Below the pieces are notes generated by a model, which saw only the letters and a program-made list of their open reading frames with translations, searched no databases and had not been told where the DNA came from. The position numbers were made by a program, and so were the translations under genes. Positions 1-64,000 of a stretch of 64,000 nucleotides of DNA are shown here, one piece after another; position 1 is the stretch's first letter; each line of letters starts with the position of its first letter. This DNA comes from Rhodospirillales bacterium (GTDB taxonomy: Bacteria > Pseudomonadota > Alphaproteobacteria > Rhodospirillales > Thalassospiraceae). The stretch spans positions 62,001 through 126,000 of the forward strand of contig JAHQVT010000010.1 in assembly GCA_019634165.1 (NCBI GenBank), in the 5' to 3' direction.

Positions 1-634
1 ACGTATCAAACAGGCGCTTTGCTTCGAGACTTTCAAGAACCTGTAACGCACCCGTTGGCCAGCCATTGCCAATCCGATGGCGAATGCGACGCTTTAAGGT
101 CGACAGGCGCGCACGTTGCTTTGATGACAGGCTTTTGGTCGATTTGTGGTAGTAAGGCTTAATGTTTTCATAATCATAGCCAGCACCCGAAACGTAACTG
201 CCGACTGGCTTCTTCGGATAATTGGCCGAACCACGGCGGGTCAGCGCAAGTTTGTAGATGCGCGACGCCTGCGGGTGATCGGCATAGCTTGCCAGCCAGT
301 CTTTCAATTCTTTATAGCGTGACCGATAAGCTGTCGGATGCAGATAGCGCTGTGCCATGACATGGCCCATAAGCACTTTATCTGACAGGCGCGAAATCAG
401 CCGGTCGGCATCTTTCCAGCGGCCTCGTTCCTGTACGGCAAAAATCTGCTCATACAGTTCAGCATCACGATCAGAAAGTGGTTTGGGAATAAGGATCGAT
501 AGCGCATCACCCAGCTCAGGGCTGCCCAACGCTGCTTGTTCTTGCGTGTCGGCAACAGCAAGTGTTGGCGCAAACATGAATGTCATGGCGCCAAACATCA
601 CGGTAAAGATGCCCTGCCTCAGTGTGTTTTTCAC
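1..634 (-). CDS. Lytic murein transglycosylase-like protein, N-terminal part (cut by window edge)
   Basis: An open frame runs leftwards off the window. Read from the GTG at 634 it begins with a hydrophobic segment ending in a signal-peptidase-like FAPTLAVA site, so the product should be exported. After it comes a helical, basic stretch with short motifs such as QERGRWKDADRLI and YLHPTAYRSRYKELKDWL. This resembles the helical N-terminal domain of soluble lytic transglycosylases, which cleave peptidoglycan in the periplasm. The catalytic domain lies outside the window, so the name rests on resemblance. Start alternatives are a TTG at 667 (with GGGGA 8 bases upstream) and an ATG at 598. It lies downstream of the uracil-DNA glycosylase gene on the same strand. 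Confidence 0.6.
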   Translation of the reverse strand, partial: MKNTLRQGIFTVMFGAMTFMFAPTLAVADTQEQAALGSPELGDALSILIPKPLSDRDAELYEQIFAVQERGRWKDADRLISRLSDKVLMGHVMAQRYLHPTAYRSRYKELKDWLASYADHPQASRIYKLALTRRGSANYPKKPVGSYVSGAGYDYENIKPYYHKSTKSLSSKQRARLSTLKRRIRHRIGNGWPTGALQVLESLEAKRLFDT

Positions 635-681
635 ACTCGGCAGGCTTGTTCTTATTGCTTCGATCAAAATCAGTATCCCCA

Positions 682-706
682 ACGCGGCTTATGTTCTAAG
701 CCGCGT
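682..706. repeat. Perfect 9-bp inverted repeat in the leader of the transglycosylase-like gene
   Basis: ACGCGGCTT at 682-690 and AAGCCGCGT at 698-706 form a 9-bp stem with a 7-base loop. It lies 15 to 48 bases before the candidate starts of the minus-strand gene and downstream of the glycosylase gene. No T-run follows on either strand, so a classical terminator is unlikely. A leader hairpin or a regulator site are alternatives. Confidence 0.45.
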
Positions 707-900
707 GTTTATCCCGAAGCAGTTTGGTCTCGCAACCCGTTGCCTGCGGTGTTCCCCCCGGTGCAACGGCATTTGTTATAACAGCAAGCACCCAAACCGC
801 GAAATCATTTATCTGAAATCAACTACTTGTCATGTTTGATTTTGAGTTGCTCAGACGGCTGCATATCACCCATGCGTAAGCCAAATTAGCGACTAATTTC

Positions 901-1791
901 TTAAAGTTTTTGCGCAACCGCCCGCAAATCACGCCATGCAAGACGTTTTTGTTCCGGGGTTCGCAGCAAATAGGCAGGATGGAACATCGCAGTTAGATCT
1001 GCCTTGGCATCGTCGCCAAAGACCATTTCTTTCCAGGTTCCACGAAGGCGTGTAATCCCACGATCTTCTTCCATCAGGGCCTTGGCCGAACTTCCGCCCA
1101 GACAAAGAACAACCTTGGGGCCAATCAGTTCAAGATGGCGCCGGACAAACGGCTCACACACCGCAATTTCCGCTGTTGTTGGTTGTCGGTTTCCCGGCGG
1201 ACGCCATGGCAATATGTTGGTGATATAGACTTCTTCACGCGCAAGACCGATAGATCGCAGCATGGATTCCAGAAGCTTTCCACTCGGCCCGACAAACGGT
1301 TGACCTTGTCGGTCTTCTTCTGCCCCCGGCGCTTCGCCAACAAGAACCAGTTTGGCTTCGACATTGCCATCGCCAAAGACTGTATTGCTTGCTGATTTCT
1401 TAAGTGCGCAGCCTTCAAACTTCTCGATTGCTTCTTTCAGCTCATCAAGATTGGTCGCCGCAGCAGCCGCATCGCGGGCAGACTGGCGGGCTTCGTGTGG
1501 CGTATCCGATAGTAAAAATCCACCATCAGTACCCTGTGGCACAGGTGCGCCACCACTTACTGCCGCAGCCGCAGGCCGTGCCACAGGCGCGGGAGCATTG
1601 CGCGCACCACTTGGGCTGGGTGCCGCAAACCCCGGTCGGTTTGCGGCATTCCGGCTAAGGCTTTCGGACGCCTTGAAACGGTCTAGCGGCTCGTCGGCAA
1701 TTGCCTCGTCCACACCCATTTCATATTGCCAAACCAGCGCTTGGAATGGATCGAGATTATTTACATCGAAATCTGTAATTGGATTGCTCAT
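901..1791 (-). CDS. Uracil-DNA glycosylase, family 4-like (SPO1 polymerase-related)
   Basis: A 296-residue protein. The first ~110 residues are low-complexity and rich in Ala and Pro. The C-terminal ~180 residues carry the uracil-DNA glycosylase superfamily motifs: GEAPGAEEDRQGQPFVG (the GEAPG loop), TNILPWRPPGNRQPT, and MFHPAYLLR near the end. The enzyme removes uracil from DNA to start base excision repair. Family-4 enzymes usually hold a 4Fe-4S cluster on four cysteines; only three Cys are visible here (GCALK, AVCEPF, VLCLGG), the CxxC-type N-terminal pair being reduced to one. The long N-terminal extension is of unknown role. The ATG at 1791 lacks a strong ribosome-binding site. It is divergent from the ETF-QO gene. 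Confidence 0.85.
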   Translation of the reverse strand: MSNPITDFDVNNLDPFQALVWQYEMGVDEAIADEPLDRFKASESLSRNAANRPGFAAPSPSGARNAPAPVARPAAAAVSGGAPVPQGTDGGFLLSDTPHEARQSARDAAAAATNLDELKEAIEKFEGCALKKSASNTVFGDGNVEAKLVLVGEAPGAEEDRQGQPFVGPSGKLLESMLRSIGLAREEVYITNILPWRPPGNRQPTTAEIAVCEPFVRRHLELIGPKVVLCLGGSSAKALMEEDRGITRLRGTWKEMVFGDDAKADLTAMFHPAYLLRTPEQKRLAWRDLRAVAQKL

Positions 1792-2065
1792 CTACACAGT
1801 GACGGTGTATGTTGCAGCGCACTCGTTTGAATGACGCATGATTCTTGGTGACCTTAACGATTTTAGGTCACTTGCGCCATATACAAACGCGATGTGATCG
1901 GCGACATTTGATTGTCAACCGAACCATTAATCGGTATAGCTTTACCGATTAAACAACGAATGTGAGAAATCAGGGCTTGGGCGAGACCCTGATCGGTGAA
2001 TACCGACTTGCTTCCAAACGAACGAAAACAGTTCGATAAGGTGGCAGTCAAAGGAGAGAGGCCAA

Positions 2066-3703
2066 ATGGAACGCGAATCCATGGAATTTGACGTGGTTGT
2101 CGTCGGGGCTGGTGTATCCGGTCTGTCGGCTGCCATTAAGCTGATGCAGCTCGCCCAGGAACAGGAAAAAGAAATCACCGTTTGTGTGGTTGAAAAGGGT
2201 TCCGAAGTCGGCGCCCATACCCTGTCTGGTGCCGTGATGGAGCCCCGCTCCATGAATGAACTGTTCCCGGACTGGAAAGAACGCGGTGCGCCGTTGAACG
2301 TTCCGGCGGGTGAGGATCAGTTCATGATCTTAAGCGAAACCGGTTCACAAAAGCTTCCGACCCCGCCGCAGATGCATAATAAAGGCAACTACATTGTCAG
2401 TCTTGGCAATGTCTGTCGCTGGCTTGGTGAACAGGCCGAAGCACTTGGCGTGGAAGTTTATCCGGGCTTTGCTGCTGCTGAAGTTTTGTTTAACGAAGAC
2501 GGTTCGGTCAAGGGCATTGCGACCGGCGACATGGGGCTTTTGCGTGATGGCACGCCCGGCCCCAACCATGAACCGGGCATGGAACTTCATGCGAAATACA
2601 CCTTCTTTGCCGAAGGTTGCCGTGGATCGCTGTCTGAACAGCTGATCAAGAAATTTGATCTACGCAAAAATTCTGACCCGCAAACTTACGGCATCGGCAT
2701 CAAAGAACTTTGGGAAGTTGATCCTGAAGTTCACAAGGAAGGTCTGATCCAGCATACAACCGGCTGGCCGCTTGATAAGGACACCTATGGTGGTTCGTTC
2801 CTTTATCACCTTGATAACAATCAAGTGGTTGTTGGTTTTGTCATCGGTCTGGATTATGAAAACCCGCATCTCAGCCCGTTTGATGAATTCCAGCGTTTCA
2901 AAACGCATCCGGAAATTCGCAAGATTTTCGAAAAAGGTCGCCGGATTTCGTATGGCGCCCGTGCGCTGAACGAAGGTGGCTTCCAATCGATCCCTGATTT
3001 GGTTTTCCCTGGTGGCTGCCTGATCGGCTGTTCGGCAGGCTTTATGAATGTGCCGAAGATCAAAGGATCGCATACCGCGATGAAGACCGGCATGCTTGCC
3101 GCGGAAGCCGCGTTCGAAGCCCTGACGGCCGATGATGTACCAGCACAGATGGATAGTTATCCGGCACGCCTGAAAGACAGTTGGGTTTATCCGGAACTGC
3201 ATAAGGTCCGCAATATCCGCCCAAGCTTTGCCAAATGGGGTTTCTGGGGCGGCATGGCCTACAGTGCGGTTGATACCTATCTGTTCAGGGGCAAGGCACC
3301 GTGGACATTCAAAAACCACGCAGACCATTCCTGCCTGAAACCGGCCGCTGACATGCCAAAGATCGACTATCCGAAACCGGATGGCGTGGTCAGCTTTGAC
3401 AAGCTGTCATCGGTCTTCCTGTCCAACACCAACCACGGCGAAGATCAGCCGGTTCATCTTACCCTTAAAGATGACAGTGTTCCGGTGGATACCAACCTTG
3501 CGCTTTATGACGGACCAGAAGCCCGTTTCTGCCCGGCAGGGGTTTATGAGTTTGTTGAAGACGAAGACAATGGTGGCAAACGCCTGCAGATCAATTCGCA
3601 GAACTGCGTGCATTGTAAAACCTGCGACATCAAAGACCCGACCCAGAACATTGTATGGGTTGTGCCAGAAGGTGGCGGCGGACCAAATTATCCGAACATG
3701 TAA
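2066..3703 (+). CDS. Electron transfer flavoprotein-ubiquinone oxidoreductase (ETF-QO)
   Basis: A 545-residue flavo-iron-sulfur protein that passes electrons from reduced ETF to ubiquinone at the membrane, linking acyl-CoA dehydrogenases to respiration. The N-terminus has a dinucleotide-binding motif ([13 protein letters not shown]) followed by an FAD-domain stretch, [13 protein letters not shown]. The C-terminus carries the 4Fe-4S ligands: a Cys in FCPAGVYEF and the cluster [12 protein letters not shown]. Length matches the family (about 540-550). GGAGAG stands just before the ATG; a second in-frame ATG five codons later is possible. Its ETF partners are at 57.7-59.4 kb. A strong hairpin terminator follows the gene. 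Confidence 0.95.
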
Positions 3704-3725
3704 GCCATTTGGCTTTCCTCATACA

Positions 3726-3759
3726 AATAAGGCCCGCAAATTGCGGGCCTTATTCTTTT
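3726..3759 (+). terminator. Rho-independent terminator of the ETF-QO gene
   Basis: A 14-bp perfect stem (AATAAGGCCCGCAA paired with TTGCGGGCCTTATT, 3726-3739 and 3741-3754) with a minimal loop, followed by a T-rich run (CTTTT). It sits 23 bases after the ETF-QO stop. Confidence 0.85.
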
Positions 3760-3906
3760 GGTCTGATGATTGGGAATGTCACAGTTAAAACCCCCATTAC
3801 CAATGACGACCGCCAAGCAATTCAACCTGATTAGACAAGTTTCTTCTTGTATAAGCCGCAATCTCCGCGTTCAATATTCGCCCTTTTAAGTAGCGGTTAG
3901 CGCATC

Positions 3907-4530
3907 ATGAAGATTGCAATTGTCACACTTGACGGTTTTAACGAGCTTGACAGCTTTGTTGCCTTATCAATTTTGAACCGGGCCAAAGCCGATGGTGTGT
4001 GCGCAGAAATCACATCACCGTCCCAAACCGTGACATCCATGAACGGTGTGACCGTCACCGCCCAACAGCCTCTATCATTTGTTAAGGATGCTGATGCGGT
4101 GCTGTTTGGCAGCGGTATTCATACCCGCGATCATATTGATGATACCGCAATTACAAACGAACTGTCCCTTGATCCGGCGCGTCAATTGATTGGTGCACAA
4201 TGTTCAGGCGTGTTGTTTCTGTATCGTTTGGGACTTCTACCAGCAACCATCACGACCGACACCAAAACCCGGCCAATGCTGGCTCGGACCGATGCCGTTA
4301 TCGAAGACCGGCCTTTGGTGGCGCAGGGCAACATCATCACCAGCGGCGGCTGCCTGTCATCAAGCTATCTTGCCGGATGGTTTCTGGCCAAGGCCGTTGG
4401 ATTAGATAAGGCAATGTCGATCCTTGAAACCGTCGCACCGGTCGGACAAAAGTCACAGTTTGGCAAACAGGCCCGCGACATCATTGGCAAACAACTCGAT
4501 ATTCCGGCAAAACGCCCGCTTTACTGTTAA
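3907..4530 (+). CDS. DJ-1/PfpI family protein
   Basis: A 207-residue single-domain protein of the DJ-1/PfpI (class I glutamine amidotransferase-like) fold. It begins with the typical first strand, MKIAIVTLDGFNELDSF, and has a nucleophile-elbow Cys in IGAQCSGVLF around residue 99, followed by the SGGCLSSSYLAGWF helix. Members include chaperones, glyoxalases, amidases and transcription regulators; no HTH is present here. The exact activity cannot be read from the sequence. It appears monocistronic between the ETF-QO terminator and the TPR gene. The ribosome-binding site is weak. Confidence 0.75.
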   Translation: MKIAIVTLDGFNELDSFVALSILNRAKADGVCAEITSPSQTVTSMNGVTVTAQQPLSFVKDADAVLFGSGIHTRDHIDDTAITNELSLDPARQLIGAQCSGVLFLYRLGLLPATITTDTKTRPMLARTDAVIEDRPLVAQGNIITSGGCLSSSYLAGWFLAKAVGLDKAMSILETVAPVGQKSQFGKQARDIIGKQLDIPAKRPLYC

Positions 4531-4726
4531 GATCCCGATCGGTTTTAACCGCAATTTTCTGCGCTTTGGCAAATCTATAAAGCAATCGCTCTAACATGCT
4601 CTGCACTGCTTGTTGCAAATGCTTTGCCTTATATTTGCCGACTGAGTAGGCTAATCCCGAAATTCAATATGGTGTTGATCTATCTGTGACAACACCGAAC
4701 CCGAATTGCGGACGCAGGACAAGCCT

Positions 4727-6442
4727 TTGAAACGTCAACTGTTACAACTCATCATTCCGATGACGGCACTTGCTCTTTCGGCCTGTGGCACCATGCCCAA
4801 ACAGCCCGAATATGCAGAATTCCAATATCCGCAATCTGATGGCTTCTCGGGAAATTTCCTTGCCGGAAAAGCAGCGCAGATCGAAAGCCAGTCTGACTAT
4901 GCCGCACAATATTTGCTGCGCGCCTATCAAATTGATCCAGACAACACAGAACTCCGTCGCCGGGCGTTTCTTGCCCTGATCAGTGATGGTCGGATTTCCG
5001 ATGCCGCCGATATCGCAAAAGACCTTCAGGCGGAAAATCCCGAAGACCTATTTGCCGCCTTGACCATGATGGATGACGCCATACGCGACAACCGTTATCA
5101 GGATGCTATTGATATTGTAACGCAGCTCCCTCAGCGCGGGATCAATGCCCTGATCGCACCTTTGGCCAATGCATGGCTTTATGCCGGGTTGAACAAGCCG
5201 ACCCAAGCAATGGCCGCACTCAACGAAATTCAGGGGAACGGTTCGCTTAACCCGCTTTCGGAATATCATCGTGGTTTGATACTGGCGTATTTCGACGATT
5301 TTGACGGTGCCGAACGCGCACTTGCCAGTGCCTATGGCGACCCGGCAGATGCGCCATTGCGTGCAGCAGAGGCACTTGGTGCCGTCTATGAACGCAAAGG
5401 TCAGGTTCAAAAAGCAGCCTTGCTTTATGCCAGCTACATGGACCGCCACCCGCAATCCTTGGCCATGCCATTCCATCTTGCTCGTCTGGAACGCGGTGAG
5501 CCGCCAATGGCGACGATGTTAAGCCCGGCTGACGGTCTTGCAGAAGCCTATCTTGATATTGCGACCTTGCTTAGTCAGGAAAATGCAGTGGATCCATCCT
5601 TGTTGATGGCGCGCTATTCCCTTTCGTTGCGTCCCTATGACGACATCACCCGCTTGCTGGTTGGTGAGATCATGGAAATTCAGAAGCGTTTCAATACTGC
5701 AATTGATGTTTATGGTGCCATTCCTCATGCATCTCCTCATAGCTGGAACGCCAGACTGCGTATCGCGTCCAGCCTTGAGCAGATCGGGGATGCGGATAAA
5801 GCCATCAGCATCCTTGAAGACATGGTTGATGAGCGTAAAGACCGCCCGGATGCCTTGATCCAGCTTGGCGATATATTGCGCATTCAGGGAGAATACAGTG
5901 CTGCGGCCAGCGCCTATAACAAGGCGATTGAGCGACTAGGTGGTGACGCGCTGGTGGGCTGGCGGTTGCTGTATCGCCGTGGCATTTCCCATGAACGCGC
6001 TGGCAATTGGAAAAAGGCCGAATCTGACTTCCTGCTTGCCCTCGAAATTGAACCAGAACAGCCTTATGTCCTAAACTATCTTGGATATAGCTGGGTTGAT
6101 ATGGGAATGAATTTCGACCAAGCAGAAGACATGCTTAAGCGGGCTGTCGAATTGCAGCCAGATGATGGGTATATCGTCGATAGCCTTGGTTGGGTTTATT
6201 ACAAGTTAGGCCGGTTTGATGACGCCGTTGAACAGCTTGAAAAGGCCGTTGAACTGAAACCAGACGACCCGACAATCAATGATCATTTGGGCGACGCCTA
6301 TTGGCAGATTGGACGCTATCACGAAGCCAGATTCCAATGGCATCGCGCCCTTTCATTCAACCCAACCGAAGAACTGCGCGCCACAGTAGAAGCCAAAATC
6401 AAGGGCCTAGTACCAAGTGTCGCGCCAACCGTCGTGAACTGA
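4727..6442 (+). CDS. TPR-repeat outer-membrane-type lipoprotein
   Basis: A 571-residue protein from the TTG at 4727, preferred over the TTG at 4706 because AGGA lies 6-7 bases upstream and the product then starts with a compact lipoprotein signal ending in the lipobox LSAC. The mature protein should be lipidated and periplasmic. The body is a run of about 34-residue TPR units; the clearest are in the C-terminal third (LNYLGYSWVDMGMNFDQAE, SLGWVYYKLGRFDDAVEQL, HLGDAYWQIGRYHEARFQW). Such proteins are scaffolds for envelope complexes; no enzymatic domain is seen. It is followed after 21 bases by ispE, so the two are probably cotranscribed. Confidence 0.85.
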   Translation: MKRQLLQLIIPMTALALSACGTMPKQPEYAEFQYPQSDGFSGNFLAGKAAQIESQSDYAAQYLLRAYQIDPDNTELRRRAFLALISDGRISDAADIAKDLQAENPEDLFAALTMMDDAIRDNRYQDAIDIVTQLPQRGINALIAPLANAWLYAGLNKPTQAMAALNEIQGNGSLNPLSEYHRGLILAYFDDFDGAERALASAYGDPADAPLRAAEALGAVYERKGQVQKAALLYASYMDRHPQSLAMPFHLARLERGEPPMATMLSPADGLAEAYLDIATLLSQENAVDPSLLMARYSLSLRPYDDITRLLVGEIMEIQKRFNTAIDVYGAIPHASPHSWNARLRIASSLEQIGDADKAISILEDMVDERKDRPDALIQLGDILRIQGEYSAAASAYNKAIERLGGDALVGWRLLYRRGISHERAGNWKKAESDFLLALEIEPEQPYVLNYLGYSWVDMGMNFDQAEDMLKRAVELQPDDGYIVDSLGWVYYKLGRFDDAVEQLEKAVELKPDDPTINDHLGDAYWQIGRYHEARFQWHRALSFNPTEELRATVEAKIKGLVPSVAPTVVN

Positions 6443-6463
6443 CCAATTTGGGAAGATACATCC

Positions 6464-7393
6464 ATGTCTGCGACCTATAGCGAACAGGCACCGGCCAAGA
6501 TTAACCTGTTCCTTCATGTCACGGGCAAACGTGACGATGGCTATCACCTGTTGGAAAGTCTCGTCTGCTTTACATCCGTTGGCGATGTTTTAACCGGTGA
6601 GCTTCGTGAAGACGGTGTCATTACCCTAAACATCACCGGCCCGATGGGAAAAGCCCTTACGCATGAGGACACCAACGACAATCTGGTGATGCAAGCGGCC
6701 CGTATGCTCCAGAACGAAACCGGGACGGACCTTGGCGCAGACCTTACCCTTGATAAGCGCCTACCGGTTGCGTCAGGTATCGGCGGGGGGTCTGCTGATG
6801 CTGCGGCAGCTATTCGGCTGTTATGCGATATGTGGAAGCTTGATCTTGACCATCAAGCTTTGTCTCGTATTGCGCTGTCGCTTGGTGCGGATGTTCCGGT
6901 CTGCCTTCATGGCCAGACATGCCTGATGTCGGGAATCGGCGATGAGCTAACCGACCTTGCCGATCTGCCACCTATTCCGATGCTTTTGATTAATCCTGGC
7001 AAAGCAGTTTCCACACCAGAAATTTTCAAGGCGCGCGAAGACGAGGCCTTTAGCCAGTCGGGGCTTTGGGACACCCGCCAACAATTTAACAGCGGTGCGG
7101 CCCTTGCCGATGCTCTTTCTGAATGTGGTAATGACCTGACATTGTCCGCCACCAGCATCCTGCCAGAAATCTGTGATGTGCTGAATGCACTTGCCCGCGA
7201 AGAAGGTTGCCTTTTGGCAAGAATGTCCGGCAGTGGGGCCACTTGCTTTGGCATTTACGACACTTCAGAGCAGGCTGAACAGGCAGCAAATGCCATTGCA
7301 CAGTCCTATCCTGACTGGTGGATTTCAGCGACCGAAACCCTTTGTCAGCAGGCGCGCACCCTTTCAAATATCGGCGCTTCTTTTCCAGACTGA
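6464..7393 (+). CDS. ispE: 4-diphosphocytidyl-2-C-methyl-D-erythritol kinase
   Basis: A 309-residue GHMP kinase that phosphorylates the 2-hydroxyl of CDP-methylerythritol in the MEP isoprenoid pathway. Visible motifs are APAKINLFLHVTGKRDDGYH at the N-terminus, the ATP-binding LPVASGIGGGSADAAA around residue 103, and the C-terminal motif RMSGSGATCFGIY. Length fits the family. GGAAG lies 8 bases before the ATG. It is the second gene of the TPR-ispE pair and is followed 78 bases later by tRNA-Gln. Another MEP-pathway gene, ispH, lies at 35.4 kb. Confidence 0.97.
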   Translation: MSATYSEQAPAKINLFLHVTGKRDDGYHLLESLVCFTSVGDVLTGELREDGVITLNITGPMGKALTHEDTNDNLVMQAARMLQNETGTDLGADLTLDKRLPVASGIGGGSADAAAAIRLLCDMWKLDLDHQALSRIALSLGADVPVCLHGQTCLMSGIGDELTDLADLPPIPMLLINPGKAVSTPEIFKAREDEAFSQSGLWDTRQQFNSGAALADALSECGNDLTLSATSILPEICDVLNALAREEGCLLARMSGSGATCFGIYDTSEQAEQAANAIAQSYPDWWISATETLCQQARTLSNIGASFPD

Positions 7394-7424
7394 ACATTGA
7401 ACAAAAAAACCTTCAAATAGAGGG

Positions 7425-7452
7425 TTGCGCTCTGGCGAAGGTAACGCTATTT
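7425..7452 (+). promoter_or_regulatory. Possible housekeeping promoter of tRNA-Gln
   Basis: TTGCGC at 7425 and CTATTT at 7447 are separated by 16 bases and lie about 20 bases before the tRNA. This is a pattern match only; no other promoter-like pair is evident in the 78-base gap. Confidence 0.3.
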
Positions 7453-7471
7453 TCCGCGCCACACACGCTGA

Positions 7472-7546
7472 TGGGGCGTGGCCAAGTGGTAAGGCATCGG
7501 TTTTTGGTATCGTGTACCGTAGGTTCGAATCCTACCGCCCCAGCCA
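7472..7546 (+). tRNA. tRNA-Gln (anticodon UUG)
   Basis: A 75-base cloverleaf with the CCA end encoded. The acceptor stem TGGGGCG pairs with CGCCCCA, the D-arm is GCC..GGC, and the T-arm is GTAGG-TTCGAAT-CCTAC. The anticodon loop TTTTGGT gives anticodon TTG, reading CAA. The anticodon stem TCGGT/ATCGT is weaker than usual: the outermost pair is U-U and one pair is G-U. Confidence 0.95.
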
Positions 7547-7550
7547 AGAC

Positions 7551-7592
7551 AAACCGCTTTGAGGTTTTTCCTCAAAGCGGTTTTCTTTTTTT
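7551..7592 (+). terminator. Rho-independent terminator after tRNA-Gln
   Basis: A 14-bp perfect stem (AAACCGCTTTGAGG paired with CCTCAAAGCGGTTT), five-T loop, then TCTTTTTTT. It starts four bases after the tRNA CCA end. Confidence 0.92.
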
Positions 7593-7758
7593 CAGCCATA
7601 CTTTCTACGAAAATCGCGACAGATACTGTCGAGCAAACGCAAATCTTGCGGCCAAAACGACAATAACCCGTTATATATCAATGGATTTTGCCATTTTTCC
7701 ACAAAAGAGTTCGGCGAGGAACGCTGACACGCTCCCCGCTATTGTTTACGTAATCGCC

Positions 7759-9177
7759 TTAATCTTCGGAAGACATCCGAATGGTGTCACGCCCGGCTTG
7801 TTTGGCTTCATACATTGCAACATCTGCGCGTGATACAAGCGTATCAAGCGTATCGTCCTGTGCTGCGATTGCTAATCCTGCACTTAGGGTGAGTTTCACT
7901 TCAACATCCCCGGCATGGAAATCGGACTTCCGCACACGGTCGGTCAAGCGTTGTAGATATTTAAGAGCCCCTGCCGCGCCGGTTTCAGGCATCAGGATCA
8001 GGAATTCTTCCCCACCCCACCGCGCTATAACATCGGTCTCACGCATCATTTCGGATGACACTTTGGCAAAAAGCTTCAAAGCATCATCACCAGTATCATG
8101 CCCATAATTGTCGTTTAGATTCTTGAAATTATCAAAATCAAGCAACCCAACAACAAGCTGTTTATTATATCGCTTAACCCGGTCCAATTCAGTCCGCAGG
8201 CAATCTTCCATGTAACGACGATTATAAAGCCCGGTCAGTGGGTCAATTGTCGCAAGACGTTCAAGTTCAGCACGGGTTGCTTCCAATTCGCGCCAATCGC
8301 GCCGACGTGCGATTTCATGCCCCAGCCACGCGGCAAACAACCTGACAAGCTCGACATCCTGACCGGTAAACTCACGCGCTGGCACCGGACTTGAGAAATT
8401 CAGTGTCCCATAGCGCTCCCCATCCGTGAAAATCGGTGCGCCGATATAGGCCTCTAACCCGAAGTTTTTATAACAAGGGTGGGTCTGAATTTCGCTTTGC
8501 CCAACATGATGGAACATCCGGACATCGTCGGCATTAACCACATGGCTGCAATAAGTCTGACCAAGATCAAAGCTCATGCCCGGTGTCAGGGCATTTTCTG
8601 GGTGAATGGCCTGTTGGACTTCATATTGGTCATTTGTGATTTTGCTGAAAATGCCAATCGGCAACCCAAAATGTTCGGTACCAAGTTTCAGAATCGCATC
8701 AACACGTTGTTCGAAATTCAGATCCCGCGACGAAGTGATACTATGCAATCGGTTCAGCGCGCTTTCAGCAGCAGTCTGACGCGAAACATTCGTAATCATG
8801 CCAAAGAAATATACAGCGTCTTCTTCAACAGGGCGAACAGCCCCGCCAACGGTTGCCCCGTCAAAGACAGAACCGTCCTTGCAGCGATAGCGCACGACAT
8901 ACCGATCGCCAAAGCCACCTTCTGCACGATCGTTGTAACGGGATTTTCCAAGCTCTTCAAAATCAGCCGGGTCATCAAAAAGGACGCGGGTTTCCTGACC
9001 TACAAGCTCATCATTGTCATAACCAAAAAAGTCTGATGCCAGACCGTTGGCCGCAACTACCCTACGATCCTGATCAACAATCAGAGCAGCAGCATCGATA
9101 TGCTCAAACACTTGGGAAATTTCTAATCCCAGTTTTGCCAAATCAAAATGTTGCTTTGTTTCTAAATCGCTAGACAT
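7759..9177 (-). CDS. PAS-GAF-GGDEF diguanylate cyclase
   Basis: About 472 residues from the ATG at 9177, preferred over the upstream GTG at 9222. An N-terminal PAS-like domain (AAALIVDQDRRVVAANGLAS) is followed by a GAF-like domain (EAYIGAPIFTDGERYGTLNF), a short helix and a C-terminal GGDEF domain starting at TIDPLTGLYNRRY. The catalytic loop RWGGEEF is intact, so synthesis of cyclic di-GMP from GTP is expected. The inhibitory I-site RxxD is present as RETD five residues before the loop. No membrane segment is seen, so it should be a cytoplasmic sensor-cyclase. The ligand is unknown. Confidence 0.92.
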   Translation of the reverse strand: MSSDLETKQHFDLAKLGLEISQVFEHIDAAALIVDQDRRVVAANGLASDFFGYDNDELVGQETRVLFDDPADFEELGKSRYNDRAEGGFGDRYVVRYRCKDGSVFDGATVGGAVRPVEEDAVYFFGMITNVSRQTAAESALNRLHSITSSRDLNFEQRVDAILKLGTEHFGLPIGIFSKITNDQYEVQQAIHPENALTPGMSFDLGQTYCSHVVNADDVRMFHHVGQSEIQTHPCYKNFGLEAYIGAPIFTDGERYGTLNFSSPVPAREFTGQDVELVRLFAAWLGHEIARRRDWRELEATRAELERLATIDPLTGLYNRRYMEDCLRTELDRVKRYNKQLVVGLLDFDNFKNLNDNYGHDTGDDALKLFAKVSSEMMRETDVIARWGGEEFLILMPETGAAGALKYLQRLTDRVRKSDFHAGDVEVKLTLSAGLAIAAQDDTLDTLVSRADVAMYEAKQAGRDTIRMSSED

Positions 9178-9369
9178 GTCTGCACCCAATCCCTGAAAGT
9201 CGGTCTGATCGCTGTAGCACACACTACAACCGCACTTTTATTATCAGCTTCTTAATTAACAATTCCTGCAATCAGTCAAGAAAGACTAAACCCATCTCAT
9301 ACCAACGCATAGGGTAATTCCACGTTATTGATATCTAATTTTGGGGCACTGTCCGTGCGCCAAAAACAA

Positions 9370-10107
9370 TCAAATGTCCATCGCCGTACACAAGGCCCGA
9401 ACAAGGTCTGGATCAACGCGCGTTCTGCCTGCATCTTCGGGCAAAATTCCCTTTGAAACTTTGCATGATGCATGTAATTCGCTTCCCCCCGTCGCGCGCA
9501 AAATTTCTGGCGCGTTGCTGGCCGTAATCCCGGCGCCGGGAAGGATGTCTATTTGGTCCTTTGCCCAAGCCCCCAATTGCGTAAGCTGTCCACTACCGCT
9601 TAGGGCGTCAATCGCACCGCCGCTGGTCAGAATACGATCAAAACCCAACTCAATCGCCTGCTCTAAAGAGCGTTTCTGGTCTGAAACCTGATCAAATGCG
9701 CGGTGCAATGTTGTTTGCAAACCATCGCATTCTGCCATCAAGCTTTGCAGCGCATCCGTATCAAGCCCACCGGCACCATCGCATGCCCCAAACACAACAC
9801 CAGCGGCACCTTGATCGCGCGCCAAAGTAATCTCGCGTTTCATGATGACAAGTTCATCTGCCTCATATCGAAAATTCCCCGGACGCGGACGGATCATCAC
9901 CATACACGGAGCGGCAATATCCCCAATGCGCTCCATCATACCGGGCGTTGGTGTTAAGCCACCAAGTGCAAGTGCAGAACAATACTCGATCCGCTTTGCC
10001 CCCGCTTGGATTGCGATTTGGGCGTCTTGGAAAGTTTCGACACAGACTTCAAGCAAAGGCTGAGATTGTCGTCCTGATCTACTTTGGCTCACCATTTTAC
10101 TGCGCAT
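9370..10107 (-). CDS. cutC: CutC family protein (copper homeostasis)
   Basis: A TIM-barrel protein of about 245 residues from the ATG at 10107. The open frame extends upstream into the ROK gene, but family alignment begins at PLLEVCVETFQDAQIA. Family signatures include AKRIEYCSALALGGLTPT, MIRPRPGNFRYE and ILTSGGAIDAL. CutC proteins are linked to copper tolerance, though the molecular activity is uncertain. Start alternatives are the ATG at 10095 or the adjacent GTG. The start lies just after the ROK kinase stop, so both probably share a transcript and may be translationally coupled. Confidence 0.9.
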   Translation of the reverse strand: MRSKMVSQSRSGRQSQPLLEVCVETFQDAQIAIQAGAKRIEYCSALALGGLTPTPGMMERIGDIAAPCMVMIRPRPGNFRYEADELVIMKREITLARDQGAAGVVFGACDGAGGLDTDALQSLMAECDGLQTTLHRAFDQVSDQKRSLEQAIELGFDRILTSGGAIDALSGSGQLTQLGAWAKDQIDILPGAGITASNAPEILRATGGSELHASCKVSKGILPEDAGRTRVDPDLVRALCTAMDI

Positions 10108-10111
10108 GCCC

Positions 10112-11029
10112 TTACAACCGGTCACTATCGGCCAGATGAAGCATAGCAGCTCCCCGAAGGCCGCCGTCGCTGGCATAGACGCCAGGAACAACCAACGGCA
10201 CGTCATAGCGCCCTAAAACGCGCTTGCGCACCACTTCATCAATCTGCGCAATAAGAACATGTTCCGAAGCAATCCCGCCACCAACAGGCACACAGTCAGG
10301 ATCAAGGACATTGACCATCAAGGCAAGTTCACGCGCCACCAGTTCACAATATATCTCGATTGATCGGGCAGCATGTACGTCCCCTGCCCGCCAGGCATCA
10401 GTGATGTCAAAACTGGTGATACGGTTGCCACTGATCTGGGCATGAATGTTTTCAAGGCCGCGTGCCCCGCCCCATGCATCCAGACACCCGGTTTGACCAC
10501 AGCCGCAAGTAACCGGCGCAAGACCAGAACGGATAAGTGTTCCGGTAACGTCATTACCGTGTCCCCATTCGCCGCGCACACCGCTTTTGCCACCGATGAA
10601 CTTTCCATCAACAACGATGCCGCCGCCAACCCCAGTCCCCAAGATAATCGCAAAGACCGTCCGGGCATCTTTCGCTGCACCGCTCATTGCCTCGGCAAGG
10701 GCGAAACAGTCAGCGTCATTTTCCACGAGAACCTTACGGCTTAGGATCGTTGAAAGTTCGCTTGCCAATGACCATCCCTTGATGGCAGGAATGTTGGCTG
10801 AAATGACCGCACCATTTTTTGGATCAACGCCGCCGGCAAAGCTGATACCGATATCTGGCCGCACCCCAAATTCATGATCCACCTCGCCAAGCACATCAGA
10901 AATGACAGCGACAAATGCATCAAGATTGTCTTTGGGTGTGGGTGTTTTGCTGTGAAGAAGAATATCCCCATCATCACTAAAAACGCCAAACTCGATCTTT
11001 GAGCCGCCAATATCAAAGGCGTATTGCAT
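10112..11029 (-). CDS. ROK family sugar kinase (NagK/Mak-like)
   Basis: A 305-residue sugar kinase from the ATG at 11029; the longer frame would run through the terminator of the preceding gene. It starts with the ATP-binding motif FDIGGSKIEFGVF, has ENDADCFALAEA and an ILGTGVGGGIVVDGKFIGG segment, and carries the ROK zinc signature CGCGQTGCLDAWGG together with the GEWGH histidine. Likely substrates are N-acetylglucosamine, fructose or glucose; the sequence alone does not decide. It is followed by cutC after four bases. Confidence 0.88.
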   Translation of the reverse strand: MQYAFDIGGSKIEFGVFSDDGDILLHSKTPTPKDNLDAFVAVISDVLGEVDHEFGVRPDIGISFAGGVDPKNGAVISANIPAIKGWSLASELSTILSRKVLVENDADCFALAEAMSGAAKDARTVFAIILGTGVGGGIVVDGKFIGGKSGVRGEWGHGNDVTGTLIRSGLAPVTCGCGQTGCLDAWGGARGLENIHAQISGNRITSFDITDAWRAGDVHAARSIEIYCELVARELALMVNVLDPDCVPVGGGIASEHVLIAQIDEVVRKRVLGRYDVPLVVPGVYASDGGLRGAAMLHLADSDRL

Positions 11030-11084
11030 GTTGCTTACCCCATCATCCTGATTGATATGGGGATACACCAGCAAGACCGCTGCG

Positions 11085-11126
11085 GCAAAAAGAAACGGCA
11101 CCTGCCCGCAAAGACAAGTGCCGTTT
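11085..11126 (-). terminator. Rho-independent terminator of the M16 peptidase gene
   Basis: On the minus strand AAACGGCAC pairs with GTGCCGTTT (9 bp, 16-base loop) and is followed by CTTTTTG. It begins about 25 bases after the M16 peptidase stop and separates that gene from the ROK kinase. Confidence 0.75.
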
Positions 11127-11150
11127 TCAAACATCTATAGTCGTGGCTAC

Positions 11151-12410
11151 TTACGTGCGCAAACGCGCCACCAAGTCATCATATTCCGGCATTTTATCAA
11201 CCGGACCAAGGGCCGTGATGGTTGGTTTGCCATCGAGCAACGCCTTCCCGGCACGACGAACACTTTCAAGATCGACTGCATCGACCTTGGCAACGATTTC
11301 TTCCATGCTTTGCGGACGGCCGAAAATCTGGATTTGACGGGCAAGGGTTTCACAACGACCGGAATTGCTTTCCATCGCCATCACCACCGATGCCTTAAGC
11401 TGCGCACGCGCACGGGTAACTTCTTCTTCGGTCAGATCGTCTGTCGCACGAACAAGTTCGTCACACATAACCGGCATCAATTCGCCAATGTCATTGGCAC
11501 CTGTTCCGGCATAGATCGAAAACAGCCCACCATCGACATAGTGCGACGAGAAACTATAGACCGAATAAACAAGACCGCGCTTTTCGCGGATTTCTTGGAA
11601 CAAGCGCGATGACATCCCACCGCCCAGCAGCGTGTTAAACACCTGCAGGTCAAAGAAACTATCATGCGTATAGGAAACCGTCGGCAGACCAAAGATCACA
11701 TGAACCTGTTCAAGCTTACGGTTCTCGATCCGGCTTCCACCTTCGTATTTCAGTGGCTCGAACGCGTGTTCTTCATGGGCAGGAAGGCTGTCGAACTTTT
11801 CCGCGACCATATCGACAACGCGCTGGTGTTCGACTTTACCCGATGCGGAAAACACCATGTTTTGTGGGCTGTATCGGCGCGACATGAAGTCAAACAAATG
11901 ATCACGCGACAGTGACGATACATTTTCCGGGCTGCCCAGAATGGAACGTCCTAATGCCTGATTTGGCAGGGCGGTTTCCTGAAAATGATCGAAAATAATA
12001 TCATCTGGCGTGTCGTTGGCCTGACCGATTTCTTGCAAGATCACCTGACGTTCGCGTTCAAGCTCCTTCTCATCCAATGTTGAATGTTGAAGGATGTCTG
12101 CAATCACATCGATCGCCAGTTCCTGATCTTCATGCAGGACTTTGCAATAGTACGCCGTGTTTTCGCGCGAGGTATAAGCATTCATCTGCCCACCGACAGA
12201 CTCGATTTCTTCGGAAATCTGTAATGCGGAACGACGACGCGTACCCTTAAAGGCCATATGTTCAAGCATATGAGAGATGCCGTTGATATCGGGCGTCTCG
12301 TTCCGCGCCCCGACATCGACCCAACTTCCCAGGGCCACCGATTCGACATGGTCAAGGCGGTCAGTTGCGACCGTCAGACCATTGTCAAGCTTGGTAAGCT
12401 CGACTGTCAT
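11151..12410 (-). CDS. M16 family zinc metallopeptidase (processing-peptidase-like)
   Basis: A 419-residue pitrilysin-family peptidase resembling the mitochondrial processing peptidase beta subunit. The inverted zinc motif HxxEH is visible as ISHMLEHMAFKGT around residue 47-51, with the downstream acidic ligand region at ENTAYYCKVLHEDQELAID. The second half shows the non-catalytic repeat (FGLPTVSYTHDSF, GGGMSSRLFQEIREKRGLVY). No signal peptide is seen, so it is presumably cytoplasmic. It lies 48 bases after thrC on the same strand and ends at a strong terminator, a pairing common in related genomes as I recall. Confidence 0.93.
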   Translation of the reverse strand: MTVELTKLDNGLTVATDRLDHVESVALGSWVDVGARNETPDINGISHMLEHMAFKGTRRRSALQISEEIESVGGQMNAYTSRENTAYYCKVLHEDQELAIDVIADILQHSTLDEKELERERQVILQEIGQANDTPDDIIFDHFQETALPNQALGRSILGSPENVSSLSRDHLFDFMSRRYSPQNMVFSASGKVEHQRVVDMVAEKFDSLPAHEEHAFEPLKYEGGSRIENRKLEQVHVIFGLPTVSYTHDSFFDLQVFNTLLGGGMSSRLFQEIREKRGLVYSVYSFSSHYVDGGLFSIYAGTGANDIGELMPVMCDELVRATDDLTEEEVTRARAQLKASVVMAMESNSGRCETLARQIQIFGRPQSMEEIVAKVDAVDLESVRRAGKALLDGKPTITALGPVDKMPEYDDLVARLRT

Positions 12411-12458
12411 ATAGCATTACTCCTGTTTTTCACATCATGTCTCAAATCTAAGTGGTGT

Positions 12459-13856
12459 TCAGGCCGCACGCCGGTTTTTACGGACATGCGCCATCAATTC
12501 CGCCACATCATTGGACATGGGTTCGACCTTTTCTGGTCGGTCATATAGATCAGAAAGACGCGGTGGCAAGTCTGGGTAAATACCCGAAGCCTGCTTTACC
12601 GCATCTGGGAATTTCGCTGGATGTGCAGTTGCCAGTGCTACCATCGGTACGGATTTGTCACGGTTGCATTCACGCCCTGAAACAATGCCAATCACGGAAT
12701 GCGGGTCGACCAATTCGCCACTGGTTTCCAACACATCCTTGATCGCGGCACGGGTCTGTTCATCATCTAGACGATAGCCATCGAAATGTTCGCGTGCACG
12801 GGCGAACTGGCCTTGCGACATTTCCATAACGCCGGTCTCGCGGAACTTGGTCAACATGTCGGCAATCGCCAGCCCATCGCGGTCATACAGATCAAACATC
12901 AAACGTTCAAAGTTCGAACTGACCTGAATGTCCATTGACGGGCTAAGGGACGGTTCAACGCCTTCCATCTTCATCACGCCACTTTGGAAGAAGCGGGCAA
13001 GAATGTCATTGCGGTTGGCACCAACAACAAATTGTTTGATCGGAAGGCCCATCTGCATTGCGGCATATCCGGCATAGACATTGCCAAAGTTGCCCGACGG
13101 GACCGAGAACGAAATTTCGCGTTCCGGAGAACCAAGCTGCGCACCCGCCCAGAAGTAATAAGCGATCTGGCACATGATACGTGCCCAGTTGATCGAATTT
13201 ACCGCAGACAGACCGACTTCATCGCGGAACCCATGATCATTAAACAGCGCCTTTACCAGATCCTGACAATCATCAAACGATCCCTCGACCGCAATGTTGT
13301 GCACATTGTCCGACAGAATGGTCGTCATCTGACGACGCTGCACTTCGGAAACCCGGCCTTTGGGATGCAGGATGAAGATGTCGATATTTGCCCGGTCCCG
13401 GCAGGCTTCAATCGCGGCCGACCCGGTATCACCGGATGTCGCACCAACAATCGTGATCCTTTCGCCGCGCTTGGCGAGAACATAGTCAAACAAACGACCA
13501 ACCACCTGAAGCGCGTAATCCTTAAACGCCAATGTCGGGCCATGGAAAAGTTCCATCACCCAATCATTTGGGCCAAGCTGCTTAAGCGGTGCCACGGCCT
13601 TATGGTCAAAGCCCTGATAAGTATCTTCGAGAATGGTTTTCAGGGCGTCATCGTCAACAGTGCCCGCAACAAACGGCTGGATCACTTTGAAAGCGACTTC
13701 TGCGTAAGTCAGAGTGCGCAGCGCGCGTATGTCATCCTTGGAAAAGGTTGGCCAAGTTTCGGGAACATAAAGCCCTCCGTCACGCGCCAAACCGGCAAGA
13801 AGAACTTCATCGAACTGCAAAACGGGGGCGCTTCCCCGCGTGCTGACATAGCGCAC
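12459..13856 (-). CDS. thrC: Threonine synthase
   Basis: A 465-residue PLP enzyme converting O-phosphohomoserine to threonine. The GTG at 13856 is chosen because AGGAG lies 8 bases upstream and the product begins RYVSTRGSAPVL as family members do; the open frame continues about 56 codons further without homology. The PLP-binding lysine is in HGPTLAFKDYALQ, and the phosphate-binding loop is GATSGDTGSAAIEA. Threonine biosynthesis continues with thrB at 36.4 kb. The gene is followed by the M16 peptidase. Confidence 0.96.
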   Translation of the reverse strand: MRYVSTRGSAPVLQFDEVLLAGLARDGGLYVPETWPTFSKDDIRALRTLTYAEVAFKVIQPFVAGTVDDDALKTILEDTYQGFDHKAVAPLKQLGPNDWVMELFHGPTLAFKDYALQVVGRLFDYVLAKRGERITIVGATSGDTGSAAIEACRDRANIDIFILHPKGRVSEVQRRQMTTILSDNVHNIAVEGSFDDCQDLVKALFNDHGFRDEVGLSAVNSINWARIMCQIAYYFWAGAQLGSPEREISFSVPSGNFGNVYAGYAAMQMGLPIKQFVVGANRNDILARFFQSGVMKMEGVEPSLSPSMDIQVSSNFERLMFDLYDRDGLAIADMLTKFRETGVMEMSQGQFARAREHFDGYRLDDEQTRAAIKDVLETSGELVDPHSVIGIVSGRECNRDKSVPMVALATAHPAKFPDAVKQASGIYPDLPPRLSDLYDRPEKVEPMSNDVAELMAHVRKNRRAA

Positions 13857-14042
13857 TAGACCTGCTCCTGAATTAGGCGAATACCAGTTCCATGCATTCC
13901 GGCACAAATAGCACCCAAAATACACTCCAACGCCTGAGTTAGTGAGGGGAAGTGCGCATATAGTCAAGGGACAATCAAACAAGCCTGCCGTGCTATACGC
14001 ATTATCGCGCAAGCATGTGATCAAGTCGGCAATTATACCTGC

Positions 14043-14462
14043 TTAACCATCAATAGAAATGCCATGTTCCTTGAGCTTCGCCTCGGCAATTGCCGCACGG
14101 CGTACAACTGTGCGGTAGTTTCCAAGCAGGATTCGCAAAATTGCTCTGATGAAACGATCAGAGCCCGACATTTTCTTTTCAAATGTCTGTCGGCTGATCG
14201 CAATCAAGACCGTACGTTCAGTCGCACGTGCCGAGGCCATCCGCGGCTTGTTATCGACAAGTGCAAGTTCGCCAAACAGGCCACCGGCCTCAATCGTGCC
14301 AAGAACGACCTCTTCATCACCGTTTATGGTTTTAAAGACTTCAACCTTGCCTTCTTGCACGACATAAGCAGCATTTCCCGGTTTTCCTTCCCGGAAAATA
14401 ACCTGATCAATGGCAAAGACCTGTCGGTCCATGACCTTCTTGTTACCGTCGGTTATTCCCAT
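14043..14462 (-). CDS. Cyclic nucleotide-binding domain protein
   Basis: A 139-residue protein consisting almost wholly of one cNMP-binding beta-barrel. The phosphate-binding cassette is visible as GLFGELALVDNKPRMASARA, preceded by IFREGKPGNAAYVVQEGKVEVF. There is no DNA-binding or kinase domain; the C-terminus is a basic helix (RTVVRRAAIAEAKLKEHG). It could act as a small cAMP or cGMP sensor or a regulatory subunit. It lies between the M32 peptidase and thrC on the same strand with gaps over 100 bases, so an operon is uncertain. Confidence 0.85.
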   Translation of the reverse strand: MGITDGNKKVMDRQVFAIDQVIFREGKPGNAAYVVQEGKVEVFKTINGDEEVVLGTIEAGGLFGELALVDNKPRMASARATERTVLIAISRQTFEKKMSGSDRFIRAILRILLGNYRTVVRRAAIAEAKLKEHGISIDG

Positions 14463-14587
14463 ATGACTGTAGCGTCCATGAAGATTGAAACCGGAGTGAG
14501 CCCTATATAAGCACTTATCTTAGCACGAAAATCCCGGCACCCCGCACCAATCAATGCTAGCAGATTGCTGTCGCCATTCAATTGGTT

Positions 14588-16075
14588 TTACTGGCCGTAC
14601 CTGTTCAACAGGTGTGATTTAAATGCATCGACACCAAGAACATTACCGGTCGCGGACTGCAGAATTTCATCGGTTGAGCGACTGGAAGCCTGACTGTGAA
14701 CATGCGTTCCCAGCCACGTCATCAATGGGCCAAAATCACCGCGTGACAACGCATTAGGAATTTCAGGATTTGCATCCTTGGCTGCGGCAAAAATCTGCGC
14801 TGCGGCCATTGCCCCCAATGTGTAAGTCGGGAAATATCCCCAAGCACCCGATGGCCAATGGATGTCCTGCATACAGCCATCGCGATCATCAGATGGCGTG
14901 ATACCCAGAAGCTTTTCCATCATCTCATTCCAGGCACCTGGCAAATCAGCAAGCTTCATATCGCCTTCGATCAATGCCCGTTCGAGACGATAACGCAAGA
15001 TCACGTGCGCCGGGTAGGTCACCTCATCGGCATCAACCCGGATCAGACCGGGATCAACCCGCGTATAAAGACGATGCAGATTGGCTGCAGTCCATGCGCC
15101 ATCATCGCCGCCAAATGCCTGCTTGAATACCGGCCCGGCATAGGTCAGGAATTCCTCGGATCGACAAGCCTGCATCTCAACCAGCAAAGATTGGCTTTCA
15201 TGCATGGTCATGCCACGCGCCTTGCCTACGGGCTGATTACGCCAGCCTTGCGGCAATCCGCGCTCATACATGGCGTGGCCTGTTTCGTGCAGCACCCCCA
15301 TGATCGCAGATGTAAAATCATTCTCGTCATAACGGGTAGTGATGCGAACATCATCGGGAATACCGCCACAGAATGGGTGGTGCGAGATATCCAAACGGCC
15401 ATGATCAAAATTGAACCCTACCGCCTTCATCAAATCAAGACCGACCTTGTTTTGCGTTTCCATTGAGAACGGCCCAACTGGCGATGTCGGTTTATCTTCA
15501 GACTTTTGGCGCGCGATGACTTCTGCTGTGAAATCGGGCAAGAAGCCTTCAAGTTCTGCAAACAGGGTATCAATGCGCTCAGATCGCATCATTGGATCAT
15601 ACTGATCAAGCAGCGCATCATAAACGGATGTACCAAGGGCTTCAGCCTTGGCTTTCCCTGCTTCAATCGACAGATCGAGAACTTCCTGCAATTTCGGAAG
15701 CAGCCCTTTGAAATCATTATCCGCCCGTGCAGTCCGCCATGCGACTTCGCAACTGGTTTCTGCGCGTGACATTTTCTCGACCAAATCAGCAGGAACTGCC
15801 GTGCCATGCACCCACCCGCGTTTCATCTCGCCTAAATTGGCTTTTTGCCAATCATCAAGATGTTCGCTTTCAGCTTCGGCAAGAAGGTCGCCCATCTCTG
15901 GGGCATTGATCAGCTCGTTATTCAGAACGCTGAGTGTTGCCAACTGTTCAGAACGCGCTTCCGCCCCGCCATTTGGCATGATAGCCGCCATGTCCCAATG
16001 CAACATTCCACCAATATCGGACAGAACATTCATACGACTAAAAAGGGTTTCGAGCTTTTTATAGGCTTGTGTCAT
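14588..16075 (-). CDS. Carboxypeptidase Taq-type, M32 family metallopeptidase
   Basis: A 495-residue zinc carboxypeptidase. The HExxH motif is in GVLHETGHAMYERGLP and the third zinc ligand region is HESQSLLVEMQA downstream. Other M32 hallmarks are the N-terminal HWD in GGMLHWDMAA and YPAHVILRYRLER. The ATG at 16075 follows AGGAG at 5-base spacing; the longer frame to 16120 is less likely. No signal peptide is seen, so a cytoplasmic role in peptide turnover is expected. Confidence 0.95.
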   Translation of the reverse strand: MTQAYKKLETLFSRMNVLSDIGGMLHWDMAAIMPNGGAEARSEQLATLSVLNNELINAPEMGDLLAEAESEHLDDWQKANLGEMKRGWVHGTAVPADLVEKMSRAETSCEVAWRTARADNDFKGLLPKLQEVLDLSIEAGKAKAEALGTSVYDALLDQYDPMMRSERIDTLFAELEGFLPDFTAEVIARQKSEDKPTSPVGPFSMETQNKVGLDLMKAVGFNFDHGRLDISHHPFCGGIPDDVRITTRYDENDFTSAIMGVLHETGHAMYERGLPQGWRNQPVGKARGMTMHESQSLLVEMQACRSEEFLTYAGPVFKQAFGGDDGAWTAANLHRLYTRVDPGLIRVDADEVTYPAHVILRYRLERALIEGDMKLADLPGAWNEMMEKLLGITPSDDRDGCMQDIHWPSGAWGYFPTYTLGAMAAAQIFAAAKDANPEIPNALSRGDFGPLMTWLGTHVHSQASSRSTDEILQSATGNVLGVDAFKSHLLNRYGQ

Positions 16076-16195
16076 GGGGGCTCCTATGCGACCGGGAATG
16101 CCGACTTCGCATTTCATCATTCAAACCAGTTACATTCAGATCACATCTACAACATACGATCCGGGCAGCTTTAAACAGGTCAGGCAGTCAAAATC

Positions 16196-16942
16196 TTAGG
16201 CAGATGTCTTTGATTGACCATCATCGTCTGGCTTATCGTCATTCGGCCGACGATGGTACAGAACGAAAATCACAACCAGCGTCAATGCAAGGCTGTACCA
16301 CGTGATGGCATATTCCAGATGGCTGTTGGGAAGCTGGACCTTTGCCTGCCCACCGATTGGCAATCCGCCGGGAACGGCCGTGTCATCAAGTTCCAGATAG
16401 TACTGGCTTGCAAGTTCAGCACCGGTATCTTCGGCCATGTGATTTACATCGACATAGAACCATTGATTTTTCAGCGCGTCATTTTCTGGCTGCGCCCAAT
16501 GCTTTTCTCGGGCCACGCGCAAGACACCGCTAACATGAACCGGCCCTTCAATCAGGCTTTCAGGACGGGTTGACGGATCACGGTAGTCGGTCGGAACCCA
16601 GCCGCGATTGATCAGAATGATGCGACCATCTTCCTGTTCAAGCGGGGTAATCAAATGAAAACCAACATTGCCGCGCTGCGTCCGCGCCATCAGGTATTTT
16701 TCCTGATCGTGCAGGTAATGTCCGTCGGCATAGGCCGCGCGAAATGCCATTGCGGGATCAAGTGTGCTATCTGTTGGCACTGCAATTGGAGGCAGTTCTG
16801 CCTGCGCCTGACGTTGCTCAATCAGCCCTTGCTTCCAGAACAATCTGTCAACCTGCCAAGAGCCAAGAGCCAACAGAATAACCAAAGATAGCCCGGCGCA
16901 GATTTTCATCGCCAGACTAGGGCGCGTGATTAGAAGTGACAT
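16196..16942 (-). CDS. SURF1 family cytochrome oxidase assembly protein
   Basis: A 248-residue membrane protein with one hydrophobic segment near each end (around residues 11-28 and 215-230) and a periplasmic middle. Family marks are LGSWQVDRLFWK near the N-terminus, ILINRGWVPTDYRDP in the centre, and the C-terminal LEYAITWYSLALT segment. SURF1 helps insert heme a into subunit I of aa3-type oxidase. It follows the DUF983 gene by 9 bases and is the last gene of the cytochrome oxidase operon. Confidence 0.95.
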   Translation of the reverse strand: MSLLITRPSLAMKICAGLSLVILLALGSWQVDRLFWKQGLIEQRQAQAELPPIAVPTDSTLDPAMAFRAAYADGHYLHDQEKYLMARTQRGNVGFHLITPLEQEDGRIILINRGWVPTDYRDPSTRPESLIEGPVHVSGVLRVAREKHWAQPENDALKNQWFYVDVNHMAEDTGAELASQYYLELDDTAVPGGLPIGGQAKVQLPNSHLEYAITWYSLALTLVVIFVLYHRRPNDDKPDDDGQSKTSA

Positions 16943-16951
16943 AAATTGAAT

Positions 16952-17317
16952 TCAGTCCTGTTCGGATGTCGATCGATGGCGATATTGCAACGCCACCATG
17001 AGACCTTTTAACGGCCTAAGCAAGATCAGTGTGACGCCAATGATCACAGGGCCCCAAAGCAGCGCATGCAGCCATAATGGCGGCATATAGGTCATTTCGA
17101 CCCAAAGTGCCACGGGCACGACAAGAAATCCGAGAATAAAAATGATGAAGACCGCCGGACCATCGCCTGCATCATGCCCACGTAAATCCAACCCACAGAC
17201 ATCACAAGTTTCACGGACGGTCAAATAGCCAGAAAACAGCTTTCCCCCACCGCAGCGGGGGCATTTGCATGCCAACCCGGTACGAATGGGGGAAATGTTT
17301 GGATAGTAATCATCCAT
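16952..17317 (-). CDS. DUF983 family membrane protein
   Basis: A 121-residue protein with an N-terminal zinc-ribbon-like element (CPRCGGGKLF and CDVCGLDL) followed by two transmembrane segments (VFIIFILGFLVVPVALWV and LHALLWGPVIIGVTLILL). DUF983 genes sit between cytochrome oxidase subunit III and SURF1 in many alphaproteobacteria. A role in oxidase assembly is inferred from that context; the molecular function is unknown. Confidence 0.9.
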   Translation of the reverse strand: MDDYYPNISPIRTGLACKCPRCGGGKLFSGYLTVRETCDVCGLDLRGHDAGDGPAVFIIFILGFLVVPVALWVEMTYMPPLWLHALLWGPVIIGVTLILLRPLKGLMVALQYRHRSTSEQD

Positions 17318-17350
17318 GATCTTGGACCCGAAAGTTTGGGTCAGGTCGGC

Positions 17351-18151
17351 TTATTCGCCGCCCCAAATATAAACTGCGAAGAACAGGAACAACCAGACAA
17401 CGTCAACGAAGTGCCAGTACCAAGCTGCCGCTTCAAGACCGAAATGCTGTTTGGCATCAAAGCCATCCTTCATCGCACGGACCAAACAAACCGCAAGGAA
17501 CACCGTCCCGACAAATACGTGGAAACCGTGGAAACCGGTCGCCATGTAGAAGGTCGAAGAATAGATGTTGTCAGCAAAGCCAAATGCGGCGTGGCTATAT
17601 TCGTACATCTGCAAGAACAGGAAGATGATGCCAAGCCCGACGGTCAATGCCAGCCCTTGTACCAATCCCTTTTTCTTGCCTTCCAAACATGCATGATGCG
17701 CCCACGTCAGGGTGCAACCCGACAAAAGCAGGATCAGTGTATTGAGGAACGGCAAATCCCATGGATCAAGAACTTCGACACCTGCTGGTGGCCATTCGGT
17801 CACACCCGGGCTAAAGACCACAAACGCGTTGTGGAAGAAGGCCCAGAAGAAGGCAACAAAGAACATCACCTCGGATGCGATGAACAGCGACATGCCATAA
17901 CGCAGGCCGATCTGAACGACCTTGTTATGGTAAATTTTTGACTCGGCAATAACATTGCCCCACCAACGGAACATCACAAACAGGATGCCTGCAATGCCGA
18001 TCGCTGCCAGCCAGAAATCGGCTGGTGTACGGTCCGAATGCATGAACATGACCATGCCACCGGTAAACAGACCTGCCGCAGTTGCAGCCACCAACGGCCA
18101 CGGGCTTGGGTCTACCAGGTGGAACGGATGTTTCTGAGCATGATCACTCAT
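17351..18151 (-). CDS. ctaE: Cytochrome c oxidase subunit III
   Basis: A 266-residue integral membrane protein with seven predicted helices, the core subunit III of aa3-type oxidase. The N-terminus KHPFHLVDPSPWPLVAA and later motifs EVMFFVAFFWAFFH, THACLEGKKKGL-like HHACLEGKK and YWHFVDVVWLFLF match the family. It contributes to proton uptake stability and lipid binding in the oxidase. It lies 82 bases after ctaG and 33 bases before the DUF983 gene. Confidence 0.97.
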   Translation of the reverse strand: MSDHAQKHPFHLVDPSPWPLVAATAAGLFTGGMVMFMHSDRTPADFWLAAIGIAGILFVMFRWWGNVIAESKIYHNKVVQIGLRYGMSLFIASEVMFFVAFFWAFFHNAFVVFSPGVTEWPPAGVEVLDPWDLPFLNTLILLLSGCTLTWAHHACLEGKKKGLVQGLALTVGLGIIFLFLQMYEYSHAAFGFADNIYSSTFYMATGFHGFHVFVGTVFLAVCLVRAMKDGFDAKQHFGLEAAAWYWHFVDVVWLFLFFAVYIWGGE

Positions 18152-18233
18152 TCCTTGTCCCCCTCAATCCTTACAAAAGAAACTCAAGTTCATTTTATTA
18201 AACAGAGCCAACAACCCGTCAAACAACGCGCTG

Positions 18234-18824
18234 CTAACCACCCTGATCTTCATTCCCGCCTACTGCTTCTACCGATGCCTCGGACTTAAAGAAGGTATAG
18301 GACAGGGTAATTGTCTTCACGTCTTGGGTATTCAAATCTTCAGCAATGGCAGGATCAACATAGAAACTGACCGGCATGTCAACGCGCTCGCCCGGTTTAA
18401 GGGTTTGCTCGTCAAAACAGAAACACGCGATCTTGCTAAAATATTGCCCCGCCTTAAGTGGTGTTACATTGTAAACCGCCTGCCCGGTAACCGGACGGAC
18501 AGCCATGTTTTCCGCCGTATAATACGCAAGATTATCTTCACCAAGGCGAACGGTAATCTCACGTTGTTCTGGCTTAAACTGCCAATTCAGGCCGGAATTC
18601 ACATCCGCGTTAAAACGGATTTTGATGGTTTTTTCAGACACTTCGACCGGCGCTTGCTCTGCGACCTGGGTCGTGCCGCCAAAACCGGTGACCTGACAAA
18701 ACAGTTTATAAAGCGGTACAGACGCATAGGCCAAACCGACCATACAACCGACAACAGCAACGCAGCTAAACAAGACACGCTTGTTCCGTGCTTTCATGTT
18801 GTCTATGTGCGTCTGATCAGCCAT
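18234..18824 (-). CDS. ctaG: Cytochrome c oxidase assembly protein CtaG/Cox11
   Basis: A 196-residue protein that delivers copper to the CuB site of oxidase subunit I. One N-terminal membrane anchor (VLFSCVAVVGCMVGLAYA) leads into a periplasmic beta-sandwich. The copper-binding motif is visible as CFCFDEQTL with the preceding IACFCF context. The upstream sequence VPLYKLFCQVTGFGGT is a Cox11 hallmark. The start follows AGGA and lies 6 bases after the coxF-like stop. Confidence 0.96.
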   Translation of the reverse strand: MADQTHIDNMKARNKRVLFSCVAVVGCMVGLAYASVPLYKLFCQVTGFGGTTQVAEQAPVEVSEKTIKIRFNADVNSGLNWQFKPEQREITVRLGEDNLAYYTAENMAVRPVTGQAVYNVTPLKAGQYFSKIACFCFDEQTLKPGERVDMPVSFYVDPAIAEDLNTQDVKTITLSYTFFKSEASVEAVGGNEDQGG

Positions 18825-18830
18825 TGCGTC

Positions 18831-18971
18831 CTAGCTCATCTTCAAAATTGTAATCGCAAAGAACAAAACGGCCAATCCGGCAAGGATAACCAAAAATACC
18901 GTGTTCTTCTTTTTGCGTTTGGCAAGAAACGCCGCAAGCTCGGCCTTGTTTTGCTGTGCCTGTTCGCTCAT
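18831..18971 (-). CDS. Small membrane protein, CoxF-like
   Basis: A 46-residue frame too short for routine gene finding. It starts with ATGA overlapping the ctaB stop by 4 bases and ends 6 bases before ctaG. The product has a charged N-terminal half (MSEQAQQNKAELAAF, then AKRKKKN) and one transmembrane segment (VFLVILAGLAVLFFAITIL). Position between ctaB and ctaG matches the coxF slot of alphaproteobacterial oxidase operons. Its role is presumed to be oxidase maturation; no function is demonstrable from the sequence. Confidence 0.75.
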   Translation of the reverse strand: MSEQAQQNKAELAAFLAKRKKKNTVFLVILAGLAVLFFAITILKMS

Positions 18972-19894
18972 GCCATAAATCCAACTAACCAAACATCCGC
19001 AACCATTGCCCCGAACAGGACAAATAGATACAGGATGGAATATCCAAACATCTTGTGCGGTGCGCGTTCTTCCGCATCACGCAAAACACGAACGGCATGG
19101 CGCAAGAACCACAATCCGGTAAGAACTGCTGTTGCACCATAAAAGACACCAAGCAATCCGGTCGCAACTGGCACCAAAGTCACCGGTAAAAGCAGAACAG
19201 TATAGATCAGCATCTGCTTTTTGGTTGCCGCTTCACCAGCAACCACTGGCATCATCGGCACCCCGACCTTGGCGTAGTCCCCGCAACGGAACAGGGCCAG
19301 CGCCCAGAAATGTGGGGGTGTCCACATAAAGATAATCATAAACAGCGCGATTGAATTGACATCAATCCCGCCGGTCACCGACGCCCAGCCGATCATCGGG
19401 GGAAAAGCCCCGGCGGCACCGCCAATGACAATATTCTGTGGCGTGCTGCGTTTAAGCCACATGGTGTAAACGAAAACGTAGAACGCAATCGATCCCGCCA
19501 GCAAAATCGCAGCCACAATATTGATGGCAACCGCCATCACAGTTACCGAGACGATCGACAAGGCAATGCCAAGAGATCGCGCTTCATCTGCCGGTACACG
19601 CCCAGCCGGAATGGGCCGGTTCTGGGTGCGTTTCATGTGAATGTCGATATCTCGGTCATACCACATGTTAATCGACGCAGCCGCGCCACTGGCGACAGCG
19701 ATACAGGCGATTGCAACGAGTCCCAGAAACGGATGGATTGATCCTGGCGCAATCAACAGTCCCACAGCACCGGTAAAGACGACCAAGGTCATCACACCGG
19801 GTTTGAGCAGCGCAATATAGTCTCGCACCTCCGAAATCGGGAGTTTTGCGATATCTTCAAGCGCAAGGGTCTGGTTAGCAACCTGCTTGGTCAT
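18968..19894 (-). CDS. ctaB: Protoheme IX farnesyltransferase (heme O synthase)
   Basis: A 308-residue polytopic UbiA-family prenyltransferase that makes heme O from heme B for aa3-type oxidase. The prenyl-diphosphate binding Asp-rich motif is NMWYDRDIDIHMKRTQNRP near residue 89, and the second conserved region is TMWLKRSTPQNIVIGG. The hydrophobic pattern predicts about nine helices. It sits 79 bases after coxA and overlaps the coxF-like start by 4 bases. Confidence 0.97.
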   Translation of the reverse strand: MTKQVANQTLALEDIAKLPISEVRDYIALLKPGVMTLVVFTGAVGLLIAPGSIHPFLGLVAIACIAVASGAAASINMWYDRDIDIHMKRTQNRPIPAGRVPADEARSLGIALSIVSVTVMAVAINIVAAILLAGSIAFYVFVYTMWLKRSTPQNIVIGGAAGAFPPMIGWASVTGGIDVNSIALFMIIFMWTPPHFWALALFRCGDYAKVGVPMMPVVAGEAATKKQMLIYTVLLLPVTLVPVATGLLGVFYGATAVLTGLWFLRHAVRVLRDAEERAPHKMFGYSILYLFVLFGAMVADVWLVGFMA

Positions 19895-19931
19895 GGAACT
19901 CTGGTCTTCTCTTCTTGGGGCGGTAAGGCGC

Positions 19932-19956
19932 CCCCCGCAAGACGGGCCTGCGGGGG
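19932..19956 (-). repeat. GC-rich intercistronic hairpin between coxA and ctaB
   Basis: CCCCCGCA (19932-19939) pairs with TGCGGGGG (19949-19956), 8 bp with a 9-base loop. No T-run follows on the minus strand. It may be a weak attenuator or a 3' stabiliser for the coxBA message rather than a full terminator. Confidence 0.5.
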
Positions 19957-19973
19957 ACTTAAACCAGGATCAC

Positions 19974-22420
<2,447 letters not shown>

Positions 22421-23218
22421 GCGAATCTGCCCCCTCGCATTACATCTCAAGGCGATATGCCTCAATCGTCTCCACCCCCGACGGCGATGGTTAATCTAAA
22501 TGATATAGGCCCCTCTCTAGGACATTATCACCTTCTCAACCAAAGATTACCCAAACCACCGGGCCAGAGCATTTCCTCTGACATATCTTATTCTTAATAA
22601 GCCTGCACCCGAAAGTACATCAGTAAGGCAGGCAAATAGCGTATCTTCGACACCTGTTCCAGAAAAAACCTCGCTGCGATGCACAAAAAATGTATTTGGA
22701 ACCAAATTAAATTATCGCTCTGGTTTTGACCAAATCAGGCTGCAACACCCACCCTTAGATAGAAAAACCGCCATTCCGCTTGATATGCTTGGACGGTTTC
22801 CGTGAATGCTGCTTTGCAATATAGACAGAAAGCCCAGCTAAATCCCTTCAACCAATGGCTAAAGCCCGTCACGCGCTTAGTTCGACGCGGCAATTAGATC
22901 GGACTGACGAACGCCGCTACGGCATGCTGGTCTTTGCGTCATCCTAGAATAGATTGGTACTCCATTTCAGATATCCACCTATTCAAACGGGCGATTCGTT
23001 CGAAAAAACGTGATCAAGATCGCAGGCCAAAATTAAAATCCGAGCCTGAAGCCTTTAATTATGTGTGTTTTTCCCCAATATCACGGATATGAATTCGGTT
23101 GGCGAGATAAGGTTTGCGTAATATTCTACCCAAACGTATATATTCGACCAACCAATCGCTGTAAGAGACTTAGGTTGTTTCTTGCAGGATGCCGACAGTT
23201 AAAGACAGAGGTTCGTCG
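22421..23218. other. Long gene-free region between coxB and cheZ (about 800 bp)
   Basis: The two flanking genes are divergent, so promoters for both should lie here. I find no convincing open frame with coding character, no tRNA-like fold and no strong hairpin. The segment is more AT-rich than its neighbours, for example around 22560-22720 and 22980-23140. A small RNA or an eroded gene cannot be excluded. Confidence 0.5.
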
Positions 23219-24037
23219 ATGGCACATCAAGGAAGCAAAAGACTTTTTACCGCCGAAATGCGGTTGCTCAATAAACTCGAAAGCATGAGTGACATGGTCG
23301 CTCTGCCGACCGATATGCCAACCGATGCTGCGCCATCTGGCGGCGGGCCCGACCTTTCGAGCCTTCATACTGCGATTGAAGACCTCAAGCTTGAGCTTCT
23401 GACTGACATCCGTGTCATGGTGGAAGAACAGAAGAAACTGACGGCTCGGCCGACGGAAGGCGATCAGGAAGACGCGCGTAACGAGCTGCGCTTGATGAAA
23501 ACCGAAATTCGCGCACTCGCCAATTCCATTCAAGAAACCAAAAAAGAAATTGCAGCCCTTTATACCGCCCCTGAAGACGATTCCGGCACACGGATCAATA
23601 TCGTCAAAGGTGAGCTAGATTCTGTTGTCGCTGCGACAGAGGATGCCACAGCAAACATCCTTGAAACTGTCGAAAAAATCGACGCCGTCGCCCACAATAT
23701 CCGATCAGCCGCTTCTGATGACTATACGCAGGGCCTTGCGGATGACATCGTCGAACTGGTCGTGAAAGTCTTTGAATCATGCAACTTCCAGGATCTGACC
23801 GGACAGCGCATTACCAAAGTTGTTAACACCATGAAATACATTGAGGAACGCGTAAACCGCGTGATCGAAATTTGGGGTGAAGATGACTTTGGCGACTTTG
23901 ATCTACCCGCCGATCCCAAAGGTCTTGATAACCTTGATAAGACGGTTACTAAGTCTGCGCAAAATGCAGAACGCGTTTCACAGGACGAAGTCGATCAGAT
24001 CTTCTCACAGGATGAAATTGACGCTCTGTTTGATTAA
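23219..24037 (+). CDS. CheZ-family protein phosphatase, copy 1
   Basis: A 272-residue mainly helical protein. The CheZ signature is ESCNFQDLTGQRITKVV, in which the Asp and Gln i/i+4 pair (DLTGQ) corresponds to the catalytic D143/Q147 of E. coli CheZ, which removes phosphate from CheY-P. The C-terminus holds two back-to-back motifs, VSQDEVDQIF and SQDEIDALFD, resembling the CheY-binding peptide of FliM. The ATG at 23219 is preferred over 23189: AGAGG lies 7-8 bases upstream and the paralogue at 29.6 kb aligns from here. No other che gene is adjacent. Confidence 0.85.
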   Translation: MAHQGSKRLFTAEMRLLNKLESMSDMVALPTDMPTDAAPSGGGPDLSSLHTAIEDLKLELLTDIRVMVEEQKKLTARPTEGDQEDARNELRLMKTEIRALANSIQETKKEIAALYTAPEDDSGTRINIVKGELDSVVAATEDATANILETVEKIDAVAHNIRSAASDDYTQGLADDIVELVVKVFESCNFQDLTGQRITKVVNTMKYIEERVNRVIEIWGEDDFGDFDLPADPKGLDNLDKTVTKSAQNAERVSQDEVDQIFSQDEIDALFD

Positions 24038-24065
24038 CGCCTATCAAACACCAACTGAAATATAC

Positions 24066-24096
24066 AAAAGCCTGCCAACCGGCAGGCTTTTTCTTT
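24066..24096. terminator. Bidirectional terminator between cheZ copy 1 and yqgE
   Basis: AAAAGCCTGCC pairs with GGCAGGCTTTT (11 bp, loop AACC), followed by TTCTTTG on the plus strand. The A-run on the left gives a T-run on the minus strand, so it can serve both convergent genes. Confidence 0.85.
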
Positions 24097-24126
24097 GCAA
24101 ACGAATGTGGTGATGTCCCGCAAAGC

Positions 24127-24705
24127 TTAGGCGTGGCCAGCCTCTCCCGAAAGCAATTCAGGAGCAAAGCCCAATTTGGTAAAGGCTTGTTCCCATTTGT
24201 CTTCGCAATCAATATCAAACAAAAGATCAGCATCCGCATCAACATGCAGCCAGCCATTGGCAAGGATTTCATTTTCCAACTGCCCGCTGCGCCATCCTGC
24301 ATAACCAAGTGCAAGAATACGGCTTTGGGGGCCTTCGCCCAATGCAATCTGTTCAAGAATATCGACCGTGGCGGTAACAGAAACACCACGGTCCACATGC
24401 AAGGTTGCCTCGTTGGCAAAGTCAGTCGAATGCAAAACGAAGCCACGGCTACTTTCGACCGGACCACCGAAATGGACCTGAATATCTTCAATCGTCGGCG
24501 CTGGACGGGCGATACCAAGTTGTTCAAGCAATTCAGGGAAAGTGATGCTGTCAATGACACGGTTAATCACCAACCCCATTGCACCATCTTCGTTATGGGC
24601 ACAGATATAGACAACACTTTGCGAAAACCGCGGATCACGCATACCCGGCATTGCCACAAGCAGCTTTCCACCCAGATATTCGCCAGTATCGACTTGTTCA
24701 CCCAT
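24127..24705 (-). CDS. yqgE: YqgE/AlgH family protein (DUF179)
   Basis: A 192-residue protein from the ATG at 24705. The N-terminus [20 protein letters not shown] and the motif GAMGLVINR are family hallmarks, followed by [15 protein letters not shown] and [12 protein letters not shown]. The family is widespread and conserved in proteobacteria. AlgH was once linked to alginate regulation; the biochemical activity is not established. It is convergent with cheZ copy 1. Confidence 0.93.
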
Positions 24706-24808
24706 CTCACAACTCTTTCCGTACTGTTTCAGCAAGCCTAGCGCGATTGTCCTTCTATTACCATCAAGAACCCAGAAAGACGCAAAGGAACATACTTTTA
24801 CGCCCTGC

Positions 24809-24846
24809 CTTTCCCAATATCTTAAATCTTTCCCAATATCTTAAAT
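24809..24846. repeat. Perfect 19-bp tandem direct repeat
   Basis: The 19-base unit CTTTCCCAATATCTTAAAT occurs twice with no spacer, at 24809-24827 and 24828-24846. It lies in the 363-bp gap between the divergent yqgE and dsbD genes. It could be a recent slippage duplication or a paired regulator site. The rest of the gap shows no gene. Confidence 0.8.
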
Positions 24847-25068
24847 GTAGTGTTTCTCCCCCCAAAACGCCAAGGTTCGCACCAATTTTTAAATTTACCC
24901 CACGGAAAGCCAATCCAAATAAACACATGCTTGATACCGAAGTCACGCAGTCGTGGCTTGATTTGAACGCCCCTTAGGATTACGCCTTCAACAGCTCACA
25001 TGTGCTTGTTTTGTGCCACAATCGTAAAATAGCCTCCAAGATCAATATCATCTGCTAAGGACCAAGAC

Positions 25069-27306
25069 GTGCTTCGCCAACTGATCCCCCACTTTACAAT
25101 CCTATTTGCCTTTGTTGCGACGACGATAGGCGCTATGGCACCGGCCATAGCCGCTTCAGACATGGCGTCGGACTGGATTGACGAAGATTTTGCGTCAGTT
25201 CGGCTGATCAGTGCGCAAACCCGCACCACGACGTCTGACACAATCCGCCTTGGTCTTGAATTTGAACTGCAGCCCGATTGGAAAATCTACTGGCGTAGTG
25301 CCGGGGATGCCGGGTTTCCGCCGCAGCTAGATTGGAGCGGCTCGGAAAACATTGGCGATGCCGAAATTCTGTGGCCTGCCCCGCACCGTTTTTCGATTTT
25401 TGGGCTGGAAACATTTGGCTATAAAAATCACATCATTCTGCCGATTGATCTTGCTGTTACGCATCCGGATCAGCCCGTTTCAATAGCGCTTGATGTTGAT
25501 TATTTGGTTTGCAGCGATATTTGCATTCCAGCAGCAGCCAAATTCAGTCTTGATATCCCTGCTGCTGGCAGCGCAATAGCAGCCACATCTGGTTCGCCAG
25601 TAGTCAGCAACCATGCGCACCAGATCGAAAAATTTGTCTCTCGCGTGCCGCTACGCGGTGCGGTCCTTCCAATTTCGATCAGCAGTATATCCAGCAGCAA
25701 GGCACCCGATCAAACGACACTACATCTTGGCATCAGCGGCCTTTCTAAAGCAGGTGTCGAAGTTGATGACATCCTGATCGAAAGTGACCTTCGCGCTGGT
25801 TTTGGCCTCCCGGCATCAGCGCAAAAAGCTGCAAATAATGACCCTGAACTGCAGTATTTTGATCTTGCTGTTTTTGGGTTGGAAGAAGATCAAAGCCTGC
25901 AGAATGTTCCGCTCACCATTACCGTGATTGCCGGTCCCTTATCAGTTGAACAGAACCTTTTGGTCGGCACCGACACTGTTCTAAATGCAGAAGATGGTTC
26001 TGACACCTCACCCTCTGTGGTCTCGTCTGACAACGAAGATGTGAATATATGGCTGATCGGGTTGTTTGCCCTGATTGGGGGACTGATCCTGAACGTCATG
26101 CCCTGTGTTCTGCCTGTTCTTTCGATCAAGATCATGTCGGTGATTAACGTCCGCGAACAAGACATCGGCAAAGTACGGCTTGGCTTCCTTGCCAGTGCGG
26201 CTGGCATTATTACGTCCTTCTGGATCATCGCCGCTGTTTTGATTGGCATTAAACTGACCGGTGGATCAATCGGTTGGGGCATTCAGTTCCAGCAGCCCTT
26301 ATTCCTGACCGTCATGACGATTGTTCTGGCCTTGTTTGCATTGAACATGTGGGGCCAGTTTGAAATCGGTGGCCATGATCAGTTGGGCAATGCTGCCAAC
26401 GATGCCATTGCCAAACAAGAAACGCATGGGCGTCATCTGAGCGGCCATTTCCTGACCGGCATGTTTGCAACCTTGCTGGCCACACCGTGTTCCGCGCCCT
26501 TCCTTGGCACGGCAGTTGGCTTTGCCCTTGCCGGTGACAGCATTGATATCTTTTCGATATTCACCCTGCTTGGGATTGGTCTTGCCGTGCCCTACATCGC
26601 AATCGCGGTTCAGCCACGTGTGGCGCATCTTCTGCCCAAACCGGGTCGGTGGATGAATGTCGTCAAGGCCGTCCTTGGTTTTGCCTTGATTGGAACGGCG
26701 ATTTGGTTGCTGGGTATTCTATCGGTTCAAATCGGTATGAATGGTGCGGTTTTCGTTGGCATTGGCCTTCTGATTGGCGGGCTATTTGTTTGGGCACGTA
26801 AACGTGCAGCATCCTTACGCCCACGCTTTGCCTTTACCGCCATTGCCATCCTTGGCTTCCTTATCGCCCTTTTTGCACCGGGCTTTACACGGCCAGTAGA
26901 ACCGATCGCCAATAACGTTAAAACAGGCCCCCTTCAATGGCAGGCCTTTGCACCAGAAACCATCAACACCCTTGTTGCCGATGGGAAAACCGTATTGGTA
27001 GATGTCACTGCTGAGTGGTGTGTTAGCTGTCAGGTTAATAAAAAACTTGTCCTTGAAACAGCCGACGTCGCCAATGCGCTTCGTCGTGACGATATAGTGC
27101 TGATGCAGGCCGATTGGACCCGGCCAGACCAAAAGATTTCTGACTATCTGGCTTCTTATGGACGTTTTGGCATTCCGTTTAACGCAATTTTCGGCCCCAA
27201 CGCACATGACGGGATTTTACTATCGGAATTGCTGAGTGCAGAGACTGTTTTGAATGCTTTGCGCGATGCCAGCAGCGCATCCGACCTTGTTAGAAACGCA
27301 CAGTGA
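25069..27306 (+). CDS. dsbD: DsbD-type thiol:disulfide interchange protein
   Basis: A 745-residue protein from a GTG with AAGGA 7 bases upstream. Order: signal peptide, periplasmic N-terminal domain with a Cys pair (LVCSDICIP, around residues 148-152), a CcdA-like membrane domain with Cys in LNVMPCVLPVLS and LLATPCSAPFLG, and a C-terminal thioredoxin domain with EWCVSCQVNKK. The cysteine relay matches DsbD/ScsB proteins, which carry cytoplasmic reducing power to periplasmic targets. The N-terminal domain looks closer to the ScsB type than to E. coli DsbD-alpha, which is an impression only. It appears to be a single-gene unit. Confidence 0.92.
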   Translation: MLRQLIPHFTILFAFVATTIGAMAPAIAASDMASDWIDEDFASVRLISAQTRTTTSDTIRLGLEFELQPDWKIYWRSAGDAGFPPQLDWSGSENIGDAEILWPAPHRFSIFGLETFGYKNHIILPIDLAVTHPDQPVSIALDVDYLVCSDICIPAAAKFSLDIPAAGSAIAATSGSPVVSNHAHQIEKFVSRVPLRGAVLPISISSISSSKAPDQTTLHLGISGLSKAGVEVDDILIESDLRAGFGLPASAQKAANNDPELQYFDLAVFGLEEDQSLQNVPLTITVIAGPLSVEQNLLVGTDTVLNAEDGSDTSPSVVSSDNEDVNIWLIGLFALIGGLILNVMPCVLPVLSIKIMSVINVREQDIGKVRLGFLASAAGIITSFWIIAAVLIGIKLTGGSIGWGIQFQQPLFLTVMTIVLALFALNMWGQFEIGGHDQLGNAANDAIAKQETHGRHLSGHFLTGMFATLLATPCSAPFLGTAVGFALAGDSIDIFSIFTLLGIGLAVPYIAIAVQPRVAHLLPKPGRWMNVVKAVLGFALIGTAIWLLGILSVQIGMNGAVFVGIGLLIGGLFVWARKRAASLRPRFAFTAIAILGFLIALFAPGFTRPVEPIANNVKTGPLQWQAFAPETINTLVADGKTVLVDVTAEWCVSCQVNKKLVLETADVANALRRDDIVLMQADWTRPDQKISDYLASYGRFGIPFNAIFGPNAHDGILLSELLSAETVLNALRDASSASDLVRNAQ

Positions 27307-27506
27307 TCACTGTTCAAAAGTTGTACGTACAGTCGATTGAACAAGCACCTTTGGCGTCAGGCAAAAGCCGCAAACAAAGCCCAAACATGAAACTTACTAA
27401 AAACTCCGCGGGATGGCATTGAATATCCAACGGATTTGTAGTTTGATTTCCCACCATACGATCTATCGCGCAATCATCGGGATTGCGCCATCATACGGAG
27501 ATACCC

Positions 27507-27986
27507 ATGACCATTTCAGTCGGCAATGAACTCCCGGACGTTACCCTTTTCCGCGCGACCAGCGATGGCCCCGAAGCCGTCAATTCCAAAGAATTCTTTG
27601 CAGGCCGCAAAGTCGTTCTGTTTGCCGTTCCCGGTGCTTTCACCCCGACCTGTTCGGCCAAGCACCTTCCGGGATTTGTTGCAAAATCCGACGAGATCAA
27701 AGCAAAGGGTGTTGATGAAATTGCATGCCTTGCATCTAATGATGCATTCGTCTTGCAGGCGTGGGCTACCAGCGAGAAAGCCGACAACATTACCATGCTG
27801 TCAGATGGCGATCTGGCATTTGTCGATGCAACGGGTCTCGAACTTGATCTGACCGGTCGCGGACTTGGTAAGCGCGCAAACCGATTTGCCATGATTGTCG
27901 AAAACGGCAAGGTTACCGATCTTGCTGTCGAAGAGCCTGGCGCCTTTGATGTATCAAGTGCCGAAGCTGTACTTGCAAAGCTTTAA
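27507..27986 (+). CDS. Peroxiredoxin, Prx5 type
   Basis: A 159-residue thiol peroxidase from the ATG at 27507 (GGAG 6 bases upstream). The peroxidatic Cys lies in PGAFTPTCSAKHLPGF and a second Cys in EIACLASNDAFV. The C-terminal region RFAMIVENGKV fits Prx5. It reduces hydrogen and alkyl peroxides using glutathione, glutaredoxin or thioredoxin. In related alphaproteobacteria a Prx5 gene is often found near rnhA, as I recall; here it stands alone next to dsbD. A clear terminator follows. Confidence 0.95.
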   Translation: MTISVGNELPDVTLFRATSDGPEAVNSKEFFAGRKVVLFAVPGAFTPTCSAKHLPGFVAKSDEIKAKGVDEIACLASNDAFVLQAWATSEKADNITMLSDGDLAFVDATGLELDLTGRGLGKRANRFAMIVENGKVTDLAVEEPGAFDVSSAEAVLAKL

Positions 27987-28013
27987 GCTGCGCGACTTCA
28001 CGTAAAAACGTAT

Positions 28014-28050
28014 AAAGCTCCGCAGGTAACTGCGGAGCTTTATTATATTT
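28014..28050 (+). terminator. Rho-independent terminator of the peroxiredoxin gene
   Basis: AAAGCTCCGCAG pairs with CTGCGGAGCTTT (12 bp, loop GTAA), followed by the T-rich ATTATATTT. It may also serve the convergent minus-strand gene ending at 28074. Confidence 0.85.
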
Positions 28051-28073
28051 GACGCCAGAATAACGTTGCGTCT

Positions 28074-28478
28074 TTAGCGCGGCAAAAGAACCGGTATTGG
28101 TTCTTCGTTATCGTCATAGTCACACTCAAAGGTCGGGTTGGTATGCTTTGCAATGAAATGCACAACCCCTTCCCGGAAACTGCCCTTAATCGGTGACCAG
28201 CTCATGAAAACACCGCCGCGGCCGTCATATTCGCGAATATCTGGATCACGCATCAGTTCTGCAAAACTATGCCCAAGATCTTCTGTCGCGCCTGCAACAA
28301 GCCATGACGGCTTTATCCCGCCGTGCCACAACAAATAAACACCGCCAACGCCGTTCAGTTTGAGTTCCATGATGTCGTCAATCATGAACAGGCGATAGTA
28401 ATCACCACGCGGGCTCTTTCGCCACTGAATATCCTGCGCCTTAGGCTGGCGAATAGCACCAAGAGACCAAAATCCCAT
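28074..28478 (-). CDS. Uncharacterised 134-residue protein
   Basis: Not recognised. The ATG at 28478 follows GGAGG at 5-base spacing, which strongly supports translation and fixes the start. The protein is soluble, with many aromatic residues (GFWSLG, DYYRLF, YLLWHGGIKPSW, FMSWSP) and an acidic C-terminal stretch (ECDYDDNEEPIPV). No signal peptide, membrane helix or known catalytic motif is seen. It is convergent with the peroxiredoxin gene and followed on its strand by the cheZ copy 2 region only in the opposite order of reading. Codon use looks like the neighbours. Confidence 0.75.
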   Translation of the reverse strand: MGFWSLGAIRQPKAQDIQWRKSPRGDYYRLFMIDDIMELKLNGVGGVYLLWHGGIKPSWLVAGATEDLGHSFAELMRDPDIREYDGRGGVFMSWSPIKGSFREGVVHFIAKHTNPTFECDYDDNEEPIPVLLPR

Positions 28479-28688
28479 AGTATCCTCCAAGCACGCTAAA
28501 ACACGTGCAACCGAATGTTACACGCATCCCAACATCGCTTCTTATTCTTATAGATATGAACCTACCCCAACATTTGTAAACGATTAGTTGACGAAAGGTC
28601 CTGCTCGGACACCTTCACCCTTCTTCTTTGGAAAGGTTTGGAATGGCTGTAACGCTAAGTATAGGCAAAAATCGAAGGTTTTTCACCG

Positions 28689-29615
28689 TTAATCGAACAA
28701 TTTATCAATATCGTCCTGACTAATACCTTCGCCTTCAAGTTGTGGCCCGTTCAAAAGATCAGAGTCTTCAGGTACATCTTCTTTCTCTTCGCTTTCTGGA
28801 ACCGGAAGCTCGGCGAAGGCATCTTCGCCCCAAATTGAGATCATGTTGTGAACACGATCTTCAACGAACTCAAGTGTGCTCACCACCTTGTTGATACGCT
28901 GCCCCGTAATGTCCTGAAAGTTACAGGATTCAAATATCTTCGTAACGATAAAGGCAATCTGTTCGACATGGTCGGCCACGAACTCGCTTGGTGCTGAATT
29001 CTTGAGCGTCATTGAAAGATCATCAATCTGTTCGGCAGATTCCAAAATGGTGTGCGTTGCCATCTCGGTATCTTTGACAATGGCATCAAGCTCGGATGTT
29101 GCGCTGATAAGACGATCATCCGACGCTTTGGGATGACGTAGCGACGCAATCTGAACCTTTGCCTTGTGGATATGCTCGTTCATTTCCGCAATCTGGGTGC
29201 GGATCAGTTCCAGATCATCACGATCCGGCTCTGCAGCCCCTGGTCGATTGCTGTGCGTGAAATTGCTCGACACCGGATCGGGCAGAACATCCATCGGTGC
29301 GTCATTTGATGCAACAGGTGCCGCCACGGCAGAAGCCATCTCTGCATTACCCGCGCCACCTGATGCCACAGCAGCACGTAGCTGTGAAACTTCTCCACGC
29401 AATGCACGTATCTCGTCGAGAACGGCTTGCGTCAGCCCATTGGGTTCCTCTGGTGCGCTTGGAGATGGGGATGAAGATGGCATTGCTTCGCCAGCCCCAA
29501 GTCCAGTCTCAAGCGTCGGGTCAAAAAATGACTCCGACCAATCTTCAACAACCCCACCTGTCCGTTCTTTTAACCGACGTTCGGCAGTGAATACTTTTTG
29601 CACGCGACGAGACAT
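28689..29615 (-). CDS. CheZ-family protein phosphatase, copy 2
   Basis: A 308-residue paralogue of the gene at 23.2 kb. Both begin with a similar segment (VQKVFTAERRL here, SKRLFTAEMRL there), share a variable middle and carry the catalytic signature ESCNFQDITGQRINKVV with the Asp/Gln pair. The N-terminal third is rich in Ser, Pro and Gly (PSSSPSPSAPEEP). The C-terminus ends GISQDDIDKLFD, a FliM-N-like CheY-binding motif, present once. The ATG at 29615 is chosen by alignment; a TTG at 29627 sits too close to GGAGG. It likely acts on a different CheY or in another cellular position. Confidence 0.82.
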   Translation of the reverse strand: MSRRVQKVFTAERRLKERTGGVVEDWSESFFDPTLETGLGAGEAMPSSSPSPSAPEEPNGLTQAVLDEIRALRGEVSQLRAAVASGGAGNAEMASAVAAPVASNDAPMDVLPDPVSSNFTHSNRPGAAEPDRDDLELIRTQIAEMNEHIHKAKVQIASLRHPKASDDRLISATSELDAIVKDTEMATHTILESAEQIDDLSMTLKNSAPSEFVADHVEQIAFIVTKIFESCNFQDITGQRINKVVSTLEFVEDRVHNMISIWGEDAFAELPVPESEEKEDVPEDSDLLNGPQLEGEGISQDDIDKLFD

Positions 29616-29756
29616 CTCTGACTTCAAACCTCCGGAACGGGCAAAACCCGATCACCTAATCCTAAAACGCACCGTTTTCCGGTGTCGCTCACTGCTCTTG
29701 CGACAAGTATAAGGGTTCAGATTGCGACAAGTCCAATGGGTTTCAAGTGCAAGTCA

Positions 29757-29791
29757 TTGAAAAAGAACACCCCGGCGACAGGACCGGGGTG
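29757..29791 (-). terminator. Rho-independent terminator of the gcv operon
   Basis: On the minus strand CACCCCGG pairs with CCGGGGTG (8 bp, 8-base loop), followed by TTCTTTTT. It lies about 28 bases after the gcvPB stop. Confidence 0.85.
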
Positions 29792-29818
29792 CTCGAAAAT
29801 AGAAAGGTGCCTTGCTTA

Positions 29819-31315
29819 TCAAGCCGTTTCCGGCTTCCAGCGCAACACAGGCTTACGTGCGGCTGCTGTTTCATCAAGCCGACGACGCGGTGTTAAATAT
29901 GGCGCGTTCTTGAAAAACTCGGCCTCACCTGATTCGGCCTTTGCGACAAGCGAAAGGAGCGCATCGCAAAACTGATCAATTGATTCCTTGGTTTCCGTTT
30001 CCGTCGGTTCGATCAAAAGTGCCCCATGAACGACCAGCGGGAAATACATCGTCATCGGGTGGAACCCTTCGTCGATGATTGCCTTGGCAAAGTCCAAGGT
30101 GGAAACGCCGGTATCTTTCAAGAAGCTGTCGTCAAACAGGGCTTCATGCATGCAATAGCCTGGAAATGCGACGCTAAGTTTGTCTTTCAGGCGCGCCAAC
30201 AGATAGTTGGCATTAAGAACCGCATCGCCCGATGCCTGACGCAAGCCGTCCGCACCATGGCTTTTCATATAGGTCAAGGCACGAATGAACATGCCCATCT
30301 GACCATGGAAACCTTTCAGACGACCAAACGGCTTATTGCCATCTTTTTCGTCGGCAGTTTCAACCAGATGGAAACCGTTATCGTTACACACGACATATGG
30401 GATCGGTGCATAAGGTGCCAGCGCATCCGAGAAAACAACCGGACCAGAACCCGGACCACCGCCACCATGCGGGGTCGAAAAGGTTTTATGCAGGTTGATA
30501 TGCATCGCATCAATGCCAAGATCCGCCGGACGCACGCGCCCGACAATGGCGTTGAAATTCGCACCATCGCAATAGAAATACCCACCGGCTTCATGCACCA
30601 GATCAGCAATCTTGCGCACATCACGTTCAAACAGGCCACATGTGTTCGGGTTGGTCAGCATGATCCCCGCAACATCATCGCCAAGCTTGGCCTCAAACGC
30701 CGCAAGATCAACTCGGCCATCTTCGGTTGCCGGAATCGAATCCACGGTAAATCCACAGGCCGCTGCCGTTGCCGGATTGGTCCCATGGGCTGATTCAGGC
30801 ACCAGAACACGACGGCGGTTTTCCCCGCGCGCATCAAGGGCTGCACGAATGGCCATCATGCCACACAGCTCGCCCTGCGCACCCGCAGCCGGTGACATGG
30901 ACACAGCAGGCATCCCGGTCAAAACCAGCAACCAATGTGCACATTGGTCAATCAGCTCCAACGCCCCCTGAACTGTGCTTTCTGGCTGCATCGGGTGCAG
31001 ATCGGAAAGACCGGGAAGGCGGGCAACTTTTTCATTCAAGCGCGGGTTATGCTTCATGGTGCAAGAACCCAGCGGGAAGAAACCGGAATCAATCCCGAAG
31101 TTCTTCTGCGACATGCGGGTAAAGTGACGCACCACTTGCGGCTCAGACAGGCCCGGAAGACCAACATCCTCATCACGGTCAAGACCGCCAAAACGGGTTT
31201 TGGTCCCTTTTGGTTCGGGCAAATCGACACCGGTTCGGCCGGGTTGGCCCTGTTCAAAGATCAGTTTTTCTTCAAGAACAAGTCCACGGTTACCGGTATG
31301 GGTTGTGAAGGTCAT
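29819..31315 (-). CDS. gcvPB: Glycine dehydrogenase (decarboxylating) subunit 2
   Basis: A 498-residue half of the two-subunit P-protein of the glycine cleavage system. It carries the PLP lysine in [20 protein letters not shown]. The N-terminal [14 protein letters not shown] and [21 protein letters not shown] match the B subunit. With subunit 1 it decarboxylates glycine and passes the aminomethyl group to the lipoyl arm of GcvH. Its start overlaps the gcvPA stop by 4 bases (ATGA), implying tight translational coupling. Confidence 0.97.
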
Positions 31316-32673
31316 GCCAGCGCCTCCTTCAATGCGTCCGCAAGGGCCGCGATGTCTTCATCGGTGTTGGTTTCAGTCACCGCGATCAACAGATAATTAT
31401 CCAGATCAGATCGGTTCGGATACAAACGCGACAGCGGAACACCGCCCAAAACGCCTTTGGAAACCAATGTTTCAACAACTGCTGCTGCTGGCTTGGTCAG
31501 TTTGACAGTGAACTCGTTAAAGAAACTGTCATTCACAACCGTAACGCCCGGCACGGCATCAAGTGCATCGGCAGCCTTGCACGCATTTTCATGGTTCAAT
31601 GTTGCCAAGCGACGATAACCGTCTTCGCCAAGCAAGCTCATATGCACCGTAAAGGCCAAAGAACACAGGCCAGAGTTGGTACAGATGTTCGATGTCGCCT
31701 TTTCTCGGCGAATATGCTGCTCACGGGTCGAAAGCGTCAGAACAAAGCCACGCTTACCATCCTGATCAACCGTTTCACCACACAAGCGACCCGGCATCTG
31801 ACGTACCAGCTTTTGCGTGGTGGCAAACAGCCCAACATATGGCCCGCCATAATTCAGCGCATTGCCAATCGACTGGCCTTCGCCACAAACAATGTCCGCA
31901 CCAAAGCTGCCCGGTGATTTAATCGCACCAAAGGCAACCGCTTCGGTGAAAACCACCACCAAAAGTGCACCCTTGGCATGGCAAACTTCTGCCAGTTGGG
32001 TATGGTCCTGAACACGCCCAAACACATCGGGGTACTGAACAACCACACATGCTGTCTGATCATCAATCAGATCGTTCAGTTCTTCGACAGATGCCTGTTG
32101 TTCGGGATTACCATCACGACCTGCGACTTCGGTATCGCTATATTGGCAATAGGTTTCCGTTACTTCGCGGTAATGCGGATGCACACCGCCCGAAAGAACG
32201 GCCTTTTTGCGACGGGTTGCACGGCAGGCCATCAGGACGGCTTCCGCACAAGACGTTGCACCATCCCACATCGACGCGTTCGCAACATCCATACCGGTGA
32301 TAGAGGCCACCTGCGTCTGGAATTCGAACAGATACTGCAATGTACCTTGGGCGATTTCCGGCTGATAAGGCGTATAAGCCGTCAGAAATTCACCGCGCTG
32401 GATGATGTAATCAACCGTTGCAGGAACATGATGGCGATAGGCACCGGCACCAAGGAAGCTTGGTACGCTTGACGCACCAACATTCTTAGCAGCAAGGGCC
32501 ATCATATCGCGTTCAACCTGCATCTCGCCAAGGTGGCTGGGCAGATCAACCGGGGCATCAAGCAACGCACCGTCGGGGACGTCGCTGTATAGTTCATCGA
32601 CTGATGACGCCCCGATGGCTTCAAGCATCGCGGCACGATCAGCGCGTGTCAGTGGGAGATAACGCATGCTCAC
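31312..32673 (-). CDS. gcvPA: Glycine dehydrogenase (decarboxylating) subunit 1
   Basis: A 453-residue first half of the split P-protein, recognised by its N-terminal [35 protein letters not shown] and [21 protein letters not shown]. It pairs with gcvPB to form the alpha2-beta2 enzyme. It starts at a GTG overlapping the gcvH stop; an ATG two codons later (32667) is equally possible. The split form, rather than the single long GcvP, is common in several bacterial groups. Confidence 0.96.
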
Positions 32674-33041
32674 AGACCTTCGACGAAGTCTTTATAGGCT
32701 GCTTCATCCATCAGCTCATCAAGCTGGGATTCGTCAGTCAGGGACATTTTAAAGAACCAGCCATCCGTTTCCGGGGCTTCATTGACCAATGCCGGGTTGG
32801 CATCAAGTTCTTCGTTGATTTCGACAATCTCGCCATCAAGCGGTGCGTAAACGTCACTTGCAGCTTTGACTGATTCAACAACAGCCGCATCACCGTCTTT
32901 GGTCAGCTTTTTGCCAACTTCTGGCAGTTCGACATAAACAATATCGCCCAGCGACTGCTGTGCGTAATCGGTAATGCCCACGGTCGCGATACCGTCTTCA
33001 AGCTCAATCCATTCATGTTCCTGCGAGAATTTCTTAGTCAT
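32670..33041 (-). CDS. gcvH: Glycine cleavage system H protein
   Basis: A 123-residue lipoyl carrier. The lipoylated lysine is in [18 protein letters not shown] around residue 59-63, in the usual ESVKAxS context. Length is typical of the family. It shuttles the aminomethyl group between the P, T and L proteins. It lies 65 bases downstream of gcvT and overlaps gcvPA by 4 bases. Confidence 0.97.
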
Positions 33042-33106
33042 AGTAATTTGTCCCTGTTGATCTGTTGTCTCTCAAGCACGGCTGTCAAACCGCACGGGTG
33101 CGGCGA

Positions 33107-34219
33107 TCAGCCGCGGAAATAACGATGCTGTGCGAACGGAAGTTCAACAATCTCGGCCGGGCGGGCCTTGCCACGCACCATAAGGTCGACCTTGGTACCC
33201 GGTTCGGAAAACTCAATTGCCACATAGCCCATTGCAATTGGGCCATCGACAGTCGGGCCAAATCCACCACTGGTGATTTCGCCAATTTCTTCGCCGTCAC
33301 TGTTCAAGATAGATGTATGTTCACGCGCAGGTGCCTTGCCCTCGGGTTTAATACCAACGCGTTTGCGATCAGCACCATTTTCAAGCTGATCAAGGATAAC
33401 ATCAGCCCCCTTGAAACCACCTTCAGCCCGACGGCGTTTATTGATGATCCAGTTCAGATCACCTTCAACCGGGGTCGTGGTGGTATCAATGTCGTTGCCA
33501 TACAAGCAAAGACCCGCTTCAAGGCGCAGCGAATCACGTGCCCCAAGACCAATCGCCTCAACCTCATCTTCACCCAGAAGTTTGCGCGCGAGTTCTTCGG
33601 CGCCGCTATTGGGAACGGAAATTTCATAACCGTCTTCACCGGTATAGCCCGAACGGGTGACAAAACACGGAATGCCCGCAATATCGAGTTCGGCAAAACT
33701 CATGAATTTCAAATCGGCAACGTCCGGTGCAAAGCGTGCCAGAACGTTTGCGGCTTCTGGTCCCTGCAACGCCATCAGCGCACGGTCATCAATTTCCTCA
33801 AGGGCGACACCATCGCCAAGATTGGCACGCATGTGAACAATATCGTCATCCTTACATGCTGCATTGATCACCAAAAACAGGCTATCACCGGCATTGGTAA
33901 TCATCAAATCGTCAAGGATCGTGCCGTCATCGTTGGTGAAAGTGGAATAACGTGTACGACCGGCTTTAAGGATTGCAATATCACCAGGCACAAGCTTTTC
34001 AAGCTCGGCCACACGGTTTTCGCCGGTCAGGCGAACCTGCCCCATGTGCGAGACGTCAAACAAACCTGCTTTGGCGCGGGTGTGAAGATGTTCACCCTTT
34101 ACACCAAGCGGATATTGCACCGGCATGTCATAGCCCGCAAATGGCACCATTTTGGCACCAAGTTCTAAATGAAGGTCGTGAAGGGCTGTTTTAAGCAGTT
34201 CGGTCTGATGATCGGACAT
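33107..34219 (-). CDS. gcvT: Aminomethyltransferase (glycine cleavage T protein)
   Basis: A 370-residue enzyme from the ATG at 34219 (GGGAG 6 bases upstream). It transfers the methylene carbon from lipoyl-GcvH to tetrahydrofolate, releasing ammonia. Motifs are GAKMVPFAGYDMPVQYP, TRAKAGLFDVSHMGQ, and RSGYTGEDGYEI, with the C-terminal RGKARPAEIVELPF. It is the first gene of the operon, directly behind a glycine riboswitch, so glycine should induce the operon. Confidence 0.96.
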   Translation of the reverse strand: MSDHQTELLKTALHDLHLELGAKMVPFAGYDMPVQYPLGVKGEHLHTRAKAGLFDVSHMGQVRLTGENRVAELEKLVPGDIAILKAGRTRYSTFTNDDGTILDDLMITNAGDSLFLVINAACKDDDIVHMRANLGDGVALEEIDDRALMALQGPEAANVLARFAPDVADLKFMSFAELDIAGIPCFVTRSGYTGEDGYEISVPNSGAEELARKLLGEDEVEAIGLGARDSLRLEAGLCLYGNDIDTTTTPVEGDLNWIINKRRRAEGGFKGADVILDQLENGADRKRVGIKPEGKAPAREHTSILNSDGEEIGEITSGGFGPTVDGPIAMGYVAIEFSEPGTKVDLMVRGKARPAEIVELPFAQHRYFRG

Positions 34220-34370
34220 CAAGGACTCCCGGACAGGCGTTGCGAAACATAGCCGACCAATGGCCAACCACATTCCCCCTCTGTCTTGGAGCCTGAAAGA
34301 ATCACAGCCGATTTAGATTATCGATCTGCTTACATCTTCGGCGAGGCCAACATCATCAAGATGCCGCCTA

Positions 34371-34480
34371 CTTTCCAGAGTCCCATCTCCCCGCGGTCCG
34401 TTTGCCTGAGAGTTTCCGGGGTGGTTGCTCCTTCGGCGTCCGCGCAATCCGTTATGGACCGTGGCACTCTCCCACGGGGA
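34371..34480 (-). ncRNA. Glycine riboswitch (single aptamer) upstream of gcvT
   Basis: On the minus strand the leader carries the conserved elements in order: GTGGGAGAGTGCCACGG (5' side of the fold), GCCGAAGGAGCAACC (core), CCGGAAACTCTCAGGCAAA, GGACCGCGGGG and the closing ACTCTGGAAAG. Only one core is seen, so it is a singlet rather than a tandem glycine riboswitch. It lies about 150 bases before the gcvT start. The family senses glycine and usually turns on glycine cleavage genes. The promoter should lie between about 34485 and 34574. Confidence 0.93.
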
Positions 34481-34574
34481 TCACTTGGGTATGCGTCCTT
34501 ATACGGATTTCATCCCAGCCCGACCAGCCCCTAATTTCAGGCAATCGTTACAAGATGAGTTCAACCGTAACTGG

Positions 34575-35129
34575 TTATTCCAATCCGAAACGGCGATTAT
34601 ATTCGAGTTGTTCTGCACTAAGCTGGAAGCCAAGGTAAATCTCGTAATTCGGGCCGTCCCAGACATCATCAAGTGGCACAGAAAGCGTCACTTGTTCATC
34701 ACGGAATCGCGCCATATTAAGATTATCGGCAAATGGCATCGTGACATCAAACACCGATTTCTGAACGAAATTTCCATTTGGGTCGCGAAGGGCAACGAAA
34801 TATTTCAATGCTGCCACACGGCTTTGCGCCGCCGGACCAAGTTCAGCAGTGATAATGGGGCTGATGATGACATCCAGTGTCTTTTCATCAAGATCATAGC
34901 CGCAATCGCCAAGGTAACCGGTAAATTCGGCTTCGACGACAACGTCTGTCAAATCCTTGCCTGCGCCATTAAACTGAACCAGCTTTGCGGTATCTTTTGG
35001 CAAATAGGCGGATGGGCAAACAGGAACGGGCTGTTCTTCGAACGGATTACCGCTGCAAGCTGCCAGCAAACCGCCCAAGGAAACCACACCCAATACGCAT
35101 ACGCGCCGAAATCCGTTACCGATCGTCAT
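34575..35129 (-). CDS. Putative lipoprotein of unknown function
   Basis: A 184-residue protein from the ATG at 35129, which follows AGAGGG. The N-terminus is a lipoprotein signal ending in the lipobox LLAAC, so the mature protein should be membrane-anchored and periplasmic. The body has a beta-rich pattern (DVVVEAEFTGYLGDCGYD, LDVIISPIITAEL, VALRDPNGNFVQ) and two further Cys that may pair (PVCPSAY and GDCGY). The family resembles uncharacterised alphaproteobacterial lipoproteins; no function is claimed. It is divergent from ispH. Confidence 0.75.
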   Translation of the reverse strand: MTIGNGFRRVCVLGVVSLGGLLAACSGNPFEEQPVPVCPSAYLPKDTAKLVQFNGAGKDLTDVVVEAEFTGYLGDCGYDLDEKTLDVIISPIITAELGPAAQSRVAALKYFVALRDPNGNFVQKSVFDVTMPFADNLNMARFRDEQVTLSVPLDDVWDGPNYEIYLGFQLSAEQLEYNRRFGLE

Positions 35130-35381
35130 CCAACCCTCTATCAAACCATCTGTTTTTTGACCTATGCCTGTTTTGCATGGTCGCGGCGCAGTCTATTCTT
35201 TCACTGTTCTTGGCACAACCCGCTTCGAACACTACCGCAAAATGAAAACGACAGGGCCAGACTTTGGCTTTCAATCAGTGCAGAGTCATTGCGCCACGAC
35301 ATCAGGCGGGTTATGTAACGAGAACGTTTGAATTACTGCGCTGGGACAGCCTTGCGCAATTTGGAAAGCCGGACCTGTATC

Positions 35382-36329
35382 ATGCCTGACAAAGCCAACC
35401 TTCGGATCGTACTTGCCAACCCGCGCGGTTTTTGCGCCGGGGTCGACCGCGCGATTGAGATCGTTGAAAAGGCACTCGAAAAATATGGTGCGCCGGTCTA
35501 TGTCCGCCACGAGATCGTTCACAACAAATTTGTCGTTGATCGCTTGCGTGACATGGGGGCTGTTTTCGTCGATGAACTTGATGCAGTTCCTGATGGTGTT
35601 CCGGTTATCTTTTCAGCGCACGGCGTTCCTAAATCCGTGCCCGAAGCAGCCGACAGTCGCAAACTGGAATATCTTGATGCGACCTGCCCGTTGGTATCAA
35701 AGGTCCATCGCGGGGCTGAGCGCCACTATGCCGACGGCAAACATATCCTTCTGATTGGGCATGCCGGCCATCCCGAAGTTATCGGAACCATGGGGCAGTT
35801 ACCCATAGGCAGCATGACGCTTATTGAAACCGAAGAAGACGCCGAAAATCTTGAGTGTGATGCGCCAGAAAACCTGGCTTTTGTTACTCAGACAACACTG
35901 TCGCTTGATGACACGGCAAAAATCATCGAAATCCTTCAGCGTCGTTTCCCGGCAATTTCGGTACCCAAAAAAGAAGACATTTGCTATGCGACCACCAATC
36001 GCCAGCATGCCGTCAAGCTGATTGCCGAAAAGGCAGAAGCCATTCTTGTTCTGGGTGCACCAAATTCATCGAATTCCAACCGGCTTGTCGAGGTCGCCAA
36101 ACGCGAAGGCTGCAACCGTTCGGTTCTGGTCGAACGGGCAAAAGATATCGACTGGGACAAGCTTGAAGGGATTAAAACCCTGGGCATTACAGCAGGTGCA
36201 TCAGCACCGGAAGTTCTGGTTGAAGAAGTGATTGATGCCTGCCGGGAACGCTATGATGTGACGGTCGAAACAATCACCCTGACCGATGAAAACGTAACGT
36301 TCAAATTACCGCGTCAGCTTGCAAGCTAA
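35382..36329 (+). CDS. ispH: 4-hydroxy-3-methylbut-2-enyl diphosphate reductase
   Basis: A 315-residue iron-sulfur enzyme that makes IPP and DMAPP in the last step of the MEP pathway. The three cluster cysteines are in [23 protein letters not shown] and [11 protein letters not shown]. Other motifs are [13 protein letters not shown] and [14 protein letters not shown]. The ATG at 35382 gives the normal length; the open frame starts 18 codons earlier without homology. It leads an ispH-thrB-rnhA group with short gaps. Confidence 0.97.
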
Positions 36330-36374
36330 AGCCGCGCATAAGCTTATTTCCAAATCAGGACCACGATAAATCCA

Positions 36375-37343
36375 ATGGCCGTCTATACCGACGTTTCAGA
36401 CGAAGATATCGCCCGTTTCATTGCCGAATATGACATCGGCGATGTTGTTTCGTTTAAGGGCATCGCAGAAGGTGTCGAAAACACCAACTTTCTGCTTCAG
36501 ACGGATCAGGCACCCTTTATCCTGACGCTGTATGAAAAGCGCGTGAACCCGGACGACCTTCCGTTTTATCTGGGCTTGATGGATCATCTTTCGGCCAAAG
36601 GGTTAAACTGCCCAACCCCGATCCATGGAACGGATGGGGTTGCGCTGCGTCGCCTCTGCGGACGCCCAGCAGCCATCACTTCATTCCTGCAGGGCATGTC
36701 ACCACGCCGCATCCTTCCCCATCATTGTGCGGGACTGGGTACTTCGTTGGCACAGCTCCATGTCGCCGGGCAGGATTTTGAAATGCACCTGCCCAACGCG
36801 CTTAGTGTCAAAGGCTGGCGACCGCTGTTTGAAAGCTGTCAGGATCACGCTGATGATGTCGAACCCGGTCTTGGCAAAATGATCCGCGACGAGCTTGATT
36901 ATCTAGAAGCCAACTGGCCGCATAATTTGCCCAAAGGGGTCATTCATGCCGACCTGTTCCCCGATAATGTTTTCTTTTTCCCCGGCAAGGAAAACGTATC
37001 TGGGCTGATTGATTTCTATTTTGCCTGTAATGATTTGCTTTGTTACGACATCGCGATTTGCATGAATGCTTGGTGTTTTGAGCCCGACAACAGCTTTAAC
37101 GTGACCAAGGCCAAGAATCTTCTGTCACAATATAGCAAGGTCCGCGCCCTTTCAGATGCTGAGTTGGCAGCACTTCCAATTTTGGCACGCGGTGCTAGCC
37201 TGCGTTTTCTGCTGACCCGTCTTTATGACTGGGTGAATACGCCCAAAGACGCGCTGGTCACCCCAAAAAATCCCCGTGAATACATCAGCAAACTGCGTTT
37301 CCATCAGCGGGTGGAAAATGCATCGGCCTATGGTCTCGATTAA
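36375..37343 (+). CDS. thrB: Homoserine kinase (APH-fold type)
   Basis: A 322-residue homoserine kinase of the aminoglycoside-phosphotransferase fold, the form common in alphaproteobacteria, not the GHMP form. The N-terminal MAVYTDVSDEDIARFIAEYD and GVENTNFLL are family marks. The catalytic loop is VIHADLFPDNVFF and the metal-binding region is GLIDFYFACND. It phosphorylates homoserine, the substrate route to ThrC at 12.5 kb. It lies 45 bases after ispH and 12 bases before rnhA. Confidence 0.96.
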   Translation: MAVYTDVSDEDIARFIAEYDIGDVVSFKGIAEGVENTNFLLQTDQAPFILTLYEKRVNPDDLPFYLGLMDHLSAKGLNCPTPIHGTDGVALRRLCGRPAAITSFLQGMSPRRILPHHCAGLGTSLAQLHVAGQDFEMHLPNALSVKGWRPLFESCQDHADDVEPGLGKMIRDELDYLEANWPHNLPKGVIHADLFPDNVFFFPGKENVSGLIDFYFACNDLLCYDIAICMNAWCFEPDNSFNVTKAKNLLSQYSKVRALSDAELAALPILARGASLRFLLTRLYDWVNTPKDALVTPKNPREYISKLRFHQRVENASAYGLD

Positions 37344-37355
37344 GGATACGACTAG

Positions 37356-37805
37356 ATGACTTCGAATACCGGTGATGACAATCACGTCGAGATCTATACC
37401 GATGGTGCCTGCAGCGGAAATCCCGGCCCCGGCGGCTGGGGTGCAATCCTACGGTTTAAGGGCGTTGAGAAAGAGCTTTCAGGTGGCGCTGCTGAAACCA
37501 CCAACAACCGAATGGAAATGATGGCCGCAATCAGCGCGTTAGAAGCCCTGAAACGCCCATGTGTGATCAACATTTACACCGATAGCAGCTATGTCCGTGA
37601 CGGCATTACCAAGTGGATTTTCGGCTGGCAAAAGCGCGGATGGAAAACTGCTGACAAGAAACCTGTCAAGAATGTTGAGCTATGGCAACGTATGCTTGAG
37701 GCCCTAAAACCCCATCAGGTTGAGTGGCATTGGGTCAAGGGTCATGCTGGTCATCCAGAGAACGAACGCTGTGATGAATTGGCCCGCCAAGCAGTACCTA
37801 AATGA
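37356..37805 (+). CDS. rnhA: Ribonuclease HI
   Basis: A 149-residue endonuclease that cuts the RNA strand of RNA-DNA hybrids. The DEDD metal-binding residues are visible in order: [15 protein letters not shown] (Asp), NNRMEMMAA (Glu), [11 protein letters not shown] (Asp) and [10 protein letters not shown] (Asp), with the catalytic-loop His in GHAGHPEN. Length matches the E. coli enzyme. It is the last gene of the ispH-thrB-rnhA group. Confidence 0.98.
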
Positions 37806-38033
37806 AGTTATTTCCAGACAGATTGCTCCAACTGCTTGAAGCTTAAACACTTCACCCCAAGATAGATGGACGGACGGCAGCAAAATTTTATTTACTCAAT
37901 GAAACAAAATCAAACTTGCGTTTCAAGCTGGTTCCGGGTTGATTCGAGTCAAACATAGGGGTGTTGGCACTCATACAAAGGTCGAGTACAGTATAGTTCG
38001 TGAGACCAAGGTTGAGTGCCCAGGAGAGAACGC

Positions 38034-40433
38034 TTGTCGCGTGGATCGTACGGCTTTTTACAACGGAAGTCCCTAAGCAGTCGGCTGCTATTCATAGCAT
38101 TGCCGCTGGTTTCTTTGTTCTCGCTCGCGCTGTTTATTGTTTTTGGCTATGTCAGTTACAAGGTCCTTCGCGATGACCTGAATGGCAAAGTCGAACAAAC
38201 AGCGGATATCAATGCGCGCGTGCTTGCCACCCCATTCTGGTATCTCGACGTCGATAATATCGAATCCGCTTTGAACGCCATGGCGCGAGATCGCGATATC
38301 GTGGCTGTTCAGGCCCTTGGTGCTGACGGTACTGAATTCGCCCATACCGGTGTTTCCCAATCCGAGCTTGCCGATACACTTCGCCTATCACGGCGTGTCT
38401 ATTTTGAACGAAACAATGTCCGCCATGATGTCGGAGAATTGGTCATCTTCTTTACCGATGCCCGCGTTCAGGATTTGCTGTTCCGCCGTATCGCAATTGA
38501 TATGATCCTGTTTGGGCTGCTGATTTCGGTCGTGGCCGCAAGCCTGTTGATCGCAAACAAGCGATCCATCAAGGAACCGCTTAATCGACTGTTACATTCC
38601 ATCCGAATGACCAAACACGGGCGCCTGCGCCGCCCTGTTGAATGGAACAGTTCGGACGAACTCGGTCTTTTGATCCGCGAATATAATGAAATGGTTGCCC
38701 TGCAAGGTCAGGCACAGGAAGAAGCCCAACGAAAACAAGCCCTTCTTGAAGCAACCCTGCATAATATCGGTCAAGGTATCTGTCTATTTGACCAAGACCT
38801 AAATCTGATGGTCTGGAACGAACGCTATATCGAACTTTTGAACCTTCCACGTGATCTGGTGAAAGAAGGAACCCCGCTTTCCGATATCCTTCGCTATAAC
38901 GGCGAGCGCGGTGAGTATGGCGATGTCAGTATTCAGGCATTGATTTCCGATCGCGTGGCAATTGCACGGCGTCGTGAACCTTATCGCATGGAACGCACAC
39001 GTCCGAATGGTCGGGTTATTCAGGTTGATCACAATCCGATGCCGGGCGGTGGTTACGTTGCGACCTACACCGATATTACCGAACGTAAACAGACCGAAGC
39101 TCGCATGCGTCACCTTGCGGTCCATGACGTTCTGACCAGCCTACCGAACAGGACCTTGTTCCTCGACCGTCTGCGTCAGGCACTGCTATCTGCACGCCGT
39201 TTCCAGCGTGGTGTAACGGTTCTGTTTGTTGATCTTGACCGGTTCAAGGACATCAACGATCACTTTGGTCACGATGTTGGCGATTTGATGATTCAGGAGA
39301 TGGGGCAGCGCCTGTCGCGCATCATCCGGGATTCTGATACAGCAGCACGCCTTGGCGGCGATGAATTCGCCATCATCCAGACCGATGTTCAAAACATCGA
39401 AGACACCATCGCCCTTGCCCAGCGCATCATTGACGAACTTTGTCAGCCATTTGATTGCCGTGGCATTCGCCTGCATTCAACGGCCAGTGTTGGCATTACC
39501 CTGTTCCCGGAAGATGGCGAAAACCCAGAACAGTTGGTCAAGAACGCAGATATGGCGATGTATGCGGCAAAGGCCGAGGGCCGCAACAACTATCGGTTCT
39601 TCCTGCCATCGATGCACGAACGGGTCAAAGAACGCAAAACCATCGAAGAAGATCTGCGCAATGCGCTCGAACAAGATCAACTCGAACTATACTATCAGCC
39701 AAAAATCGACTGTCGCACCGAACGGGTGGTTGGCGCCGAGGCCCTTGTCCGCTGGCACCATCCTGAACGCGGTCTCATTCTTCCGGGTGAATTCATCTCT
39801 GTTGCCGAAGAATGCGGCCTGATCAACCGTCTGGGTGCTTGGGTGCTGGAAAAAGCCTGCAAGCAGACGCAAGCGTGGCGTGATACCTCGCTTCCGGGCA
39901 TGCGGATTGCCGTCAATCTTTCCCCGGCACAGTTCCAAGATGCAGAACTGGTCGCAAGTGTCACCAAGATCGTCAAGGACACCGCCCTGCCCGAAGGCAC
40001 GCTTGAACTTGAGATCACCGAATCTATCCTGATGAACAATCCGGAAAAAGCAGTCTCGACACTCAAAGAACTCAAGGCACTCGGTGTTATGATTGCCATT
40101 GATGACTTTGGTACGGGTTATTCATCGCTGAACTATCTAAAACGATTCCCCGTCAGCTCGATCAAAATTGACCGTTCATTTGTGAATGACATCCATGTTG
40201 ATATGGATGACAAGGCGATTGTTGATGCGGTGATTGGCCTTGGCCACAGCCTTAACCTTGAAGTGGTTGCAGAGGGCGTGGAAGAAGTCGAACAGCTTGT
40301 CTATCTGCGTGAAAAAGGCTGCGACTTCATTCAAGGGTTCTTGTTTGCCAAACCGCTTACGGCCACCACATTTGAAAGCTGGGTCAGTGAACGCCACAGC
40401 CGCGAGCCAGAACGCATCTCAGCCAAATCCTGA
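38034..40433 (+). CDS. Membrane-bound HAMP-PAS-GGDEF-EAL protein
   Basis: About 799 residues from a TTG with AGGAG roughly 7 bases upstream; the frame also contains an earlier GTG (38016) that overlaps this site. Order: membrane helix (residues ~20-45), periplasmic sensor of ~110 residues, second helix, a HAMP segment (RSIKEPLNRLLHSI), a PAS domain (GQGICLFDQDLNLMVWNERY), GGDEF (ARLGGDEFAII, intact, with an RDSD I-site) and EAL (GAEALVRWHHPERG, ITESILM, DDFGTGYSSL, EGVE). Both catalytic motifs look intact, so it may make or degrade cyclic di-GMP depending on its signal. Confidence 0.93.
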   Translation: MSRGSYGFLQRKSLSSRLLFIALPLVSLFSLALFIVFGYVSYKVLRDDLNGKVEQTADINARVLATPFWYLDVDNIESALNAMARDRDIVAVQALGADGTEFAHTGVSQSELADTLRLSRRVYFERNNVRHDVGELVIFFTDARVQDLLFRRIAIDMILFGLLISVVAASLLIANKRSIKEPLNRLLHSIRMTKHGRLRRPVEWNSSDELGLLIREYNEMVALQGQAQEEAQRKQALLEATLHNIGQGICLFDQDLNLMVWNERYIELLNLPRDLVKEGTPLSDILRYNGERGEYGDVSIQALISDRVAIARRREPYRMERTRPNGRVIQVDHNPMPGGGYVATYTDITERKQTEARMRHLAVHDVLTSLPNRTLFLDRLRQALLSARRFQRGVTVLFVDLDRFKDINDHFGHDVGDLMIQEMGQRLSRIIRDSDTAARLGGDEFAIIQTDVQNIEDTIALAQRIIDELCQPFDCRGIRLHSTASVGITLFPEDGENPEQLVKNADMAMYAAKAEGRNNYRFFLPSMHERVKERKTIEEDLRNALEQDQLELYYQPKIDCRTERVVGAEALVRWHHPERGLILPGEFISVAEECGLINRLGAWVLEKACKQTQAWRDTSLPGMRIAVNLSPAQFQDAELVASVTKIVKDTALPEGTLELEITESILMNNPEKAVSTLKELKALGVMIAIDDFGTGYSSLNYLKRFPVSSIKIDRSFVNDIHVDMDDKAIVDAVIGLGHSLNLEVVAEGVEEVEQLVYLREKGCDFIQGFLFAKPLTATTFESWVSERHSREPERISAKS

Positions 40434-40450
40434 TAAAGACTTTGCATTCG

Positions 40451-40512
40451 GGTGAATGGCTTCACCAAGGGTGCTAAAATCTGGCAGGCTGCTTACACAG
40501 ACCCGCCAGATT
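40451..40512. terminator. Possible terminator region between convergent GGDEF-EAL and ecm genes
   Basis: Two inverted repeats lie in the 108-base gap: GGTGAA-TGGC-TTCACC at 40451-40466 and AATCTGGC (40478-40485) with GCCAGATT (40505-40512). Neither has a strong T-run, so termination is plausible but not certain. Confidence 0.4.
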
Positions 40513-40541
40513 CTTGAATTGTCAGCTCGCAACAAACCAAC

Positions 40542-42599
40542 TTAGTAAATCGCTGCGGTTCCTTGGTTCGTGCTGGTATTTTTGGGTGTATCGGTCGGGC
40601 CATCCGATGTTTTGCGATCAACCAATTCGACGATTTCTGAAATCACACGCATCAATTGGTAATCCTTGGGCGTATAGACCGCTGCCACCCCCATCTGACG
40701 TAAAACCAGCATGTCAGCATCGGGGATAATCCCCCCGACAACAACCGGGATATGCCCAGCCCCTTGCGCGCGCAGGCCATTGACCACTTCACGCACCAAC
40801 GGCACATGCGACCCTGACAGGATAGATAGGCCGATCACATGGGCACCTTCGTCAATAGCGTTGCGCACAAGCGCCTCTGGCGTCCAACGGATACCGTCAT
40901 ACAGCACTTCTATCCCGGCATCGCCCGCCTTAACTGCGATCTGTTCCGCCCCATTTGAATGCCCATCCAAACCCGGCTTTCCAACCAGCATCTTCATCCG
41001 TTCGCCAAGTTTGCCGGAAACTTCATCCACCCGTTGACGGAGCTTCTGAATATTTTCTTCATCCCCCGTCACGATCATGGATGTAATCCCAGTTGGCGCA
41101 CGGTATTCGCCAAACACTTCACGAAGCGTTTCCGACCATTCGCCAGTTGTCACCCCGGCATGGGCACAGGCTATCGAACTTTCCATGATATTGCGGCCTT
41201 CGCTGGCTGCTGATTTCAGATCACCAAGCATTTTGGTAATCTCAGCCTGATCACGATCAGAACGCCATGCTTTAAGCTTTTCGATCTGATCTTGTTCGGC
41301 CATGTCATCCACCGTCAAAATTGACTTTTCGCCGGACGTTAACGGGGATGGTTCTGTTTCCGTATAGGCGTTCACACCAATAACTTTGGTAAGGCCCATT
41401 TCGATATCGGCCAGACGTTGCGCGTTGGACCGCACCAATTCCTGCTTCATATATCCTTGATCAACAGCCTCGATAGCCCCGCCCATCGCATCAATCTTGG
41501 CAAGTTCTTCGCGTGCACCTTCTTTAAGGGCACCGACTTTTCGTTCAATCGCCGGGTTGCCATCAAACAGGTCTTCATATTCCAACAGATCGGTTTCATA
41601 CGCCATGATCTGCTGCAAACGCAGCGACCATTGCTGATCCCAAGGTCTGGGCAGACCAAGGGCTTCGTTCCATGCCGGAAGCTGCACTGCGCGGGCGCGG
41701 GCATTTTTTGACAGCACCACCGCCAGCATTTCGATCAGGATTCGGTAAACGTTATTTTCAGGCTGTTGTTCGGTCAGGCCCAATGAATTGACCTGCACCC
41801 CATAACGAAATCGACGATATTTGGCATTTTCGATACCGTATCGATCACGGGTGATTTCATCCCACAACTCGCAGAATGCCCGCATCTTGCATATCTCGGT
41901 GACGAACCGAATCCCGGCATTCACAAAGAATGAAATCCGCCCGACCACCTTGGCAAAATCTTCTTCTGGAACCTGTCCCGAATCGCGCACCGAATCCAAA
42001 ACGGCGATCGCGGTTGCAAGCGCATAAGCCAGTTCCTGTTCAGCCGTCGCACCAGCTTCCTGCAAATGGTACGAGCACACATTCATCGGGTTCCACTTTG
42101 GAACTTCGCGGTAGGTAAAAGCTGCAACATCCGTAATCAGCTTTAAACTGGGTGCTGGCGGGAAGATATAAGTCCCACGCGACAGATATTCTTTGATGAT
42201 GTCATTCTGGGTCGTACCCTGAAGACTCGCACGCGGCGTCCCCTGCTTCTCCGCAACCGCGATATACAGCGATAAAAGCCACGCCGCCGGTGCATTGATC
42301 GTCATGGACGTATTCATCTGATCAAGAGGAATACCGTCAAACAAGGTCATCATGTCGCCCAGATGCGATACGGGCACCCCAACCTTACCCACTTCACCGC
42401 GAGCCAAAATATGGTCCGAATCGTAGCCTGTCTGAGTTGGAAGATCGAAGGCGACCGAAAGACCGGTCTGCCCTTTGGCTAGGTTCTGACGATACAGGGT
42501 ATTGGAAGCAGCAGCCGAACTATGCCCGGCATATGTACGGATCAGCCAAGGGCGATCGCGTTCCGGTTTTGCTGCGCTGCGCTTGTTTTCCATCGACAT
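40542..42599 (-). CDS. ecm: Ethylmalonyl-CoA mutase (adenosylcobalamin-dependent)
   Basis: A 685-residue single-chain B12 mutase with the substrate TIM barrel N-terminal and the B12-binding domain C-terminal. The barrel carries GLSVAFDLPTQTGYDSD, MTINAPAAWLL and EAGATAEQELAYALA. The cobalamin site is KPGLDGHSNGAEQ with the lower-ligand DxHxxG signature near residue 560, followed by GLSILSGSH and VVVGGIIPDAD. The choice of ethylmalonyl- rather than methylmalonyl-CoA mutase rests on the neighbouring ccr and mcd and on family resemblance. The ATG follows AGAGG. It is divergent from ccr. Confidence 0.92.
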   Translation of the reverse strand: MSMENKRSAAKPERDRPWLIRTYAGHSSAAASNTLYRQNLAKGQTGLSVAFDLPTQTGYDSDHILARGEVGKVGVPVSHLGDMMTLFDGIPLDQMNTSMTINAPAAWLLSLYIAVAEKQGTPRASLQGTTQNDIIKEYLSRGTYIFPPAPSLKLITDVAAFTYREVPKWNPMNVCSYHLQEAGATAEQELAYALATAIAVLDSVRDSGQVPEEDFAKVVGRISFFVNAGIRFVTEICKMRAFCELWDEITRDRYGIENAKYRRFRYGVQVNSLGLTEQQPENNVYRILIEMLAVVLSKNARARAVQLPAWNEALGLPRPWDQQWSLRLQQIMAYETDLLEYEDLFDGNPAIERKVGALKEGAREELAKIDAMGGAIEAVDQGYMKQELVRSNAQRLADIEMGLTKVIGVNAYTETEPSPLTSGEKSILTVDDMAEQDQIEKLKAWRSDRDQAEITKMLGDLKSAASEGRNIMESSIACAHAGVTTGEWSETLREVFGEYRAPTGITSMIVTGDEENIQKLRQRVDEVSGKLGERMKMLVGKPGLDGHSNGAEQIAVKAGDAGIEVLYDGIRWTPEALVRNAIDEGAHVIGLSILSGSHVPLVREVVNGLRAQGAGHIPVVVGGIIPDADMLVLRQMGVAAVYTPKDYQLMRVISEIVELVDRKTSDGPTDTPKNTSTNQGTAAIY

Positions 42600-42888
42600 C
42601 GCGACCTCTTGTATTTTTATTACCTTATGTCTTTTCGATAATTTCGCGTAAACGTTATTAAATTATCCACTAGACATCACTTGGGTAATTATATAACAAT
42701 TTGTGCAACGCGATAAAAGCGAAAACAAATACCGCCCTGGTTATCCTTGCAAATAAACCGCAGGACACCGGGGTTGCCCGGGGAAAATAAAATAAATTCC
42801 GTGGCTTGGAGGATCCGTCGACCGCAACGCAGCATAGGTAATTTAATTACTCTGCTACCGGATCGACCCCGAACAAGGAGTGAAGGCC
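42600..42888. promoter_or_regulatory. Divergent control region between ecm and ccr
   Basis: A 289-base AT-rich gap that should hold promoters for both genes. Visible elements are an inverted repeat GTAATT-T-AATTAC at 42838-42850, a GC-rich CCGGG-GTTG-CCCGG hairpin near 42771-42784, and TTGTGCAA and TTGCAAA words near 42707 and 42749. The last two resemble short-chain acyl-CoA regulator sites, which is a guess. The ccr ribosome-binding site AAGGAG ends 8-9 bases before its ATG. Confidence 0.4.
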
Positions 42889-44169
42889 ATGAATACGTCT
42901 GCTGAAGTGCTGCCTTTCCGTGGTGGTCAGGAAGAAAAAGATCTTTATGAAATTGGCGAAATTCCGCCGCTCGGCCATGTTCCCAAGAATATGTATGCTT
43001 GGGCGATTCGCGAAGAACGCCATGGCGAGCCTGATACCGCCATGCAATGCGAAGTCTTGCCGGTCACCCAACCCGACAGCCACGAGGTTCTTGTTCTCGT
43101 GATGGCCGCCGGTGTGAACTATAATGGTGTGTGGGCATCGCTTGGCAAACCGATCTCTGTGTTTAATGTCCATGATTGCCCATTCCATATTGCCGGTTCC
43201 GATGCTTCGGGCATCGTCTGGGCCGTTGGATCAAAGGTCACGCGCTGGAAAGTTGGCGATGAAGTCGTTATTCACTGCAATCAGGATGATGGCGACGACG
43301 AAGAATGTAACGGCGGCGATCCAATGCTGTCCCCGACCCAGCGTATCTGGGGCTATGAAACACCCGACGGTTCGTTTGCGCAGTTCACCTGTGTTCAGGC
43401 GCAACAGTTAATGCCGCGCCCCAAGCATCTGTCATGGGAAGAAAGTGCGTGCTACACGCTGACCCTTGCCACCGCATATCGTATGCTGTTTGGTCACCGT
43501 CCGCACATTCTGCGTCCGGGGCACAATGTTCTGGTTTGGGGGGCTTCTGGTGGACTTGGATCAATGGCGATCCAGCTCATTACCACTGCTGGGGCCAATG
43601 CCATCGGGGTGATATCCGATGAATCCAAGCGTGATTTTGTTCTTGGCCTTGGTGCTAAGGCCGTAATTAACCGCAAGGACTTCAATTGCTGGGGCCAATT
43701 GCCGACGGTCAATGGCCCGGAATTTGGCGACTATATGAAAGAAGTCCGTAAATTCGGTAAAGCAATCTGGGACATCACCGGCAAGGGCAATGACGTAGAC
43801 ATCGTCTTTGAACATCCGGGTGAACAAACCTTCCCGGTTTCGTGCAATGTCGTAAAACGGGGTGGCATGGTCGTGTTCTGTGCAGGAACCACCGGCTTTA
43901 ACCTGACCTTTGATGCACGGTTTGTTTGGATGCGTCAAAAACGTATTCAAGGCAGTCACTTTGCCAACCTTAAACAGGCGGCACAGGCCAACAAACTGAT
44001 GATTGAACGCCGCATTGATCCAAGCATGTCCGAAGTGTTTAGCTGGGATGATATTCCACGCGCCCACATGAAAATGATGCGCAACGAACACAAACCCGGA
44101 AACATGGCTGTGCTGGTTCAGGCAAAACGCCCAGGCATGCGCACAATTGAAGAAGCAGTCGAAGGTTAA
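42889..44169 (+). CDS. ccr: Crotonyl-CoA carboxylase/reductase
   Basis: A 426-residue MDR-superfamily enzyme that reductively carboxylates crotonyl-CoA to ethylmalonyl-CoA using NADPH and CO2, the key step of the ethylmalonyl-CoA pathway. The N-terminal EIGEIPPLGHVPKNMYAWAI and the Rossmann motif VLVWGASGGLGSMAIQL are typical, as is the later EHPGEQTFPVSCNVVKRGG. The ATG at 42889 is preferred over the GTG at 42880 because of AAGGAG spacing. It is followed after 170 bases by mcd on the same strand. Confidence 0.97.
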   Translation: MNTSAEVLPFRGGQEEKDLYEIGEIPPLGHVPKNMYAWAIREERHGEPDTAMQCEVLPVTQPDSHEVLVLVMAAGVNYNGVWASLGKPISVFNVHDCPFHIAGSDASGIVWAVGSKVTRWKVGDEVVIHCNQDDGDDEECNGGDPMLSPTQRIWGYETPDGSFAQFTCVQAQQLMPRPKHLSWEESACYTLTLATAYRMLFGHRPHILRPGHNVLVWGASGGLGSMAIQLITTAGANAIGVISDESKRDFVLGLGAKAVINRKDFNCWGQLPTVNGPEFGDYMKEVRKFGKAIWDITGKGNDVDIVFEHPGEQTFPVSCNVVKRGGMVVFCAGTTGFNLTFDARFVWMRQKRIQGSHFANLKQAAQANKLMIERRIDPSMSEVFSWDDIPRAHMKMMRNEHKPGNMAVLVQAKRPGMRTIEEAVEG

Positions 44170-44215
44170 TCCCACATTGGGGCCGTACCCACAGCCCCTG
44201 CCTTTGACTGATTGC

Positions 44216-44260
44216 TGGCACCCCAAGCGCGTTCTCGCCCGATCGGCGCGCGGGGTGCCA
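44216..44260 (+). repeat. Long GC-rich hairpin between ccr and mcd
   Basis: TGGCACCCC (44216-44224) pairs with GGGGTGCCA (44252-44260), and inside it GCGCG (44227-44231) pairs with CGCGC (44247-44251), with a 2-base bulge and a 15-base loop. No T-run follows. A processing or stabilising element that lets ccr be expressed above mcd is a reasonable guess. Confidence 0.6.
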
Positions 44261-44339
44261 CCACCCTTTCGACGTATTTCGATATCCGATACCGACCAGC
44301 GCAATCGCCCCACACGGTTGCCGACCCGAGGACCAAATA

Positions 44340-46007
44340 ATGACCGATACCGTACTTCTGCCTGACCTCGAACGTTTGTGCGATGACGCGCTGGCTGCAT
44401 TGGCCCCTGTTTCTGATGCCGCAGAAAATGCTTTGCGGAGCAAAGTAACGGTTGATGGCCGGATTAATACTAGCGCATTTGATGACAACCAGTTTTCTGC
44501 CCATGGCTTTGCTTGGTTCACGACCTATGTCACCGCCTTGCAGCAAATGAAAGCATGGGCAAACCGCCTGAAAGATCAGGGTAAATTTGGGCAACTTGAA
44601 CAGTTGATCCTGCAGGCCGCCTTTGGCGAGTACCTTGCCCAAATTCAAGGCGGAATTCCAATGTCGCAAGGCGAGATCATCCGCCTTTCGACCCTTGGCG
44701 TGCCTGATAACATCATCAAAACACTTAGTGCCAATGCATCGGTCACGACCCTTGCTACTCACGGCAATTCAGATGCGACCCGTCGTGCGATTGCCACAGA
44801 AATTGAAGACAGTCTCGATACAGGCCAGTTTGGTGAAACCGGCCTTGAAGACGAAACGCTTGATATGGTCCGTGACCAATTCCGTCGTTTTGTTGATGAA
44901 AAAGTCTCTCCGCATGCCCATGGCTGGCACGAACGTGACGAGCTTATCCCGATTGAGATCGTCAATGAGATGTCTGAACTTGGTGTTTTTGGCCTGACCA
45001 TTCCCGAAGAATTCGGCGGCCTTGGCATGGGTAAAACCGCCATGTGTGTTGTGACCGAAGAACTTTCGCGTGGTTATATCGGTGTTGGCTCGCTTGGCAC
45101 CCGATCTGAAATTGCCGCTGAATTGATCCGACTGGGTGGAACTGACGCGCAAAAAGAACATTACCTACCTAAGCTGGCTTCGGGTGAAATCCTGCCGACG
45201 GCGGTATTTACCGAGCCCAACAACGGATCGGACCTTGCCCATTTGCGTACACGCGCAATCAAAGACGGCGAAAACTATAAGGTTACGGGGAATAAAACCT
45301 GGATCACCCATGCCGCCCGTTCCGATCTGATGACCCTTCTGACCCGCACCGACCCGGATGAGGCAGGTTATCGCGGGTTATCGATGCTGCTTGCTGAAAA
45401 GCCACGCGGAACAAACGACAATCCGTTCCCTGCTGATGGCATGTCCGGCGGCGAGATCGAAGTCCTTGGTTATCGGGGCATGAAGGAATACGAGCTGTCC
45501 TTTGACGGGTTTGAAGTTCCAACCGCCAATCTTTTAGGCGGTGAAGAAGGTCAAGGGTTCAAACAGCTGATGGCAACGTTTGAATCAGCCCGTATTCAAA
45601 CTGCTGCACGTGCGGTTGGGGTTGCGCAAAACGCACTTGAGATTGGGATGCGCTATGCCAAGGATCGTGTTCAGTTTTCCAAACCACTTTATGCCTTCCC
45701 GCGCGTCTATGGCAAAGTCGCATGGATGGTGGTTGAAACCATGATCGCACGTCAGTTGACCTATTTCTCTGCGTTTGAAAAAGATCAGGACATTCGTTGC
45801 GACATAGAAGCCGGGATGGCGAAACTTCTGGGTGCACGCGTGGCATGGTCAAATGCTGATAACGCCCTTCAGATTCACGGCGGGAATGGCTATGCACTTG
45901 AATATCAGATCAGTCGTGTGCTCTGCGATGCTCGTATTCTAAACATTTTTGAAGGTGCCGCCGAAATTCAGGCGCAAGTTGTCACCCGCGGCATTCTCGG
46001 CCGGTAA
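44340..46007 (+). CDS. mcd: (2S)-methylsuccinyl-CoA dehydrogenase
   Basis: A 555-residue acyl-CoA dehydrogenase, longer than the usual ~385 because of an N-terminal extension of about 160 residues, as expected for methylsuccinyl-CoA dehydrogenase. The dehydrogenase core starts near LDMVRDQFRRFVDEKVSPHA and holds ELGVFGLTIPEEFGGLGM, FTEPNNGSDLAHLRTRA and the C-terminal QIHGGNGYALEYQISR. It oxidises methylsuccinyl-CoA to mesaconyl-CoA, giving electrons to EtfAB. GAGGA precedes the ATG. A terminator follows. Confidence 0.94.
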   Translation: MTDTVLLPDLERLCDDALAALAPVSDAAENALRSKVTVDGRINTSAFDDNQFSAHGFAWFTTYVTALQQMKAWANRLKDQGKFGQLEQLILQAAFGEYLAQIQGGIPMSQGEIIRLSTLGVPDNIIKTLSANASVTTLATHGNSDATRRAIATEIEDSLDTGQFGETGLEDETLDMVRDQFRRFVDEKVSPHAHGWHERDELIPIEIVNEMSELGVFGLTIPEEFGGLGMGKTAMCVVTEELSRGYIGVGSLGTRSEIAAELIRLGGTDAQKEHYLPKLASGEILPTAVFTEPNNGSDLAHLRTRAIKDGENYKVTGNKTWITHAARSDLMTLLTRTDPDEAGYRGLSMLLAEKPRGTNDNPFPADGMSGGEIEVLGYRGMKEYELSFDGFEVPTANLLGGEEGQGFKQLMATFESARIQTAARAVGVAQNALEIGMRYAKDRVQFSKPLYAFPRVYGKVAWMVVETMIARQLTYFSAFEKDQDIRCDIEAGMAKLLGARVAWSNADNALQIHGGNGYALEYQISRVLCDARILNIFEGAAEIQAQVVTRGILGR

Positions 46008-46079
46008 TCGCCTAACAGATTGAAATTCGACTATATTTCATTGCGAACCGTGGCCCCTGTGAACAACAAGGGCAACTTT

Positions 46080-46108
46080 GGCCCGTCAGGATTGACGGGC
46101 CACTTTTT
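46080..46108 (+). terminator. Rho-independent terminator of mcd
   Basis: GGCCCGTCA pairs with TGACGGGCC (9 bp, loop GGAT), followed by ACTTTTTC. It lies 73 bases after the mcd stop. Confidence 0.85.
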
Positions 46109-46242
46109 CATATCAACCTAAAGTATGATATATTTCGCCCTTACCTGTGGTGCTAGACTAGATAGAAGTCCAAACAGAGACCTGAAAAATCTGTGGGACA
46201 CCGGCTAAAATGCCGACAGGGAAAAGGGAGATGAGGTCTAAA

Positions 46243-48342
46243 ATGAATTACACCTCGGCAACGCAAGAAAATACAATCTTTACGCGTATATCCGAAGCAA
46301 AAGGCATCTTCGATGAACATGCCGATCAACTTGCTGAAAGTCTCGTCGCAGAGCTGTTTGGAACAGGCCAAAGCAGCGCCGATCCCAGCGATCCGCGAAG
46401 CCATCTTGAAGGCCTTGCTCAGCGTTTTCGCACCTTGGCAAATTCAACCTCCGCAAACGAATTTAACCGTTGCTTTGAAGACCATGTTTTAGCCGACCAA
46501 ATATCTGATTTATCGCCCGATCGATTGATACTGGCTTATCACAAGACCGCGGCAAATTGTGTTGCGCTGGCGTCCCGCACCAAAGGTGTGCGCGCAACAC
46601 CGACTGTAATTGAAGCCGCCCGCTGTGTTTTGATGGCTGATATGGCAAGCCTGATGGCTGCCAAGCAATCTTTGATTTCACGCCAACGCGCAGTTTCTGA
46701 AATCCAGTCGATGTCCGAAATCATCGAACGCGAAACAGATAACATCATCTCGGAAGTCGGGTTTCAGGCAGGCCGGACCAATGATGTCGCCCAAGCCATG
46801 GAAAATGATGCCACCGACCTATCCCAACTGGTTGAACGCATCACAGCAACAACAGACATTGCCAGCAATAATGTCTCCACCGTTGCGTCCGCCACCGAAG
46901 AACTTCAGGCATCCAGCCATGAAATTGCTGATCGCATTCATAAAACCAACGACATAGCAGGCCAGGCCGTTACCCGTGCGCAGGAAACTTCCGATACGAT
47001 GAACAGCCTGTCGGAAACGGCAAGCGAGATCGGCAAAGTTGTTGATATCGTTAAACGCATTTCCGATCAGACCAAGATGCTTGCCTTAAATGCCACCATC
47101 GAAGCCGCCCGTGCGGGTGATGCCGGCAAAGGATTTGCTGTGGTCGCCAACGAGGTCAAAAACCTTGCGACCCAGACCGAAAAAGCGATCTCGGACATTA
47201 ATTCGCAAATCACCGCCATTCAGGGGGCGACTTCCGAAGCCGTTGTCGCGATTGAAGGCATTGGTGGCGCAATTGGCGAAGTAAGCCAACTGTCTTCTGA
47301 TATTTCGGCATCGGTGGAACAACAAACTGCTGCAATTGCCGAAATTTCTGCCAGTGCACAGGAAGTCTCCACCCATATGCAGGGTATTTCCGGCGATATT
47401 GAACTGGCCAGTGCCAAATCACAAAACGCCAGCGAAACTGCAGAAAACCTTCGTATCCTTGCCTCAAACATCCGCAATGATATCAATGAAATGGAAAACC
47501 GGTTCCGACTGGTTCTGCGTAGTGCAGAGGGCACGAACCGACGTCACGAAGAACGTGTCCCCATTGCGGTTGATATCAAAGTCGATTTTGGCGGGGGTGA
47601 TATCCGAACTGGCGTTACTGCCGACATGTCTTTGGCGGGCTTGCTTGCTCGTATTGATGCCAGCGAAAAAGACCATGACAAGTCGGTCATCATCACCATG
47701 GATGATGGCACAGTCTTAAATGGCCTTATCAAAGCGGTTTCCGGGCTTGGCACCCACGTTCAACTCACCGAACTAAATGACCAAGCCAACCAAGTCATTC
47801 TTGGCCACATGAAAAAAACCCATGAACATGACGCCAAGATTGCCGATCTTGGAAAAACTCTGGCTGGCGATCTTGGCAAGGTTCTCGAAACCGGGTTGCG
47901 CAATAACGAAATCACCCACGAAGACCTGTTTAATCCGCGCTATGAATCAATTGCCGACAGCGACCCAAAACAATTCATGACGCCTTATATCCCGTTCACA
48001 GATCGCAGCTTCACCCCGCTTCAAGAAGCCATTCTTGAAAAAGACAAACACATTGTCTTTGCTGCCGGGGTCGATTCAAACGGGTATCTGCCAACCCATA
48101 ACAAAATTTACAGCCAGCCGCAGAAACCCGGTGAACCTGCCTGGAACATGGGCAATTGCCGCAACCGCCGCATTTTTGATGACCGTGCGGGCCTTATGGC
48201 GGCGCGCAATACCAAACCACATCTGCTGCAAACCTATTTCCGCGACATGGGTGACAGTGTTGTCTTCATGAAGGAATGCGACGTTCCGATCATGGTAAAT
48301 GGCGAACAATGGGGCAATCTAAGGATTGGCTACCGCGCCTAA
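46243..48342 (+). CDS. Cytoplasmic chemoreceptor with internal PilZ domain and C-terminal Cache-like domain
   Basis: About 699 residues from the ATG at 46243 (ATGAGG six bases upstream acts as ribosome-binding site; earlier ATGs at 46210 and 46231 are less well placed). No membrane helix is visible. Order: an N-terminal helical domain of ~130 residues of unknown type; an MCP signalling domain ([20 protein letters not shown] near residue 285); a PilZ domain with the c-di-GMP motifs RRHEER and DMSLAG (about residues 430-530); and a C-terminal domain ([33 protein letters not shown]) like a Cache-type sensor. It should couple c-di-GMP and a small ligand to CheA. A terminator follows. Confidence 0.88.
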
Positions 48343-48372
48343 CGATTTGGAAGCGAGCAAACAATAAAAAAC

Positions 48373-48410
48373 AAAACACCCCGGTCATCTGGCCGGGGTG
48401 TTTTACATCT
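48373..48410. terminator. Bidirectional terminator between chemoreceptor and SAH-hydrolase-like genes
   Basis: AAAACACCCCGG pairs with CCGGGGTGTTTT (12 bp, 8-base loop). Runs of A on the left and T on the right allow it to work for both convergent genes. Confidence 0.88.
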
Positions 48411-48441
48411 ACGTTTGTACGATTTTCACGGCATGAACGCG

Positions 48442-49608
48442 TTAGCTATGGGAATGCAGGATCGCTTCTGCGATCTCACGCTCAATCTCTGCTGGGTAAT
48501 CATAGAATCCCGGCTTGAATGATGCCGCACCACCCGATGCCAACCAGTCAATGCCACGGATCAGAATGGCGGAAAACGGATCAAACAGATCTTTGCCCGA
48601 ACCACCCATGCCCGGCGCAAGGTTCAAAAGACTGCCCCGGTTCAGAAGATAAACTTCGCGACCGTTTTCAAGCTCAAACCGTTCAATATAACGGCGCATT
48701 TTCGTACGTTGCTGGCCATCAAGCCATGCGACATCAATTTCGGTGTTTGAATGGCCCACATTGACCAAAATTGCGCCGCGGCGCATCTGCTTGATCTGCG
48801 TTTCACCCAGAATGCCCGACAATCCAGTTGCCGTAACAATGATCGCACTTTCCTTTAACCCATCTTCAAGGTTAACCACACGGCATCCATGATGCTGGGC
48901 TTCAAGGGCACGGACCGGGTCGCGTTCTGCAACCGATACCACCGCACCAAGATTGCGCGCACGTTCGGCAACACCGCGCCCAACCGGACCAAAGCCAATG
49001 ACAAGGACCGAACGCCCATAAAGCGCAAGCCCCGTCACATTGGAAAAGACGGGCCACATTTCCTGTGCCACATGATGACGGTTATGCAGGCGATCTTTGA
49101 TCGCAATATCGTTCCAGTTAAAGACCGGGAACGAATAATCCAGCTTCTCAACCCGGTGCACACCAGTTGTGGTTGCCTCAAGTGCACCATCAACCTTGTG
49201 ACCCTTTTGAACGAATGCCTCAATCAGCTCTCCGCCCATATCGGCAAGGATGTCTGCAGGTTCAGACGACAGAATATCAATGCTTTTGGCGTATTCATCT
49301 GGATTCATGCCCGAAAACGCATGAACTTCAACACCATTCGCGGCCAAATAAGCAGCCGCCACATCATCGGTGCTATCAGGGTTACACGCACCAACCTTGA
49401 CCTTGGCACCAGCCTTTACAAACGGCAGCAAGGTGGGAATGGTGTCTTCCAAGACATGCTGAAAGCTGACAATCGTTTTGTCGCGTAAATCACGTTTGGC
49501 GACATAATTTCCATATTTTGCCGTTACAGGGCAAATGACTTCGCGCCATGCAAGCGTTTCGTCGTTAATCTGGCAGGCAAGGGTGGCGTCCTTGATGCGG
49601 CTTGTCAT
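48442..49608 (-). CDS. Divergent S-adenosylhomocysteine hydrolase homologue
   Basis: A 388-residue protein from the ATG at 49608; the upstream frame to 49692 has no homology. The Rossmann NAD motif is VLVIGFGPVGRGVAERA, and the family TTTGVH segment and NVGHSNTEID are present. Compared with human AHCY recalled from memory, His55, Lys186, Asn191 and His301 are kept, but Asp131 is Met (ADMGGE), Glu156 is Ala (EATTTGVH), Asp190 is His and Cys195 is Val (KDRLHNRHHV). The C-terminal KPDHYRY tail is missing. Canonical SAH hydrolysis is therefore doubtful; an NAD-dependent reaction on a related nucleoside is possible. It is convergent with the chemoreceptor gene. Confidence 0.75.
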   Translation of the reverse strand: MTSRIKDATLACQINDETLAWREVICPVTAKYGNYVAKRDLRDKTIVSFQHVLEDTIPTLLPFVKAGAKVKVGACNPDSTDDVAAAYLAANGVEVHAFSGMNPDEYAKSIDILSSEPADILADMGGELIEAFVQKGHKVDGALEATTTGVHRVEKLDYSFPVFNWNDIAIKDRLHNRHHVAQEMWPVFSNVTGLALYGRSVLVIGFGPVGRGVAERARNLGAVVSVAERDPVRALEAQHHGCRVVNLEDGLKESAIIVTATGLSGILGETQIKQMRRGAILVNVGHSNTEIDVAWLDGQQRTKMRRYIERFELENGREVYLLNRGSLLNLAPGMGGSGKDLFDPFSAILIRGIDWLASGGAASFKPGFYDYPAEIEREIAEAILHSHS

Positions 49609-49722
49609 GGATAATTCTCTTAACTTCGTGGGCGAATGAATTGCCCCATTAGTTAATGGTAGCCTGATCAGATGGAAAGCATTTCTGACCATCTGGTCAA
49701 ACTAAGATCAATTCAAGTAGGA

Positions 49723-50427
49723 TTAACCCCGCGGCGGAATATTGATGCCACGTTGAACAGCAGGACGTTCAAGTCCCTGTTCAAGCCATGCCGGAACCTT
49801 GACCAACTTATTGAATTCGACCAGATCACCGGCATCATAGAACCCGATCAGGTTACGCACCCAGCCAAGGCTTGCGATATCGGCAATGGTAAATTCATCC
49901 CCCATAATCCAATCACGATCCGTCAAGCGGGTTTCAAGCACACCCAGCAGACGCTTTGTTTCATTGACATACCGGTCGCGCGGACGCTTGTCTTCGATGT
50001 CTTTGCCTGCAAATTTATGAAAGAATCCAAGCTGCCCAAAAATAGGGCCAAGACCAGCCATCTGGAAATAAACCCACTGAATGGCTTCCATGCGCTTAGC
50101 TGGATGACTTGGCAGAAGCTTGCCGGTTTTCTCGGCCAGATATTGTAAAATTGCACCTGATTCAAACAAGGCAAGCGGTTCACCCCCCGGTCCATCCGGG
50201 TCCAGAATTGCCGGAATTTTGCCGTTTGGGTTCAGCGACAGGAACTCTCGCGTCCATGTTTCATCTTCGCCAATCTTGATACTATGCGCTTCATAGGGAA
50301 GTCCGATTTCCTCAAGCATGATGGAAACTTTGACCCCATTTGGGGTCGGAAAGGAGTAAAGCTGCAGGATGTCGGGATTTTTGGCGGGCCAACGTTTGGT
50401 AATGCCGAAATTGGAGAGATCAACCAT
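49723..50427 (-). CDS. Glutathione S-transferase-like protein (YfcG/YghU type)
   Basis: A 234-residue thioredoxin-fold protein with an N-terminal GST domain (LQLYSFPTPNGVKVSIMLEEIGLPYE, then LNPNGKIPAILDPDG and ALFESGAILQYLAEKTG) and a helical C-terminal domain (DEFTIADIASLGWVRN). The TPNG motif with Asn in place of the usual Ser/Tyr is characteristic of YfcG/YghU-type proteins, which act as glutathione-dependent disulfide reductases. It is 240 bases downstream of cynS on the same strand with a hairpin between, so it is probably a separate unit. Confidence 0.9.
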   Translation of the reverse strand: MVDLSNFGITKRWPAKNPDILQLYSFPTPNGVKVSIMLEEIGLPYEAHSIKIGEDETWTREFLSLNPNGKIPAILDPDGPGGEPLALFESGAILQYLAEKTGKLLPSHPAKRMEAIQWVYFQMAGLGPIFGQLGFFHKFAGKDIEDKRPRDRYVNETKRLLGVLETRLTDRDWIMGDEFTIADIASLGWVRNLIGFYDAGDLVEFNKLVKVPAWLEQGLERPAVQRGINIPPRG

Positions 50428-50581
50428 GGTATCGCCCTTTCTAAGTCAATGCGTTTATTGATGTCATTGACCATAACATGTAGCGCATCACATCGATTGT
50501 GCCACCGGCAATCTGGCAACTGATTGTTTACTGACCTAATTGGATTGGCATTACGTGCACCCCACCCAATTATCTTACATA

Positions 50582-50616
50582 ACGAAACCGGCCTGCGGAT
50601 GGCAGACCGGTTTCGT
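50582..50616 (-). terminator. Hairpin downstream of cynS, likely end of the cyn operon
   Basis: ACGAAACCGG (50582-50591) pairs with CCGGTTTCGT (50607-50616), and an inner CTGC/GCAG extends the stem. On the minus strand the following sequence is only weakly T-rich, so efficiency is uncertain. It starts 50 bases after the cynS stop. Confidence 0.6.
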
Positions 50617-50665
50617 CTTTTAAGTCTGCTCGCATCCGGTGATAAGGCTCACCGGTCCACTTTAT

Positions 50666-51106
50666 TTACCAAGCCCGATATTTCAGGAACTTACCATCAA
50701 GGGTGATCACGACGCGGTCACCTTTCGGGTCTTCCTTACGCTCGATATACATTTCGTAATCAATGGCACTCATGATGCCATCGCCGAATTTCTCGTGGAT
50801 GATTTCCTTGATGGTTTCGCCGTAAACACCGACAATTTCATACAAACGATAAACAGCCGGGTCGGTCGGAACGGCCTGATCCCAGATTTTCATCGGGCAT
50901 TCCTGAATGACTGCCGATGCCTCTGGCGGAAGGCCAAACAGGGCGACGAGCATATCAGCCTTGTCCTTTGGCGCGGAATTCATGCCAAAACAAACCGAGG
51001 TCGTCCAGACCGGCGACATGTCGATCTTGCTTGCAACTTCTTCCCAGCCAAGACCTTTGGCCTTTTTGGCTTTGATGATCATTTCTTTGACATCTGCTTT
51101 TTTCAC
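50666..51106 (-). CDS. cynS: Cyanate hydratase (cyanase)
   Basis: A 146-residue enzyme that converts cyanate plus bicarbonate to ammonia and CO2 (through carbamate). The catalytic region is YRLYEIVGVYGETIKEIIHE with the Arg and Glu, and the active-site Ser is in DGIMSAIDYEM. The N-terminal helix-turn-helix-like fold is also as in the family. It begins at GTG with AAGGAG 7 bases upstream. It lies 38 bases after the ABC ATPase gene and is the last gene of the cyn operon. Confidence 0.97.
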   Translation of the reverse strand: MKKADVKEMIIKAKKAKGLGWEEVASKIDMSPVWTTSVCFGMNSAPKDKADMLVALFGLPPEASAVIQECPMKIWDQAVPTDPAVYRLYEIVGVYGETIKEIIHEKFGDGIMSAIDYEMYIERKEDPKGDRVVITLDGKFLKYRAW

Positions 51107-51144
51107 AGCTTTTCTCCTTCTCAGTAATCAACGGTGGATTTGGT

Positions 51145-52053
51145 TTATTTAGCCCGACTGACTGCAGGTTTACGGTCATCCTTTGGGTCCGAAAGCACCC
51201 CGTGCGCGCCGAACCGAACGATGGACGGCTCCGAAGTGCCGCCATCTTCCTGCTTGCCTGCAAGCGCCTTGGAGCGGGTAGCAAGGAATTCGACAAGGTG
51301 ATTTCGGATGTCGTAATAGTCGGAATGATGGATGATATTGGCCCGTTCGCGCGGACGCGGAATTTCGACTTGGACCGATTCTGCCACACGGGCATAAGGC
51401 CCGTTGGTCATCAGCAAAATACGGTCCGCCAGCAGGATTGCCTCATCCACATCATGGGTAATCATGAATACGGTCTGATCTGAGCCAGACCAGATACGGA
51501 TCAGTTCATCCTGAATGCTGCCACGGGTTAGCGCATCAAGCGCACCAAATGGCTCATCGAGCAGCAACAGTTCTGGCTGGATCGCGAATGCCCGCGCAAT
51601 TGAAACCCGCTGACGCATCCCACCCGACAATTGAGACGGTTTGCGAAGTTCGGCACCACCGGCCAAGCCAACCATCTCAAGATACTTCATCGAATGTTCG
51701 TGGACCTGTTTTTTACTCCAGGACTTGTGACGGGCCTGCACGGCAAAGGTCACGTTTTTCAAGGCCGACAGCCAAGGCAGCAGGGAATAGTTCTGAAACA
51801 CGATACCGCGATCAAGACTAGGCCCCGAGACCTCCTTGCCGTTCATAATCACCCCGCCTTCGCTTGGTTCATCAAGCCCGGCAAGAATGTTAAGGATCGT
51901 CGATTTACCACAGCCAGAATGACCGATAATGCAAACAAACTCGCCCTTCTCAATGCCAAGATTGACGTTTTCAAACACGGTGAGGGCGTCTTCACCCTTG
52001 GGTGCTTTAAACCGTTTGCTTAGGTTCTGTACGCTCAGGAATGGTGTCGACAT
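51145..52053 (-). CDS. cynD: ABC transporter ATPase for cyanate/nitrate-type uptake
   Basis: A 302-residue ATPase from the ATG at 52053 with AGGAG 7 bases upstream. Walker A is GHSGCGKST, the signature is [14 protein letters not shown], Walker B is [12 protein letters not shown], and the H-loop is in [10 protein letters not shown]. It belongs to the nitrate/sulfonate/taurine import class. The cyanate assignment is inferred from adjacency to cynS. The C-terminal ~50 residues are an extra charged tail ([11 protein letters not shown]). Confidence 0.88.
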
Positions 52054-52064
52054 TTCAGGTCTCC

Positions 52065-52895
52065 TTATTCCTGGTACTGCACAAGACGTGCGCAATAGGC
52101 AAAGGCGGTATCAAGCAGCATGCCGACAACACCAATCACGAGGATCGAGAACACCACACTGGTCAGATCAAGATTGTTCCATTCATTCCAGACGTAGTAG
52201 CCAATCCCCGTACCCCCCACGAGCATCTCGGCGGCAACAATAACCAACCAGGCAATGCCGATTGAAATTCGCATACCGGTCAAAATCGTCGGGGCCGCCG
52301 CGGGCAAAATCACAATCCATGCTGTTTTAAGCGCACCAAGTTCGTGTGTGCGCGCAACATTGACCCAGTCCTTGCGAACCCCGGCCACACCAAAGGCCGT
52401 ATTGATCAGCATTGGCCAGATCGAACAGATGAAAATGACAAAGATCGCCGATGCCTGGCTGTCCTGAATGACAAACAACGCAAGAGGCATCCAGGCCAAA
52501 GGTGATATCGGTCGAAGCACCTGAATGAAGGGATCAAGTGCCTTGTACATCAACGGCGACATCCCGATCAAAAATCCGACCGGAATGGCAATGGCTGCTG
52601 CAAGGAAATAACCGCTCAGAACCCGATACAACGAATAGCCAATCTGAATACCAATCCCCTTGTCATTGGGACCTGCATCATAGAAAGGATCGCTCAGTTC
52701 TTCCCACGCCTTGGCGAAGACGGCTGAGGGTGGTGGCACAGCCGCTTTTGGCTCGCCCCCGCCCATCAGCAATTCATATTCGGTAAGTTCGCCGGCAAGT
52801 TGCTGCTTCGGGCTGGCGGCCTCCCATAACCCAAGGAGAACCGCCAGCAACACGAGAGACAAAAGCAAAGCCCTGGCATTTAAAGATGCCAGCAT
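52065..52895 (-). CDS. cynB: ABC transporter permease for cyanate/nitrate-type uptake
   Basis: A 276-residue membrane protein with an N-terminal helix, a loop of about 55 residues and five or six further helices. The EAA-like loop is visible as [21 protein letters not shown]. Similar to NrtB/TauC permeases. It lies one base downstream of the binding-protein gene and 11 bases before the ATPase gene, so the operon is compact. Confidence 0.88.
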
Positions 52896-52896
52896 G

Positions 52897-54363
52897 TCAG
52901 CTTACCCCTTTACCAATGGCAAAGCTGTTCACATAGGCTTCAGGCTCATCAGGGTCGAAAGTCTTGCCCATGATGCTATAGGTTTTGTAGGTCTCGGTCG
53001 GGGCCTCATACCCAAGGTCTTTCATGACCTTGGCGCAATCGGCTGCGACATAGACTTCTTCGGCGATTTTCTTGTAATTGATGTCGCCTTCGATATAGCC
53101 CCAACGTTTCATCTGGGTCAAAATCCAGACCCCCATGGAATGCCATGGGAACGGATCGAAATCGATACGGTCCGGGACATTCAGAACTTCGCCCAAGCCA
53201 TCCGCATACCGCCCGGTCAGAACCTGTTCGATCACTGGAACCGGCTGGTTCAGATAGTTTGCCGGTGCAATTGCTGCCGAAATTTCTTTGCGATTTTCCG
53301 CTTTGGACGCGTATTGGGTCGCATCAACAATCGATTTCAAAAGTGCGCCATAGGTGTTTGGAAGTTCTTCCGAAAACGCCTTGGAGCAGGCAAATGCACA
53401 GCATGGATGACCTTCCCAGATATCCTTGGTCAGGGTGTGCAGGAAGCCGATTTTTTCCCAGACAGCGCGCTGATTGAACGGATCCGGTGACAGATAGCCA
53501 TCAAGGTTACCGGCACGCAAGTTTGCAACCATCTCGGGCGGCGGAACGACACGGATCTGAATGTCCTTGTCCGGATCCAGCCCATGTTCGGCAACGTAGT
53601 AGCGCAGCAAGAAGTTGTGCATCGAGTATTCGAATGGCACACCAAACTTGAAGCCTTTCCACTGCTTGGGATCACGTTTATCAAGGTGGTCGTTATGCAA
53701 CACAATGGCCTGACCATTGATGTTTTCAACCGCTGGCATCAGGAACGGTGTTGCCGAGGACCCAGCCCCCATTGAGATCGCCAATGGCATCGGGGTCAAC
53801 ATATGCGAGGCGTCATATTCATTGTTCAATGACTTGTCGCGCGCAACCGCCCAACCGGCTGTCTTGATCACATCAACATCAAGGCCGTATTTTTCATAAA
53901 AGCCCATCGGCTGAGCCATAATGATCGGTGTTGCGCAGGTAATCGGAACAAAACCAATATTAAGTTTGGATTTTTCCGGCTTGCCCAGATCATCAAGGAT
54001 CGCTGCTTTGACCTTATCAATCGGCAGAACAGATCCCAAGGCGGCCATCATGGTGGTACCGCCGACCATCTTGGCAAAAGAACGCCGCGAAATTTCATCA
54101 TGCCCAAAGACGGACCGGACAATCGCACTGTCGATTGCGCGATCAAGCATCTCTTCACTGCTGCCCGGCGTCGCATCCGCCAGATTGCCCATATCACTAT
54201 GTGCTGGCATTTTTGCCAGATCGTGTTCTACGCCAAGACCTTGGGCCGTATGTGATGCGTGTTTGTGATCCCCTTTTGACGCACAAACCTCACAGCCACA
54301 TGATTTACTGTGCCGAAGGTCAGCATCCCCACTGAATGGATCGCCCAGACTTTTGACTGACAT
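52897..54363 (-). CDS. cynA: NrtA/CynA-like substrate-binding protein with Tat signal
   Basis: A 488-residue protein from the ATG at 54363 with AGGGGG upstream. It has an unusual N-terminal extension of about 85 residues with a Cys-rich CGCEVC and His-rich GDHKHASHTAQG, followed by a twin-arginine signal (ISRRSFAKMVGGTT). The rest is a NrtA/CmpA/TauA-type binding protein (LNIGFVPITCATPIIMAQ, KFGVPFEYSMHN, RAGNLDGYLSPDPFNQRA). It should deliver cyanate or a related anion to CynBD. Substrate is inferred from cynS. It is the first gene of the operon, behind a sigma-54 promoter. Confidence 0.88.
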   Translation of the reverse strand: MSVKSLGDPFSGDADLRHSKSCGCEVCASKGDHKHASHTAQGLGVEHDLAKMPAHSDMGNLADATPGSSEEMLDRAIDSAIVRSVFGHDEISRRSFAKMVGGTTMMAALGSVLPIDKVKAAILDDLGKPEKSKLNIGFVPITCATPIIMAQPMGFYEKYGLDVDVIKTAGWAVARDKSLNNEYDASHMLTPMPLAISMGAGSSATPFLMPAVENINGQAIVLHNDHLDKRDPKQWKGFKFGVPFEYSMHNFLLRYYVAEHGLDPDKDIQIRVVPPPEMVANLRAGNLDGYLSPDPFNQRAVWEKIGFLHTLTKDIWEGHPCCAFACSKAFSEELPNTYGALLKSIVDATQYASKAENRKEISAAIAPANYLNQPVPVIEQVLTGRYADGLGEVLNVPDRIDFDPFPWHSMGVWILTQMKRWGYIEGDINYKKIAEEVYVAADCAKVMKDLGYEAPTETYKTYSIMGKTFDPDEPEAYVNSFAIGKGVS

Positions 54364-54426
54364 ATGATCACCCCCTGTTGTTACGCCACCCAGATCAGGC
54401 AGCATCAGATATTCACAAGGGACAAG

Positions 54427-54442
54427 AGCAACCAGCGTGCCA
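54427..54442 (-). promoter_or_regulatory. cynA: Sigma-54 (-24/-12) promoter of the cyn operon
   Basis: Read on the minus strand: TGGCAC-GCTGG-TTGCT. This matches the consensus TGGCAC-N5-TTGCW exactly. The -12 GC lies at 54428-54429, giving an expected start site near 54416, about 50 bases upstream of the cynA ATG. The adjacent activator gene and upstream palindromes support it. Confidence 0.88.
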
Positions 54443-54512
54443 ACTTGTTGCAGCGCAGCAGTTTCGTTGGAAACGCTAGACTCTGCATATGAAGGCTGGC
54501 ATCCTCAGGTGA

Positions 54513-54526
54513 TACGAAAAATCGTA
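54513..54526. promoter_or_regulatory. Palindromic operator, site 1 (TACGA-AAAA-TCGTA)
   Basis: A perfect TACGA/TCGTA inverted repeat with a 4-base A/T spacer. It is the site nearest the cyn promoter, roughly 100 bases upstream of the expected start. Probably an enhancer for the divergent sigma-54 activator. Confidence 0.8.
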
Positions 54527-54529
54527 ATT

Positions 54530-54543
54530 TACGAATTTTCGTA
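54530..54543. promoter_or_regulatory. Palindromic operator, site 2 (TACGA-ATTT-TCGTA)
   Basis: The same repeat as site 1; centre to centre 17 bp. Spacer is again A/T only. Confidence 0.8.
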
Positions 54544-54551
54544 ATTATTAA

Positions 54552-54565
54552 TACGATTTTTCGTA
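54552..54565. promoter_or_regulatory. Palindromic operator, site 3 (TACGA-TTTT-TCGTA)
   Basis: Same repeat; centre to centre 22 bp from site 2. It abuts the ribosome-binding site (AGGA) of the activator gene, so binding here could also repress the activator's own expression. Confidence 0.8.
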
Positions 54566-54574
54566 GGATCTTCA

Positions 54575-56521
54575 ATGGATAGCGATGTAATTCAGCCTAT
54601 TTCAATGCCTTTGGAGACACTTCATCTTCAGGCACTTTTGGCCCACACGCATCCAACATTATTGGTTCATCCAAAAACCGACAGCATCATTTTTGCCAAT
54701 GATGCTGCTGCCAAATTGCTGGGCCGCAGCATAGACACCCTGAAATCATCAAAGATGAGTGCCCTGCACAAAGGACAAGTTCCCAGCCTTGTCGTTTTTA
54801 GTCAGGCAGCCCTTTACCATGGCTTTGCATGGACGCGAGGGCTGGATTTGACCCGCCCGGATGGGTCTGAATTAAAGCTTGAACACGAAGCCCGTGCGAT
54901 CACACTCAATGATGAAGAATACCTGACCATCACCATTTCTGACCTTGATGCTCGCCATCGTCGCGATGTCGATTCAGAAGCAGATGATTACCTCCGTGAA
55001 GGCATTTCCGAATGGCGACGCGCCGAACGTTTTTTCCGCGAAATTGAACGTGAAAACCAGCTCATTCTAGGGGCGGCAGGCGAAGGTATTTACGGCGTAA
55101 ACAGCGACGGCATCACAACATTCGTCAACCCGGCAGCTGAACGCATGCTGGGCTGGACAGCAGATGGGCTTGTTGGCAGGGAAATCCATTCGATCATTCA
55201 CCATTCCCATGTCGACGGCGAACCCTATCACGCTGAACAATGCCCGATTTACAATGCGTTTCGCGAAGGCATTGTCCGACGTGTCGACGACGAAGTTTTC
55301 TGGCGGAGTGACGGAAAACCGATCCGGGTCGAATATACCTCCACCCCTATTCGCGACCATGGGCTTGTCATCGGGGCCGTGATTGTTTTTCGCGATATCA
55401 CCGAACGTAAAATTGCCGAAGAAAAACTGCATGCCGCACTGGCCGAAGTTGATCGCCTTCGTGAACGGCTTGAACTTGAAAACGCCTATCTGCAGGAAGA
55501 AATTCTTTCGACCAACAATCATCACGAAATCATCGGTCAGTCGGATGCTATTCAGGGTGCCTTAAAACAAATTGATCTTGTTGCCCCAACCGATGCCAAC
55601 GTTCTGATCACGGGTGAATCCGGAACAGGGAAAGAACTGATTGCGCGCGCCATCCATCAGGCCAGCACCCGATCAGATCGCGTATTGGTTCGCGTGAACT
55701 GCGCGGCCATTCCCCATGAACTTTTTGAAAGCGAGTTTTTTGGCCATGTCCGCGGTGCCTTTACCGGTGCCATACGCGATCGCGTGGGCCGCTTTGAACT
55801 GGCGGATGGCGGGACATTGTTCCTTGATGAAGTCGGAGAAATCCCGCTAGAGCTTCAGGGCAAATTGCTTCGTGTTTTGCAGGACCAAAAATTTGAACGC
55901 ATTGGCGAAGAACGCACCCGAGAGGTCAATGTTCGCTTGGTCGCTGCAACCAACCGCGACCTTAAAGAAGAAGTTCGCCAAGGGCGTTTCCGCGAAGACC
56001 TTTATTTCCGCCTGAATGTCTTCCCGATTGAATGCCGCCCATTGCGCGACCGTACCGACGATATCCCACCATTGGCGACCCATTTCCTGCGCAACATCTC
56101 CCAGCGATTAAATATCAGCCAACCCACACTGACCAAAGGACAGGTCCGCACCTTGCAAAATTACGGCTGGCCGGGGAATGCCCGTGAACTTGAAAACGTT
56201 ATTGAGCGGGCCGCAATTCTTGCCCATGACGGCAAACTACATTTCGACTTACCTGAAACCGGTGGGCGCGATAGTCGAAGACTGATCGACACAGCTGTCG
56301 ATCAGACCGAACTCCCCGAAAAAGCCATCCTGACCCGCGATGAATTGCGCCAAAACGAATGCAACAACATCATCCACGCCCTGACAGAGACACGCGGAAA
56401 GATTTTTGGCCAAGGGGGTGCCGCCGCCCTTCTTGGTATTAAACCAACCACGCTGGCATCGCGTATCAAGACATTCAACATTGATCGCCGTGCGTTTCTT
56501 TTGGATAAAACGCCCGAATAA
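54575..56521 (+). CDS. Sigma-54-dependent transcriptional activator with two PAS domains
   Basis: A 648-residue bacterial enhancer-binding protein. Residues ~20-130 and ~155-280 are PAS-like domains ([40 protein letters not shown]), followed by a coiled coil. The AAA+ domain has Walker A GESGTGKE near residue 346, the sigma-54 contact loop GAFTGA near 398, and Walker [12 protein letters not shown]. The C-terminus is a Fis-type HTH ([18 protein letters not shown]). There is no receiver domain, so it is ligand- rather than kinase-controlled. Divergent orientation and the shared operators suggest it activates cynABDS. Confidence 0.92.
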
Positions 56522-56688
56522 CCCAAAAATTTGCCAACGCCGGTTGCCTATAAACGCTGCTTGGCGCAGCATGTCGTCGCCTGATACAAACCAGCCCAAC
56601 GACATATAGATTAAACTCTGCGATTTCCCGTTATTGCAAAACCCAGATGACGGCATAAGTCCTCAGGCAAGAACAAGGATGACCAAGT

Positions 56689-56883
56689 ATGGCTGCATTT
56701 CTTCAGATCGGTGCTTTGCTGGCGATGGCCGCTGTCGCCGCTGTTCTAGTTATGGGCATCATATCCATGGCACGTGGAAACGACGCCCGAAAGTCAAACA
56801 AGCTGATGCAGCTTCGCGTACTGCTGCAAGCAGGCGCACTTTTACTTTTGTTTATCCTGTCATTAATGGCGCTTGGGAAATAA
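56689..56883 (+). CDS. Twin transmembrane protein, HIG1-like
   Basis: A 64-residue protein with two hydrophobic helices (IGALLAMAAVAAVLVMGII and LLQAGALLLLFILSLMAL) joined by a basic hinge (ARGNDARKSNKLMQLRVLLQ). The RVLLQ end fits the R-x3-Q part of the HIG1 motif, but the first part of that motif is altered. Such genes recur just upstream of the PduO-type cobalamin adenosyltransferase in alphaproteobacteria, as I recall. Function is unknown; HIG1 proteins elsewhere are linked to oxidase supercomplexes. It lies 45 bases before the adenosyltransferase gene. Confidence 0.75.
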   Translation: MAAFLQIGALLAMAAVAAVLVMGIISMARGNDARKSNKLMQLRVLLQAGALLLLFILSLMALGK

Positions 56884-56928
56884 CCCAACCTGATAATTGA
56901 CCCTATTTGCGAACATAACGGACGGCAC

Positions 56929-57501
56929 ATGGTTCAACTGACACGTATCTATACAAAATCCGGTGACAAGGGCAAAACAGCCCTTGGAAATGGAACACGC
57001 GTTTTTAAAAACGATATTCGCGTCGAGGCCTATGGCACCGTTGATGAAACCAATGCCGTTATTGGTGTTGCCCGGCTGCATGCCGACGGTGATCTGGATG
57101 ATATGCTGGCGCGAATCCAGAACGACCTTTTTGATCTGGGTGCCGATTTATGTACCCCCGGAGATGGCACGGACGACAATCCTGATCAGCCAGCCCTTCG
57201 CATCATTGCCAAACAAACCGAACGGCTAGAGAACGAGATTGATCAGATCAATGAAAACCTTGATCCGCTGAAATCCTTTGTTCTGCCGGGCGGAAGCGCC
57301 CTTTCCGCGCAACTACATATCGCACGCACAGTATCACGTCGCGCCGAACGTCTTATTGTCGAACTGGCCGGAATTGAGGCAATTAATCCAGAAGCCGTTC
57401 GCTATATCAACCGGCTTTCAGACCATATGTTTGTCTTGGCACGTTATGCGAATAATGGCGGTAAAGACGACATCCTGTGGAAACCAGGATTGACGCGATA
57501 A
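56929..57501 (+). CDS. pduO: PduO-type cob(I)alamin adenosyltransferase
   Basis: A 190-residue enzyme that attaches the adenosyl group of ATP to cob(I)alamin. The ATP-binding N-terminus is IYTKSGDKGKTALGNGTRV, followed by VEAYGTVDETNAVIG, and the family motif VSRRAERLIVELA lies near residue 135-147. It would supply adenosylcobalamin to mutases such as the ethylmalonyl-CoA mutase at 40.5 kb. It is followed, after a 244-base gap, by etfB. Confidence 0.95.
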   Translation: MVQLTRIYTKSGDKGKTALGNGTRVFKNDIRVEAYGTVDETNAVIGVARLHADGDLDDMLARIQNDLFDLGADLCTPGDGTDDNPDQPALRIIAKQTERLENEIDQINENLDPLKSFVLPGGSALSAQLHIARTVSRRAERLIVELAGIEAINPEAVRYINRLSDHMFVLARYANNGGKDDILWKPGLTR

Positions 57502-57745
57502 GGAAAAAATATTGCACAACCCCCTGTTAATTGGCGGATTTGTGCCGTATCAAGATTGCGAAGGGCATCAAAATTTTAGTAAAGAAGTTATCGTTAACGT
57601 CAACCTCTTTACGTAAATTGACAACCTGCAATGCACTCCCTATTGTGCATCGCGGGGAAAACAGTAGCATTCGGGCCCACCGCGAACTGCCTCGGCGGGG
57701 AGTAGGAAGCCTATAGTTTCGACAACAAAAACGAACAGGTCTGTC
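57502..57745 (+). promoter_or_regulatory. Upstream region of etfBA with palindromes
   Basis: The 244-base gap holds no convincing gene. It contains the 10-bp palindrome TTTACGTAAA at 57608-57617 and a wider inverted repeat of GTAAAGA and TCTTTAC around 57580-57613. These may be regulator sites for the etf genes; identity unknown. Confidence 0.35.
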
Positions 57746-58495
57746 ATGAAGGTTCTTGTCGCCGTTAAGCGCGTTGTGGATTACAACGTCAAGATCCGAG
57801 TCAAACAGGACCAGTCTGGCGTTGAATTAAACAACGTTAAGATGTCCATGAACCCGTTTGACGAAATCGCCGTTGAAGAGGCCATTCGCCTCAAAGAAGC
57901 AGGTACTGCGACCGAAGTGGTTGCTGTATCTCTCGGCGTCAAGCAGTGTCAGGAGACTCTGCGCACCGCCCTTGCCATGGGTGCCGATCGCGGCATTCTG
58001 GTCGAAACCGACGATGAATTGCAGCCGCTTGCCGTTGCAAAGCTTTTGAAAGAAGTCGTTGCCAAAGAAAGCCCGGATCTAGTGATCTTGGGTAAACAGG
58101 CGATTGACGACGATGCCAACCAAACCGGTCAGATGCTGGCTGCTCTTTTGGATTGGCCGCAGGGCACGTTTGCATCCAAGGTTGCCATTGCTGATGGCAA
58201 AATGGATGTCACCCGCGAAGTCGACGGCGGTCTTGAGACCGTCAAACTTGATCTTCCGGCGATTGTGACCACTGACTTGCGCCTCAACGAGCCGCGTTAT
58301 GCGTCCCTGCCGAACATCATGAAAGCCAAGAAAAAGCCGCTTGATACTATGACCCCGGCTGATCTTGGTGTTGATACCGCGCCGCGCCTTAAAACCCTGA
58401 AAGTGACGGAACCTGCGTCGCGTCAGGCAGGCGTTAAAGTTGCCGACGTTGCCGAGCTTGTCGACAAGCTGCGCAACGAAGCAAAAGTTATCTAA
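57746..58495 (+). CDS. etfB: Electron transfer flavoprotein beta subunit
   Basis: A 249-residue ETF small subunit with the AMP-binding region. Family marks are [18 protein letters not shown], the [11 protein letters not shown] signature and [21 protein letters not shown]. With EtfA it collects electrons from acyl-CoA dehydrogenases such as Mcd and hands them to ETF-QO at 2.1 kb. It lies 15 bases before etfA. Confidence 0.98.
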
Positions 58496-58510
58496 GCGGG
58501 GATCATTCAA

Positions 58511-59446
58511 ATGAGCATTCTAGTTATTGCCGAACACGACAATACCGAACTGAAGGGTGGCACGCTTAATACCGTTGCTGCTGCACAGAAGATCGGTGGC
58601 GACATCACCATCCTCGTTGCTGGCGAAAACTGCCGCGGCGTTGCTGAAACGGCCGCCAAAGTTGCCGGCGTTTCCAAAGTTCTGGTCGCAGACAACGCAG
58701 CATACGGCCATTTTCTGGCTGAAAACATTGCTGGTCTCGTAACCGAACTGGCCGGTGATTACAGCCACGTTCTGGTTCCGGCTTCGACATCAGGCAAAAA
58801 CTTCATGCCGCGTGTTGCTGCCAAAAAAGACGTCGCACAGATTTCCGACATCACCGATGTCGAAAGTGCCGATACTTTTGTCCGACCGATTTATGCTGGC
58901 AATGCACTGGCAACCGTGCAGTCATCTGACCCGATCAAACTGATCACGGTACGCACCACGGGCTTTGACCCGGTTGCCGCCGAAGGTGGTTCTGCATCAA
59001 TCGAAGATGTTGCAACTGTCACCGATGCAGGCAAGTCAAGCTTCGTTGGTCAGGAACTGACCGAGTCGGAACGTCCTGAACTGACCGCTGCCAAAGTTGT
59101 CATTTCTGGTGGCCGTGGCATGGGTTCGGGTGAAAACTTCCACCTGATTGAACCGATTGCCGACAAACTGGGCGCTGCAATTGGCGCATCACGCGCTGCG
59201 GTTGATGCCGGTTACGCTCCGAATGATTGGCAAGTCGGTCAAACCGGCAAAGTTGTTGCACCGCAGCTATACATTGCTGTAGGCATTTCCGGTGCTATTC
59301 AGCACCTTGCCGGCATGAAGGACAGTAAGGTCATTGTCGCTATTAACAAGGACGAAGAAGCACCGATCTTTTCGGTAGCGGATTACGGACTTGTCGGTGA
59401 CCTTTTCGAAGCCCTTCCCGCTCTGGCGAGCGAACTCGACAAATAA
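58511..59446 (+). CDS. etfA: Electron transfer flavoprotein alpha subunit
   Basis: A 311-residue FAD-binding large subunit. The C-terminal FAD domain is clear: [19 protein letters not shown], then [20 protein letters not shown] and [16 protein letters not shown]. The N-terminal domain forms the pseudo-twofold interface with EtfB. It is followed by the hydroxyacyl-CoA dehydrogenase after 69 bases, so an etfB-etfA-hbd transcript is likely. Confidence 0.98.
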
Positions 59447-59515
59447 TCTGATCCCATTTAGGGTCAAGACAGTGAATTCTATTGTTTTGGCCCTAAGGGG
59501 ACGAGTGGGGAACAA

Positions 59516-60403
59516 ATGGCTTCGTTGGAAGATATCAAAACCATTGGCGTAATCGGCGCTGGTCAAATGGGCAATGGCATTGCCCATGTGGTCGCATTGG
59601 CCGGTTACGACGTCCGAATTCTAGACATCTCGCAAGACGCCCTCGATAAGGCGATTGGCTTGATGGACAAGAACATGGCCCGTCAGGTCAAGAAAGAGCA
59701 AATTACCGCAGCGCAAAAAGATGCGGCTCTTGCGCTCATCTCAACCGGAACGGAATACTCATTCCTGTCAGACTGCGATCTGGTGATCGAAGCGGCAACC
59801 GAGAATGAAGAAGTCAAAAAGCAGATCTTTAAGGCTCTTTGTCCGGTTCTCGGCCCTGAAGCCATCATCGCGACCAACACATCGTCAATCTCGGTAACCC
59901 GTCTGGCGTCCTATACGGACCGCCCGGCGAAGTTCATGGGCATGCACTTCATGAACCCGGTGCCCTTGATGAAGCTGGTAGAGCTGATCCGTGGTATCGC
60001 CACCGACGAAACCACCTATCGCACCATTCATGAACTGACGAATAAACTGGGCAAAGACACGGCGAGTGCTGAAGACTTCCCGGCTTTCATCGTCAACCGC
60101 ATCTTGCTGCCGATGATCAACGAAGCGATCTACACCCTTTATGAAGGTGTGGGGAACGTCGAATCCATCGATACAGCATTGCGTCTGGGTGCCAATCATC
60201 CGATGGGGCCGCTGCAATTGGCAGACTTTATCGGTCTTGATACCTGTCTTTCGATCATGCATGTCCTGCATGATGGTTTGGCCGACACCAAGTACCGCCC
60301 TTGCCCGCTGCTGGTTAAATATGTCGAAGCAGGTTGGCTTGGCCGTAAGGTTGGCCGCGGCTTCTATGACTATAGCGGTGATGAACCAGTCCCAACCCGC
60401 TAA
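59516..60403 (+). CDS. hbd: 3-hydroxybutyryl-CoA dehydrogenase
   Basis: A 295-residue NAD(P)-dependent dehydrogenase. The Rossmann motif is IGVIGAGQMGNGIAHV, the catalytic His is in FMGMHFMNPVPLMKLVE, and the C-terminal domain has FIVNRILLPMINEAI and GLDTCLSIMHVLHDG. It interconverts acetoacetyl-CoA and 3-hydroxybutyryl-CoA, feeding PHB turnover or the crotonyl-CoA end of the ethylmalonyl-CoA pathway. A strong terminator follows. Confidence 0.96.
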   Translation: MASLEDIKTIGVIGAGQMGNGIAHVVALAGYDVRILDISQDALDKAIGLMDKNMARQVKKEQITAAQKDAALALISTGTEYSFLSDCDLVIEAATENEEVKKQIFKALCPVLGPEAIIATNTSSISVTRLASYTDRPAKFMGMHFMNPVPLMKLVELIRGIATDETTYRTIHELTNKLGKDTASAEDFPAFIVNRILLPMINEAIYTLYEGVGNVESIDTALRLGANHPMGPLQLADFIGLDTCLSIMHVLHDGLADTKYRPCPLLVKYVEAGWLGRKVGRGFYDYSGDEPVPTR

Positions 60404-60436
60404 GGGGTCGACTGTCCATATGCGCATATTCGAATC

Positions 60437-60467
60437 AAAGCCGCTGCCCGTTGCAGCGGCTTTTTTT
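60437..60467 (+). terminator. Rho-independent terminator after hbd
   Basis: AAAGCCGCTGC pairs with GCAGCGGCTTT (11 bp, loop CCGTT), followed by TTTT. It lies 34 bases after the hbd stop. Confidence 0.92.
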
Positions 60468-60569
60468 GTTGCAATCAAGACGACAACCATCTGGAATAAA
60501 GATTAAATCAACCCGCACGATCATGATGCCGGGATAGAATGATAAGAAACGTCTGGAGGCACCCCAAAT

Positions 60570-62036
60570 ATGTTTCTCGGAATTGATGTCGGCACATCCG
60601 CGGTCAAGGCGCTGCTCATTGACGAAAACTCGGCCACAATTGCCGAGGCTGATGCCCCCTTGTCTGTTTCGAACCCACATCCATTCTGGAGCGAACAAAA
60701 CCCAACCGACTGGTGGAATGCCACCTTGCGGGCAGTCGATCTGCTGCATGCTCAAAACCCGACAGCGATCGCGGCTACGCGCGCCATTGGCCTTTCTGGG
60801 CAGATGCATGGTGCGACATTGCTTGGCGTAAATGACACACCACTTCGCCCCGCCATTCTTTGGAATGACGGCCGGGCTATGCAGGAATGCACCGAACTTG
60901 ATAACGCTTTGCCCAATCTGGGTATTCAGGCTGGCGTTGCGACGATGCCAGGCATGACAGCCCCAAAACTGATCTGGCTGAAAAAGCACGAACCTGACTT
61001 ATTTGCCAAAATCAAAACCATCCTTCTGCCTAAGGATTACATCCGTTTTTGCCTGTCGGGTGACAAAGTAACCGAAATGTCAGATGCGGCAGGCACCCTT
61101 TGGCTTGATGAAAAAAGCCGAAACTGGAACCTAGCTGCAATTGATGCCTGTAGCCTAACCATGGATCAATTACCCAAACTGGTCGAAGGATCGGATGTAA
61201 CAGGAACCCTATTTGCCGAACTTGCCAATCGATGGGGGATGGGCCGCAATGTGGTTATTGCGGGCGGCGGCGGAGATGCAGCAACCGGTGGCATTGGTGT
61301 CGGGGCTGTAAGCCATGGGGATGGCTTTATCTCGCTTGGCACCTCTTCACAGATATTTGTCGCGTCGGACAAATATCGCCCCAAACCCAAAGAACTCCTG
61401 CACAGTTTCACCCATGCGATCCCAGAACACTGGTTCCAAATGGCGGTCTTGCTAAACGGTGCAAGCTGCTTGCAATGGGCTGCTAATCTTTTAGGCGAGT
61501 CTGATATTGCCGCCCTATTGCACCGGGTTGAAGCACAACATACCGCACCATCTGACATTTTGTTCCTGCCTTATCTGGACGGAGAACGTACCCCGCATAA
61601 CAATCCTTATGCCCGTGGGGTTTTCTTTGGTCTTGGCAGTGACAGCACCCGCGAAATGATGGTGCAATCAACTCTTGAAGGCGTCGCCTTTGCCTTGTCC
61701 GATGCCCAATCGCGCCTGCATGCTGCGGGCACATATTGTGAATTACCGGGCGTCATTGGCGGCGGCGCACGCAGCAGATATTGGATTCAATTGATTTCTG
61801 ACATCATGGGAACACCACTTGCCCGTTATCAAGGGGCCGCCAAAGGACCAGCCTTTGGCGCAGCACGTTTGGGGCGATTAGCCCTTACCAAAGAACTTCC
61901 TGAAGACGTTTGCCAAAAACCGATCATTGAGGAAGTCATTGAACCCAACCAATCTCGACACGCCTCCTATCAGCCACGTTTCGAGAAGTTCAAACGCCTC
62001 TATTCGGCCCTTTCCGACGAGTTCACAGCAACCTGA
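60570..62036 (+). CDS. xylB: Xylulokinase (FGGY family)
   Basis: A 488-residue carbohydrate kinase that phosphorylates D-xylulose. The N-terminal phosphate loop is FLGIDVGTSAVKALLID, followed by the xylulokinase motif WSEQNPTDWW. Further marks are SGQMHGATLLG (with the catalytic Asp region downstream in AILWNDGRA) and the FGGY signature near VIGGGARSRYWIQLISDI. GGAGG precedes the ATG. It is followed by rbsK after 151 bases; together they suggest pentose use. Confidence 0.95.
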   Translation: MFLGIDVGTSAVKALLIDENSATIAEADAPLSVSNPHPFWSEQNPTDWWNATLRAVDLLHAQNPTAIAATRAIGLSGQMHGATLLGVNDTPLRPAILWNDGRAMQECTELDNALPNLGIQAGVATMPGMTAPKLIWLKKHEPDLFAKIKTILLPKDYIRFCLSGDKVTEMSDAAGTLWLDEKSRNWNLAAIDACSLTMDQLPKLVEGSDVTGTLFAELANRWGMGRNVVIAGGGGDAATGGIGVGAVSHGDGFISLGTSSQIFVASDKYRPKPKELLHSFTHAIPEHWFQMAVLLNGASCLQWAANLLGESDIAALLHRVEAQHTAPSDILFLPYLDGERTPHNNPYARGVFFGLGSDSTREMMVQSTLEGVAFALSDAQSRLHAAGTYCELPGVIGGGARSRYWIQLISDIMGTPLARYQGAAKGPAFGAARLGRLALTKELPEDVCQKPIIEEVIEPNQSRHASYQPRFEKFKRLYSALSDEFTAT

Positions 62037-62104
62037 AAATCACCTGTCTATTATCCGGACGGCACGCTTCCACATTCCACAAATATTTTTTTTGCACCTG
62101 CGTG

Positions 62105-62155
62105 ACGAATTCGTTATTCAAATCCTTTAAACCACTGAACTAATACCAATATTAG
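62105..62155. promoter_or_regulatory. Two palindromic elements upstream of rbsK
   Basis: ACGAATTCGT (10-bp perfect palindrome, 62105-62114) and CTAATA-CCAA-TATTAG (62140-62155) lie in the 151-base gap before rbsK. The second is about 33 bases before the ATG and could be an operator. No T-rich terminator is seen for xylB here. Confidence 0.4.
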
Positions 62156-62187
62156 CTAAAGGTATAATTTTTCTATTTGGATAGACC

Positions 62188-63111
62188 ATGAGTATTGCAG
62201 TTGTCGGAAGCTCGAATATCGATTTTGCAGCACGGGTTGCAAAGCTTCCGCTCCCAGGACAAACCGTCTTGGCCAAAGAATATAAATCCGGCCCTGGCGG
62301 CAAAGGCTGCAATCAGGCGCTCGCTGTTGCCCGCCTCGGCGCTTCTCCCGTTTTCATTTCCAAAATTGGTGACGATCTGTTGGGAAACCAACTGGTTTCA
62401 ACGCTTACTAACGAGGGGATTGATACCAGTCACCTTATCATCACAGACGCAGCCCAAACCGGCACCGCCCTGATATCAATCGATACCATCGGGGAAAACA
62501 TGATCACCGTTGTTGGCGGTGCAAATATGACGATGACACGCGGTGATCTACATGAAAAACAGGATTGCCTGCGCGACTGCGATTATCTGTTATTGCAACT
62601 TGAATGCCCAGTCGTCGCCGTCGATTGTGCTATAAAATACGCCCGCGAAGGACGTGCGAAGATCATTCTTGATCCTGCACCAGTCCCCGATCACATGGTG
62701 ATACGTGATTTGTTAACCCTAACCAATATCGTCACGCCAAACAGTAGCGAATGTCTTGCCATGACGGGAATAGAACCGATCGATATGGCAACCGCAACGG
62801 ATGCGGCCAATAAGCTGCATGAAATGGGCCCAGAAACCGTCATCATCAAAATGGGTAGCAAAGGCGCGTTTTATTCATCTGATGGCCAAACCGGACTGGT
62901 GTCATCTTTTGCTGTTAGCGCAATTGATACGGTTGGTGCGGGGGATTGCTTTAATGCAGGCCTTGCCGTTGCCCTTGATAGCGGACAAAGCATTGCTGAT
63001 GCCGTCCGATTTGCCTGTGCCACCGGGGCACTGTCCACGACGCGTAATGGGGCTGCGGATGCCGCACCTAACCGTGAACAAGTTCTCGAATTGCTTGCAG
63101 AACCGGCCTGA
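62188..63111 (+). CDS. rbsK: Ribokinase (PfkB family)
   Basis: A 307-residue sugar kinase. The N-terminal VVGSSNIDFAARVAKLPLPGQT and GGKGCNQALAVARLG are ribokinase marks. The anion-hole and catalytic base are in DTVGAGDCFNAGLAVAL. It phosphorylates ribose (or a related pentose) to the 5-phosphate. It follows xylB and is convergent with the TlpA-like gene. The closest family is RbsK, though substrate specificity is not proven. Confidence 0.93.
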   Translation: MSIAVVGSSNIDFAARVAKLPLPGQTVLAKEYKSGPGGKGCNQALAVARLGASPVFISKIGDDLLGNQLVSTLTNEGIDTSHLIITDAAQTGTALISIDTIGENMITVVGGANMTMTRGDLHEKQDCLRDCDYLLLQLECPVVAVDCAIKYAREGRAKIILDPAPVPDHMVIRDLLTLTNIVTPNSSECLAMTGIEPIDMATATDAANKLHEMGPETVIIKMGSKGAFYSSDGQTGLVSSFAVSAIDTVGAGDCFNAGLAVALDSGQSIADAVRFACATGALSTTRNGAADAAPNREQVLELLAEPA

Positions 63112-63133
63112 CCCCAAGGCAGATCCCATCGTC

Positions 63134-63694
63134 TTAAGATATTTCCGCTATCAGAGCGTCAAAATAGTTGATCACGGCGGGGGCATCCCAACGCGCAATC
63201 CCTTCAAGTTTGCCCCGGATAACCCCGTTGCCATCAATCACAAAACTGGTTGGTAGTCCCCGTGCGCCCATCAGCCGTGCTGTCGCACCACGTGGATCAA
63301 GCACAACATCAAGGTGCTCGATTCCATTCTTTTCAAAGAATTCAGTGACCGCCATGACCCCACCGCGATCCTGACTAAGTGCTAAAACGCGGAATGGCTT
63401 TCCCGCCATTTCAGCAGCCAACTGATCAAGTTCGGGCATTTCTTTGACGCAAGGCCCACACCATGTCGCCCACAAATTGACCAAAACAACCTGACCTTTC
63501 AGGCTATTAAGCGAAACTTCTGTATCATTTTCATCGACAAACACCGTCCCTTCGGGCAAAGAACCGTCGCCAGACGGCACCACCATCTTTGAAAGTTCTT
63601 GCGGGAATTGCGTATCTGCAAAGGCAGGGGTTGCATAAATGCCCGATATGGCGACAATCACGCCAAGTTTTACGTAATGAAGCAATGACTTCAT
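63134..63694 (-). CDS. TlpA/ResA-like periplasmic thioredoxin
   Basis: A 186-residue exported thioredoxin-fold protein. The N-terminus is a signal peptide (VKLGVIVAISGIYATPAFA), and the active site is NLWATWCGPCVKEMPEL. A cis-Pro region is visible in GARGLPTSFVIDGNG. Such proteins reduce disulfides in the periplasm, often for cytochrome c or oxidase maturation. It could be a target of the DsbD-type reductase at 25 kb, which is inference. It is divergent from argH with a 32-base gap. Confidence 0.94.
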   Translation of the reverse strand: MKSLLHYVKLGVIVAISGIYATPAFADTQFPQELSKMVVPSGDGSLPEGTVFVDENDTEVSLNSLKGQVVLVNLWATWCGPCVKEMPELDQLAAEMAGKPFRVLALSQDRGGVMAVTEFFEKNGIEHLDVVLDPRGATARLMGARGLPTSFVIDGNGVIRGKLEGIARWDAPAVINYFDALIAEIS

Positions 63695-63726
63695 AACACC
63701 AACCTTTCCAAATACTGCGGATCACG

Positions 63727-64000
63727 ATGACCGATCAAAACGCCACCGACCAGAAAAACGCCAACTCCCTTTGGGGCGGCCGCTTTGAAGCAGGCCCGTC
63801 CGCCATCATGGAAGAAATCAATGCTTCCATCGGCTTTGACAAACGCCTTTACGCCCAAGACATTCAGGGTTCCAAAGCCCACTGCGCCATGCTGGTCAAG
63901 CAAAGCATCATACCTGCAGAAGATGGCGAGAAAATCACCAATGGTCTAGACCAGATTCTTCAAGAAATCGAGAGCGGGAATTTCAAATTCTCAAGCGCGC
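63727..64000 (+). CDS. argH: Argininosuccinate lyase, N-terminal part (cut by window edge)
   Basis: The frame starts at ATG 63727 and continues past the window end. The first ~90 residues ([57 protein letters not shown]) match argininosuccinate lyase, which splits argininosuccinate into arginine and fumarate. The catalytic signature lies outside the window. It is divergent from the TlpA-like gene, an arrangement known from other proteobacteria. Confidence 0.93.

Follow-up and report, generated by a model that had tools for sequence, protein, structure and literature searches.

A conserved array of three palindromes between cynF and the cyanate operon as a putative enhancer for a sigma-54 activator

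Introduction

Three perfect 14-bp copies of the palindrome TACGA-N4-TCGTA lie within positions 54513-54565 of the window, the 64-kb stretch of DNA that was analysed as a whole. They are located between a cyanate operon and a divergent gene for a PAS-AAA+-Fis regulator, and the question that this locus raises is which protein would bind them and which of the two neighbours they would serve. Cyanate genes are also controlled by CynR (LysR type) and NtcA, regulator classes that are unrelated to the one encoded here. A closer precedent is CynF of Pseudomonas pseudoalcaligenes CECT5344 (P. oleovorans), described as a Fis-type sigma54-dependent protein that is encoded divergently from cynABDS and essential for cyn expression, with cynABDS being induced by cyanate and repressed by ammonium (PMC6627978). 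As in the window, a divergent regulator is combined with a sigma-54 promoter before the operon. The first-pass annotation of this DNA had taken a dedicated sigma-54 activator for a different regulatory design; since CynF is known from strain CECT5344 (PMC6627978), the design itself is not new. A recent survey lists cyanate lyase among the sigma-54 targets enriched in alpha- and gammaproteobacteria (2025; PMC12316311). Here, we describe the palindromes, their conservation in relatives of cynF, and the mechanism that they suggest.

Results

The features of the locus are as follows (sites are given without strand).

50666..51106, minus strand: cynS, cyanase (163.4 bits to TIGR00673, whose cut-off is 113.3)
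51145..52050, minus strand: cynD-like, ABC ATPase (best NCBIfam match, NtrCD subfamily)
52065..52895, minus strand: cynB-like, ABC permease (best NCBIfam match, nitrate permease NtrB)
52897..54363, minus strand: cynA-like, NMT1_2 substrate-binding protein of an ABC transporter (family match)
54427..54442, minus strand: putative -24/-12 (sigma-54) promoter of the cyn operon, TGGCACGCTGGTTGCT, score 19/19
54513..54526: putative CynF site 1, nearest to the promoter, TACGAAAAATCGTA, centred 91 bp from the -12 element
54530..54543: putative CynF site 2, TACGAATTTTCGTA, centre 17 bp from that of site 1
54552..54565: putative CynF site 3, farthest from the promoter, TACGATTTTTCGTA, its centre 22 bp beyond that of site 2
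54575..56521, plus strand: cynF, PAS-PAS-AAA+(GAFTGA)-Fis-type HTH enhancer-binding protein of 648 amino acids (family matches and sequence)

The transporter genes of the operon are of the nitrate/cyanate ABC type. Two starts were chosen by eye, namely the ATG at 54363 for the cynA-like gene, which follows a GGGGG stretch (the open reading frame list begins at 54405), and an internal ATG for the cynD-like gene. The genome holds a single cyanase gene and encodes RpoN (sigma-54). Adjoining cynS, the open reading frame at 49723-50427 looks glutathione S-transferase-like by eye.

The regulator has Pfam matches to Sigma54_activat, PAS_9 (two stretches) and AAA_lid_14, its sequence contains GAFTGA, and its HTH_8 score of 20.4 bits falls just below the 22-bit cut-off. 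Its closest relatives among the matches listed are Thalassospira proteins (82-90% identical), and four Pseudomonas relatives, the CECT5344 protein not being among them, are 56% identical over residues 9/11-641.

All three palindromes are perfect, and their central four bases as well as the gaps between the sites (3 and 8 bases) consist of A and T only, just as the first-pass annotation had it. That annotation also placed them about 100-150 bp upstream of a -24/-12 promoter; the promoter is borne out, and the sites lie slightly nearer to it, with centres 91, 108 and 130 bp from the -12 element. At the other end of the array, the last base of site 3 also opens a Shine-Dalgarno-like AGGA (54565-54568), and 9 bases separate the site from the cynF start. 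When one mismatch is allowed, the window contains exactly these three palindromes, compared with a mean of 0.74 in shuffled sequences; three copies anywhere in 64 kb were reached by 5 of 100 shuffles, a test that scores counts and not clustering. The 4.28-Mb genome has five exact places, three of them at the cyn locus, and a reversed-pattern control has nine, so isolated copies are unremarkable and the cluster is the notable part. A search of the same genome for further CynF targets with up to three mismatches returned ten places, the cyn locus with none and the other nine with three each; because the reversed control gave 17 places, no second target stands out.

To follow the array in relatives, we took the best 80 relatives of CynF among the matches listed (55-90% identity). 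A cynA- or cynS-like gene is divergent from and adjacent to cynF in 78 of these 80 loci; for the other two, L024 and L048, the contig begins at or within cynF, and the neighbour cannot be judged. The 78 gaps between cynF and the cyn genes comprised 66 non-redundant ones. In these, every gapped palindrome with 4-letter arms was counted without prior choice and set against the expectation from dinucleotide shuffles. The top dyad was ACGA-N4-TCGT, present in 60 of the 66 gaps where 0.15 were expected. It was followed by TCGT-N5-ACGA (45/66), an echo of neighbours 17 bp apart, and by an echo of the 21-bp spacing (32/66). The motif is thus present at orthologous cyn operons, where the first-pass annotation had proposed to look for it. 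As a search pattern outside Thalassospira the full 14-bp palindrome proved too strict, the common core being ACGA-N4-TCGT.

The geometry was determined in 96 gaps (the 78 gaps, the window and 17 further loci), of which 78 were non-redundant, by a search for triples in which each spacing could vary from 14 to 30 bp. A triple scoring at least 45, the threshold, was found in 72 of the 78 non-redundant gaps and in none of 390 shuffles (maximum, 41). Counted from the promoter side, the spacings were 17/21 in 38 gaps, 17/22 in 23 and 17/23 in 8, so that 69 of the 78 have a standard spacing of 17 and then 21-23 bp with the 17-bp pair towards the promoter; the Pseudomonas loci L084-L086 and L089 carry the 17/23 form, and one of them is from P. 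mendocina, in which the cyn genes share 97-98% identity with the cyn genes of strain CECT5344 (PMC6627978). Three passing gaps have other spacings (L020, 20/17; L070, 23/16; L082, 18/22). Six gaps scored below 45; four of them (L073, L077, L081 and L164) still choose 17/22 or 17/23 with diverged sites, and in the gaps of L027 and L090 the spacing-free search found no clear triple. Perfect cores occur in 57 of the 69 standard gaps at site 1, in 50 at site 2 and in 36 at site 3; since site 3 is the weakest, three sites are perhaps not always needed. Judged from these gaps, the array is a predicted polar three-site operator with nearly fixed spacing, conserved across alpha- and gammaproteobacteria.

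The array also has a preferred position relative to the operon promoter. Between array and operon, 65 of the 72 gaps contain a -24/-12 match of at least 17/19 directed towards the cyn genes; among shuffles the share is 0.3%, and on the wrong strand the count is 3/72. Distances from the -12 element to site 1 fall into groups at 66-68, 76-80, 87-92 and 99-103 bp, which are about one helical turn apart (steps of about 11 bp) and turn up again in distant genera. A lone distance of 59 bp belongs to L020, with its doubtful 20/17 triple. These distances were taken with a looser promoter cut of 15/19, which 16% of shuffles pass; at 17/19 the groups persist and the value of 59 disappears. In a test of helical phasing over 31 genus-level groups, the best period was 11.3 bp with R 0.73, a value reached by none of 5,000 uniform draws. 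The test used the smallest distance per genus, with genus labels taken from record titles; it kept the 59 bp of L020 and left out 17 panel loci as well as the extra loci of genera already present. The resulting figure is optimistic, since the genomes are related rather than independent and the uniform null is generous. On the cynF side, site 3 lies 6-177 bp (median, 66) from the start of the CynF match in the 69 standard gaps, the match start being used here and not the start codon.

We then asked whether the array goes with the enzyme or with the regulator. When 398 genomes of the phylum were scanned for the tandem motif ACGA-N4-TCGT-N5-ACGA-N4-TCGT, 11 genomes gave matches (reversed control, 1), each of the 11 places being located between cynF and the cyn genes. 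Similarly, paired full-length palindromes were found in 3 of 385 genomes of the class, the window's own included, always at cynF (reversed control, 1). Cyanase is present in 70 of the same 398 genomes. Leaving aside the window's own, we obtained 70 cyanase regions from 69 genomes, 17 of which encode a full-length CynF (at least 597 bits). The array is present in all 17 (scores, 44-56) and in none of the 53 others, where the score is at most 38 (shuffle maximum, 43). Several of the 70 regions end at contig ends, so an off-contig CynF could be missed in this count, and three of the cyanase matches are fragments.

Some of these regions hold neighbours of interest in their own right. In L141 and L151, both outside the class, CynF and the array accompany cynS together with a gene of the formate/nitrite transporter family (5984-6793 in L141 and 5892-6707 in L151), and no cynA match was seen there; this transporter is a candidate for an alternative route of cyanate uptake. 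The L172 region, which has no full-length CynF, encodes at 3833-4831 a sigma-54 activator-like protein that matches only CynF residues 312-637 (222 bits), and the array is absent from it.

Within the HTH, ten CynF proteins have Tyr for Ala at residue 628, and their sites drift to TAYGA-N4-TCRTA. In the Tyr-628 group, 11 of 30 sites have T at position 3 and 10 of 30 have A at position 12; the figures for the Ala-628 group are 2/150 and 1/150, a count that leaves out the 5 of 55 loci without standard spacing. This co-variation weakly suggests that the HTH helix reads the palindromes, and Tyr-628 with its drifted operators is a possible change of specificity. On the tree, two changes suffice to explain the distribution of Tyr and Ala at this residue, and nine of the ten Tyr proteins form one group, which is why the support is weak.

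The second PAS domain of CynF (PAS2, residues about 160-285) has relatives beside other cyanate operons. Among the cyanase regions from family f193, a PAS2-like protein is encoded near cynA in four of seven (L142, L156, L168 and L169), that is, in four of the five with a cynA match; L139 has cynA without such a match. The one example examined, L142 (1523-3402), is a PAS-HisKA_3 histidine kinase, with a LuxR-type response regulator encoded after it. Within the genomes of these four loci, which were picked for having the PAS2 match, the cyn-linked PAS is the best PAS2 match (119-138 bits, 48-51% identity), and the next reaches at most about 52 bits. Since the sensor domain stays with the operon while the output changes, this suggests that PAS2 perceives a cyanate-related signal.

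Discussion

The reading that we favour, with a probability of roughly 93%, is that the three palindromes form the enhancer of the cyn operon and are operator sites for dimers of the divergently encoded CynF. The sites, their conserved number, spacing and polarity, the way they are phased to the promoter and their occurrence together with cynF are seen directly in the sequences; that CynF itself is the binder is what these features point to. The first-pass annotation had proposed enhancer sites for the adjacent GAFTGA regulator, and conservation and co-occurrence with cynF lend this strong support, making that functional reading very probably right. Three CynF dimers would bind side by side, with centres 17 and then 22 bp apart, and would seed an AAA+ hexamer, three dimers making one hexamer. 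This hexamer would reach RNA polymerase-sigma54 at the -24/-12 promoter over about 90 bp and, in the presence of cyanate, open the promoter by ATP hydrolysis, with PAS domain 2 possibly relaying the cyanate-related signal.

A parallel for such an arrangement is E. coli NorR, whose divergent sigma-54 target operon, norVW, is likewise accompanied by three palindromic sites. We located in MG1655 three GT-N7-AC sites, which we take to be the NorR core, 21 and 24 bp apart, the closest of them at about 75 bp from the -12 element, which makes norVW a close analogue of the window's 17/22 array at 91 bp. The three enhancer sites of NorR are described as essential and as a scaffold for higher-order, ring-shaped oligomers (PMC2941729). 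By analogy, a NorR-like enhancer scaffold for three CynF dimers appears to be the best reading of the array, given that three operator-type sites are likewise predicted upstream of a sigma-54 promoter. NorR differs from CynF in its half-site, in the spacing on the promoter side (24 bp, against 17 bp for CynF), in its GAF rather than PAS sensor and in its target operon. CynF scores 375.6 bits against the NorR equivalog cut-off of 476 and has PAS matches and no GAF match. Its best NCBIfam score is to the formate hydrogenlyase activator FhlA (379 bits, with 49% identity over 373 residues of AAA+ and HTH), far below the equivalog cut-off of 830. A CynF-type site above 15/20 was not found in the 10-kb E. 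coli hyc-fhlA region, and a likeness to an FhlA site consensus was not borne out in that region (best match, 11/16); no kinship of half-sites is claimed.

Could the array serve another purpose? The alternative with most in its favour is negative autoregulation, in which bound CynF would block its own promoter and any effect on cyn would be secondary. In the window, the cynF ATG follows the end of site 3 by 9 bp, so that array-bound CynF would probably impede transcription of cynF, and an NCBI record lists NorR as a dual regulator. A simple scan of 54360-54640 found no sigma70-type promoter, a result that is neutral on this point. The distances argue the other way: site 3 lies anywhere from 6 to 177 bp from the CynF match, but distances to the -24/-12 promoter cluster tightly, and hence the constraint follows the cyn side. 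We consider it improbable that autoregulation is the chief role of the array, although feedback on cynF is plausible in this window and may coexist with activation of the operon. The same variable distance speaks against a role at the RNA level, as hairpins or as an attenuator in the leader of cynF; the palindromes are self-complementary and stand just ahead of the start codon in the window, but across the 69 standard gaps they are a median of 66 and up to 177 bp from the CynF match, and an RNA structure would have no need of a set spacing or of a phase relative to a promoter that lies on the opposite strand, which makes this reading very improbable.

It might also be asked whether NtrC or a similar nitrogen regulator occupies the sites, with CynF merely being encoded at the same locus. 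A general nitrogen input does exist, as ammonium is reported to repress CynF-dependent expression in P. pseudoalcaligenes (PMC6627978). Nevertheless, cyanase regions without full-length CynF lack the array in 53 of 53 cases, and a general regulator would have other targets, whereas the genome-wide matches are all at cynF; we regard this alternative as quite unlikely, somewhat less so than the RNA reading. Finally, clustering of AT-rich palindromes by chance, for which the stray single copies (two other exact places in the genome, and nine for the reversed control) might be cited, is practically discounted by conservation with fixed geometry in alpha- and gammaproteobacteria. A point against the favoured reading is that the array does not account for the ammonium repression reported for P. 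pseudoalcaligenes.

A more specific proposal, which we put forward tentatively and at somewhat less than even odds, is that the CynF scaffold is both polar and rigid. With 17 bp, then 21-23 bp, and a promoter set back by whole helical turns, it would be a stereospecific machine and not a distance-tolerant one, and PAS domain 2 would be a cyanate-operon sensor module that is also fitted to a histidine kinase (PAS-HisKA_3 with a LuxR-type response regulator) beside the cyn operons of another lineage. NtrC enhancers are described as tolerant of distance, with face-of-the-helix dependence in one two-site system (PMC7408454), and in light of the latter the grouped distances fit a stereospecific contact.

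In a literature search confined to open-licence papers, which is no proof of novelty, no CynF binding motif was found described. The main text on CECT5344 names sigma-54 and sigma-70 promoters and no palindrome or inverted repeat, and supplementary Figure S1 of that paper may mark sites (PMC6627978). Similarly, PMC11049912, PMC5333837, PMC8567248 and PMC10138600, which also name cynF, yielded no CynF operator motif or binding site, the one palindromic motif there concerning GntR proteins. The new part, which seems undescribed, is therefore the operator array with its strict spacing, common to many proteobacteria.

In summary, the array is apparently the missing operator for a known but little-studied regulator, and its pattern is strict enough to annotate CynF targets elsewhere. 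It provides dozens of natural enhancers for comparing how many activator sites there are, how they are spaced and how they are phased on the helix. Such a comparison is relevant to the idea, put forward for NorR, that dimers bound to DNA act as a template for the AAA+ hexamer. As for the cyanate sensor, the PAS domain common to CynF and the cyn-linked PAS proteins offers a candidate that can be tested.
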